The notes below the pieces were generated by a model that searched no databases, was not told where the DNA came from, and was given only the letters and a program-made list of their open reading frames with translations. From Nothopassalora personata (taxonomy: Eukaryota > Ascomycota > Dothideomycetes > Mycosphaerellales > Mycosphaerellaceae), in contig CM066291.1 of the NCBI GenBank assembly GCA_033816765.1, positions 3,038,001 through 3,102,000 on the forward strand: 64,000 bases of DNA, read 5' to 3'. Both the position numbers and the translations under genes were made by a program. Below are positions 1-64,000 of this stretch, one piece after another (the first letter of the stretch is position 1; each line of letters starts with the position of its first letter).

Positions 1-426
1 GCACCCAACGAGGAAGAGAAGTCGAAGACACCGAACATGGCAACTCTGGCTCAAGCGTTCTCGATGTTCAAGAAACTCAGGATCCGCTCGCAGTCCATTG
101 ACGCCAATGCAAGCAAGTTCATCATGGTCACCAAGGATCAGAAGAGCTTCCGCGATGTGGACGTCACGGGAACGGACAGTGTTGACAGCCTGCTGCGTCG
201 GATCAAAAATGCCTTGGACTTGCACGACTTTGAGACGGAGAATGCTGTGTTCCATCGCTGGAACCGCGGTGGCGCTCGCAAAGTTGGTGGACACCTCACT
301 CGGCAAGCACTGCTCGATCTTGTCAAGAGGAGTGCCAACGCGGAGGGGACCTTGAGACTCTCCCTCAGGCCGCCGCAAGCTGTACTGCCGCCGGCGCACG
401 CAGATCCTCACTCAGTCATCCGATAA
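1..426 (+). CDS. 3' end of a gene, Bck1-like ubiquitin-fold segment (partial)
   Basis: The reading frame is open from the first base of the window, so this is the tail of a gene that starts outside it; an internal Met at 37 is not necessarily the start. The translated stretch contains a KFIMVTKDQ segment followed by FRDVDVTG, which resembles the Ras-binding/ubiquitin-like segment that precedes the kinase domain in Bck1-type MAP kinase kinase kinases of the cell-wall integrity pathway. Here the frame stops about 50 codons after that segment and no kinase motifs follow before the cyclophilin gene. It is either a different protein that ends with this fold, a truncated relative, or a gene whose last introns I cannot see. 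The family assignment is from memory of the motif only. Confidence 0.4.
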   Translation, partial: APNEEEKSKTPNMATLAQAFSMFKKLRIRSQSIDANASKFIMVTKDQKSFRDVDVTGTDSVDSLLRRIKNALDLHDFETENAVFHRWNRGGARKVGGHLTRQALLDLVKRSANAEGTLRLSLRPPQAVLPPAHADPHSVIR

Positions 427-1089
427 AGGAGTGACGTGGGACGGACGTGGTTGAGGATAGGAAGGGACTGGAGACGGATTATGGTTGACGATTGATGAAT
501 GATACCCAGGAGTTCTGATTCTACGAGTTGTGCGCGATGACTGTACACATGCGCACCGTCTGCTTTTGTGAAGGGCTGTCGGTGCCCACGCATTCTCACA
601 TAGCGCGGCAGTGCGCTCGTTTCTCTTTATCAAACTCACATGTGTACCTTGAGTGGCAATGTGGCATCCCAACCGTCGTACGTTGACGTTGTCGGGCGGC
701 CTCTTCCTTCAGTGACTCACGCCAGGCTGTAATATGGCCTCCGCAAACACATGATCTCTCGATTCAGCTCTGTGTCTCCCCCTCTCCGACAATCCTCTGC
801 ATGTCAAGCTGACCTTCGCATCGTTGCATCGCTGGTATATCTCCGGTCCAAATGGTCCAGGCCATCTTGACTTTCACAGCTTGAGCACTGACATCGATAC
901 ATCGTCAGCCGTACCACAAGAGGCACACGACACCGCATCAGCACTACAGACTACCGCAGCGACCGCTTACTCGGTGCGGATTGCACCTTTCCCACAACCG
1001 GCTACGTGTACTGGACTTGGTCCTAGCTGCATCTCTAGCCCGTGACCTGCCCCTCTTAGACTAAATATCTGCATGAACCACCAGCGGAG
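427..1089. other. Intergenic region and cyclophilin promoter
   Basis: No gene recognised. A CT-rich stretch near 770-800, typical of fungal promoters, lies upstream of the cyclophilin start. The small open frames here are short and have no recognisable motif. Confidence 0.5.
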
Positions 1090-2368
1090 ATGACCAACAA
1101 CAGGCCGAGAGTTTTCCTGGATGTCAGCATTGGCCAGGAACCTGCTGGCCGCCTTGCGATTGAGCTGTTCGCGGATAAGGCGCCGAAGACGTGCGAGAAG
1201 TGAGTGAAAACGAGTAGTGCGCGTTGACTGTGCGGACAGCTCCTGAGAACACTGCGACTGACACTACGGACGATGACAGCTTCCGGCAATTGTGCACCGG
1301 CGAACACGATGGGTTGTCTTACGCCCAAGTACCTTTCCACCGGGTGATCGACGAGTTCATGGTGCAGGGAGGGGACATTGACAAGGGCGACGGCACAGGC
1401 ACGAAGAGCATTTATGGAGGAGAATTCGAAGATGAGAATCTAGAGTGGCGGGAGATGGATGCTGCGGGCTTGGTGTGCTCGGCCAATCGTGGGAGGGATA
1501 CTAATGGGAGCCAGTAAGTTGTTTGACCTGCGATTGGCCTCTGGAAGGGAGCTGTGGCTGACAGGCATATCCTAGATTCTTCTTGACCTTGGAACCTTGT
1601 CCTCACTTGAATGGGAAGCACACCATCTTCGGACGACTTGTGTCTGGTGAAGAGACTCTGGCGAGAATCGCGAAAGTAACCGTGGACAAGAATGATCGGC
1701 CAGTAGACCCAGTGCTCGTGTCCAAGTGCGGCGAGCTGGAGCGGAAGAACAAGACGAAGCGCGACTCACGGCAAGAGAATGTTGCGCCAACGCACAGCGA
1801 CGATCGAGGACGAAGGAGGAAGAGCGACCAAGATGCGGTATCAGAGAACGAGATGGACGCAGGTCCTCTATCCGAGAAGCCACGACGAACCCGACGACAA
1901 AGCGACAACGTGATCGACGAAGGAAAACGAGGGCGTCCAAGACTACGATCCGCCTCTCGTTCACCATCGCATCCCATCGAAGAAGAGATGGAAGACGTCT
2001 CGGACCACTCGCCTGCGAAGATGCACAAGCGTAAGAGAAGTCCATCCCCCAGCAGGCACCTTGATCGGCGCGACGAAGATGCCACTTTCGAACGACGGAG
2101 GAGAAGTCTGCCGAATCAGTACAAGGACAATCAAGATCGAAGAAATGCGGACGAAGACCGGTACAGACCGAGTCCGAGGAGAGATGGGCATAACTATCCG
2201 GGAACACAGCGTGGAGACGATCGATACCGGCCTTCGAGGGATAAGTATGAGGATCGTGGGAGGCTTGAGGATGACGGCAGGTTAGGGGGTCGTGGGCACG
2301 AACATGATCCGCCCGTCAAGTTCAAGGGGAGGGGAGTCATGAACTATCGTGAGCCTGGACGGCTATGA
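1090..2368 (+). CDS. Cyclophilin-type peptidyl-prolyl isomerase with RS/charged tail
   Basis: Three exons: 1090-1199, 1280-1513 and 1576-2368, joined by introns of 80 and 62 nt with clean GT...AG ends and a CTGAC branch site in the first. The product is 378 residues. Residues of about 5-165 are a cyclophilin domain with FHRVI (catalytic Arg), [17 protein letters not shown] and [14 protein letters not shown]. The usual active-site Trp is His (PHLNGKH), as in the RS-cyclophilin and Cyp40 subfamilies, which lowers cyclosporin binding. Residues from about 200 on are rich in Arg, Lys, Asp, Glu and Ser with many RS/RR/DR pairs, like nuclear splicing-associated cyclophilins. I infer a nuclear prolyl isomerase linked to pre-mRNA processing. 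Joining the exons restores one uninterrupted frame, which supports both introns. Confidence 0.88.
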
Positions 2369-2932
2369 TGTTGCGATGAGCTGCGACGTTGCGCCTCATA
2401 TGGACAGCAATGGACTGGAGGGGACAGATGTGGTTGACTCTCGACCCGCCCTATTCATCCATCACAATGGCCTGCTCCTCCGGATTCCTTGCTGCAGAAG
2501 TCCGGGACCATGTAGCTCGACAGGACCTGAGCTGCGATTGTCACGATGTGCCACAAGGACCGGTATGTACGATAGTGTACGATCAGTATCTTCAAGGCCC
2601 GGCAGACCGAATTGAGGCAGTAGCACGCCCTCGTGGCCCAAATCTCGCCAATGGACGATAAATACGCTGCTGAGGGCGATTTTAGACTTCATACCACAAA
2701 GCTTCGATTTGGCCGAGTCTGTTACACTTCCCCGCCATGCCACAACAGGAAGCTCGAACAAGGTTCCCCTTGCATCGCGGAGTCTGCATGATAACCTCTA
2801 CTAGATCCACTTGCATGCGCTTGGTCATCTGCCGATCAAAATGGAGACGGATGATGCGGAGTGCCGCGTCTACAAGGACGACAGGACCGCGCTCCTCTAT
2901 CAAGTACCACATATCATATCCATCTTGTGTAT
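2369..2932. other. Intergenic region, promoter of the GDSL esterase
   Basis: No gene recognised. The frame of the esterase is open upstream of 2933 to about 2861, but those residues lack a signal peptide and are probably 5' UTR. Confidence 0.45.
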
Positions 2933-4084
2933 ATGGCTTGCGGCATGGCTTTGACATCTATTGCTACGCTTTCGATGCTGGCGTCTGCTGTTGTGGCGTC
3001 GCCATCGGAGAGTCCGCAGAACGAGGTTTCATCATCTTGGGAACTCAAGAACTTTACCACTCTGGTGGCGTTTGGTGACAGTTATACTGATGACAGTCGG
3101 TTGAACTACTTTGGCTCACACAATGGCTCCGCACCGCCTGTGGGATGGGTCAACGAGGCGGTATGTCCCTTTGCACTCGCATGATGAATCAAGTTGATAA
3201 CACTCGACTCACAGAACTACGCTTCAGCATCTGGTGGCCGTCCCTGGCCCCAATATGTCAAACAATACGCCGGCGTGAACCTCTACAACTACGCAGTCTC
3301 AGGCGCCGTGTGTAGCAACGACATCACACCCAGGACGTTCACCACCATAGGGGCCGACTTCCCAGCAGTGGAGCAATACGAGGTCCCAGCCTACATCGCA
3401 GACTCCCAGTACATCGAACCAGACGGCACCAAATTCTTTATCGCCCCTCAAGACGAGACTGTCTACTCCATCTGGATTGGCACCAACGACCTAGGCGTCT
3501 ACGCCTTCATTACAGATAGCCAAGTCCCCGGCACGAACATCGTAGACTACACCGAGTGCGTCTACGCCCAACTCAAACGAATCTACAACAACGGTGGGAG
3601 ATACTTTGTCCTTCAGAATGTCGCCCCCTTGAACTTAGCCCCGCTCTATGCTATCCCGAGCCAAGGCGGTGTGGCGCAGGACAATTACTGGCCGGATAAG
3701 CCTGCCAACATCACGGAACTCAGTTACCGCATGATGAACCAAGTCACCCTCGTTAACAATGTTTACAAGTACCAGACACCATTTGTCGCGCAGTTGTCGA
3801 AGGACTTTGAGGGGGCGAAGTTTGCGGTTATGGATATGCATGGGTTGATTACGGACATTTATGAGCATCCGGAACAGTATTTGAACGGCACAGCCCCGCT
3901 GCAGGTGGATGTTGCGGCGAAGCATTGTGACCTCACGGGCGCGCAGTGTACGGTTGCGGACAGTCTCGACAGCTACCTTTGGTATGATGATTTGCATCCG
4001 AGTGAGCAGACAGACAGGGTTATTGCAAGGGAGTTCGTTGAGGTGGTAAAGGGGACGAGTAGATGGGCTACGTACTGGGGCTGA
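2933..4084 (+). CDS. Secreted GDSL esterase, CE16-like
   Basis: Two exons, 2933-3160 and 3215-4084, with a 54-nt intron that interrupts the frame between WVNEA and NYAS; the product is 365 residues. The N terminus (about residues 1-22) is a hydrophobic secretion signal; a second Met at 2945 is an equally plausible start. Block I is FGDSYTDD with nucleophile Ser50, block III is GTND near residues 165-168, and the C-terminal block is DDLH with Asp334 and His337. This is the SGNH/GDSL hydrolase fold in the arrangement of fungal carbohydrate esterase family 16 acetyl esterases. Several N-glycosylation sequons fit secretion. Known family role: removing acetyl groups from hemicellulose-derived sugars. 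The substrate here is inference. Confidence 0.87.
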
Positions 4085-5027
4085 TGGTATGGACCAGAGG
4101 AGACTTTTGTCAACACATCGACAAGGTACATACATTGGCACAGCCGTCCCATATAGAGTCATCTTGATGATTAAATAGATCGAGGAGAATCGAAGGGTCC
4201 CCGTGTCATCTCTCCCCTCGCTGTGTAACGATAATCACTGACTGACCAAGCTTTGCTAAGCTCGTGCTTACTCTGCCTCTCTCTCAAGACATGGGTTATC
4301 TGGACGTCGGTGCATGATGTCTTGTTCTGGACACTAGACACGACGCAGTGCTCCATATGCGACTCAATGCTCGCTATCATAGGCGGAATTCGGGACAGGA
4401 AGTCAGCTTGCGGACTGGACTGGTGACAAACTTCCTCGCGTCCAAGCGCTTCTTCTCACCGTGGAAACGATAACTTTCCCCTTGAAGTGCTGGTGTGTAG
4501 TTCCGCGGCGCAGACCACGACAGCTTGCATGGGGGAGACGCCTCGTGCTATACTTACGGGCCCCAGTGGGCTGTCTTTGAACCGTTCTCCGTAGCAGCTG
4601 TGTAACATCTCATTCCGCAGCTGCAACGACCTCTGTCACCGCCCTATGCTAGCTTCCCGTCGCTATGTCGTAGAAGGCGGTCTGTTCAGCATTGCATTGC
4701 TTACACCGTAAGGCGTCCTGCTCTCCCTGTTGTCAACAGCAGCATGTCTCGTGCAGAGGCTTGGGGTGAGATGCTTACCCGCCTTATCTCTTGCTTGGAA
4801 CGTCTTACGTATGCTTCACCGTGTCATCACTAAGACTGTTGGTGGCCTCTGACAGTCCTCGCAAGTATGCTGGGCTGATCGGTATTCAAGGTCCGCTGGG
4901 CGAAGGTACTGGGGCATATAAGACGATGGAAGTCGAACCCCTCCAAGCCGAATCACTCACAGCACATTCATCAAACATCCTCACCGCACGAACGAGAACA
5001 AATTCAAAACTACCAGACTCTTCAACA
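4085..5027. other. Intergenic region between esterase and small secreted protein
   Basis: No gene recognised on either strand. The last 110 bases hold the promoter of the small secreted protein. Confidence 0.5.
4917..4921 (+). promoter_or_regulatory. Probable TATA box of the small secreted protein gene
   Basis: TATAA within GGGGCATATAAGA, about 107 bases upstream of the likely start codon, followed by a C/A-rich untranslated leader without purine-rich interruptions. Position and leader composition are typical of highly expressed fungal genes. Confidence 0.45.
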
Positions 5028-5609
5028 ATGTCCATCACCATGAAGACCCTCACCCTCGCGGCTCTCTTGAGCTTGGCCACCGCCGATTGCATTGTCCAAA
5101 CCGTCACCAACCCCTCCGCCTCCGACGTCGCCGCCTCCATCACCCAATGGAACTCCGACGTAAACCACGTCAACGCCTTCCTCAACAGCGTAGCAGCCCA
5201 ACAACAACAACTCGGCGGAATCACCGACACCACCACTCTCGCATCCGACGCCCAGACTGCCTTCAACATCGCCTCCGACGAACCTTGCCAACTCACCATA
5301 CTCTCCACTGCCTCCCTCCTGAGCGACCCCAAATTCGCCTGCGCCGTGTCTGATCTGAACAACGTGTTCAAGATCCACGTGCTGGACAACTTGAATGCTG
5401 TCATTACCAATCCGACAGATCTGGATGGTGTGAACAATGCAGTGCAGGATATTAACAACTTCCGATGCTGTAATGTTCTGCCGAGCGCGAGCACCATGTG
5501 GGCGCAGCAGGCTGCTGCGAATAGTTTGACGGATGTTCCAACTGAGGCGGCCAGGGAAGATGCGTGTGGCAGTATCACCTGCACTCCCTCTTGTAGTGAT
5601 CTGTCTTGA
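5028..5609 (+). CDS. Small secreted cysteine-containing protein
   Basis: Single exon; 193 residues from 5028, or 189 from the second Met at 5040. The frame is open back to 4791 but the upstream part crosses the TATA box and lacks a signal sequence, so I reject it. Residues 1 to about 19 (MSITMKTLTLAALLSLATA) form a signal peptide. The mature protein is rich in Ala, Asn, Thr and Asp, contains eight Cys (one just after the signal, a CC pair near the middle and three in the last 20 residues) and is predicted mostly helical. I do not recognise the family; the layout is like cell-wall-associated or effector-like secreted proteins of fungi. No enzymatic motif is visible. Confidence 0.72.
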   Translation: MSITMKTLTLAALLSLATADCIVQTVTNPSASDVAASITQWNSDVNHVNAFLNSVAAQQQQLGGITDTTTLASDAQTAFNIASDEPCQLTILSTASLLSDPKFACAVSDLNNVFKIHVLDNLNAVITNPTDLDGVNNAVQDINNFRCCNVLPSASTMWAQQAAANSLTDVPTEAAREDACGSITCTPSCSDLS

Positions 5610-6155
5610 GTGCGGGTTGGCGGTGAGATTCAAGGTGTGGAATGTTGTGGAGATGAGCAGGGTAGATGTCGTTGGAGTGATAGGTGCGGGTTTCTGTTCT
5701 GTTTAGCTTTCGCTCGTTATTGTTTACCTCGTTTGTGTCGCTCGCTTCTGTCCTTGTTTCATGGATATTTCATTGGTCAATAGAAAATCAGAAAGCCAGA
5801 GCTGACAGCTCCTTGCAATCTCCACACAGTCTTCGTCTCAGCATGGCACTGATTACAATACTTCGACGGACTTCGTGCTCCAGCCGAGGTGTCTACCGAA
5901 GGCCCAAAGGCATCAAGCTGTAGCCCAGACAGTCGCGAAGCGTTTGAGACATGCACTGCAAGATGCGCTTCGGTCTCCTGCTCAAAAGGTGCAGACACCT
6001 TCAACCTCATTTTCGTTTCGTGAGCGTGACTAAAGGCTCCATCGTAGCTACGGCCCACGTGCTCCCAGTATACTTCTTTTCGTCTCCTCAAACAGCGATC
6101 CGCACCGGTTCAAGCATTCTGAAAGTCCAGAAGTGTCAGCATAATCGGCTCGGCA
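5610..6155. other. 3' flanks of two convergent genes
   Basis: No gene recognised. The small secreted protein gene (plus) and the peptidase gene (minus) converge here, so the stretch holds both terminators and 3' UTRs. Confidence 0.45.
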
Positions 6156-8995
6156 TCACAATTCCGCTTTACCTTGACTGGGCATCTCTTTCACCTCTTC
6201 TTCATCTTCCCTGACACCACCATAGAACTCTTCGCTGTCGTGAGCTTCTGGTGCGTATGCTTCCAGGCCAGCATATCGATTGATCCAGTTGAGGACCACT
6301 TTGTGCCAGAGAAGGCTATTCTCAGGCTTGAGTACCCAATGGTTCTCATCGGGGAAGTGCAAGAACTGGCTATCGACGCCTCGAGACTGGAGCACATTGA
6401 ACGCAGCGAGTCCTTCCGCAATTGGCAAACGGAAGTCTTTTGAGCTGTGGATCACTAGCTGTGGTGTGGCCCAGTTGACGAAGTGCTCGCTGGGGTCCCA
6501 TTTACGCCAGTCCGACAGTACAGAAGCACCAAAATTCTCGTGACCTTGAGCTGCCGAGGAAGGGTCACCAGGTGCTGGCTTATAGCCTGGATCGAACCAG
6601 GGTGTTCCACCGAGATCGAAGAAGGGAAAGTACAATTCTTCGGTTGCCAGCATACCTCCAGCAAAGCTCGTGATGCCGTCGTGACAGACAAGGGCTCTGA
6701 ACTTCCGGCCGAGGTCATGCCCCTGAATCCAATTCATCATGTAGCCTCCATAGCTAGCACCTAGAGCGACTGCTCGGTCGTTGTCGGCCTCGGACATGTT
6801 CTGTCCCACCCACTCGAAGATATTGGCGATATCTTGGTATGGGTCACCGCCCCAGTTGCGACGAATTGCATCCGTGAATGCTTGGCCATAGCCAGTGCTG
6901 CCTGTGGGGTTTGGACAGATACAAATGTAGCCTTGCTCAGCGAATACAGCTGGATTCCAGCGCGTCGACCAGCTATCGCCCCAGGCGCCTTGAGGTCCGC
7001 CATGAATTATGTAGGCAACAGGATACTTCTTGCTGCTGTCGAAGTTACTGGGCTTGACGACGATACTGTGGACTTCTTTGTTCACTTTGGGATTGCTGGC
7101 GGGCGTCCAAATCGACGATACCTGCGAACAAAAGGGTGTCAGCTATAGTCGAGAAATGGGTGACAGAGTCTGGGACTACGCAGTGGACGGTGGAGGACAG
7201 CGTGCCGCGTAACGCCTGTCCCAAAGACTAGATAGTAGTCGTGGCTACCACTTCAAGCCTGGTACTCTTCAGTCACGTACCTACAAACAGAATGGTGTCA
7301 GCTGTACTCAATAAGCGCACGGCGGTGTCTCAGAAAGCTGTGTACTCAGCGAAGCAACGCGCCATGTCACGCATAGCTCAGTCAATGCACCATCGTCTGA
7401 GCCACTGCTAATTGTCTGGTAACCTTCAATAACGTACCTGTTTCGACTTTAGTCCAAACTTGCTGCCCTCGGCAGAGTTCGAGTTGGTCCAGGTGATCAA
7501 AGAGTCCAGTCTGCTATCCGAAAGGAGTGGATCCACAATGGCAAAGAACGAGTTGTCGGTTATCGAACTACCAGACACGAAGAGCTTTCCACTCGCCAAT
7601 GCTCGTACATCGCTGATGTATCCGCGTTGTGTCAACGGTCGTATGGTCCTGTTGAAGTGCAGGCCAGAGATGGAGTAAACTTTGCTGGTGCCGACATCTT
7701 CTGCGGTAACAAGTAGCGATCGTCCATCAGCAGAGAACACAATGGACTGGGGACTACGGTCCCAGTCTTTGGCTCCCTGCTGCACTGATATCTTCGCAGG
7801 AGTTTCATGTTGGTCTTCCAATTCGCCCTGACGAACGTGCAACAAGAAGACCTCATTTCGGTCCGCTTCGTAGCCTCCCGTCTTCATACTCAAATAAGCC
7901 AATGTACTGCCGTCTGGACTGTATGCTGGACTTGACGAGGCGCCTTCGTATCCGGGTATTGAAATTTTGATCAATCTGCGCTTGTCACCGCTCCACGACT
8001 CGATGTTCGTAAGGTAAAGGTTGGACTTGGTGTTCAAAGCAGGGTTTAAGGCGGGATCCTTGGCCACAAATGCAATGCCCCCAGCACTAATGTCGAAGTT
8101 GTCCGTACCTCCGAAAGGCTTCACAGGACTCTCCAAGCCAGTGTCGGCCAGCGCATTATTCAATCCGGACAGCGCGTGCTTTCCGTGTTTCTTGCTGAGC
8201 TTGCCGTAAAACAAAGCATTCTTTTGCTTCGACTCATATGTATCCCAATGCCTCACGAACAGTCCAGTGTACAGCTGTCCGGTCGCATGGGTCTTCTTGG
8301 CTTTATTGGGATCGAACAACGTGCCATCTGTATCCGCGATCGCACTCACAACGACAGCATAGCCCTCATCACCGGGCAGCTTCTTCACCTTCAGATTACT
8401 GGCAGGACCGTTAATCTTACCAGCGACGTAGTGAGTCTCTCCCAACTGCGTCTTCTCTATTACCTTCGCCACGCTTGCCACGTACAGGCTTGTAGTCCCA
8501 TCCTTTTCCGCCTGCAAGCACGCGAACTCATCCTCGGTCAACCAGTTCAAGTCCGAGATCTCGTCATCCTTCGCCAACACGTGAGAGTCACCTGCATAGG
8601 GTAGGTATCAGCCAAAGTCAAAAAAGCGCGTGGCAATATCTCAGAAAGCAGAAACGACAGTGGCGCGCAGCGCTTCGTGCAACGCATGTCTCGAGATCCA
8701 CCAGGTTCAGGGCGATTTCCCGATGCCTGATATACTTCAATCACGTACCAGAGTCGACGTCCAGCACTCTCAACTCGATAGTCTTCTTGTGGGTCTCGAA
8801 GGCGTAGGTGGACAACGTATAAAGAACCTTTGTGCCGGAGGCATTTGGGATGCCCGCTGAGCGCCGTGGCGCAGACAGCAGCACTTTCGGAGTAAACTTC
8901 ATCGCCTTTTGAACCATCTGCGGCCAATCTGATGGAGGGACTTCCAATGGCTTCGTCTTGTTATGTTGTTTGGTATGAGCGGTAAGCGACGTCAC
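6156..8995 (-). CDS. S9C prolyl oligopeptidase family peptidase (dipeptidyl-peptidase V type)
   Basis: Three exons on the minus strand: 8995-8749, 8591-7438 and 7121-6156; joined they give 788 residues in one frame. The N-terminal half (about residues 50-480) is the beta-propeller of the family (SPAYSPDGSTLAYLSM is a typical blade). The C-terminal half is the alpha/beta-hydrolase: HGGP oxyanion region, GASYGGYM with nucleophile Ser590, Asp696 in SSKDFRLP and His728 in DENHW. No signal peptide is present, so an intracellular form is likely, unlike secreted DPP5. Known role of the family: release of dipeptides or acylated residues from peptide N termini. The introns are unusual: 157 and 316 nt, and made of introner-like repeats listed separately. 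Confidence 0.9.
7122..7280 (-). repeat. Introner-like element B (3' half of peptidase intron 2)
   Basis: 159 nt on the minus strand, starting GTACGTGACTGAAG and ending TTTGTTCGCAG, with the branch-site segment AGCTGACACC near its 3' end. It is similar over its length, especially at both ends, to the elements at 7281-7437 and 8592-8748. It directly abuts the preceding element, with no exon base between AG and GT. Confidence 0.75.
7281..7437 (-). repeat. Introner-like element A (5' half of peptidase intron 2)
   Basis: 157 nt on the minus strand, starting GTACGTTATTGAAG and ending TCTGTTTGTAG, with AGCTGACACC as likely branch site. It shares GCTTTCTGAGA and the GCGCTT-containing stretch with the element in intron 1. 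It has its own complete splice sites, so it could be removed alone or together with element B as one 316-nt intron. Confidence 0.75.
8592..8748 (-). repeat. Introner-like element (peptidase intron 1)
   Basis: 157 nt on the minus strand, beginning GTACGTGATTGAAG and ending CTATGCAG, with GGCTGATACC as likely branch site. It splits a Gly codon between LDVDSG and DSHVLA. It has the same length and the same conserved ends as the two elements in intron 2. Confidence 0.75.
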
Positions 8996-9289
8996 AACGG
9001 GTTCCGGTTACCAATGAGTCAATGGTTTTGATAGCGGGAACGGTAAATTTGAAAGCAAGACGCCTCTGAGCAGCTTCTCTAATGGTGGTCGATAATGTCT
9101 CTGTGGATGTTGATGGCAGTTCGTGGCGGTTTTGACAGGGTGAAGTGTTGGTTTCACCACGACGGTTCGTTGCGGGGGACGGCCGGATCCCTCGTGAGAC
9201 GGGAAGGCGAGACACATTATCAGCGCCGACTATAATGCCGCCGAGAGAGCTTTGTGCTCAGTTCTAGTACAGTCTATATCGTACAGTCA

Positions 9290-10594
9290 TTATTCAATGT
9301 CCAGCGCCGCGTCATCACCATCATCTGGAAGCGCTGTAATGACTTCCTCAACCATGGTGATGAGCTCATCAATGTCTGGTCGCTCAGCAGGCTCAACGGT
9401 CAAACATCGCCTCACGACCTGCTTGACAGGATCTGATATCGCATCCTCCTTCTTGCTAGCATTCGGGTTGATATCAGATGCTCGTTGCTTACCACGCCTG
9501 GCTTCTGCCGCGCCTTCGTCTGGGAAGCGCCAGTCTCCACCTAGCACACACAGTGACAGAGAACCGCCTGTCTCTTCACTGCGTGCTTCGAACGGCGACT
9601 TCCCGACGAGACATGCATACAGCGTGCACCCCATGCTCCAGATGTCAACTTTCGTGTCGATGGTCGTGCCGGTCTTCACGTCGAATAGCTCAGGTGCGCG
9701 ATATGGCATTGTGCTGTGTTCCGCTGCCTGATCTTGCACCTGTAGCGCCATCGCCCGACTTGTAATGGGCGTCGGCGAGGGCGCGATTGAACCCAGATCC
9801 ATTAGGATCGGTTGTGTGCCATTATCGGCAATCATGATGTTTCCCGGCTTGATGTCTCTGTGCGCGTAGCTTCGCATCACACCTTCTGCGACCCCGTCTT
9901 GTGCTGCCATGATCTCGCCCTCCATCAGTGGGTCGTGCTCTGCTTCACCATCCTCAAGACCTGTTCGCCGCCGGCCCTCATTTGCAAGGACTTCAGTTTC
10001 CGCATCTTGATGCACTTGCGCGGCTTCCTGTCGCGGCTTCCTCGCGTTCCTTCTGCTTCGCTCACCACCAGGCGCTCCTTTGACACGATACTGGTGCATG
10101 GCCTTGAGTGCTCTGCATACGCCCAGGAACAGTACCATCAGCCTCTTTTCTGGGAAGCGTGCGCGGTTGACGAGATTCGCATTGATCGCATCTTGAAGGT
10201 TGCCTCTTCGGTAGTAGGGCAGCAGGATGTAGACTGTCTTGCTGCCCACGTCTCCTCCTCTCTCGGTCTCAACGCTATGGTCGACGGCGTGTATTATGTT
10301 TGGGTGCGGAGAAAACAAGCTGTATGCCTCGACTTCTTTGAGCGCTTGTGACACGCTCTCCTCACCAAAGGGACATCGGATCTTCTTCAGCGCGTAGAGA
10401 GTAGGGTCGCCGGGTGATTGCACCAGATAGACATAGCTGAAGCCTCCTTCGCCTAGTAATCGCAAGATCTTGAGACTTCGGCCGTTGACTCGCAATGAGG
10501 GATTCGAGGGGAAGCAGTTGAAGCAATTGCCGAGCTGCCAAATGCCATCGAGAATGTAATGCGACAATTGCTCAACGAGCGAGGGAGAGGACAT
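9290..10594 (-). CDS. NAK-family serine/threonine kinase, Env7/STK16 type
   Basis: Single exon, 434 residues. Kinase motifs in order: GEGGFSYVY glycine loop at residues 48-56, ALKK with the ATP-binding Lys at about 70, HRDIKPGN at 245-252 and DLGS in place of DFG at 266-269, which is characteristic of the STK16/Env7 subfamily; MPYRAPELF follows. An insert of about 65 residues rich in Arg, Glu and Ala (about 172-238) separates the two lobes ahead of the catalytic loop. Cys24 and Cys27 near the N terminus match the palmitoylated Cys region that anchors yeast Env7 to the vacuole. Known role: vacuole/Golgi membrane kinase regulating vacuole fusion and secretion. It lies in the same direction as the peptidase gene, 294 bases upstream of it. 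Confidence 0.88.
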   Translation of the reverse strand: MSSPSLVEQLSHYILDGIWQLGNCFNCFPSNPSLRVNGRSLKILRLLGEGGFSYVYLVQSPGDPTLYALKKIRCPFGEESVSQALKEVEAYSLFSPHPNIIHAVDHSVETERGGDVGSKTVYILLPYYRRGNLQDAINANLVNRARFPEKRLMVLFLGVCRALKAMHQYRVKGAPGGERSRRNARKPRQEAAQVHQDAETEVLANEGRRRTGLEDGEAEHDPLMEGEIMAAQDGVAEGVMRSYAHRDIKPGNIMIADNGTQPILMDLGSIAPSPTPITSRAMALQVQDQAAEHSTMPYRAPELFDVKTGTTIDTKVDIWSMGCTLYACLVGKSPFEARSEETGGSLSLCVLGGDWRFPDEGAAEARRGKQRASDINPNASKKEDAISDPVKQVVRRCLTVEPAERPDIDELITMVEEVITALPDDGDDAALDIE

Positions 10595-11579
10595 GCTGGG
10601 CTGTCAACTCACGGGTTCCGTGACAGATTCCTTTCGGGGCCGTCCGTGTGCGAGGGAGCCTTTCGAGAGCGATCGAGACGGCCGATCGATTGTGTTGCCG
10701 GTGTTTCCGGTGAATATCTGATTACAGAGCGCTGGAAGGACGATATGTTGCTGTGAACAACGCGCGATTAGCTGTCAACATAAATCAGCTGTCCCAGCTT
10801 CCACCACTGCGACAAGGATTGCCGCCACGTGTTGGAGTCTATCTCACACTCTGCACGACAACGCGCCATTCTCGCGTCACTTCCCCGGACATCGTCAACG
10901 TCCATAAACTGTTACAAATATTTCTCTCCATTTCCCACCATCGCCTCACATCTGGTCCTGGCTGAGTAGTAGGAGCTCTACGCTAGCTTATCGCTTTCGA
11001 CATCGAAATCACCAGCGGACTCCCCAGCATACCTCATTGTCGTGGAGCGTTGTCGACAGGTCTTGATGGCACTCCATCGTTTAAACACACCCACGAGCTG
11101 GGCACGGCCTGCAGGAACAGGCAAACACGCGGCCAGGATGCCTCCTGCGGTAGATGCATACCCTAGGCCCACATCGCACATCCTTCCTAGGATGAAGCGG
11201 CTCCATCAAGCGCAACCACGACTTCGCAACCACCTGTCTATAGGTTCGTGCCGAGGCTCCTATTTCTCACGAGAAGTTCCGATTGGTCATACACAACAAT
11301 AGAAAGTATGTCGTAAGAAGGGCTTCCCAATTCACTCCCTATGTAGGACCGAATAGTGGCAGCACTACTCAAATACGCTTCGATGATGAAACTCAGTCTA
11401 TACACCACCTGCCGCGCTGCGGCCGCAGCAGAGACACTACGCTGGCTCCCTTTGATGGGATTGGCTGCATTTTACAGCTGCGTGGACGCCAGTGCCGTCC
11501 CTAGACCTTCAAGAGGACTTCAAGATCCTACTCCTGGTCAGGAAGCTCACTCAATCAAGCGCCCTTCTGAAAGGTAACA
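10595..11579. other. Intergenic region between kinase and carboxylesterase
   Basis: No gene recognised. The region separates two divergently transcribed genes and holds both promoters. Short open frames are present but none has a motif or a consistent codon pattern. Confidence 0.45.
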
Positions 11580-13375
11580 ATGTACAGACTCATCTTCCTT
11601 CCGTTGCTGTCAGCAGTAGCATTGGCTGCACCGTTGGACGAACGACAGTCTGGTCCATCAGTCACCATCCGTAACGGCACTGTCGTAGGCTTGTCGTCAG
11701 GAGGCGTCGACAGTTTCAAAGGCATTCCTTTTGCTCAACCTCCAGTTGGCAATCTGCGTCTCCGTCCACCACAGTCGATCAACAAGTCTTTCGGAACACT
11801 TCAAGCGACAGGAATGCCCAAAGGTTGCCCCCAGTTCGTCACGCAGGTCAACACTGGAAATCTCCCTCAAGACGCAGTGGGCAAGCTCCTCAACTCCCCA
11901 CTGTTCCAGACTGTCAACAACTTCGGCGAGGATTGCTTGACCATCAACGTACAGAGACCAGCCGGTGTATCTTCCTCGGCGAAGCTACCCGTGCTGTACT
12001 GGATATATGGAGGTGGCTTCGAGGCGGGTAGTGCTGGTATGTACGATGGTTCGAGCATCGTCTCGAAGAGTGTCAGCCAAAAGCAGCCGATCGTCTACGT
12101 GAATGTCAACTATCGTCTGGGAGGCTTCGGTTTCCTCGCTGGCAAGGATCTGGCGAACGAGCACTCCACGAACTTGGGACTTCGTGACCAGAGGCTGGGA
12201 CTGCAGTGGGTAGCAGAGAACATTGCTGCTTTTGGTGGAGATCCGGATAAGGTTACTATCTGGGTAAGTTGTCTATCCGACTTCTTCAGACTGTTCACTG
12301 ACTCTTGCAGGGTGAATCTGCCGGAGCCATCTCAGTCGCTGACCAGACTCTGATTAATGGCGGTGACAACACTTACAAGGGCAAGCCGCTGTTCCGTGGT
12401 GCTATCATGGACTCGGGTAGCATCATTCCTGCGCAGCAAGTGACAACCCAGAAGCCACAAGCGGTTTACGACATTGTGGTCAAGAACGCCGGCTGCTCAG
12501 GCGCCACTGACAGAGTAAGCACTCAGCCCCGATTCCCTACGGATCCAGATACTGACCCTTCTTAGCTCGCCTGTCTCCGCAGCGTCGACTACACAACCTT
12601 CCTCAACGCTGCAACCTCCGTGCCGGGCATCTCTTCCTATCGATCTGTGGACCTGGCGTACCTCCCCCGTCCAGACTCTGGCGATAGCTTCTTCTCCGAA
12701 TCTCCCGACATCTCAGTCAACGCCGGTCGCTTCGCCAAGATTCCACTTATTATTGGTGACCAAGAGGACGAGGGCACTCTCTTCTCTCTCGTTCAATCCA
12801 ACATCACCACCAACGATCAGCTCAACACATACCTAGCATCCTACTTCCCAGACAACCCGAATGCAAACGACGACATCCGCACTTTGCTCACCACCTACAC
12901 CGACCAGCCTCTCGTCGGCCAACCAGCAGGCTCCCCGTTCCGCACTGCAGGGCTCAACAACATCTACCCACAATTCAAGAGACTAGCTGCTGTCCTCGGA
13001 GACATCACCTTCACCCTTACCCGCCGCGTCTACCTCTCCGTCGTTACACCCAAGGTCAAGTCCTGGTCCTACCTCTCCACTTACTTCTATGGCACCCCAG
13101 TCCTGGGCACATTCCACGGTAGCGACATTGTTTTCGCGTATGGCCTGGCCGGTCCTAGCCCAATCACGGACTCGATCCAGACGTACTTTGTGAACTTTGT
13201 GAACAACTTGGATCCTAATGTCGGTGCTCCAGGACAGATTGCATGGCCACAGTGGCAAAGCGCAAAGCCGCAGTTGTTGAACTTTGGGGCGACTAGCAAC
13301 TCGTTGTTGGCGGATGATTTCAGGCAGTCGAGCTACCAGGATCTGTTGGCGAGTCAGAATGAGTTCAGGGTGTAG
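11580..13375 (+). CDS. Secreted type-B carboxylesterase/lipase
   Basis: Three exons, 11580-12263, 12311-12514 and 12566-13375, with introns of 47 and 51 nt, giving 565 residues. Residues 1 to about 17 are a secretion signal ([13 protein letters not shown]). The domain runs through the whole protein: [10 protein letters not shown] near the start, [20 protein letters not shown] (oxyanion hole), then GESAGA with nucleophile Ser231; the first intron falls immediately before this motif. Glu365 in DEDEGT-like context (DQEDEGT) and His480 in FHGSD complete the Ser-Glu-His triad of Candida-rugosa-like lipases. Known family role: hydrolysis of esters and acylglycerols outside the cell; the substrate cannot be told from the sequence. 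Confidence 0.9.
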
Positions 13376-14547
13376 AGATTCCAGGTGAGGGAGAAAGATG
13401 ACATGTTAATAATGCAGTGTACATTTGTCAAAAGCGTCTGAAGCCGCTTGAAGAGTGCGCACAGCTTGCATGTGGCTCACCAACAACAACAATCACTTCA
13501 AAAGGAATGTATTGAGATAGGCAGACCCTTTTGCCGCTCGCCTACAGTCGAACAAATTGGTATGTCTCGCAGGCATGGCTATTTGTGGGCGCATTGGCGC
13601 GCCACTAGGAGCCTACGACAAGGCATCATCACGCGACGCAAAGAGTCGTCTGAAGGACTGCCCCCAAGAAAATGTTGCCAAGGTGATTGTCATATGTGGC
13701 GTGCATTGATTGGGCCATGGCGGACCTGAGGGCGAGCGCAACCATATGCATGCCTGAGACGATTGCATTAGTGGCTCCAGCGAGGTGGTTGCACGAAATC
13801 TCTTCCTGCAGTGGAGAGCTGGAACGGTGCTGATACTGTAGCTGTAGCCGTTCGTCCTTGTTGGTGTGGCTGACCGTCATTTTCGCGGTGGAGATCTAGT
13901 CGAGGACGCGGGGTATGAACCACGAACACCACGCTGCAGTTTCGGATTGAGAGCGTGAGAGCAGCCATGGCCATCTTACGAGCTGCTGAAAGATCAGCTT
14001 ATCGACGACAGTGGATATCAGCGGGTCTTCTAGCTGCGTTTCAATACAAGTTCTCGTCGCCGAGCAGTGAGTGTCCCTCGAGAGTAGCAGGAAGGTGTGG
14101 TGACAGTGTTGCTCAGGAAGATGAAAGTCTGGAGGGACTCTCTGACCTTACCTCAGCAGGCTCAGACTCGCTGCTGGAATTGAATGGGTTCTAGGCTAAC
14201 GCCTAGAGAGGAAAATTACGGGGCGAGACTCAATTCGCACAGCGAGTCTAAGACTAAATAGGGCTGTTCTAGTGCCCGCGAATTGTTAAAGACGCGGATT
14301 CAACTGTAATGTAATACTTTAAACTCTTATATATTTAATAAAAAATATCGCTTAATAGCGAAAATATATATCTTTTAAAGCTACGATTCCTAAAATAATA
14401 GAAATCTGCAAATTGTAGATTAAGTATCGCTAAAAACTCGAAAAGTATCTAATTCCTTAATTTTCTAACTTTTAAATATCTAAATTACGACTAATAGCCC
14501 TCCTAAGAAGGAATAACCTAATAAACGTTTATTTTTAAGATTTGAAA
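13376..14547. other. Gene-free region grading into AT-rich relic
   Basis: 13.4-14.2 kb is of ordinary composition with no recognisable gene. From about 14,270 to 14,547 the sequence turns strongly AT-rich with many TA dinucleotides, like RIP-treated DNA. The same composition resumes right after the chromovirus at 21,273, so the chromovirus landed inside an older AT-rich relic. Confidence 0.55.
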
Positions 14548-14552
14548 GGTAG

Positions 14553-14710
14553 TGTAAGGGGCGAGCCCTTGCATCTTGGCACGGGCTGAGCCCGTGCGGA
14601 CCTGACTCCGTTTTCTTTGTTCCGGGCTTCGCTCGGTTTTCTCCTTCTTCTGTATCGAACTTATTGCATACCACACAGAACCTCAGTGTACACGTCGTTC
14701 ACCCGTGACA
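14553..14710 (+). repeat. 5' LTR of the intact chromovirus
   Basis: 158 bp, starts TGTAAGGGGCG and ends CCCGTGACA. It contains a perfect 8-bp inverted repeat with a 3-base loop at 14579-14597. The predicted RNA start (by analogy with Tf1 self-priming) is at 14654, giving U3 of about 101 bases and R plus U5 of about 57. Confidence 0.95.
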
Positions 14711-14711
14711 T

Positions 14712-14721
14712 TAAGTTCGAT
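14712..14721 (+). promoter_or_regulatory. Self-priming primer-binding site
   Basis: TAAGTTCGAT, one base after the 5' LTR, is the exact reverse complement of ATCGAACTTA at 14654-14663 inside the LTR. This is the layout of Tf1-type elements, where the 5' end of the RNA folds back and primes minus-strand synthesis instead of a tRNA. No CCA-type tRNA complement is needed. The ten-base match is seen directly; the mechanism is inferred by family. Confidence 0.7.
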
Positions 14722-14765
14722 CCATTCGAATCAACCAGGCACCCGCCATCAAAGAGACGGAATAC

Positions 14766-17700
14766 GTGATGGCGTCGTCGGGTAGCGAGAACCCCGGGGT
14801 TGGTGCCTCGAATGAAAATTTTCAGCTTATGCTCGAGCAATTGTACCAGCGACAGGAAGAGATGCAGGCCGAACTGATTGCAACGCGCGCCGCCTTGAAA
14901 GAGTCGGAAGACGCTCGACGTCAGTCAACCCCTGCAGTCTCACTACCAGTTCCGGACGACGCGTCTACTGGTGACCTAATGAGACAGTTGCTGCAGACGC
15001 TGAATGCCGCCGCGAACGCGCCGCGCAGCGGCGGAGAACCGTCGGGTCCCAGAGGCTGGAACCCGCCCTCATGGGATGGCAAAGCCGAAACATTCAGGGA
15101 CTACTTCCTAAGGTTGAAAAGTTCCTTCAGGGTGCGTTCCGCACTGAAACCGACGCTCTCCAATGAATTCTACTGGGACGCGATCAACGACACGTTGCTA
15201 GCGAGGGAGCGCACGAGGATGCGGCACTTCTGGGACAAGGGAGACGGTGAACTTGGGAAGGACCCCGTTGCTTTCTTTGCGCAACTCGAAAAGGTCTTTG
15301 GCGATAGCAATGAACGCGCCAAGGCTCTAGAACAACTCACCAAGATTAGACACGTGAACGGACAACCGTGGCACGATCACCAGATGAAATTCGACGGACT
15401 CCTGTTGACCGCCGGCGGAGAAGACTGGAGCAATGACGCGAAGATCGGCTACCTCCGCAACACCTTCTCGAATCCCGCCAGAATGTATACGGCAGCCATG
15501 CCGAAAAAGGAGGATTACTACGAGTTCGCAGAGGAGGTTAAGCGGATCATGACCAACCTCGAGGACACAGACCAGTTTAGAATAGCCCACAAGAAGTGGA
15601 AGGACAACAACAAGGACTCCAGTGCGACCACCACGGTTACCACTCGTTCTTTTGCGGGACCTACCGTTACCCGGGTGGACCATGATGGTGACACCATCAT
15701 GGCACCAACCCGAACGAACGGAGGCCGCTCTAGAAGTCGTGGAGACCGGAAGGAGGACAAGGGGAAGCAGAGAGCGAAATGGGTCGACACCGCTGAGAGA
15801 GATCGAAGGCGCCAAGAACAGCTCTGTTTCCGTTGCGGAGCGAGCGGGCATCGAGTGAAGGAATGTCCGTACGCCGCAGCAGTCAACCCCACCAAGATCA
15901 ACGCAGCCTCAGTTGCGCCGATCCTGGAAGACGACGGGTTTGGGAAAAGACTAGCTCCTGGGCGAAAGCCAGCACCAGGAGACAAAGAAGCACTGGTAAA
16001 GGGGTGGAACGCTGCCAAGAGTTCTATGAACGGGAACCTTGTATATACCGACTTACTCCTGAACGAAAGTTACGGCACGTTTGCCCTTATCGATGAAGGA
16101 TGCATGTGTTATGCTGTAATTAACGGAGACCTAGCGAAAGGACTCGGTCTCACGTATGTCAGCAACGAGAGCCGCAAGGCTACAGGGTTCACCAAAGCGA
16201 TGCGAAACTCGATTGAAGGAGTAGTTGCTTTCCACATGGAAATCGCCGGCATCCACGAGGTCGTGTACGCATACGTCGTGCCCGACTTGGACTTCCCGAT
16301 GATTCTGGGGAACCCTTGGAAAGCGCACAATCAAATCCGAACTGCGCCAGAAAAGCACCGGTACTACCACGGTTTGGCAAAGAAATGGGTGCCCGAAGGA
16401 CGCAACCATAAAGAACGCGAGGCGGGCGAACGTTTTGCTACGATCGCCGCGGCAACCGTGGAGGACATCAAGAAAGCCCTGAGCAAGAAGGAACCGCCCA
16501 CGAGGGAGGAGCTCAAAATGAAGCTGCCTCCGGAACTTTGGGACATGATCCCACTCTTTTCCACGCGGGAAGCCGACAAGCTCGCGCCCCATCGTGGGGA
16601 ACTTGACCACAGGATCGAGATCCGGACGAAACCAGACGGATCGCAGGAGCCACTGCCCTGGGGACCGTTGTATAGCATGTCGAAAGACGAGCTGCTGGTG
16701 CTACGCAAGTCGCTAACCGAGCTGCATCGCAAGGGATACATCCGTCCCTCCACCTCAGAAGCGGCGGCCCCCGTCCTGTTTGTGAAGAAGCCCGGAGGAG
16801 GACTACGCTTTTGCTGCGATTATAGGGCGCTGAACGCGATTACGAAGCAAGATCGCTACCCGCTGCCTTTGATCCCGGAGACCATCCGAAATCTAACGGG
16901 AGCCAGATGGATGACGAAGGTGGACGTAGTTGCCGCGTTCCACCATCTCCGGATGGCAAGAGGCGAGGAGTACAAGACCGCGTTTAGAACGAGATTTGGC
17001 CTGTGGGAGTGGTTGGTGTGTCCGTTTGGTTTGTCCGGGGCGCCGGCAACTTTCCAACGGTATATTAACAGTTTGCTGCGGGAACACCTGGACGACTTCG
17101 CCTCTGCATACGCTGATGACGTAGTGATCTACTCGGATGGGTCGAAGGAGGACCACTTCAAGAAGGTTCGCATCGTTCTCCATAAGCTTTGGGACGGAGG
17201 CCTGTTCTTAGATCCAGGTAAATGCGAGTTCGCACAGAAGAAGATCAAGTACCTAGGGTTCATCGTCCACGCCGACGGAAAGGGGGTGGGACCAGACCCG
17301 GAAAAGGTGGATGCCGTACGGGACTGGAAGACGCCCGTCACTCAGAAAGAAGTGCGTCGTTTCCTCGGGTTCGCGAATTACTACAGAATGTTCATCCCCA
17401 ACTACTCGAAGTTGGCCGAACCCTTGACGTCGCTGACGGGAAAGAAAACGCCGTTCTCCTGGGGGAAACGTCAGGAGGACGCCTTTCAGGCCCTGAAGAG
17501 GAAGTACTGTGAAGCTCCTGTGCTGGCCCATTGGAACCCGGAGCTTCCCACCTTTTTGGAGACGGACTGCAGTGGATTTGCCCTGGGTGGCGCTCTCCTG
17601 CAAGAAAAGGACGGGGTAGTGAAGCCGGTAGGGTTCTACTCAAAGAAACTGAATAAGGCTGAGATTAACTACGACATCCATGACAAAGAGATGCTCGCAG

Positions 17701-19748
17701 TAGTCTCCTGCCTCAAAGAGTGGGCCCCCGAGCTGAAAACGTGTGGTCCCTTTACAATTTGGACGGACCACAAGAACCTTGAGTACTTTATGACAAAGAG
17801 GCAGTTGTCTGAGAGGCAGATCAGGTGGGTGGAGCACATCGCGTTGTTTCAGTTTACCCTGGTATACAGGCCGGGCGCCGAGGCAATTGTGCCGGATGCA
17901 TTGTCACGGAGGGAGCAGGATACGCTCGGCCAGGACGACAAATTGTCGCGTTTTCGCAGGTTCTTGCGGCCGGATGCCATACGCAATTGGCCGGCTCCAG
18001 GGGGGGAAGGCGAGGTGGTAGCAGATGCACCTTCATCCGCTACGATGGTTTCATCGGTCCAGATTATGGCCACCCAATTCGGAGTCGACTCCACCGAGAA
18101 AACGTCGGACTCACCGGGCGCATCATCGGGCCCCTTCACAGATCCAGAATTGAACGAGATCTGGAGGAAGACCGCCGATGAAGACAGCACGTTTCAGGCA
18201 GTACTCCACGCAGTAAGAACCGGGGCGCGTTCACTCCCGAGCGAAGTGAAGCTCAAGGTACAAGCCGGTGACTGCAGCATCGACGACAACGGACACCTGC
18301 GGCACCGCGGAAGAATCTGGGTGCCGGGAGCCCCAGCAACGACGGAAGCCGACTACAAAGAGGCGGGCGCGGAGATATTGCAGAACGATGTCCTGCGGAC
18401 GAAGCTCATCCAGTCCGTTCATGATTCACCGGTCTACGGCCATCCAGGCAGGGACTCCACAGCGTCTATCTTGAGACGTAACTTTTACTGGCCTCTACAG
18501 TCAAGGCACGTGAGACAGTTCTTGAGGAACTGCGATCACTGTGGGAGAAATAAGGTATGGAGGGAGCAAAAGCATGGACTCCTTCAGCCTTTACCGGTAC
18601 CCGATCGTTTCTTCCAGGAGATCTCTATGGATTTCATGACGGACATGCCGGAGTCGCAGGGAAACACTTGCTTGTGGGTAATCAAGGACAGACTGAGCAA
18701 GACCGTCGTCTTGGAAGCGATGTCCACCATGAAAGCGGAGGACTGCGCCGAGAGATTCCTGGACTGCTGGGTGAGATACTACGGGATTCCTAAGGCCATC
18801 ACGAGCGATAGAGGCACGAACTGGACAAGCACATTCTGGAAGACATTCTGTCGTTTAACCGGCGTGAAGCAGAGACTTAGCTCCGCCTACCACCCACAAA
18901 CGGACGGAGGGCCCGAGAGGTTGAACCAAGAAGTGCAGGCGTACCTTCGGAATTATGTCAACCACGAGCAGTCCGATTGGAAAAAGTGGCTCTCCACCGC
19001 TCAGCTGGCGCTGAACGGACGGTACCAAGCGGGCCTAGGCATGAGCCCCTTCTTTGCCGTCCACGGTTACGAAGCGCCATTCCCCGTCCAGTTGCAGCCG
19101 GACTCAACGACTTCGTCGCTGGATGCCGCCAAACGGGCAACGCTCTTTGTGGAAAGGATGCAGCAGATCACGGACCTGTGCCAAGCGAGCATGGCGGACT
19201 CCGCCCAGGAGCAAGAGGAGAGCGCCAACAAAGATCGGAAGCCAGCGCCGATTTATCGGGTCGGTGACAAGGTGTGGCTGGATCTAAGGAACTACACTAC
19301 GACCCGGCCGAAGAAGAGTATCGACCATAAGCACGCAAAGTACACGGTGGCGGAGGTCATCTCACCGCTGTCCATCCGATTGTCAGGGATCCCCGATGGA
19401 ATCCACCCGGTCTTTCACCCAGACTTGTTGCGACCTGCAAGCCAAGACCCGTTGCCTGGACAGGAGATCGACGACAAACAGCCGGACCCCATCCTCATTG
19501 AATCTCATGAGGAATGGCATGTAGAGGAGATTCTCTGCGCCAGAACCAAGGCGAAAGGGAGGGGCAAAGCACGCGAAGTCCTAGTGAAATGGACTGGATA
19601 CCACAAGCCTACGTGGGAACCATTGGAGTATCTAGCGGACACAGCTGCAGCAGACGACTTTGAGAAAAAGCACGGCAACCCGATGACGCACGATGGACCA
19701 AGGCAAGCATGGGAAGTCAAGAAGAAGGGCAGGGCGACAGGTAAGTGA
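14766..19748 (+). CDS. Gag-Pol polyprotein of the chromovirus
   Basis: One ORF of 1,660 residues with no frameshift between gag and pol. In order: coiled N-terminal gag; CCHC zinc knuckle at Cys354-Cys357-His362-Cys367; retropepsin-like segment with the unusual triplet Asp443-Glu-Gly instead of D-S/T-G; reverse transcriptase with YADD at 782-785; RNase H with ETDCSG near 932 and TDHKNLEY near 1000; integrase zinc domain His1219, His1226, Cys1256, Cys1259; integrase core Asp1289, Asp1348, Glu1384, where the last two are separated by exactly 35 residues (DD35E); and a C-terminal chromodomain starting near Trp1584, which classifies it as a chromovirus. Gag and Pol are probably made as one chain, as in Tf1. 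All catalytic positions except the protease triplet are standard. Confidence 0.95.
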   Translation: MMASSGSENPGVGASNENFQLMLEQLYQRQEEMQAELIATRAALKESEDARRQSTPAVSLPVPDDASTGDLMRQLLQTLNAAANAPRSGGEPSGPRGWNPPSWDGKAETFRDYFLRLKSSFRVRSALKPTLSNEFYWDAINDTLLARERTRMRHFWDKGDGELGKDPVAFFAQLEKVFGDSNERAKALEQLTKIRHVNGQPWHDHQMKFDGLLLTAGGEDWSNDAKIGYLRNTFSNPARMYTAAMPKKEDYYEFAEEVKRIMTNLEDTDQFRIAHKKWKDNNKDSSATTTVTTRSFAGPTVTRVDHDGDTIMAPTRTNGGRSRSRGDRKEDKGKQRAKWVDTAERDRRRQEQLCFRCGASGHRVKECPYAAAVNPTKINAASVAPILEDDGFGKRLAPGRKPAPGDKEALVKGWNAAKSSMNGNLVYTDLLLNESYGTFALIDEGCMCYAVINGDLAKGLGLTYVSNESRKATGFTKAMRNSIEGVVAFHMEIAGIHEVVYAYVVPDLDFPMILGNPWKAHNQIRTAPEKHRYYHGLAKKWVPEGRNHKEREAGERFATIAAATVEDIKKALSKKEPPTREELKMKLPPELWDMIPLFSTREADKLAPHRGELDHRIEIRTKPDGSQEPLPWGPLYSMSKDELLVLRKSLTELHRKGYIRPSTSEAAAPVLFVKKPGGGLRFCCDYRALNAITKQDRYPLPLIPETIRNLTGARWMTKVDVVAAFHHLRMARGEEYKTAFRTRFGLWEWLVCPFGLSGAPATFQRYINSLLREHLDDFASAYADDVVIYSDGSKEDHFKKVRIVLHKLWDGGLFLDPGKCEFAQKKIKYLGFIVHADGKGVGPDPEKVDAVRDWKTPVTQKEVRRFLGFANYYRMFIPNYSKLAEPLTSLTGKKTPFSWGKRQEDAFQALKRKYCEAPVLAHWNPELPTFLETDCSGFALGGALLQEKDGVVKPVGFYSKKLNKAEINYDIHDKEMLAVVSCLKEWAPELKTCGPFTIWTDHKNLEYFMTKRQLSERQIRWVEHIALFQFTLVYRPGAEAIVPDALSRREQDTLGQDDKLSRFRRFLRPDAIRNWPAPGGEGEVVADAPSSATMVSSVQIMATQFGVDSTEKTSDSPGASSGPFTDPELNEIWRKTADEDSTFQAVLHAVRTGARSLPSEVKLKVQAGDCSIDDNGHLRHRGRIWVPGAPATTEADYKEAGAEILQNDVLRTKLIQSVHDSPVYGHPGRDSTASILRRNFYWPLQSRHVRQFLRNCDHCGRNKVWREQKHGLLQPLPVPDRFFQEISMDFMTDMPESQGNTCLWVIKDRLSKTVVLEAMSTMKAEDCAERFLDCWVRYYGIPKAITSDRGTNWTSTFWKTFCRLTGVKQRLSSAYHPQTDGGPERLNQEVQAYLRNYVNHEQSDWKKWLSTAQLALNGRYQAGLGMSPFFAVHGYEAPFPVQLQPDSTTSSLDAAKRATLFVERMQQITDLCQASMADSAQEQEESANKDRKPAPIYRVGDKVWLDLRNYTTTRPKKSIDHKHAKYTVAEVISPLSIRLSGIPDGIHPVFHPDLLRPASQDPLPGQEIDDKQPDPILIESHEEWHVEEILCARTKAKGRGKAREVLVKWTGYHKPTWEPLEYLADTAAADDFEKKHGNPMTHDGPRQAWEVKKKGRATGK

Positions 19749-19971
19749 CGGATTGCGGGTCAGTTGACATGAGCACAGGCGTTTGGGAGCAGGAGTCAGA
19801 TTGAGAGCACGTGAGAAAAGGAAAAAGTTTTAAAGAATTTCATTCATTCATGCCGCCAAAAGGCAGCGGGGCCCGACCAAAAAGAAGCGGAGGCCGGCCC
19901 ACCCCATACGGGGATGGCAAAAGCATTGTGATGGCCCGACCGCGGCCCGCGCGAAAACCACCGGAGACCAC

Positions 19972-20596
19972 TCAAGACATGTCGCGGCGGGTGCCAAGGC
20001 GGAGGGCAGGAGGGACGGGGCCGCTGGAAAATGATCGGTCAGCGACGTCTTTCAATCGGGGTGCAACACTTACGAGCCAGCTTGCGCGTTGATGGCTCCC
20101 TCCATGGAGCCAGTGACCTGAGCAGCCACAGGACTGAGAGACGGTTAGCGATGGTTTTCAATCGGAGACCGGTGGAAATTACCCGGACAGCAGACCATCG
20201 GACTCGAGCTTGGAGAGTGGGCGCCAAGCCTTGATAACCTTCTTGAGATTGTCGAGTTTGGTGCTTTTCAGGCGTTAGCCGACGGAAAACGATCGCAGGC
20301 CGGAGACTTACGCCTTGGAAGCGTTGCCGGCACGGGTCCAGGCCGCGTACGCCTTGTGGCAGAGTGCTGGGCTGTGGGGGGTTAGCGGAGTCCGGTCGAA
20401 AGGGGTCGGAGAGCGACTCACAGCGGGCGGCAGCGCTTCTGAAGGCGGCGGCACTCGTCGCAGCTGCGGACTTGAGTGGCGGCCTGCGGATGTTTGTGAG
20501 CGGAGTCCGGCTGGAAAACGTCGGACTCAGGCGTCTTACGGCAGGGCCCACGCAATCGCGGCCAGAGTTGGCGCACTCCAGGCAGTGGTAGAGCAT
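19972..20596 (-). CDS. Multi-intron antisense gene in the chromovirus, Zn2Cys6-like
   Basis: Read on the strand opposite to gag-pol. Six exons: 20596-20540, 20483-20422, 20371-20312, 20263-20183, 20133-20074 and 20023-19972. The five introns are 56, 50, 48, 49 and 50 nt, each starts GTAAG/GTGAG/GTAAT and ends AG, and each has a CTAAC, CTCAC or CTGAC branch site 10-20 bases before the end. After the first (phase 0) the four others are all phase 2. Joined, they give 123 residues. Cys5, 8, 15, 27, 30 and 37 form C-x2-C-x6-C-x11-C-x2-C-x6-C, the spacing of fungal Zn(II)2Cys6 clusters, built from two exons. The rest is basic and helical, then Ala/Gly-rich. A further intron-like segment, 20656-20605, lies directly upstream, so transcription probably starts beyond 20656; the start codon is uncertain. 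I know no named family for it. Confidence 0.6.
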
Positions 20597-20927
20597 GTTT
20601 TCTGCTGGAAACCAGTTAAAAAGCATCGGAGGCCGGCTCAAAAGAATCGGACTTACTTGATGGTATTGATTGAAGATGTGGTGTTTGGAGGCTGTTGTGT
20701 TGTTGGTGCTGGAATCCGGTTAGTTTCTGTCGGAGCGCGGCGAGAAGGAATCGGATCGAGGGCGAAGGGGATCGTAGAGAGGGGCGGAGGTGATAGGGCT
20801 AGTGGAGGAAGAGGAGGGAGGGTGCTGTCAAGGGGTGTGTTCACATACATTCGCTTAATGGTTGCCGAGCAAAAAAAAAAAGGGTAAAAAAAAAGAGGAA
20901 GCTATCCGGTAGATATATTCTGGAGTC

Positions 20928-20972
20928 CTATTGTTCACATGTGACAATAGCCATTGTCACATGGGTAACAAT
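20928..20972. promoter_or_regulatory. Compound palindrome upstream of the antisense gene
   Basis: A near-perfect palindrome at 20928-20950 (CTATTG arm, TCACATGTGA centre, CAATAG arm) is followed at 20951-20972 by a second, imperfect copy of ATTGTCACATG...AACAAT. It sits between the polypurine tract and the antisense gene, where a promoter for minus-strand transcription would be expected. It could bind a dimeric regulator; this is inference. Confidence 0.35.
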
Positions 20973-21090
20973 ACGAAACCTCACACTCACCTAGGCAACA
21001 ATACCACAACACAGCGACGGCGGGACCCGACAATGAAGGCACGGCCTTCGACGGCGACAACAAGCAGGCGGAGGAGACGCTGCAGGCGGC

Positions 21091-21106
21091 GGAGGGGAGG
21101 GGGGGG
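21091..21106 (+). promoter_or_regulatory. Polypurine tract of the chromovirus
   Basis: An uninterrupted run of 16 purines, mostly G, three bases before the 3' LTR. This is the expected primer for plus-strand synthesis. Confidence 0.85.
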
Positions 21107-21109
21107 TAA

Positions 21110-21267
21110 TGTAAGGGGCGAGCCCTTGCATCTTGGCACGGGCTGAGCCCGTGCGGACCTGACTCCGTTTTCTTTGTTCCGGGCTTCGCTCGGTTTTCTC
21201 CTTCTTCTGTATCGAACTTATTGCATACCACACAGAACCTCAGTGTACACGTCGTTCACCCGTGACA
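21110..21267 (+). repeat. 3' LTR of the intact chromovirus
   Basis: 158 bp, identical by eye to the 5' LTR, ending CGTGACA and followed by the target duplication GGTAG. Confidence 0.95.
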
Positions 21268-21272
21268 GGTAG

Positions 21273-22600
21273 GTATATAAGAATATACTATGTAAGAATA
21301 ATCTTATATATACCCTAAATTTCTCGAGTTATTATATTATTATAATCTATAGGATAAAGAGGTAACATTCTTAAATTCTAGCTTTTAGTTTCATTTTTAC
21401 AATTTTACAATTAAGGCTATATCATACTATATATATAGTTAGCGCTATTGTTTAAATCTAGAACAACTATTGTATTATCGTTATATTGTAGTAGCGGTTC
21501 AAAATTTTCCTTTCGAGCTATTTAGCTTTTAGCTAAGTTCTACAGTTACGGAAGTACGCTAAACCCGAATCGAAACGTTTGAGCTCGCTAAGGTAACTCT
21601 TACCAAAGCTCGATCCTATCTCGTGCGTGACCCGTTGTGCTGGGACACGAGGATCGGCTTCGGGGCTGTACGTAAGCGAGCCGTCTTACCGGAGTTTTGG
21701 GTCTTGGATATATTGCGGTGGGATCATGCAGTGCTCTTTCACCGTTTGCAAAAGATCAAGCGCATCGGTAGCTCTAGAGCAGCCGGTGTTGGGATTGCTG
21801 ATATGGTGTATGTCTAGAGAATCGCATGCACGCTCTCGCGAGCCGTCAGCGCCGAAACCCGCTTCTGCACTCTTGACCAGGGTAGAGTGGTGCGAGACCG
21901 TGTTCTTCGCGGATAACGTCCTGCGCGCGCAAAACTCGTGCGAGGAAGCTCTGAACGACTTAATCACCATTAAGAAGTATGCTCGCGCAAGTGCGATCTC
22001 GCGTGTGTGGAAGTTTTTTCGCGACCACTAGCTCTGCCCGCTCTTGACAACATCCGGAGTTCTTTGTCCAACGTACCGGAAGTGGTGGACCACAAGGTCG
22101 GGACGAGTTCTTCACGAGTGCCACCATACTACTTTAGGCCAGGTTTGCTTTCCCTCCACTTCGGTGCGCCGCCCTCGCTCGCTCAGGGCAGCAACGGGAG
22201 CGTGCCAGTGAACTTGATCCCAAGCAGGCGGTGAGGGCGAGGTACTTGTTGCAATTTGCGTATCCGATGGAAGCTCGCTCTCTTGTTGCAAAATTGCAAA
22301 GCGATGGATTGGGCGATGGCAAGTTCCTCCAGCAGGGCGATTGATGCGGCAGCTACTGTGGTTCTGCTAGAGCCGCCACCAACCCGGCAATGTCTTCTCA
22401 TTCTTACATGCTGATTTGCTTTTTGTTTCATCGTGAGATAATGAAAGGAACAAACTTCGGCGTTCGACCCAGTGCCATGTCCATGGATTCAGGGCGTACT
22501 GTAGACTTCTACTTCAATTGCCGAGACCCACGTGGCGATCTCGGCAGCTGTAACAAAGTCCTGCCGCTACTTTAGCGATTATGCAGTAGCTAACTCAGTA
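21273..22600. other. AT-rich relic, then gene-free DNA of normal composition
   Basis: 21,273-21,560 is AT-rich like the DNA left of the chromovirus. 21,560-22,580 has normal composition and contains open frames of up to 134 codons (21627-22031), but none has a recognisable motif. I see no gene that I can support. Confidence 0.45.
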
Positions 22601-23684
22601 GGCGATGGTGAGCTTGCTAGTTGTTACAGAAATCATTGGACGATTACGGGCAAACTGCTATTTGAAGATTGTAAGTACTATTAGCTACCCTTTGTCTACC
22701 TTAGCCGAGTATATTAGTACCGACGTGACAGTAGTGAAGGGCGGTAATGTCTTGTAGAACCGATAGCATAGGTAGAATGTATGCTTATATAGACTATATA
22801 GGGTTATTATTAGCTAGGTGCTGGATATAAGGATAATATATAGATAGTACATTTTTAGGAAACTATAGTATAAGGATAGAGTACTAATTATAAATTAAGT
22901 AGATAGTATAGAGTACTAATAGACTCTATATAAGTACTTTTTGTTGCATTATAGTAAGTTAATTAGTTTACTTAATTTAGGCTTATATATTAGTGGTTTT
23001 AGAAGTAAGTAGTATATTATATATATCTATCTAAGACTAAAGATTACTATAAATAGAAAGACTATAGGTAACTAATTAAAGTTACCTATCTCTTCGTAGT
23101 AGATGCCTTAGGTTTAATAGACTATAGCCTAATTATACTTAGATTATAATATACTACCTTAGCTCTTACGTATTATAGGTTAATAAGCTTATTTATATAT
23201 AATATTATATAATCTCCTAGGCTTATAGCTCTCCGTATATAATTATTACCTACCCTTTATAACGTTAATATTCTTTTACTATATTTTATTTTAGCTATAT
23301 TAAAAGCTATATAGTTAGCTACTAAGTTAGTAGTATTTAGGTAAGGCTACTATTATACTAAACCTTACCTAGCTACCTACTATTTATTCTTACTAAGTCC
23401 TTCTATTATAGCTATATATAATGAACTTATACATTTAGTTATAATTAATATAAGATGTTAGTAGGGTAGCTAAAGTAGTCTTATTATACTAATTAGTTTA
23501 GTATATAACTACTTTATTTACTAATAAATATATAATATTATAGATTGAAGTTATAGAGGTTAATCTATTTTATCTTAATATTAGTCTACTTAAATATATA
23601 ATCTTAATTACTATATCTATGTTAGCTAGTATATATAATGTTACGTTATAGATATTAGTTAGTAAGCTAATTAATTAGTTAAAG

Positions 23685-24478
23685 ATAAAACTATAGAACA
23701 AAGTTAAAATAGACTTTATTATAGAACTCCTACCGTTAAAGGATTAAGTTATAGAATAACTATACAACATAATACTAGTTATAGCTAATAGACCTACGAG
23801 ATACGTACACTTTATTTCTATATTAGAGACATATAATATAGAGTAGCTCGGATACCTTGTACTAGATAGACTTATCTAATACTATAGATTCTCTTAAGTA
23901 TTTATAACGGATAGAGATAAGCTATTTATATTAAATTACTAGAAAATACTTATAAGAACAATCGGAATTAAACCTAAGCTATTAATAGCGTATTATCTAG
24001 AAATAGATAGATAAACTAAAAGGATAGACTAAATGCTAGAATAATACCTACGACATTACATTGACTACGTATAAGACAACTAGGTTTTATTGCTACTAAT
24101 TGTATAGATTATACTAAATAACTATAAATTAGAGACACCTTTAGCGATACTATTTTACACGAACTTTAGTAAAGATCCTAACCTATTTAGAATACCTAGA
24201 TTCTACCTATAGACCGAAAGAGTAATTACAATAACGGATACTCTTAAGAAAGTATATAAAGAAACACGTAAGGCAATTAAATATATATAACAAAACTATC
24301 TTAATAGCGGTAAGATATAAGAAAAATAGTACCTCTACTAAAGAAGGGGGATAAGATCTATCTCCTTATAAAAAACTTAAGAATAAGAAGATAGACTAAG
24401 AAAATAGATAACATTAAGGTTAGACTATTTTTACCGATAAAGTTATAGGATTAGTTAACTACTACCTACGACTACTAC
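23685..24478 (+). mobile_element. Fragment of an older chromovirus, integrase region
   Basis: About 790 bp closely similar to 30,350-31,145 of the better preserved element (integrase core to just before the chromodomain), but with more C-to-T changes. It ends abruptly where a different LTR begins at 24479, so a second family inserted into it. Confidence 0.8.
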
Positions 24479-24650
24479 TATAAGGGTAGCCTATAGCTAA
24501 TTCTTATATATAATACGGCTATGCCCGGCTTAGTATACCGTACGTAATACGTATACGTATACTAGAAGACGCGTATAGCGTCTATAGAAGAAAGTAAGCT
24601 TTAGTTTATCTACGATTAGAAGATCGTAGGCGTACTATATATTGCGATAT
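24479..24650 (+). repeat. LTR of second family, copy 1
   Basis: 172 bp beginning TATAAGGGTAG (probably TGTAAGGG before RIP) and ending GCGATAT. It is directly followed by copy 2 with no spacer. The first bases resemble the start of the intact chromovirus LTR. Confidence 0.7.
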
Positions 24651-24821
24651 TATAAGGGCAGCCCATGGCTAACCCTTATATATAATGCGGCTATGCCCGG
24701 CTTAGTATACCGCACGTAACGCGTATACGTATACTAGGAGACGCGCATAGCGTCTATAGAAGAAAGTAAGCTTTAGTTCATCTACGATTAGAAGATCGTA
24801 GGCGTGCTATACATTACGACA
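24651..24821 (+). repeat. LTR of second family, copy 2
   Basis: 171 bp from TATAAGGGCAG to ATTACGACA. It is about 90 percent like copy 1 by eye and similar to copy 3 at 32970-33147. It is probably the 5' LTR of the element that continues with the gag relic downstream. Confidence 0.75.
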
Positions 24822-24949
24822 TCCCCTTATAGCCTTACGATCCTTATAGTTCTAAAGCTTCCCTTCGATATAATCTATATACGCTATAGAGCCCAATCGC
24901 GACGTATACGACGGCGAGTCGCCTATGCCGCTCCTAAGCCCTAGAGTAT

Positions 24950-25590
24950 AGTAGTAGGCGCGTCGTATAGCCTTAGTTACGAGAAGAGAGGCCTTACGGG
25001 CTAAGATTAAAGAGTAAGAGATATAGCGGGAGATCGAGCGGCTAGAGATCTTACGCGCTATAAGCGTATCGCCTCTAGAGCGTATAGGAGGAAGGAGAGA
25101 AGATTACCTCCCTACTATAACCCCTACCTCTAGCTCTATAAGTACTAACGATAATATTATAGTATAAGGCGCGGCCGTAGCGTATACGACGCGACCGCGT
25201 CTAAAAGAGCCGACGCCTTTTAGAGGGGATTCGATAAGGAAGGTAAGGGTATTCCTTCGGGAGCTCTTACTTATCTTTACCCTCTTAGGCACTATATACG
25301 CGATAGACGAATTAAAGGTCCTATATAGGGTTATGTACCTTAGCGGAGAGGTAAGCGAGCGATAGTATGCTAACTATAGCGCCGTTAACCTTATAGGGTA
25401 TATATACTAGGACTTTAAGGAGTTCTACCGAGACGTATACGGCGATCCTATAAATCGCGTACTTAATACTATGTTAGAGTACGAGGTTACGAGATAGAAG
25501 GATAACTAGATAGCGTAATAGTTCGCGACTAAGCTAGATATTATAGAGGACTAGTTAGGTAACTACTCGGAAGCGTAACGTATACGGTAC
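24950..25590 (+). pseudogene. Gag relic of the second LTR family
   Basis: A stretch that translates with stops at former Trp/Gln codons and still shows gag-like segments such as PTPFRGDSIRKVRVFL, FKEFYRDVYGD and LDIIEDQLGNYSEA. It lies between LTR copy 2 and the inserted chromovirus. No pol of this family is left in the window. Confidence 0.6.
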
Positions 25591-25952
25591 TATTACGGAA
25601 TGATTCCTAGGGACCCTAGAATTATAACGATAAGACAAACACGTAACTCATCCTACCTAAGCGCTTAGACATAGAGCGATTAGACTGCTTATGCTTAGAC
25701 TAATTAGACTGCTTATGCTTAGACTAATTAGACTAATTACCGAGATCTATGAATCTCCTTTGTATTTAGGAACGCTAAGAAACCCTTATAGTTCTAATAC
25801 GTTCAACTCATGTTACTATCTCACCAATTGGAATATAACTCTTATTCCTATCATTTATCTTCGCTTAGCTTACTTTAGCCTCTCTAAAGAATACCGCTAC
25901 GTAACTTAACTTATCTCTCTTTTAAGACTAGCCCTAGAACGAGACAATAACA
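25591..25952 (+). repeat. 5' LTR of the degraded chromovirus
   Basis: About 362 bp ending TAACA. The last 200 bases match the 3' LTR closely; the first 150 differ and hold a direct repeat of about 22 bases (GACTGCTTATGCTTAGACTA) not shared with the 3' LTR. The start is placed by the shared TATTACGG. Confidence 0.65.
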
Positions 25953-25969
25953 CTTTAAACGCCCTTAGG

Positions 25970-26925
25970 ATGAGCGCTACTCAAGCAGCTAGTAGGGGAA
26001 CACCCGCCCCTAGCGAAGTAGGAAGCATCCGCCGTACGCTACTACAATAGACTACTACGAAGGACGATAAGTCTAATAACAATAACGAGCCTACTCTAAG
26101 AAAGAACGACGTTAAGGCTACTAAGCTAGACCTCTTCTATAGAGACAGGGCTAAGTTCGACGACTAGATTAATTAGATAGATATGTATCTTATGTTTAAC
26201 CTAGTCAATGCCGATAAAAGAACTATCTTCGCTATTACGTACCTTCGCGGAAGTGCGCAGAACTAGATCAAACCTTACCTTAAGGAATACCTTAAAGGTA
26301 TAGGACGATTAGACCCTACTAGAATGTTTAGGAGCTATACTCTCTTTAAAGATAAGATAAAATCAATCTTTGGAACCTCGAACGAAGTCTAATAGGCTAT
26401 ACGAATCATTTAACACCTAAAGTAGAAGACGTCTACTTTAGAGTATGCCGCCAAATTCGAAGAATACGGACAAATCACTAGATAGGACTAGACGGCGTTA
26501 ATAACTATGTTCCGACGTAGACTTAAAGACTCCGTTAAGGACGAGTTAATAAGACACGGGGGACGGATTACTAACCTCGAAGAGCTAATGAAGGCGTCGA
26601 TTAACATTGATGACTAGCTCTAGGAACGACACTAGGAAAAGAAACACGACTCTAAAGTAGGAGGTATAGTAGGATACGCTCCGGATCGTAGACCCTTAGG
26701 AGGATACGTTACGAAGGAAGAATTCTTACGATAAAGCTAGCCCTACTATAGACTACAGCGAATGGAACTAGACGTTACCTAACGAGGACGGAGGATCGAC
26801 AAGAGTAGGGGCTACGGAAAGCCCTTTAAAGGAAAAGGAAAACTCATATACTATGCCTATAGTAAAGAAGGTTACATAGCGCGGGATTGCCGCGGTAAAA
26901 ATATAGTACGCCGCGAGCAATTTAA
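25970..26925 (+). pseudogene. Gag relic of the degraded chromovirus
   Basis: It begins with ATG 18 bases after the LTR. Recognisable parts include a Ser/Thr/Pro-rich start, a helical capsid-like region and, near 26848-26905, a zinc-knuckle relic in which the first Cys residues now read Tyr (YYAYSKEGY...C), as expected from TGT to TAT changes. Many internal TAG codons. Confidence 0.75.
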
Positions 26926-28029
26926 TATGATACAACCCCGAACTAGTAAATCTGAGAGTAGTGTTAGATCTCGAGGAGATACCGACTATACTCGGAGAGT
27001 GGGGGAGAGAGCTAGTAACGGAAGCACGACGCCTCTCCTAGACCCCTTAGAAGGACGAGGAGGATACTATAGGCAGCAAATAGTAGTCATTCTATTTAAT
27101 GCGAAGAACTAACTACGATAGTTTAACATAATAATACAAAGAGTCGACTACGAGATTGAATCCGAGTCTCGAAATGGTTATAGAAGCCTTTGTTAGCGAT
27201 TCTGTTACTAAGACTCGTATTAAGTTTACTACGCCGCGAAGTTAGGCGTAGGGTATTAGCCTTAGTAACTACGAGGAACCCTAGGAGCGACGCATAGGTA
27301 AAACGCTACGCTCCGAGAAGTAGACATCGACGAATCCTATTTCGACGAAGATAGAAGCGACAAAGAAAATCAGGACCTAGGATAGAACGGATTATAGTTA
27401 CTAGAACCATAGGAAGAAAGTTAAGAAACCACCGGGCTAAATACTATTAAGGAAGAACAGGATCCGGAAGAATTAAGCGAAGAAGATTCCTCCGAAGGAG
27501 AAGAGAGCGACACTAACGACGATAACGAACAACTTACCTTCACGGTAGATGTACCTAAGAAACTATACGACATAATCATCTACCTATAAAGAAGGCACGA
27601 GGAATTCCTACCTAAGATAGGCGGACGAAGGAGGCTATACTCTATTAAGTTTAATAAAACACTCGACACCCTACGAGGTATAGCCTAGGGATACCCACTT
27701 ATAGAAACAACCGAGAATCTAGCAACCGCCGTTATAGAATAACTACCGATAGGAAGCCGAATAATAGGAACCGGATAACCTATACCGTTAGGAACATTTA
27801 TATCGAATAAATTACGTAACATAGTGCAACACGCACGCGTACTCTACTTAGAAACGTAGAAGATCTAGGAACGTAATAGACTACAAGTATAGATATAGGG
27901 TAACGGGCTATAGGTTCTAGCCGAAGCCTCTAGGTACGAAGCATAGCGAACTATATACTATTCGGGAAAAGGATTAGCTCCCTAGGAATAAGCGACTAAA
28001 GGGAGTTATATAATACTTAGGCTTATACA

Positions 28030-31000
28030 TCGACATTAAACACAGTTTTCTAGATATAAGCAATCGTTAACGGACATAAGACTAGTGTTATAATCGACTT
28101 AGGAGCAGCGGGGAATCTTATCTCCGAGTCTTTCGTAAGAAGAAACGGGTTCGCTACCCTAAAGAAGAAATAGGGTTACGAGTTAATCGCGGTAAACGGA
28201 TTATCGTTACCTAGCGTAGAATAGGAGACGATACCATTACTACTAGCTATCTAATAGTACTACGAGAATATTACCTTAGATGTTACTAATATAGCTAGTT
28301 ATAATATAGTATTAGGTATGCCTTAGTTAAGAAAGCACAATCTAGTAATCGACTAGAAAAGAGGAGTACTTACATTTAGGGAATTCGATTACGTTATCGA
28401 CATTTAGCCTACGTAGTAGTAGCGTTTACTAGTAGATAAGGTAAGGAAACAGCTAAACGAGATATAGCTTACGCCGAATAGAAGGATAGAAGAACTACCT
28501 TCGACCGGGATAGACACTAGCGTAGGGCCGCTAGGTTACGAAGTTACTAGAAGTAATAGAAGTAACGCACTATCAAAGAATACTAACATCTTAGAGGTAA
28601 GTATTCCTAAGGAGTATCGCAAGTAGTTGCGACTCTTTAAAGAGGAGAGAGGCAAAACCGCCTTACCTAAGCACCGCCTATAGAATTACAAGATTAACAT
28701 TTAGCTAGGGAAAGAGCCTCTATAGGGACCCCTATATTAAATGTCTAAGAAAGAGCTATAGACCCTACGAGAATAGCTAAAGGAGAAGCTAGCTAAAGGA
28801 TAGATAAGAAGATCTACCTCGAGTGTAGGAACTCTATACATGTTTGTTCTAAAATTAAACGGGAAGTTACGACTCGTACAAGACTATAGGAAGTTAAACG
28901 AGATTACAATTAAGAACCGATACCCGCTACCTAATATCGAAGAAGTATAAGATAGATTAACCGGATCGGACTAGTATACGAAGATTAACCTACGAGATGC
29001 CTTCTATGCTATACGAATAGTAGAAGGAGAAGAATAGAAAACCACTTTTAGAACAAGATACGGACTTTACGAATTCTTAGTTATACTAATAGGATTAACT
29101 AACGCACCCGCATCCTACTAGGACCTTGTTAACGAAACACTTAGAGACCTACTCGATATATACGTTATCGCTTATATAGACGACATACTAGTCTATATAA
29201 AAGGATCCCTATAGGAGCATATAAGACAAGTCTAGGACGTCTTCGAACGACTTACACGTTTAGGATTTGAGACGGCACCCGAGAAATGCGAATTCTATAA
29301 GAAAGAAGTCAAATTCTTAGGCTTTATTATTAGCACTATAGGGATAACGATCGACCCTACGAAGATATAGTTAATTAGAGAATAGCTAGAACCGAAAACA
29401 GTTAAGGACGTATAATTATTCCTTAGACTAGCAAACTACAACCGGAAATTCATTAAGGACTACGTAAAAACAGTAGCACTAATAACGATGCTTACGAGAA
29501 AAGACGTTACCTAGAAATAGGGAAAGGAATAGATTAAAGCATTTAAGAAACTTAAGGAACAATGCGCTTTAGCCCCTACGCTTCGATTATTCGATAGTAG
29601 TAAGGAAGTCTATATCGAGACCGATGCATCTAATATAGTAATAGGCGCATGTCTAATATAGACATACGATAGGTAGAGACACCTAGTAGCCTATTACTCC
29701 CGGAAAATAACTACAGCGGAATAGAACTACGACATCTATAATAAAGAGCTTCTAGCCATTATTACTACTATATAATATTAGAGAGTATATGTCGAGGGCC
29801 TACCGAAGTTAACGATTCTTTCCAACTATAAGAATCTTACGTACTTCACGACGACGAAAGAACTTACCCGAAGGCAAGCCCGCTAGTCGGAGCTACTAGG
29901 ACAGTATAAGTTCGAAATTAAATATACTCTAGGACGAGAGAATGGCCGCGCCGACGCGCTAAGCTAAAGAAGCGACTATATAGAAGGAAAAGAACTAGTA
30001 TAACATAAAATATTAAAGACGAACCCCGACGGAAGTCTTAGTGCTAACATAAGAGAATTTAATAACATCGTACGGATATTAGGCGATAGGGACGAACAAT
30101 TCCCTATATCGTAAGGAAAATACTAGGTACTAAAGGATTAAGAAGAAGAATGTATACGATAACATTACGACGGACTAACTTATAGACACCCCGGAACTTT
30201 AAAGACAATAGACCTAATATAACGCAGTTTCTCATTTCTATAGATAAGACTTAAGGTATTACGCTACATTAAACAATGCGTACACTACTAACGAAACAAG
30301 GCTACGAGACATGCAAAATACGGTTACCTATAGTTTAGGACACTACCGACGAAACCATGGGACGAAGTTATAATAGACTTTATTACGAAACTCCTACCGT
30401 TAAAAGATTAAGTTACGAAATAACTATACAACATAATACTAGTTATAGTTAATAGACTTATGAAATATGCATACTTCATTCCTACATTAGAAACGTACAA
30501 TATAGAGCAGCTCAGATACCTCGTACTAGATAGACTTATCCGATACTACGGATTCCCTTCAGCGTTTATAACGGATAGAGACAAGCTATTTATATTAAAC
30601 TACTAGAAGACGCTTATAGGAACGATCGGAATTAAACATAAGCTATTAATAGTATATTATCCGGAAACAGACGGATAAACCGAAAGGATAAATTAAACGC
30701 TAGAACAATACCTACGACACTACATTAATTATGCATAAGATAACTAGGTTTCATTACTGCTAATAGCGTAGATTGCACTAAACAACTATAAATCGGAGAC
30801 AACTTTAACGATACCGTTCTATATAAACTTTAGTAAAGATCCTAACCTATTTAGAACACCTAGATCTTACCTATAAGCCGAGAGAGCAATCGTAACGACG
30901 GATACTCTTAAGGAAGTGCATAAAGAAACACGTAAGGCGATCGAAGATGTATAATAAAAACTGTCTCGATAACGGTAGGACACGAGAAAAATAGCACCTC

Positions 31001-31380
31001 TACTAAAAGAGGGGAATAAGGTCTATCTCCTTACAAAAAACCTAAGAATAAGAAGATAGACTAAGAAACTAGATTACGTTAAGGTCGGACCATTTTTCAT
31101 CGATAAAGTTATAGGACTAGTTAACTACCGCCTACGACTACTACCCGACGCTAAAATCCACCTAGTCTTCTATATCTCTAAGTTAGAACCCGTAGACGCC
31201 GAAACACCCTACTAGGAGAGCTTCCATTTCGAACTAGAAGTAGAAAACGAATTCGAAGTCGAAAAGATCCTAGATAAGAGAGGTTAGCGATACCTTGTTA
31301 AGTAGAAAGGATACGACGAATTAGAAAATACCTAGGAACTAAAACAAAACCTACGAAACTATTAGCAAAGGCTCTAGGAG
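28030..31380 (+). pseudogene. Pol relic of the degraded chromovirus
   Basis: Protease relic with DLGA near 28,097; reverse transcriptase from about 28,600 with YIDDILVY near 29,165; RNase H with ETDAS near 29,615; integrase from about 30,120, with ITDRDKLF near 30,565; chromodomain relic at about 31,245-31,375. Stops replace conserved Trp and Gln throughout, so it is dead. Confidence 0.85.
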
Positions 31381-31437
31381 TACAAAAAACGGTCTAGTAG
31401 ACTAACCCCCGCGCTAGAGACTAATCTACTAGAAAGT

Positions 31438-31510
31438 AGCTAGAGTAGGAATCGAACCTACGACCTTAAGAGTATAGACAGCTCGCGTTCTACTACTAAG
31501 CTACCTAGCC
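31438..31510 (-). tRNA. tRNA-like sequence (probably a RIP-damaged tRNA)
   Basis: On the minus strand 73 bases have a 7-bp acceptor stem (GGCTAGG with TCTAGCT, including two G-T pairs), TA at 8-9, and a perfect T arm (GTAGG, loop TTCGATT, CCTAC). The D arm and anticodon stem are imperfect, with changes of the C-to-T/G-to-A kind, so the anticodon cannot be read with certainty. The anticodon side is similar to fungal tRNA-Arg (TCT), but GTC is also possible. It lies between the chromodomain relic and the antisense ORF and probably belongs to the element. Confidence 0.5.
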
Positions 31511-31621
31511 GATTAATAAGAATAGGGACACAACTTACAAATAAGTACCCTAATAAGTCTCTACCCCTAGGGACTCGCCCTAAGGCTCCGCTCCGGAAAG
31601 CGCCGCCTAGTTATTTACGGA

Positions 31622-32107
31622 CTATCTAGTAGAACTAGAAGAGACAGAGAAATCGATCGCGTTATTAATAAAGTCGATCGAGGAATATATAGTAGGAGAG
31701 AGACTAATAGTCGTATCGGCAGTAGGACAATCGACGTCCTTAATCTCTCTAGAGGCCTCTATTTTGGCCTCTAGACACTGCGCCTTCTTACGCGCGCGCT
31801 CCTTAGCTTAGCGAAGTATTGCCTTGTCCCGCATTAACCGTACTAAGATCTCCGTAAGCTCTTCCTTATCCTTTTCGACCTTTTTCCGGTACTCCTCCCG
31901 GGTCTTATTAAGAGACTCCTAGGACAGGTTTATACACTTACGCCCGCGGCGAACACACTCCGAACACCGAAGCCGAAAGTTGCCTTCTATAGCGACGCAA
32001 GATAAACCGTTAAAGAAGCAATAGTTATACGCGAGATCTACTAGACGACTGTATTCGTTAATTTCCTTAGTAAGCCGGAGACGGTTTTTAGAAGAAGAAG
32101 AAGACAT
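31622..32107 (-). pseudogene. Antisense Cys-rich ORF of the degraded chromovirus
   Basis: On the minus strand, from Met at 32107 to a stop at 31622, 162 codons in one frame with only two internal stops (31919-31921 and 31808-31810), both readable as RIP changes of Trp/Gln codons. The first 62 codons are open. Cys30, 37, 48, 51 and 58 give C-x6-C-x10-C-x2-C-x6-C, and Tyr27 sits where a first Cys of a Zn2Cys6 cluster would be and is one RIP-type change (TGT to TAT) away. After the Cys part comes a Lys/Glu-rich coiled coil and a Ser-rich tail. Position and orientation match the antisense gene of the intact chromovirus. Confidence 0.65.
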
Positions 32108-32184
32108 CGTTATAGGCCGCGAAGAGGGGACATCGTGTTATCTTATACAAGCTTCGGGACGAAGCTAGGCTAGAAGGGGGATAG

Positions 32185-32566
32185 TATTACGGTCCGGGTT
32201 AAGCCACGACGGCACGCCTAACTATTAGCTATAGAAACCACGTGCGCCGCACGAGATTACTCGCTCACTAGCGACTTAGTGATTCGAGATCACTTACTTA
32301 CTAGCGACTCGGTAATTCGAGATCACTCGCTCACTAGCGATGAAGTGATTAAGACTAAGACTAGCAATGTCTCCTTTGTATTTAGGAACGCTAAGAACCC
32401 TTATAGTTTCGACGCGTTCAACTTATGTTACTATCTTACTAATTAGAATATAACTCTTATTCCTATCATTTATCTTCGCTTAGCTTACTTTAGCCTCTCT
32501 AAAGAATACCGCCACGTGACTTGACTTATCTCTCCTTTGAGACTAGCCCTAGAACGAGACATAACA
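32185..32566 (+). repeat. 3' LTR of the degraded chromovirus
   Basis: About 382 bp from TATTACGGTCC to ATAACA, preceded by the polypurine tract AGAAGGGGGA. The first half has its own tandem repeats (CTCACTAGCGA units) that differ from those of the 5' LTR. Confidence 0.7.
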
Positions 32567-32969
32567 TAGTATTAGTAATAGTACTAGTAGTACTAATAGG
32601 CCGCCTACGAGGGCCTCCTAGCGTAGTTAATCTTAAATAGCTTCCTTAGAAGCTATAGTAGTACTAGCGGGTCGCTAGATAGGAGCTAGCGGGTTACTAG
32701 TAAGTCGCTATTAGTACTAGTGCGATACGCTATAGGAATATAGTACGAGTAAGAAGAAGGAAAAGGGGGAAGAGGGTATACTTCTTAAACCCTCGAGTTA
32801 GTTAACCGGGTAACTATAACTTTAACTACCTATACCCTAATAACAATACGTACGAGACCCGTAGGCGGGTCGTATAGTAAAGAAACCTACGAGAAGTAGA
32901 TAGATTAACTATATAGAAACCTCCTAAAGCCGCGAGCTAAGAGTAGCTTATCCTAGAAGGGGAGGTAGT

Positions 32970-33147
32970 TATAAGGGTAGTCTAGTCTATAGCTAACCCT
33001 TATATATAATATACGGCTATACTTAGCTTAGTAAGCCGCACGTAACGCGTTTACGTATACTAAGTAACGCGTATAGCGTCTATAGAAGAAGGTAAGCTTT
33101 AGTTTATCTACGATTAGAAGATCGTAGACGTGCTATATATTACGACA
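32970..33147 (+). repeat. LTR of second family, copy 3
   Basis: 178 bp similar to copies 1 and 2, preceded by a purine-rich AGAAGGGGAGG tract. It is the probable 3' LTR partner of copy 2, closing an element that has lost its pol and received the degraded chromovirus. Similarity of the DNA after the LTR (TCCCCTTATAG) to that after copy 2 suggests the repeat may extend about 20 bases further. Confidence 0.7.
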
Positions 33148-33165
33148 TCCCCTTATAGTTCTAAC

Positions 33166-34012
33166 AATACTATTATATTAAACTATTATAGTTAGTCTTT
33201 ATAACTATAGTATTCTCTTTATTCTTATAAGGAGCCTAGAAGCGGCCTCGTTCTTTAATTACTAGCTTTCTCCTCTACTCTCTAAATATAGTTAGTATCT
33301 CCTTAAGATCTAATCCTACTCTTAGACTTACTAGCGAGTTATATTATACTAAGACTTCATATCGCGTAGTGAGCTATAGGAGCGATAGGAATCTACAACA
33401 GGATCGAAAAGATCATTTACTGTAATATATGCCGTAAACGAGGTCTACTCTAGCCCGCAATATATGCTCAATGGTTTCTACCTGGCTACAAGGTCAGCCG
33501 TCTGCGAGGCCTCCATAGCGATTTCGCACGTAGGTTCGAAGTCTCCTCAACCAACATCGTCAAATGCCGCGGGATGCCAGGATTTCCCCTTTCTTGTGCT
33601 GCATGCGTTCAGCATGCCTCGCAGCTGCACGGGCCGGCATACCTGTACCGCGCCGCCACGCAATCCATTCACGGTCTCAGGATGCTTGTCGGTCCAAACT
33701 TTCTGAGGCACCATCAGCGCCGTCGAGCGGACCGTCTCGTTCATGGCTGGTACAGCTTTGAACTAGCCCTTGTGACACCGCCTTGTCGTGGTATGGAGTG
33801 GTTGTCGATTTGTTGCAAAGAGCGCTAGTGGATAATTGTAGTAATGCACAACATGCCATGGGCACCGTTGCTGCTCAGGGCATAAGATCCCCAGTGTCCA
33901 GAAGGAGATTCTGATACTCTGTGTATTTGCTCCTGAAAAGATCCAGAATTGCGTGCCAATCTTGAGCATCTGTATCACGCGACCCATCGCGCCAGCGGCC
34001 AATTCTGCCAGC
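33166..34012. other. Transition from transposon block to gene DNA
   Basis: AT-rich to about 33,380, then normal composition. No gene recognised; it includes the promoter region of the methyltransferase. Confidence 0.45.
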
Positions 34013-35296
34013 ATGACGCAGAATTTCCAAGCAACGCAGCCGCAGAACGACAGGCTTGTCAAGTTCGCTGGGAGAAACTTCTCACGTTTCTCGTTGGAGC
34101 ACAGCATAAATTGCTTACCAGTAGACGAGGTATGTTTGAGACTGCTGGTCGTAAGGACAGAAGCACCGCAGTGCATTCAAGCACATAGCAATTTGGTGGG
34201 CTCACGCAGCCGTAGCCCGCAGAGGACAACATCAACGAAGCGAACGACATCTTCCGCCAACTTCTGGGGCGTGCAGTCCTGCCTCGACTACGACTGAGTG
34301 AAATAGATGAGCCACAAATCCTGGAGTGTGGGTTTCAAAAAGCAGCTTGGATAGATGACATCCTTGATGCTTGTCCAGATGCCTGGGTACGTGTCTCCCA
34401 ACAGCTTGGTCGTTACCTTCCTGTGCAGCTGTGCACTGCTGTGCCTAGTGCAGTATCAATGCCAGGGCTGACAGACGCACTATAGGTCGTAGGTATCGAC
34501 ATATTCACCGGCCAAGGCACCGGCGATGACTCAAGCGAGGAAGATGAAGATGAAGATGATGAAGATCGACCCGACTTTTTCGTCAAGAAGAGATGGAACC
34601 TCAATGCCTCGTTTCGAACTAGCCATGACTCCGATCTTCGACCCGAGACGTTCCATCTCATCAATAGTCGTTTCCTAGCTGACGGAATCAACACTGGTCG
34701 CTGGGAGACATTTGTCCGAGAGCTGAGAAGTCTTCTCAAGCCTGGGGGATGGCTACAGATGGTTGAGATACACATGCTCTTCCAGTCCGACAGCGGAAGA
34801 AGCACAACATATCTGGAACGGTGGTATCAGATGTATCAGCAATGTCTGACGACAATGGGCAAAGACCCACGCATTGGTCGACAGCTCCAGCGACTACTCG
34901 AAGATGCAGGCTTTGAGCATATCCATCACATCGTCCATCGACTTCCGATAGGCTCCTGGATAGAAGGTGCGTATAAGCGGCCCAAGTCTCTTTGATGCTG
35001 GCATTCACTGACAGCACCAGGTAAGGAAAGTCTGGGCATCCAGGCTCGTGATCTTGTGACGAGCATGTTACGATCTGCTTCTCTTTGGCCGTTCCTCCGC
35101 ATCCATCAGCCGCCTTTGACGCCGGTGGATTATAATGCCTTGATCACTGGAGCGCAGCAGGAGCTTCTGCGGGAGGACCTCAAGCTGTATCTCAACGTGT
35201 GAGTACTGTCATGGTTTTTGAGCTTTAACTGGAACCTTACCTGACTTGCGTTCAAGCTATGTTGCCTACGGCAGAAGACCGAGCCGTAGACGCTAA
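34013..35296 (+). CDS. SAM-dependent methyltransferase (LaeA/UMTA-like)
   Basis: Five exons: 34013-34129, 34225-34386, 34486-34966, 35021-35198 and 35257-35296, with introns of 95, 99, 54 and 58 nt; the sum is 325 residues in frame. The second exon carries the SAM-binding region (QILECGF...AWIDDIL) and the third opens with VVGIDIFTG, so an intron splits the Rossmann motif. LKPGGWLQMVEIH is the post-motif strand typical of class I methyltransferases related to fungal secondary-metabolism enzymes. The glycine motif is weaker than usual (ECGFQK), so activity is not assured. An acidic low-complexity insert of about 15 Glu/Asp/Ser follows the second strand. The gene lies just outside the RIP block and shows no RIP-type stops. 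Substrate unknown. Confidence 0.7.
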
Positions 35297-37301
35297 GAGT
35301 GGCTCATACAGGTTCTCATTGGCATCACATCGAGCCTGAGACCATGGACGCTATGAGGTCTTTCAACAAGGCGTCCTCGTGATTCGTCTCTGGCAGTGTA
35401 TACAAAACCGCTCTTCCTTCTTCAGCGACCATGCACAGAGATAGGAGTGTTCTTCGCCTGCTTTCCGTCACTCGCACACATGCCAGCAGTTCGAGCGTCG
35501 TGCCTGACATAGTGAGAGCCCTCGAATGCCGTGGTCTCGGTGGAGTGATAGCTTAAGTATCATCACACAGCCTCATAGTGCGACACGGGCTACACCAGAT
35601 AGCCGGCAGCTCGTGAAGCGAGGAGTTGCTGGAGGTTGAATCGACAGAAGGGGTCGTTCCTCGAGAGCATATTGCTGCCGGCTTTAGCACGTGTCCGCGC
35701 TTCGGTGCGTGTCGTGTAGCTTGATATTGGTGGCCGTTTGGTCAGCTTTCGATGCCAGGACGTGCGTTCATTCATTCACAAGCGATTGCTACGATCAAGG
35801 GAAAGAGGAAGGAGAAGGAGGATCAGAAATGAAGTTGGCATAAGCTCAGGCGCTTCGAAGGTATGCCGCTTCCTAGCCACATTGGTGGGATTCCCAGCAC
35901 AATGGTAACCTACTGAACTGGTTACAGAGGACCCATGAACCTTACGACGACGATGCAAAGTCGGCGCACGCAGAAGGCACAAGTTGTTGAGGACTACGCA
36001 ACAAGTACATCAATCCGTTCTCCTCGAGGCGATGGTTCCGCTGTTGCTGACTCGAGACCCGCAGTTAATATATAATCAAAGTGTCTGCTGTTCGCGCCAC
36101 GGATGTAGTCGCTGTTTCTTCCCGGATGGCTCGTCGTTCCTGAACTTTATTATTTTCCTCGTTAGTAATGAGCGTTTCGGGGAGATGACGGCCCCGCCCA
36201 TGTCGCATATCGTGTTGATCATGTTACTTAAGCTTTGAACCTCTTGCGATGACTGCCACTTGAGCAGTCGCATGTAGCGCTTGACCGACTGCCGAAAGAG
36301 CAGCCGAATAGAAGAATATGTATTCCTGCACCGTCGTGTCAAAGGGCACTTGCCTACAAAATTGTTCTGCTCCAGCTGTTTATGAACATGGCAAGAGACA
36401 TACATACTGTAGTCGCTGTTACCCCACTTTGCGGATCTCAACACTGCTCATAGCGGTCCAAAACAGCACGAGATGCCATACTGAGTAATTTACACGCACT
36501 ACCGGAGACATGGTCACGACATCCGCGCAACACCGGCATCCAAAGCGCCGGGTCGGCGGTCCGATGCATCCTAGTTGCTCGCATGTGAAGACAAGGGATC
36601 CCAGCTTGTTGAGAAAAGCTAAGCTCGTCAGAGTCGTTGATCAAAGTTCAAATCAAGCTACATGTAAAGATGATCAGCGTCGAACAGTCGACTAAAGCAT
36701 CTGCGTGTTACGAGTGACCTTGAGCGCAACCTGATCACCAACTTCGAGCACTCCAGGCAGCTCGTGGCGTATATGACAGCGAGGGATTGAGGCCTAAACA
36801 GTCCAGGGCGAACGATGAATAGCACGCTCAGCCTGCTTGTAACGCACAGTAGCACTTCGTGAATCTGTCAAATATGACTACCAGCCATCCAATGCTTGAT
36901 AACGAGTAGCACATACGAACATGCCGCAGCGTCTACGGTATGCTAACGAGACCTACTCCTAGCAATGGCCTGGTAGCTTACCGAAGACTCTGGTCCCGAG
37001 GGGGGCTCATTTCCATCGTGATAGTGATACACTGCCTCCACTCAAGGTACCTGCACCATAAGCAACATAATGGAAAGTAATCGAATGCGACACCAGTACC
37101 GACGAGAGACTTTCTCATACCCTCGCGATCTATCATTACACGCAGCAGCAGCAGAGCTAGCTCACACCACCAACCCATTCAGTGCCACAGCATCCCATCA
37201 GCGTGACATATCCTAGCTCACCACACAAGAACGCCGACGCTACCATACAAATGCACTTCATGCCCAAGTCTCAGAGCAGTCCCTATCCTCAGATGATTTG
37301 C
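35297..37301. other. Two-kilobase gene-poor region
   Basis: I see no gene that I can support. Open frames of up to 122 codons exist (36076-36444 on the minus strand, 84 codons on the plus strand at 35984) without motifs or introns that extend them. The right end is the 3' flank of the nucleoporin gene. Confidence 0.4.
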
Positions 37302-40300
37302 CTATCTGTAATTAAGCCGCTGCCTGATCCCCTCCGCGACCTGTCTCCACCCCTGCTCCAAATTTCCTCTGACCAGCGAGTCAACACATTGCCTCACAGT
37401 CTCCTCGTTCTCCTCGCTGCCGAACAGAACTCTCTCACCACTCCTCTCACTCGAATCCAGCCACTTCTGCAGTAGGTACACCATCTTGTTTGCGATGATC
37501 TTTCTCTTCGATCCGACGAAGGGATGCTCATTGCTGTAGTATAGCTGCTCCAACGCCGGAAGGAGCGTTTCGTGTGGAATCTCCAGATCCAGGAAGATAT
37601 CGACAGCCCAGTTGAGCGGTGGTCGTCGTTGCTCGGGCTGCTCGTATGCATACTTCTCCAGCATGGGCAGTAAAGTGTGGATCGGAAACGTTGCGCTCGA
37701 CGTGTGAAGACGCCGTCCAAGCTCGCGCACTTTGTCACCGACTGCTTCCCAGGGAGCTCGCGCATTGCCGTAGAAGGCGGGCGCTTCGTCGTTGGTCTGT
37801 TGGATAAGTGCGGACCAGGAGCTGCGGATATCGGCGGGATTGCGGTGGTCGGCGACTTGGTAGAGAACGATACACAGGTCGTGATAATTTGCTGCGTCGG
37901 CGTATTGGTTGTAGAGTTCTTCGACTGCGAGAATGCCGCCGTTGAGAATGTCAATGTGGCGGGCGCGGGATTCGTCGTTGAGACGGGACTCGGAGCGGAT
38001 GCGCTGAAGGAGCTCGTCTTGAACGGTGGCGATTTCGAGGAGGTCGGAGATCTCGCGGAGAAGCTTCTGCTTGTTTTGGCGGGAGTCGGTGAGGGTTGTT
38101 TGGCGGGTGCTGGCGTTTGTGCGTGCGCGGGAGAGGTAGCTGATACGATCTTCGAGTGTCAGGCTCTGGAAGCTCGAACGGGCGATGTCGAGCTGCACTT
38201 CGGCGGCTTGGAGGTAGTCATTGTGGTGTGCGAAGTAGCGCCAGAGGAGATCTGCGTGGCCGCGGAATTCGACGGCCTTCTTCTTGAGGTACTCCACAAC
38301 GTAAGGATTGCCAATCTCAAGAAGGCGCTGCGGCTGATTGAGACCACCCTCACCTGCGTTGCAGTACCAGTCATAGAGCTCAGTGAGGAAGACGATATCA
38401 TCGGAATTGTCGATTATGTCGTAAGCCTCACTTCGCCTCTTCATCGCCAGAGAGAATCTGCCGTCCACGACTTCGGGCTCGTTTCTCGTGTCGAGCTCGA
38501 GCTGTTCTATCGTCTTGAAGACGAGGTGGTAATATTGGAGTCGGGTACTGTAAGCGGCCGCTCTCTCGTCGTTGGGCGGCATGCCATCTCGTACGTAAGC
38601 CAAAGCCCGTTTCGACTTGTCCTGCTCCTGTGCTACTGCCAAGCACAGCTGGACAGCGCCAGCGTAGAAGGCCATCCGGCAATAGCTCTCCACCGCAAGC
38701 TTGACATTCTCATACGACAGGCTGGCGGCGACCTTCTGAAACAGCTTGATGCTCTGATTGAGTAACTGTCGAGCGTCTTCGCTTTGTGCACCTTGCTCCT
38801 CTGCTTTCTTGATCTGCTCGAGCGCTTTAAAGATGACCACATCATCGGCGCTGCAAAAGCTGCCACATCGCCGGCGTAGTCCCTCGGCTACCGCATCAAC
38901 GTTACTACCGTTGCTGATGTTCCGATTGACGATGGCCTTGACAAGCTCTTTCGCAAGATCGCGTCCGGCAGCGGTTGTGAACAGCGACTCGAAGGTGAGT
39001 TCCCGCACCTTTCGCTTGCTATCATCTTGTAGTATAGCCAAGATCTCATCGAGCTTCTCATCAAACAGCATGAGTACGAAACTGATGCCTTCGCTTATGC
39101 TATTCACCAGTTGTAGCAGGCCATGCATGTATTGATGCTCGCCTTGGGTGGCAATCTCCTCTGCACGCGACGCCGCACGGGTCATAGCCTGAGGTCCAGC
39201 TAGACCTTCGATGAAGCTTTTGTTGCGTTCGAGGAAGTCCCGCAGCGAAGTCAGGCTGAGCTGGATCTTCTTCAGCTCGTCGACGCCGATTGTGGACACC
39301 AGCTGAGCGCCCGCGCCAGGCTTCGCAACGTCGTTGATGATGGGCTGTTTCCATATCGATCGTACCATTCGTGCGATGTAGAAGGCCGTGCCGTCATGTC
39401 TCGCACTGGCACGAACAGCGTTCGTAGGGTTGTCACCGCTGTCGACATTTGCGTTGTAGTCAGGACGCCCTCCGTGCTCGATGTAGGCTTTTCGTGCCTT
39501 TTCAAGGACTTCAGGTTCAGTGATGGTCGCTACGCGGTTCTCTGCCACATCGACCCCCTGCCCACAAGCGACAGCCAGTGCAGTAGCAGATGTTTCGGTC
39601 CGGCCATATGTACGCACAAAGCGCTTGATGTCGCCCTCAACACCCTCCTCGTCGGTCGAACCATACTTTAGCATTGCAGCAAAGACATCGACAAGTCTCC
39701 TCCGGCGAATGATCTGCACACCGGCCATAGTGACAATGGCAAACTCGGACGACTCGTGGTCGAACTGCACCGCAAGCTCGTTGCCAAAACCCTGAGGCGC
39801 TCCGTTGGCTTGGAATGGCTTTCCCATAGGCATGACCTGGGCTAATGTTGACGGCAGATTGATCCACTGACCAAACTCGGCGTATTTCGTGTTGGCTGCG
39901 GCACCGGTTTGATTCGCCATGCGAGCTGTATCTGTAGCCGTCAAGAACACTCTATCTTTGCGTTGCGGGTCCGTGGGATCTTCTCCGAATGCCATCCAGT
40001 AGCCCGGCGCATAGCGAAAGGCTTTGTGCATGCCATCGAGGTATCTTGTGTTGGTGTCGACCTGTTCAGGTTGCTGCCCGTAGGGTGTCATTGCTGTCGT
40101 GTGATTGGGTTGCTGTGGCGGCTGCGGTGCGGCTGGGTCTTTCGGGGGATATCTGATGTGCAGAATCTGTGCACTTGAAGGTGGATTGTCGGCGCTCGCA
40201 TCGTAGCCGTAGCCTCGAGTCAGGGAAAGGTACAGTCGGCAGCCTGTGCTGGTGGTGGCGACAAGGGCCACCTTTCCAGCTTCCGCGCGTGATATCGCAC

Positions 40301-41399
40301 TGATGCCCACGAGCTTGACATCTCTACCGGTAAGGAGCTCTGTGCGGTGGTTGAAGTGACCTGTATTCTGCAACAATCCGGCAAGCGGGCGCCTGAGTGA
40401 ACTCTCCAGTCTGTCCTTGATCAAGTAGACCTTGATCTCACTGGCAGTGTTCAAAGTATACATTAAATTCCTCGAATCGTCAATGACCATCTGTGTCACG
40501 TATGTGGTCTTGGCAGGTGATCCAAAGATGGATCCCACCAGCATCAGGTTCTCCGGCACAAAGCTCATGGTAGCCTTCGTGTGACATATCCGGCTCGTCT
40601 TCCCTCTGAACCACCCTTCATCTTGCTGGTATTGAAACTCGTAGATATCCTCAGATGCACTTCCAGCGAAGAAGATGCGCCCTGTCTGTTCCGACGCGGT
40701 GATGTACTGGACACCAATTCCTCGCACCGGAATGGTCATGCGCGTGTTGTACAGCGCAACAGTCTGCGCGCCGGTAGACGTGGTCTGCGCAGCCACGCCC
40801 AGCAGCAGCATCTCCGTAGCGGTGCAGACGACTATCAGGTGCTTGATGTCCTCGACGAACACACCAGGCTTTGGCTTAACCAGCTTGACGGCTGTGATGG
40901 GCTGCGAATTCTCCTCCCAGCCAATGATTTCAGGGTGCGGCAGTGTGTAGTCCCACAGATACAGACAGTTGTCCAGCGCCACCCAGGCATGCGTCAGAGT
41001 CGGGAACACACCCATCTGGTTGTCCATGCTCGCATGGTTCGCCTGCTCCAGCAATCGCGGTGGCAGATCGTGCATCTTCAGCTTCTGAAAGGGCAGCCAT
41101 GCCTGTCCCGAAGGCAGCTCATACTCTCCACTGACACCTTGAGTGATGTAGTCCTCTAGCGCCGGGTATTTCAGGTCGCCGTCCAGGGCAGCGTTGATTG
41201 TTTTGGCGGCGCGTTCGACATTCGACTCTTGTTGTGTTGCGCTGGTCGTCGCACTCGATTCCACCTGTTGCGGCTGGAGGTTCTGCCGCAGACTCGCGGC
41301 GTTGGCAGCGAATATCGTCTGGCCTTGCGGCGCGGGTGTGACGGTGAATGCGCCTGGAAGTGGGCGCTGGGGAGTCTGAAGCCCTGCAGCGGCTGCCAT
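37302..41399 (-). CDS. NUP170: Nucleoporin Nup155/Nup170 family
   Basis: Single exon of 1,365 residues, the usual length of the family. After a Pro/Ala/Gln-rich N terminus (about 1-75) comes the N-terminal beta-propeller with YPALEDYITQG and LPFQKLKMHDLP, which are diagnostic for Nup155/157/170. The C-terminal two thirds are an alpha-helical solenoid (for example LYDWYCNAGEGG and FRGHADLLWRYFAHHNDY). Known role: inner-ring scaffold of the nuclear pore complex that connects the membrane to other nucleoporins. The gene is divergent from AIM41 with a common promoter region of about 310 bases. Confidence 0.93.
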   Translation of the reverse strand: MAAAAGLQTPQRPLPGAFTVTPAPQGQTIFAANAASLRQNLQPQQVESSATTSATQQESNVERAAKTINAALDGDLKYPALEDYITQGVSGEYELPSGQAWLPFQKLKMHDLPPRLLEQANHASMDNQMGVFPTLTHAWVALDNCLYLWDYTLPHPEIIGWEENSQPITAVKLVKPKPGVFVEDIKHLIVVCTATEMLLLGVAAQTTSTGAQTVALYNTRMTIPVRGIGVQYITASEQTGRIFFAGSASEDIYEFQYQQDEGWFRGKTSRICHTKATMSFVPENLMLVGSIFGSPAKTTYVTQMVIDDSRNLMYTLNTASEIKVYLIKDRLESSLRRPLAGLLQNTGHFNHRTELLTGRDVKLVGISAISRAEAGKVALVATTSTGCRLYLSLTRGYGYDASADNPPSSAQILHIRYPPKDPAAPQPPQQPNHTTAMTPYGQQPEQVDTNTRYLDGMHKAFRYAPGYWMAFGEDPTDPQRKDRVFLTATDTARMANQTGAAANTKYAEFGQWINLPSTLAQVMPMGKPFQANGAPQGFGNELAVQFDHESSEFAIVTMAGVQIIRRRRLVDVFAAMLKYGSTDEEGVEGDIKRFVRTYGRTETSATALAVACGQGVDVAENRVATITEPEVLEKARKAYIEHGGRPDYNANVDSGDNPTNAVRASARHDGTAFYIARMVRSIWKQPIINDVAKPGAGAQLVSTIGVDELKKIQLSLTSLRDFLERNKSFIEGLAGPQAMTRAASRAEEIATQGEHQYMHGLLQLVNSISEGISFVLMLFDEKLDEILAILQDDSKRKVRELTFESLFTTAAGRDLAKELVKAIVNRNISNGSNVDAVAEGLRRRCGSFCSADDVVIFKALEQIKKAEEQGAQSEDARQLLNQSIKLFQKVAASLSYENVKLAVESYCRMAFYAGAVQLCLAVAQEQDKSKRALAYVRDGMPPNDERAAAYSTRLQYYHLVFKTIEQLELDTRNEPEVVDGRFSLAMKRRSEAYDIIDNSDDIVFLTELYDWYCNAGEGGLNQPQRLLEIGNPYVVEYLKKKAVEFRGHADLLWRYFAHHNDYLQAAEVQLDIARSSFQSLTLEDRISYLSRARTNASTRQTTLTDSRQNKQKLLREISDLLEIATVQDELLQRIRSESRLNDESRARHIDILNGGILAVEELYNQYADAANYHDLCIVLYQVADHRNPADIRSSWSALIQQTNDEAPAFYGNARAPWEAVGDKVRELGRRLHTSSATFPIHTLLPMLEKYAYEQPEQRRPPLNWAVDIFLDLEIPHETLLPALEQLYYSNEHPFVGSKRKIIANKMVYLLQKWLDSSERSGERVLFGSEENEETVRQCVDSLVRGNLEQGWRQVAEGIRQRLNYR

Positions 41400-41712
41400 T
41401 GTCGCGATGGTGGGAGCGGGAGAAGTGGAGGATTTCCTGGGATGGAATGGCGCTGTGGTGGTGCTGCTATCGAAAGTGCGAAATGGTCGTCAAGTCGTGG
41501 CGCATCGTGAGGACGAGACGTGTGGTGGTGGTATATGAGTGCGCTGGTGTTTCGTGGTATTCTACTGTAGCTCTACAGCACTAATATTCTAAAGAGATCC
41601 AAGTTGGGGTTGGAGAACGCGTCGATTGTCCGAGCTTCACACGTCTTGTTCATCTTCTCCCGGCTCGAGACATACGAGAGGACGAAGCACCTCCACTTCC
41701 ACGTCGACCAAA
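41400..41712. promoter_or_regulatory. Divergent promoter region of nucleoporin and AIM41 genes
   Basis: About 313 bases between two start codons that point away from each other. No TATA box is obvious. The frame of the plus-strand gene is open back to 41626, so a slightly longer N terminus is possible. Confidence 0.5.
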
Positions 41713-42306
41713 ATGTCTCTCCGAATCACTCCATCACTCGTTAGAAGCAGACTATCAACCCGGCGACCACCGTCCTACATCTGCCCAACATGTCGCTCCA
41801 ACTCCACAGCAGCACCGCAGTCAGAAACACCGGCACCACCGCTCCTCCTCAAGCTCAAAGGCGACCTCAAAAGCGCCATGCGAGCCAAAGACACGAACCG
41901 TCTCAACGTCCTGCGCAGCTTGATCTCCGACGTCAACAACTCGACCAAGACATCCAACCCCATCAAGACAGACATGCAGCTCGTGTCTCTGCTGCGGAAA
42001 CGAGCAGCCGCAGCCAAGGAAGCCGGCAATGAATTCAAGGCTGCGGGGAGAGATGATCTAGTCGAGAAGGAAGAGGCCCAGGCTGCTGTGTTGGACGAGT
42101 ATGCTGGCAGTGTGGAGACTATGTCGGCGAATGATATCAAAGATGCTGTTAATAAAGTCATCGAAGAAGCCAAGGCCGTGGCTCAGGGCAAGATCAACAT
42201 GGGAGATGTGTTGAAGAAGCTGATGGGTGCGGGAGGCAGTCTCGAAGGTAAGCCTGTCGATCGGTCGGAAGTGGCGAGGGCTGTGAAGCAGGCGTTGGGT
42301 CAATGA
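41713..42306 (+). CDS. AIM41: Mitochondrial GatB/YqeY-domain protein, Aim41
   Basis: Single exon, 197 residues. I chose the ATG at 41713 because it begins a typical mitochondrial presequence (MSLRITPSLVRSRLSTRR, basic and without acidic residues). The YqeY domain follows from about residue 45: LKGDLKSAMRAKDTNRLNVLRSL, then a helical region with DLVEKEEAQAAVLDEY and the C-terminal DRSEVARAVKQAL. Known relatives: yeast Aim41 and bacterial YqeY, similar to the tail domain of GatB amidotransferase subunits; the exact mitochondrial role is not established. Confidence 0.88.
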   Translation: MSLRITPSLVRSRLSTRRPPSYICPTCRSNSTAAPQSETPAPPLLLKLKGDLKSAMRAKDTNRLNVLRSLISDVNNSTKTSNPIKTDMQLVSLLRKRAAAAKEAGNEFKAAGRDDLVEKEEAQAAVLDEYAGSVETMSANDIKDAVNKVIEEAKAVAQGKINMGDVLKKLMGAGGSLEGKPVDRSEVARAVKQALGQ

Positions 42307-42455
42307 AGTGTCGGAGAGGGCCATGCCCCAGCTTCATCACCTCGCACTCTCGGACTGTACAACACATCACAAGACCTTCAACCCAAACCGCAGCATCTCT
42401 AAATCACATTTCCAATGTCCCAGCCTCATCCCTATGCCGAAACCCCTCCTTCGCA

Positions 42456-42472
42456 CCCCCCCCCCCCCCCCC
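42456..42472. repeat. Homopolymer C run (17)
   Basis: Seventeen C in a row, inside the 3' flank of AIM41. Length is likely to be unstable and prone to sequencing error. Confidence 0.85.
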
Positions 42473-42520
42473 AACCACAACAACCCAGACTTACCCAACG
42501 GCTCCCACCTCTGCCCCATC

Positions 42521-43110
42521 CTATAGTTCAACAGCCTCTCCTCCGGTACCGCCGCCGTCACACCCTGATAATGCTATTGATACGCTGCCCTCGCATTCTT
42601 CTTCGCAGTCGCCAAATTGGTACTCGACCCACCTCATACCCATCCCAACGACGATTTTCCCATGCCAGAGAGGATCTGTAGAGCGGAACCGTACCGGCCA
42701 AGGGGATTCATCACGCCATCCAACAAGCCCGGATAAGGGCGCTTCCCACTCCTCCAAATCTAGATCAATCAGGATGACTTTTGCATCCGGTTGACTCTCT
42801 ACCAGCTCCCACCAAAACACCATATAAGGCACACCTGTCACTGCGCCAATATGTTCCAGCAAGTTATCAAAATCCTCTCTCCCATAGCCTGCTTTAGCTC
42901 TGGCACCTGTCCTTCTGAGTCTATAGTCCTGTGCCTCAGTCTACATTTCGCAGTCTTGTACATTTCGACGTAAAAATATTACTGAAGTGGTAGGTGGGAT
43001 ATCCCCAAATTGTGAGCGCTTCTTGCATGCAGAGCGTTTCGGCCCGGGGCATTGCGAGGCGCAGTACCTGCATTGGCACTACTCTCTTGCAGCGGTGGCG
43101 GTTGATGGCT
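42521..43110 (-). pseudogene. Broken sulfotransferase-like P-loop gene
   Basis: On the minus strand, blocks of a fungal sulfotransferase-like family appear in order but in different frames: MQEALTIWGYPTYHFSNIF at about 42,985-43,045, then DCEM-stop-TEA near 42,941, then GREDFDNLLEHIGAVTGVPYM and VESQPDAKVILIDLDLEEWE down to about 42,740. The TAG at 42941-42943 stands where the family has Trp. At least one frameshift separates the first and second blocks, the P-loop is damaged, and the C-terminal part after LEEWEAP is not recognisable. I take it as a pseudogene; the family call is from memory of the motifs. Confidence 0.6.
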
Positions 43111-43186
43111 CTGTCGGGGGCGTGAATATGGACCTGGCGCCAATGCGGGCGTAGTCCGTTTGGGAGGCAATGGAGGCAAAGGAGGT

Positions 43187-43205
43187 GGGGGGGGGGGGGG
43201 GGGGG
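43187..43205. repeat. Homopolymer G run (19)
   Basis: Nineteen G in a row, just beyond the 5' side of the broken sulfotransferase-like gene. Confidence 0.85.
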
Positions 43206-43775
43206 CGCGGTTGTGGGAGGTGAGGTGGAAGGTGAGGCGGAGGAAAGAGAAGGGATGTTTAGTGTGTGGGCGTGGCTATGACATCAATATCCACTATCGT
43301 CCAGCTGGCTGTCATCAATATTTGATCTGGCTGCCCTGAACTTAACGACAGCGCGCACCGCACTGGCAAAGCCCTTGAAAACCTTCGAGGATGATTATTA
43401 GGCCTACCTCCTAGGGCTCTCACAACACCCTGTGTTCCGAGGTCCATCGAGAACGAAAGACATGATGAATGTGGTGCACATCCTTTCGAACGACTCGCAG
43501 ACCTTTGTACGACGTCGTTCTTGCCGACATGCGAAATCCCCACCGAGGCATTTCCTTTCCCTGCGGGGAATGCGTGTGGCTGGCCGACGATCTTCTTCTC
43601 GTACACATTATGCCCTCGTACTCCTGTAGGATGAAGAACTTCCGAAGGACGGCAGACACCTCAGGAGAGGTCTACCTCGAGCTTGACAATATCCTTTTCA
43701 TCAGGCAAGCGGTCGCACTTCCCATCACAAGAGACAACTATTCACTTCATTTCGCGCTAATCGGATCTGAAAAGC
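43206..43775. other. Gene-free region, promoter of the acyl-CoA synthetase
   Basis: No gene recognised. A plus-strand frame of 106 codons (43469-43789) overlaps the first exon of the next gene in another frame and has no motif. Confidence 0.4.
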
Positions 43776-45710
43776 ATGGCTTTGGGTAAGAACCTTTATG
43801 CTGGTGTTGCGTGCTTGGAGAAGTCCAACTGCTGATCATCGACAGCTCTCGCTGCTGGCGGCTTAGCTGCTGCAGCATATCTGGATGGCAAATATCAACT
43901 ACGACGGGATGGTGCGACACTCTATAAAATGAAAAAGGCTGAAAGAGTGTATGCAAAAGCAGTAAAGGAAGACAAGATTTCACCATGGTACCTCCTTGCC
44001 GAAGCTTGTGCAAAATATCCCAAGAATCGAGCCATCTGGACGAGACACGCAGAATGGACATTCCAACAAGTCCACGATGAGACTGTCCGATATGCTCAAT
44101 GGATGCTGGAGCAGGGCATTCGGCCTGGCGACCTGGTGGCGATGTACTTGACCAACAGTGCAGAGTTTCTGATGATTTTCTTTGCAACACTGTGCATTGG
44201 AGCTGGTCCAGCGCTGATCAACTACAATCTCGAAGGCAAGGCTTTGATGCACTGCCTTGCTGTTGCGGAAAGCAAGCTCTTGATCGTGGACGAGGATGCT
44301 GGTTGTCAGCAACGGATCCAGGCCAAGCGGCAAGAAATTGAAAGTGCTGGAGCTACGATTGTCACACTGAACGCCGACCTCACGCGGAAAGTGAGGACGA
44401 TGCCCACGACTGTCCCTGAAGACAGACTCCGATCCGGCATGAAAGGCGAATGGCCGTATGCGTTGATCTATACATCAGGAACTACCGGCCTGCCCAAAGG
44501 ATGTCCTTTTACCGTCCAGAGAACATGGCTTCTCGGAAGTCACTTTGATCCAGCCTTCGGCGCTCAGCCCGGCAGAGACTGCTGGTACAGCCCAATGCCG
44601 CTCTATCACGGGACAGGTCTCATCACAACGTCAATAGCGCTGCTTGGTGGAATCAGCGTAGCCGTCGCACCACGCTTCTCGGTCAAGAACTTCTGGCAAG
44701 ACATCCACGACAGCAGATCCACCTTGTTCATCTACGTTGGCGAGACAGCTCGATACTTGCTCGCTGCACCGCCGCATCCACTCGAGCGCGATCACATTCT
44801 TCGCGTGGCCTACGGAAATGGCTTGAGACCTGATGTTTGGCACAGGCTTCAAGAGCGATTCAATATCCCCGAAGTTGCCGAATTCTTCAACTCCAGCGAG
44901 GGTATGTTCCAGCTGCTCAACTATGCCACGGGTCCATACACAAACGCCTGCGTCGGACACCATGGTCTACTCCTCCGTGCAGCCCTCAAGAACGTCTACA
45001 TCCCAGTCGCCATCGATGTCGACACCGGCGACATCTGGCGAGACCCCAAGACTGGCTTCGCAAAACGCACACCTCACGAGGAAGGTGGTGAAATGCTCGT
45101 CAAGGTGGAGAACAAGGAAGAATTTGGCGGCTATTGGCGCAACGCAGACGCAACCAACAAACGCTTTGCCCAAGATGTCTTCGTCAAAGGCGACCTCTAC
45201 TACCGCAGCGGCGACGCCTTACGAAGGTCCCCAGATGGCCATTGGTACTTCATGGACCGCCTCGGTGACACCTTCCGCTGGAAGTCTGAAAACGTCTCAA
45301 CAGCAGAAGTCGGCGAAGTCCTAGGCCACTACCCCGGCATCGCAGAAGCAAACGTCTACGGCGTGATAGTCCCGGGTCACGAAGGTCGTGCGGGGTGTGC
45401 TGCGCTTCATCTTACCACAACACCGAGTCAAGCCTTCTTCGCAGATTTGCTGAGGTACTGTCGAGCACGACTGCCGAGATATGCGGTTCCTGTGTTCTTC
45501 CGGATTGTGAAGGGGAGCTCGCATATTCATAACCACAAGCAGAACAAGGTTGGTCTACGGCAGGAGGGTGTTGATCCAGACAAGGTTGGGACGTTGGAGA
45601 AGGAGGGCAGTGGGGATCACTTTTACTGGTGGAGGCCTGAGACGGATGCGTATGAGCCCTTCACGAAGTCGGACTGGGATAGTTTGAGTAATGGACAGGC
45701 TAGGCTGTAG
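43776..45710 (+). CDS. FAT1: Very-long-chain acyl-CoA synthetase / fatty acid transporter, FAT1-like
   Basis: Two exons: a 10-nt first exon (43776-43785), a 60-nt intron and 43846-45710; total 624 residues. The mini-exon adds MAL and joins to ALAAGGLAAAAYLDG, the hydrophobic N terminus typical of fungal Fat1; without it the frame would start at an internal Met (43929). AMP-binding motif YTSGTTGLPKG is at about 212-222; YRSGDALRR and DRLGDTFRWKSENVST are the FATP/VLACS signatures. The last three residues ARL fit a peroxisomal targeting signal type 1. Known role: activates very-long-chain fatty acids and couples uptake to activation at peroxisome or ER membranes. It converges with the MFS gene 174 bases downstream. 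Confidence 0.9.
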
Positions 45711-45884
45711 AGCGACTATCCTGAATGCTCAAACAATTACTGCTCTCACACAGCGTGAGGTCTGCAGGCTTAACCACAAAGACATAGGTGGACGACGGCG
45801 AGCGATTAGTGAAGGACAGCTGATCGGACGCCTCGAGACCCACCACGGTCGTTACGATCAGGATCCTAGAGAACTATCCATCGC

Positions 45885-47531
45885 TCAATAGATGTACCTG
45901 AAATTCAAATTCTCCCTGTCAGTCATATCACTGAAAGCAGTCGCGTCGAGATCTCTGCCCTCAAGCCCCCCTTCCTGCTGACTCTGAATCCTGTCCCTTT
46001 TCTTGTTCTCCCAGTCCAACAAGAACCGCAGCAGCAAAATCACACAGAACTCCATCAGATGGCTGACGATCATACTCCAAATGCCCAGTGGGTACTCCGG
46101 TTGCTGGGACTCCAAATAGAAGAAAGGTCCAACGATATTGCCCGTGCAGTATCCCAAGAACAAAAACCCATTGGTGATGACCTTCTTGGTGTGGCCAGCC
46201 GTGTTGGCCGTGGTCATGGAGAGGATCATACAGAAGGCGGCGTTGTATGGTCCCGTGAGGTAATAGCACGTCAGTCTGCCGCCCAGGTTGTCTGCAGCCA
46301 GGAAGCGGAGACCAAAGGCGCCTGCGATATTGGGAAGGAGGAAGATCAAGATGAACCAGCAGCGAGTCTGTCGTCCGTGGCGTGCCATGTAGTCGTTCAA
46401 GTAAACGCAGACCAGGATCGAGATGGTGATGATGGCTCCGTAGGGGATCTGCATCAACGTCGTGACCAGCGTGCTGAATCCGAAGCCCTTGATGATGATT
46501 GTGCCGAAGTTGCTTATTCCACCGTTCGGTACATTGCACACCATTCCCAGGACGAAGAACAGGTAGAGTTTGTAGTCGATAAACGCCTCCTTCACCTGAT
46601 ACCACTTAAAATTCTTGTTCTCCACCCCGGTCTGATCCTCCCTCAACCTCTCGACGGCAATCCTCTTCTCGCGGTGAGTGAGTCCCTTCGCCGTGACAGG
46701 ACTATCCGGCAGAAACACCATCATCACAATCCCCCAAACCGAGCACAAAGCCCCGATGATCAGAAACTCGTACTTCCAACTCGGAAGACTACCCTTGATA
46801 TTCCCAATCCCGAAACCCAGCAAGCCACCCAGCGCAATGCCCACCCCATTCGCGGTATACCACAACCCCATCCTTATCGGCTGCTGCCTCCGCGTATACC
46901 ACATCGCCGTGACCAACATGAACGCCGGATCCGCACACGCCTCCGCCGCGCCAGCCAAAGCTCTCAGCGCCGCGAGCGTAGCGAAATCCTTAGCAACAGC
47001 CTGCAACATCAGGAAGAAGCCCCACATGAAAATCTGAGAGCCTAGATACTTTCCCACGGGGAATCGTTGCAGGAGAAGGTTCGTCGGTAGTGCCCAAGCG
47101 AGGAATCCAAAGTAGAAAATACTGGAAAGCCAGCTGTATTCCGTGCCAACGAGGTTCAGATCATCGCGGATTCCAAAGATTGCGGCATAGGAGAGCGTTG
47201 TTTTGTCGATGTAGAAGAAAGCGTAGCAGACTGCTAGATAGGGTAGGATCATGAAGTCTATTTTGCGGACGAGCTTTTTCTCTTCGTCGCGGTCGATAGG
47301 TTCGTGGAGTTCGGTGGGACTGTTGAAGAGAGCCATTGCGGCATCACCATCGCCGGCTTTATTAAGCCTCCATTTCGCGGTCGAGGGAGATGTGGAGGCT
47401 GTTTCTTGGCAGGTTACATCGACTTTGTCGGCTTCGGAGGGCAAGGGTGGCGTTGTTGACGAGGTGGTGATCTCGTCGCTATGGACGTTCGTTCTCTTGA
47501 AGAGGCCCATCTTGTATGGGCCTGGTGACAA
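45885..47531 (-). CDS. MFS transporter, allantoate permease (Dal5/ACS) family
   Basis: Single exon, 548 residues (or 541 from the Met at 47510). About 12 hydrophobic membrane segments begin near residue 93 (KIDFMILPYLAVCYAFFYID, the first helix of this family). KTTLSYAAIFGIRDDL, the central loop of about 65 residues with SPVTAKGLTHREK, and NTAGHTKKVITNG are typical anion:cation symporter family features. Known substrates of the family include allantoate, nicotinate, pantothenate and other organic anions; the substrate here cannot be told. It is expected in the plasma membrane. Confidence 0.88.
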   Translation of the reverse strand: MSPGPYKMGLFKRTNVHSDEITTSSTTPPLPSEADKVDVTCQETASTSPSTAKWRLNKAGDGDAAMALFNSPTELHEPIDRDEEKKLVRKIDFMILPYLAVCYAFFYIDKTTLSYAAIFGIRDDLNLVGTEYSWLSSIFYFGFLAWALPTNLLLQRFPVGKYLGSQIFMWGFFLMLQAVAKDFATLAALRALAGAAEACADPAFMLVTAMWYTRRQQPIRMGLWYTANGVGIALGGLLGFGIGNIKGSLPSWKYEFLIIGALCSVWGIVMMVFLPDSPVTAKGLTHREKRIAVERLREDQTGVENKNFKWYQVKEAFIDYKLYLFFVLGMVCNVPNGGISNFGTIIIKGFGFSTLVTTLMQIPYGAIITISILVCVYLNDYMARHGRQTRCWFILIFLLPNIAGAFGLRFLAADNLGGRLTCYYLTGPYNAAFCMILSMTTANTAGHTKKVITNGFLFLGYCTGNIVGPFFYLESQQPEYPLGIWSMIVSHLMEFCVILLLRFLLDWENKKRDRIQSQQEGGLEGRDLDATAFSDMTDRENLNFRYIY

Positions 47532-48287
47532 GCTTGGTGGCGGGTTTGGTGAGGCTTAGGTAAAGCTGCTGTCCATCGGAGAAAGGTCTCTGGACAATGA
47601 CATTCTCGCTGCGAAACGAGGAAGAGCAAGCAGAATATGCGTCAAATGCTTTTTAAGTAAGTGTACACGGCATAGAGGAGCGCGATACTTGCCTGCAAAC
47701 CCCAGCCCGCCGGCAGGATGTGGTAGCACCGCGACACCTGCCAACGCTGAGCAAAAGTCGCTCTACACAGCTTGACAGCACGACAGAATGTATTGCTCAG
47801 TATGTCCGCCAAGGTAGCAACAGTGTGGTCGCTCCATGCATACTTATAGGCGTCCAACGCTGGCAATGGTGCATTGCTAAATGGGTTGATTGATCCCACA
47901 GGCGGACCGGCGAGGTCGTGATCTGCCTCAGGCATGTCTGTGTGGTGAATCGTGCGAGCTTCGGCGTTCATGAACCAGCTGAGACATGAATCGCCACACG
48001 CCAAGACATGGTGGGTCGAGATCCCGGGATCCCTTCTCAGCCGCGACTTGGCGCCAGTCAAGAGGCGACTGGGGGGGGGGGGGATCATAAGTCTGGGCCA
48101 CAACAAGGCACGCTACCACAGCTACCATGCCCGCCCTCGCGAGGTGCCCTTGTCTGTCTCACAGCCGCGTCGATCTTCGATGAATCGAAGTGCTGCATCC
48201 ATGGCTGCGGATTAAGTCCGCTCATGTAACCTGCGGTGTGATGCATTATCCGGACTTTGCTTCCGTAAGTCCGATGCCGTAGTCGGG
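47532..48287. other. Intergenic region
   Basis: No gene recognised. It holds the MFS promoter and the 3' flank of the Zn2Cys6 gene. A run of 13 G lies at 48071-48083. Confidence 0.45.
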
Positions 48288-51186
48288 TCATCCTCGACGT
48301 TTATTGTTGGAGTACTGGGAGTAGGCCGAGCGGTCCTCACGGTATCGCTTGTGACCCTGGCCAGACACGTAGGCGCTTGTGAAGGCATCTTGCCACATTC
48401 CGGGCGTAACCGTCGGCATCGGCGGGGGTGTATTCGGGACCACCGTGTTTGCATTGACGGAAAGCTGCTGTGAACCATACATTGTATGGCTGCTGATGGG
48501 CGAGGTCTGATTGGGTAGCATTGGCACGGAGGCGGGTTGCATCGTACGTGGATCAGGCGGTGATGGTTGCGAAGGCGCCTGACCTCCACCGAAGGCCGTG
48601 TTCCAGTTGTTGAAGATGCTAGAAGGATCCCAGATAGGTGTGTGCTGTTCGTTGCTAATGACAGGTTCCGACGGATACCCCATCTGCTGCGCAGACGTCA
48701 CAAGTTGCAGGTGAGGAGGGGCATAAGTGCCATGGCCGGACAGATCGTAGCTGCTCGAGTGGTGTGGCAATGCCGGACGAGGTGTCAACCCGTGAGCTGA
48801 GGCGTTGTCAAATGACTGAACGTACTCCGTGGCGGGTGTCATAGACTGCGACGATGCAGTGTCCAGGTTTGACCAAGCCTGGTTGGACATGATCGTTGCG
48901 CTCGTAGGCCCAGAATTTGTGCTTGGCGGAGTTGGATGGTCGCCTATAGTTGGACTGCGCAGACCCAGTGTCGCTTTCAGCTCGAAAGGCTGTGTCGTGT
49001 CGGCACTGAAAGCTTCGCGAAGAGCATTGATCTGGACTTGCATCTCCTGTGTCGAAGAAGCTAGACAGTGTTCCAAAACGCGCATGTGCCTTGTGAAATA
49101 GAGCCGAGCTTGATGATTCATCACCGGATCGGGCGAAGTAATCGCTGCCTACAAGGTTGTCAGCGAGCATGAAGAGTGTCGTGTTGACAAAACCCACCAA
49201 ATGTAGCATTGTGCAGGTCAGAACGCAGTAGATCGTAAAGTTTACCCCACGGCTCATAAAGTGCAGTCCGTGGACAGAGAAGTCCCGGTACAGGGCTTCC
49301 TGTATCCGACACACGTGGGTCGCAGAAGACAAGCAAATGTCAAGTTGCTTTTTGAAACCAGGATCCCGCTTGTCAAGCATCTGCTGGAGCTGCGGCCGGT
49401 GGTGCATGATCACTACCAAATGATGGTAGCAGTGGAGATTGGCCGTGAAATGATCGCCATTGAGCACAGGCGGACTGCCGTCCTCTGGATAGTGAAGCTG
49501 GAAGTCAGCAGGCAGATTCCGTAGCCAAATCGGGAGGTCTTCGTTGTGTCGTGTAAACACGGGGTCCAATGCCCAGTCATTTTTGTAGCGGCGCAGTTGC
49601 TGCCACAATATATTCGACTGTTTGATGTTTGCGACGTTCTGAGCCATGAATGTTGACCTTCGAGACGTTTTGTGCTCGTAGGCATCAATGTCGCTGGCTG
49701 GCAAGGGTGGGTTGAGCTGCACGGTTTCGACATCAACTGCAAAGTCTGTTCTGCCTTGTGGAGCTCCAACCAGAATCTCCAGGATGAACAGGGTTTGCCA
49801 TACGCGCATCTTGACGATGCAATCCTGTCTATCGTGGGCACACGAGCTCTCCATGCGGTGTTTAACATGATGTTCATGAAGTCCAAGATCAAAGCCCATG
49901 GTAGTCATGTACTTCACGGCCATCCAGGACCGGTAGTAGTACCCTCGTTTTGAGATGCTCTCACGTGCTTTCATAAGAATTATCATAGCTTGGATTGTGG
50001 TCAGGCGTGGCACATCCTTGAAGCTTTCTTCGTGTCTCGACGCCAGAGCAAGCCATTTTCGAGAGTGGGAGATGGGTTCCAAGTATCGCGTCACGCAAGC
50101 GAAGATACCTTCCAGAAGAAGTGGTGAAATGCTTGCTCGCGAAGTTCGCCATTGTTGATAGAAGGATGCTCTGTGCAAGACTGGCACGTATGGATGCACA
50201 TGGTCGAAGAAATAGCCGAAATAGCCCATGGCTCGGTCTTCGGTTGGCATCATCTCTGGAGGAATTCGGACTGTGGAATCAGTATATACAGACTGTGGCA
50301 AGATGACCTCGGCCTCCTCCTCGATAGCTGGTCCATCTGGGGCAATTTTTTGATTCGTGATGTATGGTGCAGCCGATGTGATATCGATCTGCAGATCTCC
50401 CATCTGCGCGGAGAGCTGCTGAACTCCAGCATCGATCTCCTCTGGATCGCCGCTAGGACTGCGCGATTCTACAGTCTGATCGTGTGCCTGGCTTGGCGGC
50501 CGGTATCCTGACTGGTACTCCGCAACAGCTGAGTTGAAGTATGGATCATCGGCAGAGGCAGGGTCTAAACGTGGTGGCGGCTGTTGCTGGTAAGTCTGCT
50601 GGCTGTAGCCATAGCTGGCTGGGTCAAAGTCATGGTGTTGTAAAGAGGGCGCTGAAGTCGTCGACGGGGTCATACTTGGCCCGGGTGCCGAAAGTGGCCA
50701 TTCATGGAGCATAGGAGGTTGCGAAGGAAAGGCATTGCTTTTGGTGTTCACTGGACTGGTGTTTGGAAACGTTGTATTCTGGAAGGTGAAAGTCGTTTGG
50801 CCAGGAAGCCCACCCGGGATTTCCTGATCATCGTCTTGATCCACAGTCGGCGGCACGCACTTCAACTTCAGGCGCACACATGCTCCACAAGGCCACGGTC
50901 CATTTTGAAGTGCGCCGTCACATCTTATTTTCCGCTTCCGGCAGCCGTCACAAGCGCGCATGACTTTAAGGCGTTTGTGGCGGTTGTACTCGTCCACGAA
51001 GACATACTGCTTCGTGTGGGCGGGGGCCGGCGGGGCCGGTGCGGTGGTAGCGTGGTCCATCCGGATGGAATGACAAGAACACGGAGATGCTACCAGATGC
51101 GAAACCGGGGCGTGGGCGTGGTTTGGAAAGGCATCGGAGGAGGTTTGTTGGCGACAGGATCGTGGAGCTCCGACGATGTCGCCCAC
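48288..51186 (-). CDS. Zn(II)2Cys6 transcription factor
   Basis: Two exons, 51186-49198 and 49148-48288, with a 49-nt intron (GTGGGT...CTGAC...GTAG); 949 residues. A shorter start at 51060 is also plausible because residues 1-42 look like translated leader. The binuclear zinc cluster is Cys79, 82, 89, 100, 103, 110 (C-x2-C-x6-C-x10-C-x2-C-x6-C) with the basic RKRKIR stretch. A Pro/Gln/Ser-rich linker follows, then the fungal-specific middle homology region from about 300 to 690 (YFDHVHPYVPVLHR-like and WMAVKYMTTMGFDLGLHEH). The C terminus is rich in Ser, Pro, Asn and Gln, as in activation domains. Target genes unknown. Confidence 0.87.
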
Positions 51187-52171
51187 CGGCGGGCGGCTGG
51201 CTCAGCGCTGCGACAGCGTCCGGTGAAGAAGGGCTGGAGAGAATAATGGTAGTTGCACCTGCGCCATCATTACCAACGGGCAGGTAGGTATATACCACGG
51301 AGCGAGAGCCTAGAGGTGTGCGTGAGCAGGCCATGAGCAGGCCAAAAGTCTACTAGTACTACTTTGCGCCGCCCATGACCTTGACCTTGACCCGACCTGT
51401 GGGGTGCGTAGGTGTTCCACAATTCCTTGCGTGAACCCCTGCACATGCTCGTAGGGACTACTGTACGTTGCCACAGCACAGCTTTGCGTTGCGGCTAACA
51501 ACAACAAGGGAGGCACCGAAAGGGCGAACAACCATCTGCCCGTTTCGACTGTGTGCTGCTGCTGCTGCCGCCGCCGAGTCTGCAGGCACTGTACTGTACT
51601 GTACTGTACTGTACTGTACTGTACTGTACTGTACTGTACTGTACCTTGCCGCTCGCGCTGCGTATGTAGTGCACTCACTGTAGGTAGGTAGAGCACCTGC
51701 ACGCACATTCACACATTCTCGATTCTTGGCGTCAATTTGCCGCTTCGGCGCCGTCCTTGTTAGCTGCCGGAGGAATCCGAGTTCGACGAAGGCCCAGCCG
51801 TCCCACAAGTTTTGCTGCGCGCTTGCTTTCAAGACACGGTAGTCGCTTTGCTTATGCTATCACCGGAATTTATCGCTAACTTCGGGCAGCAATACGAGCC
51901 AAGAACAGCATAGCAACTCATACAGTGGAAGACCGTCTATGGGCGGCTCCAATTTATAGTCATAGTTCAAAAATTTGATGAACCCTCTAGCCACTAGCAC
52001 TCCAAAATGCGCTTACCCGCCCGGCGAGGGCTAACAGCATCAACATTTCCTGTAGCCGAGAGTATCAATTAATTGCTTAGTCAGAACGTGAGCTGCCCGC
52101 AGATGCACACTCTCCTCATCTCATCTCGCCGGCGTCATCATCGTTATATTATATCCAACGCCACCTGCGCC
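51187..52171. promoter_or_regulatory. Divergent promoter region of Zn2Cys6 gene and CIA2, with microsatellites
   Basis: Almost 1 kb between two starts that point away from each other. It contains a CTG/CCG triplet run at about 51,553-51,577, a pentanucleotide array next to it and a TAGGTAGGTAG stretch near 51,678. No gene recognised. Confidence 0.5.
51588..51644. repeat. Pentanucleotide microsatellite (ACTGT)n
   Basis: 57 bases, about 11 perfect units of ACTGT. The unit contains the palindromic GTAC, so the array also reads as repeated TGTAC/GTACA on both strands. Confidence 0.9.
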
Positions 52172-52759
52172 ATGGACGCCGGCAAGGACAACGCGAATCC
52201 GACCATTCTCAACCCGGACGATCTACCTCGCCGCCGTCGCTCTACACCATCAACGGCGACGGAGCATGGAATATTCGACGCCTTGGCACCGGCTTATCCC
52301 AGCCTGATCGATTCTGAGACATTGAATGACGGCCTAGCGTCCTCGGAGGATGGATCAGACCGCGAGGAAATCGATGAACAAGAAGTCTACGACCTCATTT
52401 GCAACATCACCGACCCCGAGCATCCGCTCTCCCTCGGCAGCTTGGGCGTCGTGAACCTTTCAGACATCGCCATAATCCCTCCCACCTCGCCCACATCCCG
52501 CATCAGCTCCGTGCGCGTACTCATAACGCCCACAACATCCGCCTGCTCCCTGACCACAGTGATCGGCCTCGGGGTGAAAGTCCGTCTGGTCAACGCCCTC
52601 CCACCCCGGATCCGCGTGGACGTACGCATCAAGGAAGGCACGAGCTCCTCGGCCGATGAGGCAAACAAGCAACTCGGCGACAAGGAACGAGTCGCTGCTG
52701 CAATGGAGAACCGCAATTTGGTCAACATGGTAAACCACATGCTGTCCTCGTGCGATTGA
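52172..52759 (+). CDS. CIA2: MIP18-family cytosolic iron-sulfur assembly protein (Cia2)
   Basis: Single exon, 195 residues. The frame is open upstream to 52073, but MDAGKDN at 52172 is the likely start. An acidic N-terminal region (about 45-70) precedes the DUF59/MIP18 domain: VYDLICNITDPEHPLSLGSL, then LITPTTSACSLTTVIGLG with the conserved reactive Cys125, and NKQLGDKERVAAAMEN. The length and motifs match Cia2/FAM96B. Known role: part of the CIA targeting complex with Cia1 and Met18 that delivers iron-sulfur clusters to cytosolic and nuclear proteins such as DNA polymerases and helicases. Confidence 0.92.
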   Translation: MDAGKDNANPTILNPDDLPRRRRSTPSTATEHGIFDALAPAYPSLIDSETLNDGLASSEDGSDREEIDEQEVYDLICNITDPEHPLSLGSLGVVNLSDIAIIPPTSPTSRISSVRVLITPTTSACSLTTVIGLGVKVRLVNALPPRIRVDVRIKEGTSSSADEANKQLGDKERVAAAMENRNLVNMVNHMLSSCD

Positions 52760-53680
52760 TTGCATGGAGGGAGGAGGGTGTGAGTTCCTGCATTAGCGCA
52801 GCGATCATCGCTACTGTACTCATCCACGGCTACATTTGTATCTTACGATGTCCCCATACGACGAGCACACCATCGGCCCCTTTTATCCGAGTTCGGGAGA
52901 AAGACGTTCCGCAGATAGTCACGTCGTGCTTCGTTACATGCTACGGCACATGCGCGACAGATGCATGGCCGAAAGATCCATGAAGAGATGTCACTCACCG
53001 CCCAGGGAGAGCGAGGAAACCAACTCGAAGCCGAGGCATTGCAAGCAATTCATTCGCACATGCAGATGTCGGCACCAGCACGGGACTCGCAGGGACTTGG
53101 CCAGCAGCCGCCTTCTGCTAAAGGTCGGCTTATCTCCAGAATCAAGACATCGCATCACGAGCAACGCTTTGACGCGGGTTCCACACCGTCTTTCCCCAAT
53201 AAATCCCTCGAGGTTGCAGCTAGTAACCCTTAAACCCAATTCAATACATAGATGCAGCGAGCATGCAACGCACCTGCGTCACACGCCTCGCTTACAGAGT
53301 CGGCAGGTGCGACATGAGATGTAGGCATGAGCCACAAGACCCTTGAGTACCATGGTGGAGTGACATTCACTTTTAAGTTCCTATTGAGGGCTTGATCATT
53401 GATCGAATGCTTCATTCATTCTAGGAGAAAGCGTGGAAACGGTCAACTGTTTCATGCACTGCATGACTGCGACACTCGCGTCTTGCTGTTACTGCCTTAG
53501 TTGCGCGTTTCCTAGATACGATCATACGCCATAACTGCATGACCACCTGCCAAACCCGGTCAAGATCTCAGTGCCTGAATGTGACGCAATGAATAAGTGA
53601 TGCCCTCCTAACGCTATACATTGAACCTCCTCCCATTTATGCTGCGACACCCCACACGCTAGAAACAACTTTCCTCCTTT
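52760..53680. other. Intergenic region between convergent genes
   Basis: No gene recognised. CIA2 (plus) and the RCR-like gene (minus) converge here. A plus-strand frame of 162 codons (52836-53324) has no motif and is rich in His, Arg and Ser without a pattern. Confidence 0.45.
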
Positions 53681-54360
53681 CTATTGATGAGCCGTTGAAG
53701 GCACAGGCGGTAGCGGTCCCATCTGTCCAGGAGGCGGGAGTGGCTGATCAAGACGACTTGCTTGTCCTCCCTCTGCTGCCCTATACACACCCGCCCTGCC
53801 GATATTCTGATCCGCCATGGCCTTGCTTGCGCCCTCGGGAGGCTGATACGGTGGTGGGGGTGCCGTGAGCGGGTTGTACGCGGGAGGCGGAGCCGCATGC
53901 GCGCCAGAAGTATGTGGGTAGGATTGCATTGGGTAGCCTTGATCAGGTTGATAGCGGTCGTGTGGTTGCCGCTGGTAGTACGGGTTGTATTGCGGAGAGC
54001 GCCGGTATGCGCGACGCACCATCCAGGCGTGGTAGGACTTCGGTGGGAGGCCTTTTCGGATTCGACGCTGGGCGTGGTAGTAGCCACCTAGGAAGAAGAG
54101 GATGATGCCGCTGAAGAGGAGCACTATTAAGGTGTAGCGCACTGCCATGCCGGTCTGGCGATCAAGAGGTCAGCGATAGTTCAGCTTGCTACTCCCAGGC
54201 TACATTGGTTTCGGCTTACCGACGACCACCACCAGCTATCGTCATCATCATTGTCCTTCTTGAAGGTGTTGGCGTCCACGTCATCGTACACTCCCGTGCC
54301 TCCTAATGTCTGTTCTCCCGGCTGCCGCTTCAACAGCGCATGTGCCAGTCTTGCGGCCAT
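53681..54360 (-). CDS. RCR-like single-pass membrane protein
   Basis: Two exons, 54360-54220 and 54154-53681, with a 65-nt intron; 204 residues. The first exon gives an acidic N-terminal segment that ends DDDDSWWWSS; the intron falls just before TGMAVRYTLIVLLF. One transmembrane helix (about residues 53-70) is followed by a basic stop-transfer stretch HAQRRIRKG and a long Pro/Tyr/Gln-rich cytosolic tail with PPAY and PPPY motifs, which are docking sites for WW domains of Rsp5-type ubiquitin ligases. The Trp-rich run before the helix and the PY tail fit the fungal RCR family (Congo-red resistance, chitin deposition, endosomal sorting). I am fairly sure of the architecture, less of the family name. 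Confidence 0.72.
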
Positions 54361-55417
54361 CGCGCAGTGCAGTAGTCTGCCGTGCGGTAGAGTGAAAGAC
54401 CGTCCCTAATAGCCTGTCTCTAAGGCCACTACAAGATCGCGCAATGCGGCGCAGAAATGTCCCTCTTTCTGGCTCCAGACAATGGAGTGTTTCGCTAAAT
54501 GACCGGCGCGGGAACGTATCTCGGGGGTTACGAGTCGGAGATTTGGTAGAATCAAGATAGCGAGTGATAGGTGGCGATGTGGCCTTGTGTACGACAATTG
54601 CGAAAAAGGATTGTGGGAAGGGACGCGTGAGAATGCCACAGGCGATGCGAAGTGAGTGCGAAGTGAGGGCGGTGCATCTCCGTTTAGCAGGACGAGAGTG
54701 TCTCGGAGCGTCGACTAGCGCCGTTTAGTGACAGTCTTGAAACGTCACACGGTTTGGCGGTTCCGATCATACGGCCGGTCGGGAACTACCTTTAACACTT
54801 CACTGCGATGGTTCAGCCTCTTGCTTCCCCTGTCATGAGAATTGTATTTTTGGTATGTAGCTCCTCCAGCAAATGCACGTAAGGCCTGCCCTCTTTCACC
54901 CTCCGGCCGTGAGCCGAATGAGCCCTCGCTCGCCGCCCTCGACATCAGACTATCGACCACGGTTTTGACCGCATACGCGAGGCGCCACCCACGCACTCTG
55001 TGGCGCTCTGCAGGATCGTTCTCAAGGTTTTCCGAGCGCCTTCCATGCATGCCACCCTTCCCACGCCGCTGCGCCAGGGAGGAGATATGCTACATGGGGA
55101 GTGTAATAGGGTGGAAAAAACTTCCCAAGACTGCTTGACAGCTACGCGCTTTTGGTGGTGCTTTGAGTAACTTGACTGCCTTCGTTGTGTCGAACTTACA
55201 CGGCTGCGACCTACATCCGGAAGGCGAGAAGGTAGATAGCGGCTTTGTTGATGCCTGGCGCTGTGCGTGTGCTTGTTGACGAAACGAGGTCGTCGATGGG
55301 CAGCATGTGCGCCACATTTTCTCTGAAGGTTATTCCAACGGTCAACCTCACGTACCGCATACCGAGTTACGTTACTACAGCAAGGCGCAGCATCTGCAGG
55401 CCACTCCCTCGCACTCG
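54361..55417. other. Intergenic region
   Basis: No gene that I can support. Overlapping frames of about 100 codons occur on both strands at 54,745-55,138 without motifs. The left end is the promoter of the RCR-like gene and the right end the 3' flank of the GPALPP1-like gene. Confidence 0.4.
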
Positions 55418-56341
55418 CTATAGATACGAACCTCCTGAGAATTTCCCAGAAATGTCAGAGGCTTTGTTCAGCATCTGTCTCTTCTGAGTCAAAGATATGC
55501 GACTCGAGCTCGCCATGTCCTTCTCGCGGTTAAAGGGCCGGTTGCTTGGGTCGTCCTCTGCCTCGGCGCCTTTACTCTTCTGGTGCTGTTCGAGAAGGGA
55601 GGGACCACGAGTTATTGAGTCCTGCCGCGAAGTTAGTATACGTACGCGCCAGATTAGAACAAGTGTAGGTCTGGGGAGATGAGGACGTACAAGTTGCTCC
55701 TTGACTTTGCGGTTTGTGACGTCTTCCTTCGCCAGTTTCGAAGTCTTGCCGTTGGAGGTGTTAGGTATGGGAGAAGGCTTGGAGATGCCCATCATCTCGT
55801 CTTGTAGGCGTTTCTGCTTTTGCTCTGGTGTCTCGTGCCATGCTGAACTGTCGCCATCCATGTTGTGCGGTCCTCTTGCGCCTTTGCCTGTGTTGAACTT
55901 GGTGGGCCTCTGCTTGGATGGGTCTAAGCGTGCAGCAAGATCGTCCTGCTTGGGCGGCATCATCATCCAGTCGTCTCTCTTTAGCTTCTCTTCTGGATGT
56001 GAGCCCGTTGTGCCTCCTGCCTGTATGCCATATCCTTCGTCTTCGTTCAACGTCTGTGTTATGGTGCCGCCAGTGGGAAGTGCTGGCCCAAAGTCGTCGT
56101 CATCGTCGTCGTCGTCACTGCTGTCGTCTTCTGTTGGGTTTGGCGGTCGTTCAGGCCTCTCGTCTAGGGGTGCAGGTGGCATTGCAGGCCCAATCACTCG
56201 TCGTCGCTTTTCTGATCCATCTGGGCTCGCGGATCGCTTTGCGCCGGAGGATGTGGTGGTTGCATTCTTCTCCTCGTCCTCGTGCTGTCTTTTGCGCTTG
56301 GCCAGCAGGTGTGGCGGAAGATCTGCTCCTATGGCCGACAT
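55418..56341 (-). CDS. GPALPP motifs-containing protein (DUF3752)
   Basis: Two exons, 56341-55691 and 55621-55418, with a 69-nt intron (GTACGT...ATACTAAC...GCAG). The intron is a multiple of three without stops, so an unspliced reading is also open, but the branch site is perfect and removal joins VKEQL to DSITRG, as in relatives. The product is 284 residues. GPAMPP at about 51-56 and GPALPTG at about 89-95 are the family's motifs; an Asp run (SSDDDDDDDD) lies between. The C-terminal part with DDWMMMPP, HETPEQKQKRLQDEM and RPFNREKDM is the DUF3752 domain. Human GPALPP1 is poorly characterised; a nuclear role is likely. Confidence 0.85.
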   Translation of the reverse strand: MSAIGADLPPHLLAKRKRQHEDEEKNATTTSSGAKRSASPDGSEKRRRVIGPAMPPAPLDERPERPPNPTEDDSSDDDDDDDDFGPALPTGGTITQTLNEDEGYGIQAGGTTGSHPEEKLKRDDWMMMPPKQDDLAARLDPSKQRPTKFNTGKGARGPHNMDGDSSAWHETPEQKQKRLQDEMMGISKPSPIPNTSNGKTSKLAKEDVTNRKVKEQLVRPHLPRPTLVLIWRVRILTSRQDSITRGPSLLEQHQKSKGAEAEDDPSNRPFNREKDMASSSRISLTQKRQMLNKASDISGKFSGGSYL

Positions 56342-56707
56342 CTCGATGACGGTGATGAGACGTGACTCGGTGTTGTTGCGGGAAATCGTCGTCTAGCTGG
56401 TGGGAGGTTGACGAAGCTCGCCGCGACCACACCAGACCAGCATTCAACAGTGGAACATCAAGCATCTTCAACGCGCATGTGACGAGACACACTGCAGCAC
56501 GATATCACGACCTCGCAAGCCTCACATAATACACAACCACAAGCCAACGCTGCCCCGCGCCCATAACCTCCGTGACCATATCGCGTTGCCTAGCTACCTC
56601 GAATCCTACTGTGTGATATCTCCGCCACCTGGAACGCAGTGAAAGCTGTATGCATTGAGAACAACATACAGCAAAGCCAGAGAGATGTGCGTGTCTAGGA
56701 GAGACCG
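56342..56707. promoter_or_regulatory. Divergent promoter region of GPALPP1-like gene and VPS8
   Basis: 366 bases between two starts that point away from each other. No TATA box or known site stands out. Confidence 0.5.
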
Positions 56708-59700
56708 ATGAGCTCCTCTCCCGGAGATGGCCATGAAGGCGGCAACAATGAGGATGTAGAGGCAGACGAACTGGCGCGAACGTCGGAGGCGAGGATCGAA
56801 GACGAAGTAGAAGCAGAAGATGCAGAACGTGAGCAATTTGAGGACGCTACTGAAGGCAAAGGAGAATATCTGGCCAACGACGAGGTCCTGCTTGATGCTG
56901 AGGTCGATGGCAATGACAGCCCAGTGCCAGAGGAGATAGAGGCCCAGGACTTCCCACAACTCAGCAGAGAGGAACAAGTCACAAGGAGTGTGGGTCCCGA
57001 TGTTGATCTGGACGCTGGTCCGTCGACACCGACTCCCGTGAGCCCACTGGCAAGCCCACTGGACTCGGCTTCTACACCAGACGACATACTTTCGCAGCGA
57101 GATTCATTGGCATCTTCTCCTAGCCGTATACTTTCCTCCGGGCCTCGGAGGATAGTATCTCGAACGCCATCCGGAGCACTGCAACCGTTTGAGCGGCGCT
57201 TTGAGACACGTCTATCTGCTTCTCCGGCAGGCTCGTCCAGAGCTCAGTCACCAGCCTTCCTCAGTCCACACTCCAGGCAGATCTCAATCTCTTCCCAGCT
57301 ATCCGGCGTATCTTCGCAAGATGGAGGCTCAGATACAGAAACTCCTCAAGCCCCTTGGGAGGTAGTCCGTTGGAACAGACTTCGCAAGATCACAGGCCAG
57401 GCGTTTTCCGAATCTGGCAAGCGAAGCTTTGGTCGACCGACATGTATGGCTGTCTCCGCCTTGATCGCCATTGGAACTTCGAAAGGTCTCGTTCTAGGAT
57501 TCGACTATCATCAGACTCTGAAGATCATCATCGGCCAGGGCACCAAGGCTACAGAATGTGGCTCAGTGACAGCCATAGCCATATCCGCAGACTACTCCAC
57601 CATAGCAACGGGACATGCTAATGGCTATTTAATGACTTGGGAGATCAATCGGCCAGCTCGTCCACTCTTGTTGATACCGCCCCTGGACCGCAATGTCCTA
57701 CAGCAGACCCAGCATCCAGATGGCCACCTTGAGAACTCCGCCATCCTTCACATTGGCTTTCTAGGGACGCGACATACTGCACTCGTCTCAGCAGATGCGG
57801 CCGGCATGGCGTTTTCACATCTTGCCACACGCGGTCTCGGTGCAGTGACAAGGACGATCAAAACCACACGACTACTAGGCAGATACCCTTCGCTTGAACC
57901 TCAAGCACAACCTAGCAGGAAGCCAAGTTCAGTCCTCGCGTTTTCGCCACTTCCCCTGGGGAACGTGGAGCAAGCCACAGATGGGATGGGTCTTACAGCA
58001 TTGCTCACACCCTACCTTCTTGTGATAGTGTCTACCACGCCCATCGCTCAGACGCAGCATAAGGCGCCACGACCGAAGGAGCTCACCCCACATAGCACGT
58101 TAAGTGGTTGCCTGGCTTGGTTTCCGGCTGTAAAGCTGAAGAGCTCCAGTGCGGATGCCGAGAAGGGGAATTCTGATACCAAGCTTGTCTACTGCTGGTC
58201 CAATGTGTTGACCGTACTTGACGTCAAGGTCACCGAGCATGCAGATCCACAAAAGCCCCCTGCTCTGGAGTTCATACGACGCAGCCGCTGGCGAGCAGAC
58301 GAGGCCATCGTAGCTGTGCAGTGGCTTGGCCGCTCAGTTCTGGGTGTGCTGACGATCAGCCAAAGATTGCTCATTGTGGAAGATGTGTCACTCCAGGTGA
58401 CTGAATCGATCGACCTATTGCATAGGCACATCTACCATCAAGATCTGTTCTCACATCAGCTGCACGCGGTCATTGAACAACTGAACACGGACGACCCCTC
58501 GCTACACGGAGTGGTTGCTGATGCATTCCACATGAGCTACAAGGTATACAAGGGTCGGACGTTCCTATTAGGGTTCAACGACCTGACTGTGGGCACTCTC
58601 TCGAATTGGGCCGACAGACTTATGGCACTGATGGAGGCTGGCGACCACATCTCCTCTATCCGCCTGGCAACAGAGTACTATTCGGGAAGTGCCAGTAACC
58701 TGACCATTGGTCTACCAGTCACAGATGGGCCAAGGCACGAGATGGTGAAAGAACGTCTTCTAGCCATGATCTCGGCGTCGTTGAACTATACCTTCGCGCA
58801 ACAAGACAGTGAGAGATCGATTAGATTGCGAGAACTTGCTGAAGTATGCTTCGAGGCATGCACCATTATGAAAGAGACCGATTATCTCTTCACTGAGGTC
58901 TTCGAACATTTTGAAGAAGCAGACGAAAAGTCTGTCTTTGTCACAACGTTGGAGCCATACGTACTTGATAGGGAAGTGGTCGCATTGCCGCCAGAAGTGG
59001 TCAAGGCCGTGGTCGCGCACTTCATTGGTGAAGCACAAGGATCTCGGTTAGAAGAGCTTCTCTGTCGGCTCAACCCTCACTCTTTCGACCTTGATCAGGT
59101 CACGATGCTATGTCGCCAGCACAGTCTGTATGACGCACTGATATATATTTGGAGCCAAGCCTTGCGCGACTACGTAACACCCTTGATTGATCTCTTGACG
59201 CTCATAAAGATGCTTCTTGAGGGCGACGAAGACGAGGACATCACGGAGAACCCTTTCCACGATTCAGCTGCGAAAACGTTCCCGTACCTCGCTTACACCC
59301 TTACAAGTCGACGATATCCTGGCGGTGAGATCATGGATGATGAGGAAGGGTCGCAAGCCAAGAAAGACTTGTATGGTTACCTCTTCTCTGGCAGACCGGT
59401 AGCATGGCCTCCAGGGAGCAAGAAGATCTTCCACACAGCGAGTCAGTCCGATGACGAGCCCGCTTTCCCTTACTTGAGTCTGTTGCTACAGTTCGATGCA
59501 GCCAGCTTTATGAGCATGCTCAACGAGGCATTCGAAGACCCTTTTTTGAATGAAGCCGAAGACGACAACGGCATGAACGGCGCGACGCTCACGAACGGGT
59601 CTTCTTCCCGTCAAGGGTACAAGAAAAGTCGACAACAAATCATCGAGATATTGCTGCCTGTAATGCGACAAGGCCAGTTTGAGCCACAACAAGTTGTCTA

Positions 59701-61528
59701 TCTCGACATGTTCATTGCGCGAAGTTTACCGAAGTACCCAGGTCAGCTGATTCTCTCGGGAACGCTGCTCAACAGCGTACTGCAACGACTGTGTCATCCA
59801 CCACTGGAATCGCTGAGAGACGAATGCCAGCTCAGCGTGGAATACTTGCTGTCAGCATACCATCCTTCCAGCGTGTCAGCTCTGATTGAAGCTCTGAGGC
59901 AAGCACGCTTCTTTCGGGTGTTGAAATCGGTCTACCGAACCGAACGACTATACACTGAACTACTCGATACCTATTTCGAGGATCCTGACGACAAGGATGC
60001 TGTGTTCGACTGCATCAAGTTCTGTCTTCTTGGAAGTACAGGATTGAACAGCAAGCAGGTTCAATCGATCAAGCAAGTCATCGATCACCATGTATACGAT
60101 CTTGCCGCGATCGACATCGTGCTCACTGCTCGAACTTTGGCCGTCTCAGCGCCAGACCTATTGCAGACGAGCGTTGACGCATTGGAGGATTCGTATCAGC
60201 AGTTCATCTTTCTAAGGGCACTGCTCGAGCCTACACTCTTACGTGAGCAGCAACGTACACCCAGTGTGTCTCCATTGACACAAGAGCAGCAGAAAGACTT
60301 CACTGAGCAGTATGTACAGCTGATGTGTAGGCACGATCCTACCCACGTGGCAGACTACATCAAACTGTTGCCCTCAAGTGACCTGCGTCTCGACAATGTG
60401 CTACCTGCCATGGAGAGCAGCGGTGTTATCGATGCTGCAGTCGCTCTGCTTGCCAGGGATGGGCTTGCCCGTGATGCGATGGATCGACTCGTGTCACATA
60501 TGCAAAGCCTTCAGCTAGCTTTGACGAGTCTGATTGATGCCGCAGCACTACCTGAAGTCACTGCCTCAGAAGAGACATCAGACGACCTGGTAGAAGATCT
60601 CGAGAAGTACACCAAAGTCGGCATCTGGCTATGCCAAAGCCAGAGTGCCGTTGCAAAACGAACGCCACGGCCTCGAAGCAACATGGTATGGGATGTAGAC
60701 GAAAACGAACTAGACCTGGACGAGTACCTCTGGCTCAACTTGGTCGACATCGTGGTGAAAGTAACGCAGAGAGTCATGGAAGCTCTAGCACATTTTGAGG
60801 AACACCCAGCCGACCAAGCAGCCGATCGGTTCGATCCCACCAAGCTCGTCTCCTCTCTGAGAGCAAACGTCCAGCAAGCTTTCACAGCCCTTATGGCAAC
60901 CACGGCCATTCCGAGTGTCAAGCTCAAAGAAGGCGAAGAAGCATCAGAGCAGCGCAAACAGCGCGCTGACCATCTGAGCTTCCTTCGCGTGCTGCGCGCA
61001 TTTCTCACTAGAGCCGCCTCGAGCGCTCCCTCTCTAGCAGACCTTCGGGCAGTCCTCTCAGATATCTTCTCAGCCTACACTTTTGAGAGCGGTGTCCTCT
61101 CTCTAGCCAACGAGCTCCTCGGGTCTGACGTGTTCACCAATATCGAGGAAGCCCACAATCTCCGCCAACGCGGTTGGCGACCTCGGACCCAAGTCTGCGA
61201 ACGCTGCAAGCGCCGTGCCTGGGGTCCGGGAATAGGTGAGATTGTTTGGGATGAGTGGGTCATTCGTGAACAGGAACGAGAAGGCGACAAGGCTAGGAAG
61301 ATGCTAGAGAGAGGTGGCGGAGAGCAAGCGCGGCGTTTGTCTAGGGGCAAAGCCAAGGCGCCGGCTACACCTACGACGGAGAGAGGGGTTGGCAGTGAGG
61401 AGGCTAAGAGGCTTGCGCTTGTGGTATTTGCGTGCAGGCATGTCTTTCATCGAGTGTGTCTTGATGAAGAGTTTCGAGATGGGAAGCCTTTGAGGAGGGA
61501 GATGTATAGATGTCCGCTTTGTGTATAG
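56708..61528 (+). CDS. VPS8: Vps8, subunit of the CORVET tethering complex
   Basis: Single exon of 1,606 residues. An acidic, Ser/Pro-rich N terminus (1 to about 215) precedes a WD-type propeller (about 230-560: IAIGTSKGLVLGFD and AISADYSTIATGHANG). A long helical solenoid follows with the clathrin-heavy-chain-like repeat region. The C terminus is a RING-H2-like finger: CERC starting at Cys1497, then FACRHVFHRVC and CPLC at the very end, separated by a basic insert of about 80 residues. Known role: with Vps3 and the class C core it tethers Rab5-positive endosomes on the way to the vacuole. Confidence 0.93.
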   Translation: MSSSPGDGHEGGNNEDVEADELARTSEARIEDEVEAEDAEREQFEDATEGKGEYLANDEVLLDAEVDGNDSPVPEEIEAQDFPQLSREEQVTRSVGPDVDLDAGPSTPTPVSPLASPLDSASTPDDILSQRDSLASSPSRILSSGPRRIVSRTPSGALQPFERRFETRLSASPAGSSRAQSPAFLSPHSRQISISSQLSGVSSQDGGSDTETPQAPWEVVRWNRLRKITGQAFSESGKRSFGRPTCMAVSALIAIGTSKGLVLGFDYHQTLKIIIGQGTKATECGSVTAIAISADYSTIATGHANGYLMTWEINRPARPLLLIPPLDRNVLQQTQHPDGHLENSAILHIGFLGTRHTALVSADAAGMAFSHLATRGLGAVTRTIKTTRLLGRYPSLEPQAQPSRKPSSVLAFSPLPLGNVEQATDGMGLTALLTPYLLVIVSTTPIAQTQHKAPRPKELTPHSTLSGCLAWFPAVKLKSSSADAEKGNSDTKLVYCWSNVLTVLDVKVTEHADPQKPPALEFIRRSRWRADEAIVAVQWLGRSVLGVLTISQRLLIVEDVSLQVTESIDLLHRHIYHQDLFSHQLHAVIEQLNTDDPSLHGVVADAFHMSYKVYKGRTFLLGFNDLTVGTLSNWADRLMALMEAGDHISSIRLATEYYSGSASNLTIGLPVTDGPRHEMVKERLLAMISASLNYTFAQQDSERSIRLRELAEVCFEACTIMKETDYLFTEVFEHFEEADEKSVFVTTLEPYVLDREVVALPPEVVKAVVAHFIGEAQGSRLEELLCRLNPHSFDLDQVTMLCRQHSLYDALIYIWSQALRDYVTPLIDLLTLIKMLLEGDEDEDITENPFHDSAAKTFPYLAYTLTSRRYPGGEIMDDEEGSQAKKDLYGYLFSGRPVAWPPGSKKIFHTASQSDDEPAFPYLSLLLQFDAASFMSMLNEAFEDPFLNEAEDDNGMNGATLTNGSSSRQGYKKSRQQIIEILLPVMRQGQFEPQQVVYLDMFIARSLPKYPGQLILSGTLLNSVLQRLCHPPLESLRDECQLSVEYLLSAYHPSSVSALIEALRQARFFRVLKSVYRTERLYTELLDTYFEDPDDKDAVFDCIKFCLLGSTGLNSKQVQSIKQVIDHHVYDLAAIDIVLTARTLAVSAPDLLQTSVDALEDSYQQFIFLRALLEPTLLREQQRTPSVSPLTQEQQKDFTEQYVQLMCRHDPTHVADYIKLLPSSDLRLDNVLPAMESSGVIDAAVALLARDGLARDAMDRLVSHMQSLQLALTSLIDAAALPEVTASEETSDDLVEDLEKYTKVGIWLCQSQSAVAKRTPRPRSNMVWDVDENELDLDEYLWLNLVDIVVKVTQRVMEALAHFEEHPADQAADRFDPTKLVSSLRANVQQAFTALMATTAIPSVKLKEGEEASEQRKQRADHLSFLRVLRAFLTRAASSAPSLADLRAVLSDIFSAYTFESGVLSLANELLGSDVFTNIEEAHNLRQRGWRPRTQVCERCKRRAWGPGIGEIVWDEWVIREQEREGDKARKMLERGGGEQARRLSRGKAKAPATPTTERGVGSEEAKRLALVVFACRHVFHRVCLDEEFRDGKPLRREMYRCPLCV

Positions 61529-62792
61529 ATGCATGAATGAGCAAGCGAGTTTTTGTCTTTCGCGGTGATGCCGTGAGACTTACAGCTACATATCTCACTA
61601 TCGAAGTGAAGCACTGGCTGGCGGGTTCGCGGCAAGTCTCGACCGAATAGCGAATTTGAGGTTTCATTAGCATTGTGAACAAAAGAGGCATGCAGTTCGC
61701 CTGAAGCGCATTGAGAGTCGACAGACATTATTCTCCAGCTGATATAAAGGCATAGCAGCGACTGTGCGAGCTTCTCGACGTCTCGATAGAAAGAAACGCC
61801 ACGAGCTACCGCCAGGAATGTCGTCGGATGTTGTGCAGCAGCAAGGAGACCTGAACAGCGAGGCCATGTTGCCGCATCCTGACAATCATGAATCTCAAAA
61901 CAACGGTACGCAGCTCGATGATCCCTTTGTTGGATGAACGTGGTCGAATATCCATGGCCTACGATTGTTCAGATGCTGACGCCTGACTTCATATCCGTGG
62001 TGAGAGCCATGGGACATGTCCATCCTACCTTCATTGCCCGCTTCTTGTCATGATGCAGGAAGCGGCAGGCAAGTCACAGCATACCTGTAGGGGCGAGAAG
62101 GCCCTTTGACGACTCCATTCCCGGTTACGCATGGCACATTACGATACGGCCCAACTCGGTTGTTTTTAGAAAGACGCACTTGCCACGATCCCACTCCTAG
62201 CAACAGGATTTGCTGACTCGGCTATCTCCTTCTACAAGAACGCATGCGGGTCTAGCGGTTAGTGGGAGAGATCGTGCATATAGAGATGTACACTGAAATC
62301 TGGTCAGACGAGCACGCTCATTCGTACAACCATGCCAAATCGAATAGCACAGCAGGCCGATTGGTTCGGTAGCTCCGCCGACGGTCTGGCAGAGGGGGTA
62401 AATGTGGCTGACCTTCGTGGCAGTAATATACCTTCCACGGACTCTGGTCACTGGCATGTTTGGTATGAAAATCAAAGGGATCAACGACGGATCGCTAGAG
62501 TGGTGGGCATGTCTTGTGGCCTTCGTACTGATTGGTACATACGCCGTCGATCATTGCAGGCACGTGGATAGTCATGGAAGATCGTAGGGCCAAGAGCAGG
62601 CTCAGAGCCATTCGAAGCGATGAGCAAGCGGAGGGGAGAATGGACTTGAGGAGTGGACAGTAGCGGTGCGTGTAAAGATGAACGACTACTGCATCACGGT
62701 CGGGAAAGTTTTGACGGTGTGGTCTCGGCATAGGCGAGCGTGCCCTTCACAACGTATCGTCAAAGCATCCACTATGCCTCGCGAGCCATATC
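61529..62792. other. Intergenic region between convergent genes
   Basis: No gene recognised in about 1.26 kb. VPS8 and TEL2 converge here. Open frames are under 100 codons and lack motifs. Confidence 0.45.
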
Positions 62793-64000
62793 TCAGCCAG
62801 ATCCACCGCCAACCAACATCTTCTGATACCCCTCAATGACCTCCCTTGTCTTGACCAGCACGCCAGCCGCCAGCGTCCTGACTCGGACCTCCTCCCCACT
62901 CCCACCTGTGACAAGATCTCCACCGCCTGTCCTCTCAAACACGACTTCCACCCACTGCTGCGTTTCCATAAGCTGCTTAGGCGTTTCCTGTGCCAATCGG
63001 TGCTTGCCCCCATCGTTGATCTCGAGCAGCGTTAGGAGCGCGAACAGCACCGCTTCCAGAATGCTAATATCAGAAAGAGCCTTGGATCGCAGTGATAGCA
63101 ACAAGTCCCAGAAAACGGTTGTCATCTCTGCTAAGCCCAACGTCGCCGGTCCTGAAGCGTGGAGCAGGAGAGCGAGAGTCTTCAGGAATGTCACGAGCAC
63201 GAATGGAGCGGAATCGAAAACGCTACTTTGACCGTAGGCAGCGATCTCTTGTTGGTATCTACTCACCAATGGCGAGAAGAATGCATCGCCGAAAATCTTC
63301 GCGAGCTGGTTTGGTGCCGGCTTGCGTTTTGTGCGTTCGACTTCCATACGGCTCGAGAAGGTGCGGACTTTGACGGCATTGAGGTGGGAGGTTGTTTCGT
63401 CTGCGGCGGACAGAGCCAGGGGTTTGATGAGTTGGTGCTCGAGGTCCTTGCTTGCGGCTTCGAGCCGTTTGACAGATGGATCGCCGGGGCTGTAGATGGC
63501 GTGAAGTCGGTCGGGGAGGAGCTTGCTCGGGAATGATGTAGTGCTGCTGGGAAGTGTCGGGTTGAGGTCGTCTTGTCCTTTGAAGCCGGCTAGTTCTCGT
63601 CCTCCCAGGCCGAGAGCGCTGAGGATGATGCAGCGTTGGGCGACAGAGTAGTCGCCAGTGAATGCTTGTCTACTGAGCCACGGTGCTAGCGTCTTGACAT
63701 CGCTCAGCAGAATGGCGATGAGAGTTTGCAGCCTCAATTCGTCGAAGTCTTCGGTGTCGAATGGATCTTGCAGATCACATAGCATTAATGCCAGCTCTTC
63801 AGCATGATCACGGACTTCACCGCCAAAAGTCGTCTTCCTTCTGATCAGTCCAGGTGCGCTTTTGATAGCTAGCTGGAATCGGTCGTGGTCTTTGTCATCC
63901 TTGAGCATCCTCATGAGGTCGCGCACATAGACTGGCGCCCTAGCTTTGTTTCGATTGACGAGCGTGGCGTCCTCGTCGCTGTCTTCCGGGTCACTGTCCG
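62793..64000 (-). CDS. TEL2: Telomere length regulation protein Tel2, C-terminal part (cut by window end)
   Basis: The minus-strand frame is open to the last base of the window, so the N-terminal part lies outside. About 402 codons are visible. The visible part begins with an acidic linker (DSDPEDSDEDATL) and then PVYVRDLMRML, the start of the conserved C-terminal domain of Tel2/Clk2, followed by helical repeats (IRRKTTFGGEVRDHAEELA and FVLVTFLKTLALLLHASG). Known role: TTT complex with Tti1 and Tti2, an Hsp90 cochaperone that stabilises PI3K-like kinases such as TOR, ATM and ATR. Confidence 0.9.
   Translation of the reverse strand, partial: DSDPEDSDEDATLVNRNKARAPVYVRDLMRMLKDDKDHDRFQLAIKSAPGLIRRKTTFGGEVRDHAEELALMLCDLQDPFDTEDFDELRLQTLIAILLSDVKTLAPWLSRQAFTGDYSVAQRCIILSALGLGGRELAGFKGQDDLNPTLPSSTTSFPSKLLPDRLHAIYSPGDPSVKRLEAASKDLEHQLIKPLALSAADETTSHLNAVKVRTFSSRMEVERTKRKPAPNQLAKIFGDAFFSPLVSRYQQEIAAYGQSSVFDSAPFVLVTFLKTLALLLHASGPATLGLAEMTTVFWDLLLSLRSKALSDISILEAVLFALLTLLEINDGGKHRLAQETPKQLMETQQWVEVVFERTGGGDLVTGGSGEEVRVRTLAAGVLVKTREVIEGYQKMLVGGGSG

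Follow-up and report, generated by a model that had tools for sequence, protein, structure and literature searches.

The DNA analyzed here, referred to as the window, is a 64,000-nt stretch of Nothopassalora personata CM066291.1 (parent genome, 54.5 Mb), and all positions given are those of the window. A Ty3/gypsy chromovirus spans positions 14553 to 21267, with a pair of LTRs, a TSD (GGTAG at 14548-14552 and 21268-21272, from which the outer LTR edge was placed), and an integrase followed by a chromodomain within a gag-pol frame of 1660 codons (Table 1). An antisense gene occupies the minus strand in the interval from pol to the 3' LTR. The initial annotation had described an intact chromovirus with a gene antisense downstream of pol, and the identical LTRs, the TSD, and the single gag-pol frame bore this out. 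Among the best 120 of 4704 polyprotein relatives, the named ones (approximately 59 to 64% identity) were mostly from ascomycetes, for example, Berkeleyomyces, Colletotrichum, Chaetomium, and Purpureocillium, members of the Sordariomycetes; one relative was labelled Trifolium, and metagenome relatives reached up to 85% identity. The viral contigs scanned with the polyprotein gave no match. Elsewhere in the window, 24476-24819 consisted of two 172-nt units in tandem that were 91% alike.

Table 1. Features of the element and of its antisense gene (window positions; introns are numbered 1 to 6, the 5'UTR intron being intron 1)
Feature	Position	Strand	Remarks
5' LTR	14553-14710	+	158 bp, identical to 3' LTR
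gag-pol, single frame	14766-19748	+	Zinc knuckle, RT, RNase H, integrase, chromodomain
Five-triplet lattice stretch	19867-19911	.	Downstream of antisense stop, outside introns
Coding exon 6 and stop	19972-20023	-
Intron 6, 50 nt	20024-20073	-	One CCG-N12-CGG pair, ending in exon 6
Coding exon 5	20074-20133	-
Intron 5, 49 nt	20134-20182	-	Lattice; first triplet at end of exon 4
Coding exon 4	20183-20263	-	LxxVxKAWxxLxxL stretch, partly kept in family B
Intron 4, 48 nt	20264-20311	-	Lattice only with mismatch
Coding exon 3	20312-20371	-
Intron 3, 50 nt	20372-20421	-	Lattice CCG-N12-CGG-N3-CCG; acceptor lost in 11 of 17 copies
Coding exon 2	20422-20483	-	Second C-x2-C-x6-C (CDECRRLQKRC)
Intron 2, 56 nt	20484-20539	-	Lattice CCG-N12-CGG-N3-CCG
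Coding exon 1, MLYHCLECANSGRDCVGPA	20540-20596	-	First C-x2-C-x6-C
Intron 1 (5'UTR), 52 nt	20605-20656	-	Branch TTAAC; lattice CCG-N12-CGG-N3-CCG
5'UTR exon, proximal end	20657-20678	-	Aligned in L056 and L057
Probable antisense promoter block	20890-21010	-	Five ACAAT/ATTGT sites and palindrome
3' LTR	21110-21267	+	Identical to 5' LTR

The antisense gene and its sister family

From the start ATG at 20596, six coding exons (20596-19972, minus strand) joined into 123 codons and one stop, reproducing the earlier model of six exons and five introns of 48 to 56 nt, each with a branch site (CTCAC, CTAAC, CTAAC, CTAAC, and CTGAC, in the order of coding introns 2 to 6, as read from the sequence). Two features were added to that model, a 5'UTR intron (20656-20605) and a conserved upstream block (21000-20941). 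When the criteria for the five coding introns were applied, chains of even three introns were found in none of 1000 dinucleotide shuffles, and a chain of five was found in 1 of 210 window tiles on both strands, that tile being the gene itself. By sequence alone, the GC-rich stretch leaves several splice chains open, some longer than 123 amino acids (aa). On the window sequence, were intron 3 to end at 20367 instead, the product would have 164 aa, an unchanged six-Cys start, and a different C-terminus, and reading through into intron 3 would meet an immediate stop and leave a putative 40-aa six-Cys peptide. We preferred the 123-aa chain over these alternatives because it aligns with the sister family, family B.

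Family B carries the same antisense gene in the same genome in RIP-mutated form and was read at three loci, L056, L057, and L059 (L059 being 93% identical to L057 and 91% identical to L056). A search with L057 gave at least 40 full-length places, namely, L057 itself and 39 others at 94 to 96% (40 of 203 candidates scored). Pol residues 741 to 1648 were 72.7% identical between family B and the family of the window element (family A). The TA/AT index was 1.5 to 2.4 in the three family B loci versus 0.62 in the antisense stretch of the window. Strong RIP mutation was likewise seen in one old family A copy (L055), and no such signal was seen in the window element or in L054; together with the 98 to 100% likeness of 17 family A copies, this means that family A either has moved after the last action of RIP or escapes it.

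The introns of L059, placed by eye, measured 52, 52, 52, 56, 51, and 55 nt, and two of the six donors were weak (GTATAT and GTAGAC). With the family B introns so placed, the first five coding junctions had phases 0, 2, 2, 2, and 2 in both A and L059. The A and B proteins, with stops read as X, aligned with a score of 162 (maximum of 1000 shuffles, 29.5) and had the same residue at 41 of 99 aligned codons; conservation at codon positions 1 and 2 was not significantly better than that at position 3 (P = 0.19). L059 retained Cys at five of the six cysteine positions, and the remaining one was a Tyr codon, for which RIP could be the explanation. Because the sister family shares the gene, the intron phases, and an alignable protein, we consider the antisense gene almost certainly real and old. 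The analysis also supports the proposal of the initial annotation that the introns survive because antisense introns stay in the genomic RNA.

In the comparison of A and B over 21060-19921, the best conserved 60-nt bin was 21000-20941 (82%). ACAAT/ATTGT sites, possibly of the HMG-box type, numbered five in 21010-20890 versus 0.63 expected (0 of 1000 shuffles), and 1 of 528 window tiles held as many. A palindrome around GTGACAAT-N4-ATTGTCAC was present there and in L059 too. The antisense gene probably has its own promoter at about 20890-21010. That the upstream block was better conserved than the bins over the exons is also what would be seen if the antisense RNA were what matters, the block driving a spliced transcript that runs antisense to the 3' end of the element and lowers sense expression or feeds RNA interference, and the protein being a relic. 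We regard this as rather unlikely, as the alignable protein and the intron phases kept across families would be needless for an RNA-only role.

The stretch might instead be occupied by an env-like gene on the sense strand, where a 190-aa open reading frame (20315-20887) scored 130 against a sense frame of B (maximum of 200 shuffles, 61). However, the better part of this match lay over the antisense 5'UTR and its intron and was conserved as DNA. The length of 190 aa was kept in 2 of 18 copies (window included), with an early stop in 14 and a shifted, run-on frame in 2, and the B frame contained many stops. With its length so seldom kept and the B frame so interrupted, we rejected the sense frame, and an env-like gene is highly improbable.

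The predicted protein and its variation among copies

Exons 1 and 2 together encode cysteines 5, 8, 15, 27, 30, and 37, confirming the spacing C-x2-C-x6-C-x11-C-x2-C-x6-C given in the initial annotation. Both half-clusters fit the Cys spacing of the fungal Zn2Cys6 cluster (PF00172; six cysteines, C-x2-C-x6-C twice). The full 123 aa matched no Pfam family at an E value of ≤1. In native order, the first 40 residues reached 14.3 bits on the Zn_clus profile versus a cutoff of 21, with the second C-x2-C-x6-C placed on the first part of the profile in the best stretch. When the halves were exchanged, a 41-aa peptide scored 21.0 bits, equal to the cutoff, and a second peptide with a shorter join scored 16.9 bits. 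Two of eight exchanged peptides with shuffled non-Cys residues also matched (19.1 and 14.4 bits), so the Zn_clus match mostly reflects cysteine spacing. No Pfam match was obtained for peptides of family B, whether in native order or with the halves exchanged. Among solved structures, the exchanged peptide aligned along LAC9 (E = 0.75) and the native peptide aligned to AlcR (E = 0.63), neither significantly. The product thus differs from PF00172 in halves that look swapped and in a native-order score below the cutoff; it looks like a zinc cluster with swapped halves and is no demonstrated member. Of the earlier assignment to the zinc-cluster regulators, the spacing stands and a link to DNA binding is plausible from the sequence, whereas Zn2Cys6 membership was not sustained at 14.3 bits.

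The database search for relatives of the 123-residue product proposed in the initial annotation retrieved 155 candidates with shared words and no relative at an E value of ≤1, and a search with the alignment of A and B retrieved 328 candidates and none at an E value of ≤10. A protein search of the same genome for a host gene of origin returned element copies and one further match, L058 (E = 0.15), which was rejected because its translation has no such cysteine pattern.

We then compared the copies of the young family. In the genome, the antisense stretch was present in 18 full or near-full copies, of which 17 had 98 to 100% identity (window included); the 18th (L055) was RIP mutated and 86% identical. 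A gag query gave the same 17 young copies and none other at that identity, and the count is therefore not a product of the antisense query. By their TSDs, the 17 copies represent 12 independent insertions: six copies at C1:5.714-5.776 Mb (L046 to L050 and L053) share one TSD, with a spacing of approximately 10.77 kb within each orientation, and are a single insertion that has multiplied into an array, both tandem and inverted, with three copies per orientation. LTR pairs were identical in the window and in 15 of the 16 near copies compared. L053 (C1:5756900-5765300) had many single-base indels in both the antisense gene and gag-pol, perhaps an assembly error.

All splice sites and the 123-codon frame were intact in 5 of the 12 insertions (window, L039, L040, L041, and L054). 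A one-base deletion, with further loss in L052, abolished the intron 3 acceptor in six insertions (11 copies), in which use of the next acceptor, at 20367, would yield the predicted 164-aa product. L042 had a stop in exon 5, the nonsense codon in 1 of the 12 insertions. The reading frame of exons 1 and 2, with all six cysteines, was maintained in 11 of 12 insertions and, within the amplified twelfth, in five of its six copies, and the cysteines were unchanged in 16 of 17 copies, the exception being L053. Variation was assessed across the 11 insertions in which gag-pol was full, with L054 excluded and the array represented by a single copy. The antisense coding exons showed 10 nonsynonymous and 2 synonymous changes (12 of 372 sites), gag-pol showed 13 nonsynonymous and 9 synonymous changes (22 of 4983 sites), and the introns varied at 2 of 305 sites. 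Coding exons were thus more variable than gag-pol (odds ratio, 7.5; P = 1.4e-6), and antisense nonsynonymous variation (10 of 278 sites) exceeded both intron variation (P = 0.017) and silent variation in gag-pol (9 of 1126 sites; P = 0.0013). The ratios of nonsynonymous to synonymous changes in the antisense gene and gag-pol were not significantly different (P = 0.25). No purifying selection on the antisense product was visible in the young family, and no present constraint could be seen on its C-terminal half.

The initial annotation had looked to other copies for conserved splice sites and cysteines and for a dominance of synonymous changes. The first two exons and their cysteines answered to this; the intron 3 acceptor and the reading frame in L042 did not, nor were synonymous changes dominant. 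Such a pattern could arise if a once useful accessory gene were decaying in the young family and were now inert, its survivors being hitchhikers. The lost acceptors, the nonsense codon, the 10:2 ratio, and the excess variability of the coding exons are in line with decay. However, the nonsynonymous excess over intron and gag-pol silent change fits fast evolution equally well, and six cysteines unchanged in all but one copy argue against decay, which we judge unlikely. Decay and fast evolution both fit the coding changes. The apparently unconstrained coding changes and the acceptor broken in half of the insertions are equally points for a role of the antisense RNA itself.

Phased CGG and CCG triplets

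The introns were similar to each other beyond shuffles in A (10.9 versus 6.4; 0 of 300 shuffles) and in L059 (7.7 versus 6.2; 0 of 300), and the exons of A showed no mutual similarity beyond shuffles. RNA hairpins were rejected as the cause, with fold z-scores of -0.09, -2.21, -0.38, 0.13, -1.44, and 0.80 for introns 1 to 6 and notable folding in intron 2 only. The similarity is due to a triplet pattern, CCG-N12-CGG-N3-CCG, with a period of 21 nt. Within 19760-21100, CGG-N3-CCG occurred 7 times versus 0.57 expected and CCG-N12-CGG 10 times versus 0.54 expected (each 0 of 500 shuffles). Distances in 19760-20760 followed the same lattice, with 15 cases of CCG followed by CCG at 21 nt, 8 at 14 nt, 7 at 7 nt, and 6 at 42 nt. 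For CGG followed by CCG, there were 6 cases at 6 nt and 4 at 27 nt; for CCG followed by CGG, there were 9 at 15 nt, 4 at 36 nt, and another 4 at an off-lattice distance of 22 nt. When all trinucleotide pairs at all spacings were scanned without bias, the top pair was a lattice pair in A, L057, and L059, equalled in 0, 0, and 1 of 200 shuffles, respectively; 3 of 60 other window tiles outscored A, each by way of a spacing-1 pair (for example, GGG-GGG).

Of 23 lattice triplets, 12 lay in introns, 7 downstream, 2 upstream, and 2 in exons. Between A and L057, with C>T/G>A differences set aside, 29 of 32 intronic triplet bases were kept (91%) versus 104 of 183 other intron bases (57%); versus other G/C bases only (52 of 82), the difference held (P = 0.005), and with C>T/G>A included, the figures were 29 of 36 versus 91 of 182. 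In L055, a close old copy, triplets were conserved no better than the rest (P = 0.38). Lattice pairs numbered 15 in 19749-20750 versus at most 4 in any of 56 1-kb tiles outside the element. The array is thus enriched in the noncoding parts of the element, and there was a weaker excess in gag-pol and the LTR: 10 versus 1.58 in the second half of pol (17801-19748; 0 of 300 shuffles), 4 versus 1.31 in gag, and 2 versus 0.14 in the LTR plus leader. The gag-pol excess may stem from codon periodicity. An exact motif centred on TTTT gave zero matches, the element included, and was discarded as badly drawn.

It is rather unlikely, in our estimation, that the lattice does not consist of binding sites at all and that the introns share descent from a single introner-like unit or were left by the decay of a 21-nt tandem repeat. 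Introns that resemble each other while the exons of A do not would be expected from such an origin, but the lattice extends outside the introns (11 of the 23 triplets), TRF found no tandem array, and the triplets stay while the spacers drift. Moreover, of the 39 places in the genome that matched one intron motif, 36 belonged to element copies, giving no hint that it had spread into host genes; a set of unrelated genes with nearly identical introns was not found with this motif.

Zn2Cys6 proteins bind CGG triplets, and the arrangement seen here is of the kind used by host zinc-cluster factors. Fixed triplets, drifting spacers, and a period of two helical turns would give the look of an array of sites bound by a dimeric zinc-cluster protein. 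The lattice could equally serve a host factor, as no observation links it to the element protein in particular. That a host Zn2Cys6 regulator binds it and the antisense protein is unrelated would also accord with the weak native-order Zn_clus match of that protein. Genome-wide, however, the four-triplet pattern occurred at 161 places (9 for a reversed control), and the 50 listed of these revealed no host regulon: by coordinates, 10 fell in copies of A and 16 in those of B, whereas 23 more resembled B in sequence and one (C2:2524871) was left unassigned. We consider binding by a host regulator quite unlikely. The available text of PMC5412356 yielded no CGG triplets.

A possible self-addressed regulator and known systems

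From the observed gene structure, sister-family conservation, and triplet lattice, we infer that a zinc-cluster-like protein encoded by the element may act on sites in its own gene. We favor this reading tentatively, at below even confidence, because of the look of the triplet array, the two zinc-cluster-like halves, and the precedent of VANC21; that all 17 young gag copies found belong to copies with the antisense stretch was also counted for it. Its more specific form, in which a permuted zinc-cluster DNA-binding protein and a cognate 21-bp-phased intronic operator make up a self-addressed regulatory or anti-silencing system, is possible but somewhat doubtful. The readings that invoke self-addressed regulation, antisense RNA, decay, an introner-like origin, and a host factor overlap in part, and the rivals remain live. 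The suggestion in the initial annotation that the element regulates itself gains from the 21-nt CGG/CCG lattice, the mechanism itself staying conjectural.

Under self-addressed regulation, an old, intron-rich accessory gene on the minus strand would be driven by its own promoter (approximately 20890-21010), and its spliced mRNA would encode a small protein of the nucleus, with six cysteines in the first 40 residues as zinc ligands. This module, zinc-cluster-like with its halves in swapped order, would recognize CGG/CCG triplets, the targets being those that recur every 21 nt, or two helical turns, within the introns and UTRs of the antisense gene itself. The protein would thereby mark its own element and either tune antisense and sense transcription or keep the copy from silencing. 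Introns would be kept both because antisense introns are not removed from the genomic RNA and because they give room for binding sites. The C-terminal half would be an effector part which some active lineages do without, it being supplied in trans or dispensable.

The brtn gene of Boty-like elements was reportedly described by Zhao et al. 2011. According to the available parts of four papers, these elements of Botrytis cinerea, which like the present one are fungal and have a gag-pol with a chromodomain, carry brtn in antisense orientation in the region that separates pol from the 3' LTR (PMC8365987, PMC7264820, PMC4227169, and PMC5987419). We liken the two by position only, and no database protein matches the product from the window. 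The antisense gene is thus, as far as these texts go, not unprecedented in kind. Our literature search, with most subscription journals outside its scope, found no description of this gene or of a permuted zinc cluster; the earlier statement that no description had been published may thus hold for this gene but, given brtn, not for its kind.

Antisense open reading frames of plant LTR elements (Grande gene23, RIRE2, and Retand TRP28) are alike in position and orientation, and the accessible text describes an own promoter and a nuclear protein for Grande and predicted DNA binding for TRP28; it reports no six-intron structure or six-Cys module (PMC7264820 and PMC11963269). The function of antisense genes of LTR elements is stated there as not known (PMC7264820). 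HBZ of HTLV-1 is another antisense retroelement gene whose product acts on transcription, as far as the sections consulted go, but it is a bZIP protein of an animal retrovirus with the antisense promoter inside the 3' LTR (PMC8622228 and PMC7264820). A parallel to self-addressed regulation is offered by the VANC anti-silencing proteins of the VANDAL transposons: VANC21, itself encoded by a transposon, is described in the portion of the source available as binding a short motif arrayed in noncoding parts of its own transposon, including the VANC21 introns (PMC5735166). VANC belongs to plants and to another element class; binding and anti-silencing by the element in the window are conjectural.

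If self-addressed regulation were true, it would represent convergence with the plant VANC systems and would supply a reason for introns in a retroelement. The conserved, phased candidate target sites make the function of the antisense gene testable by one binding experiment, and natural copies that keep one splice acceptor can readily be compared with those that lack it. Among the copies, 20 extra nt were present at gag-pol position 1175 (window position, approximately 15941) in 4 of 16 (L040, L041, L044, and L051), setting gag and pol in different frames. This addition was unlinked to the state of the intron 3 acceptor (two copies with it and two without), an indication that copies have recombined with one another.
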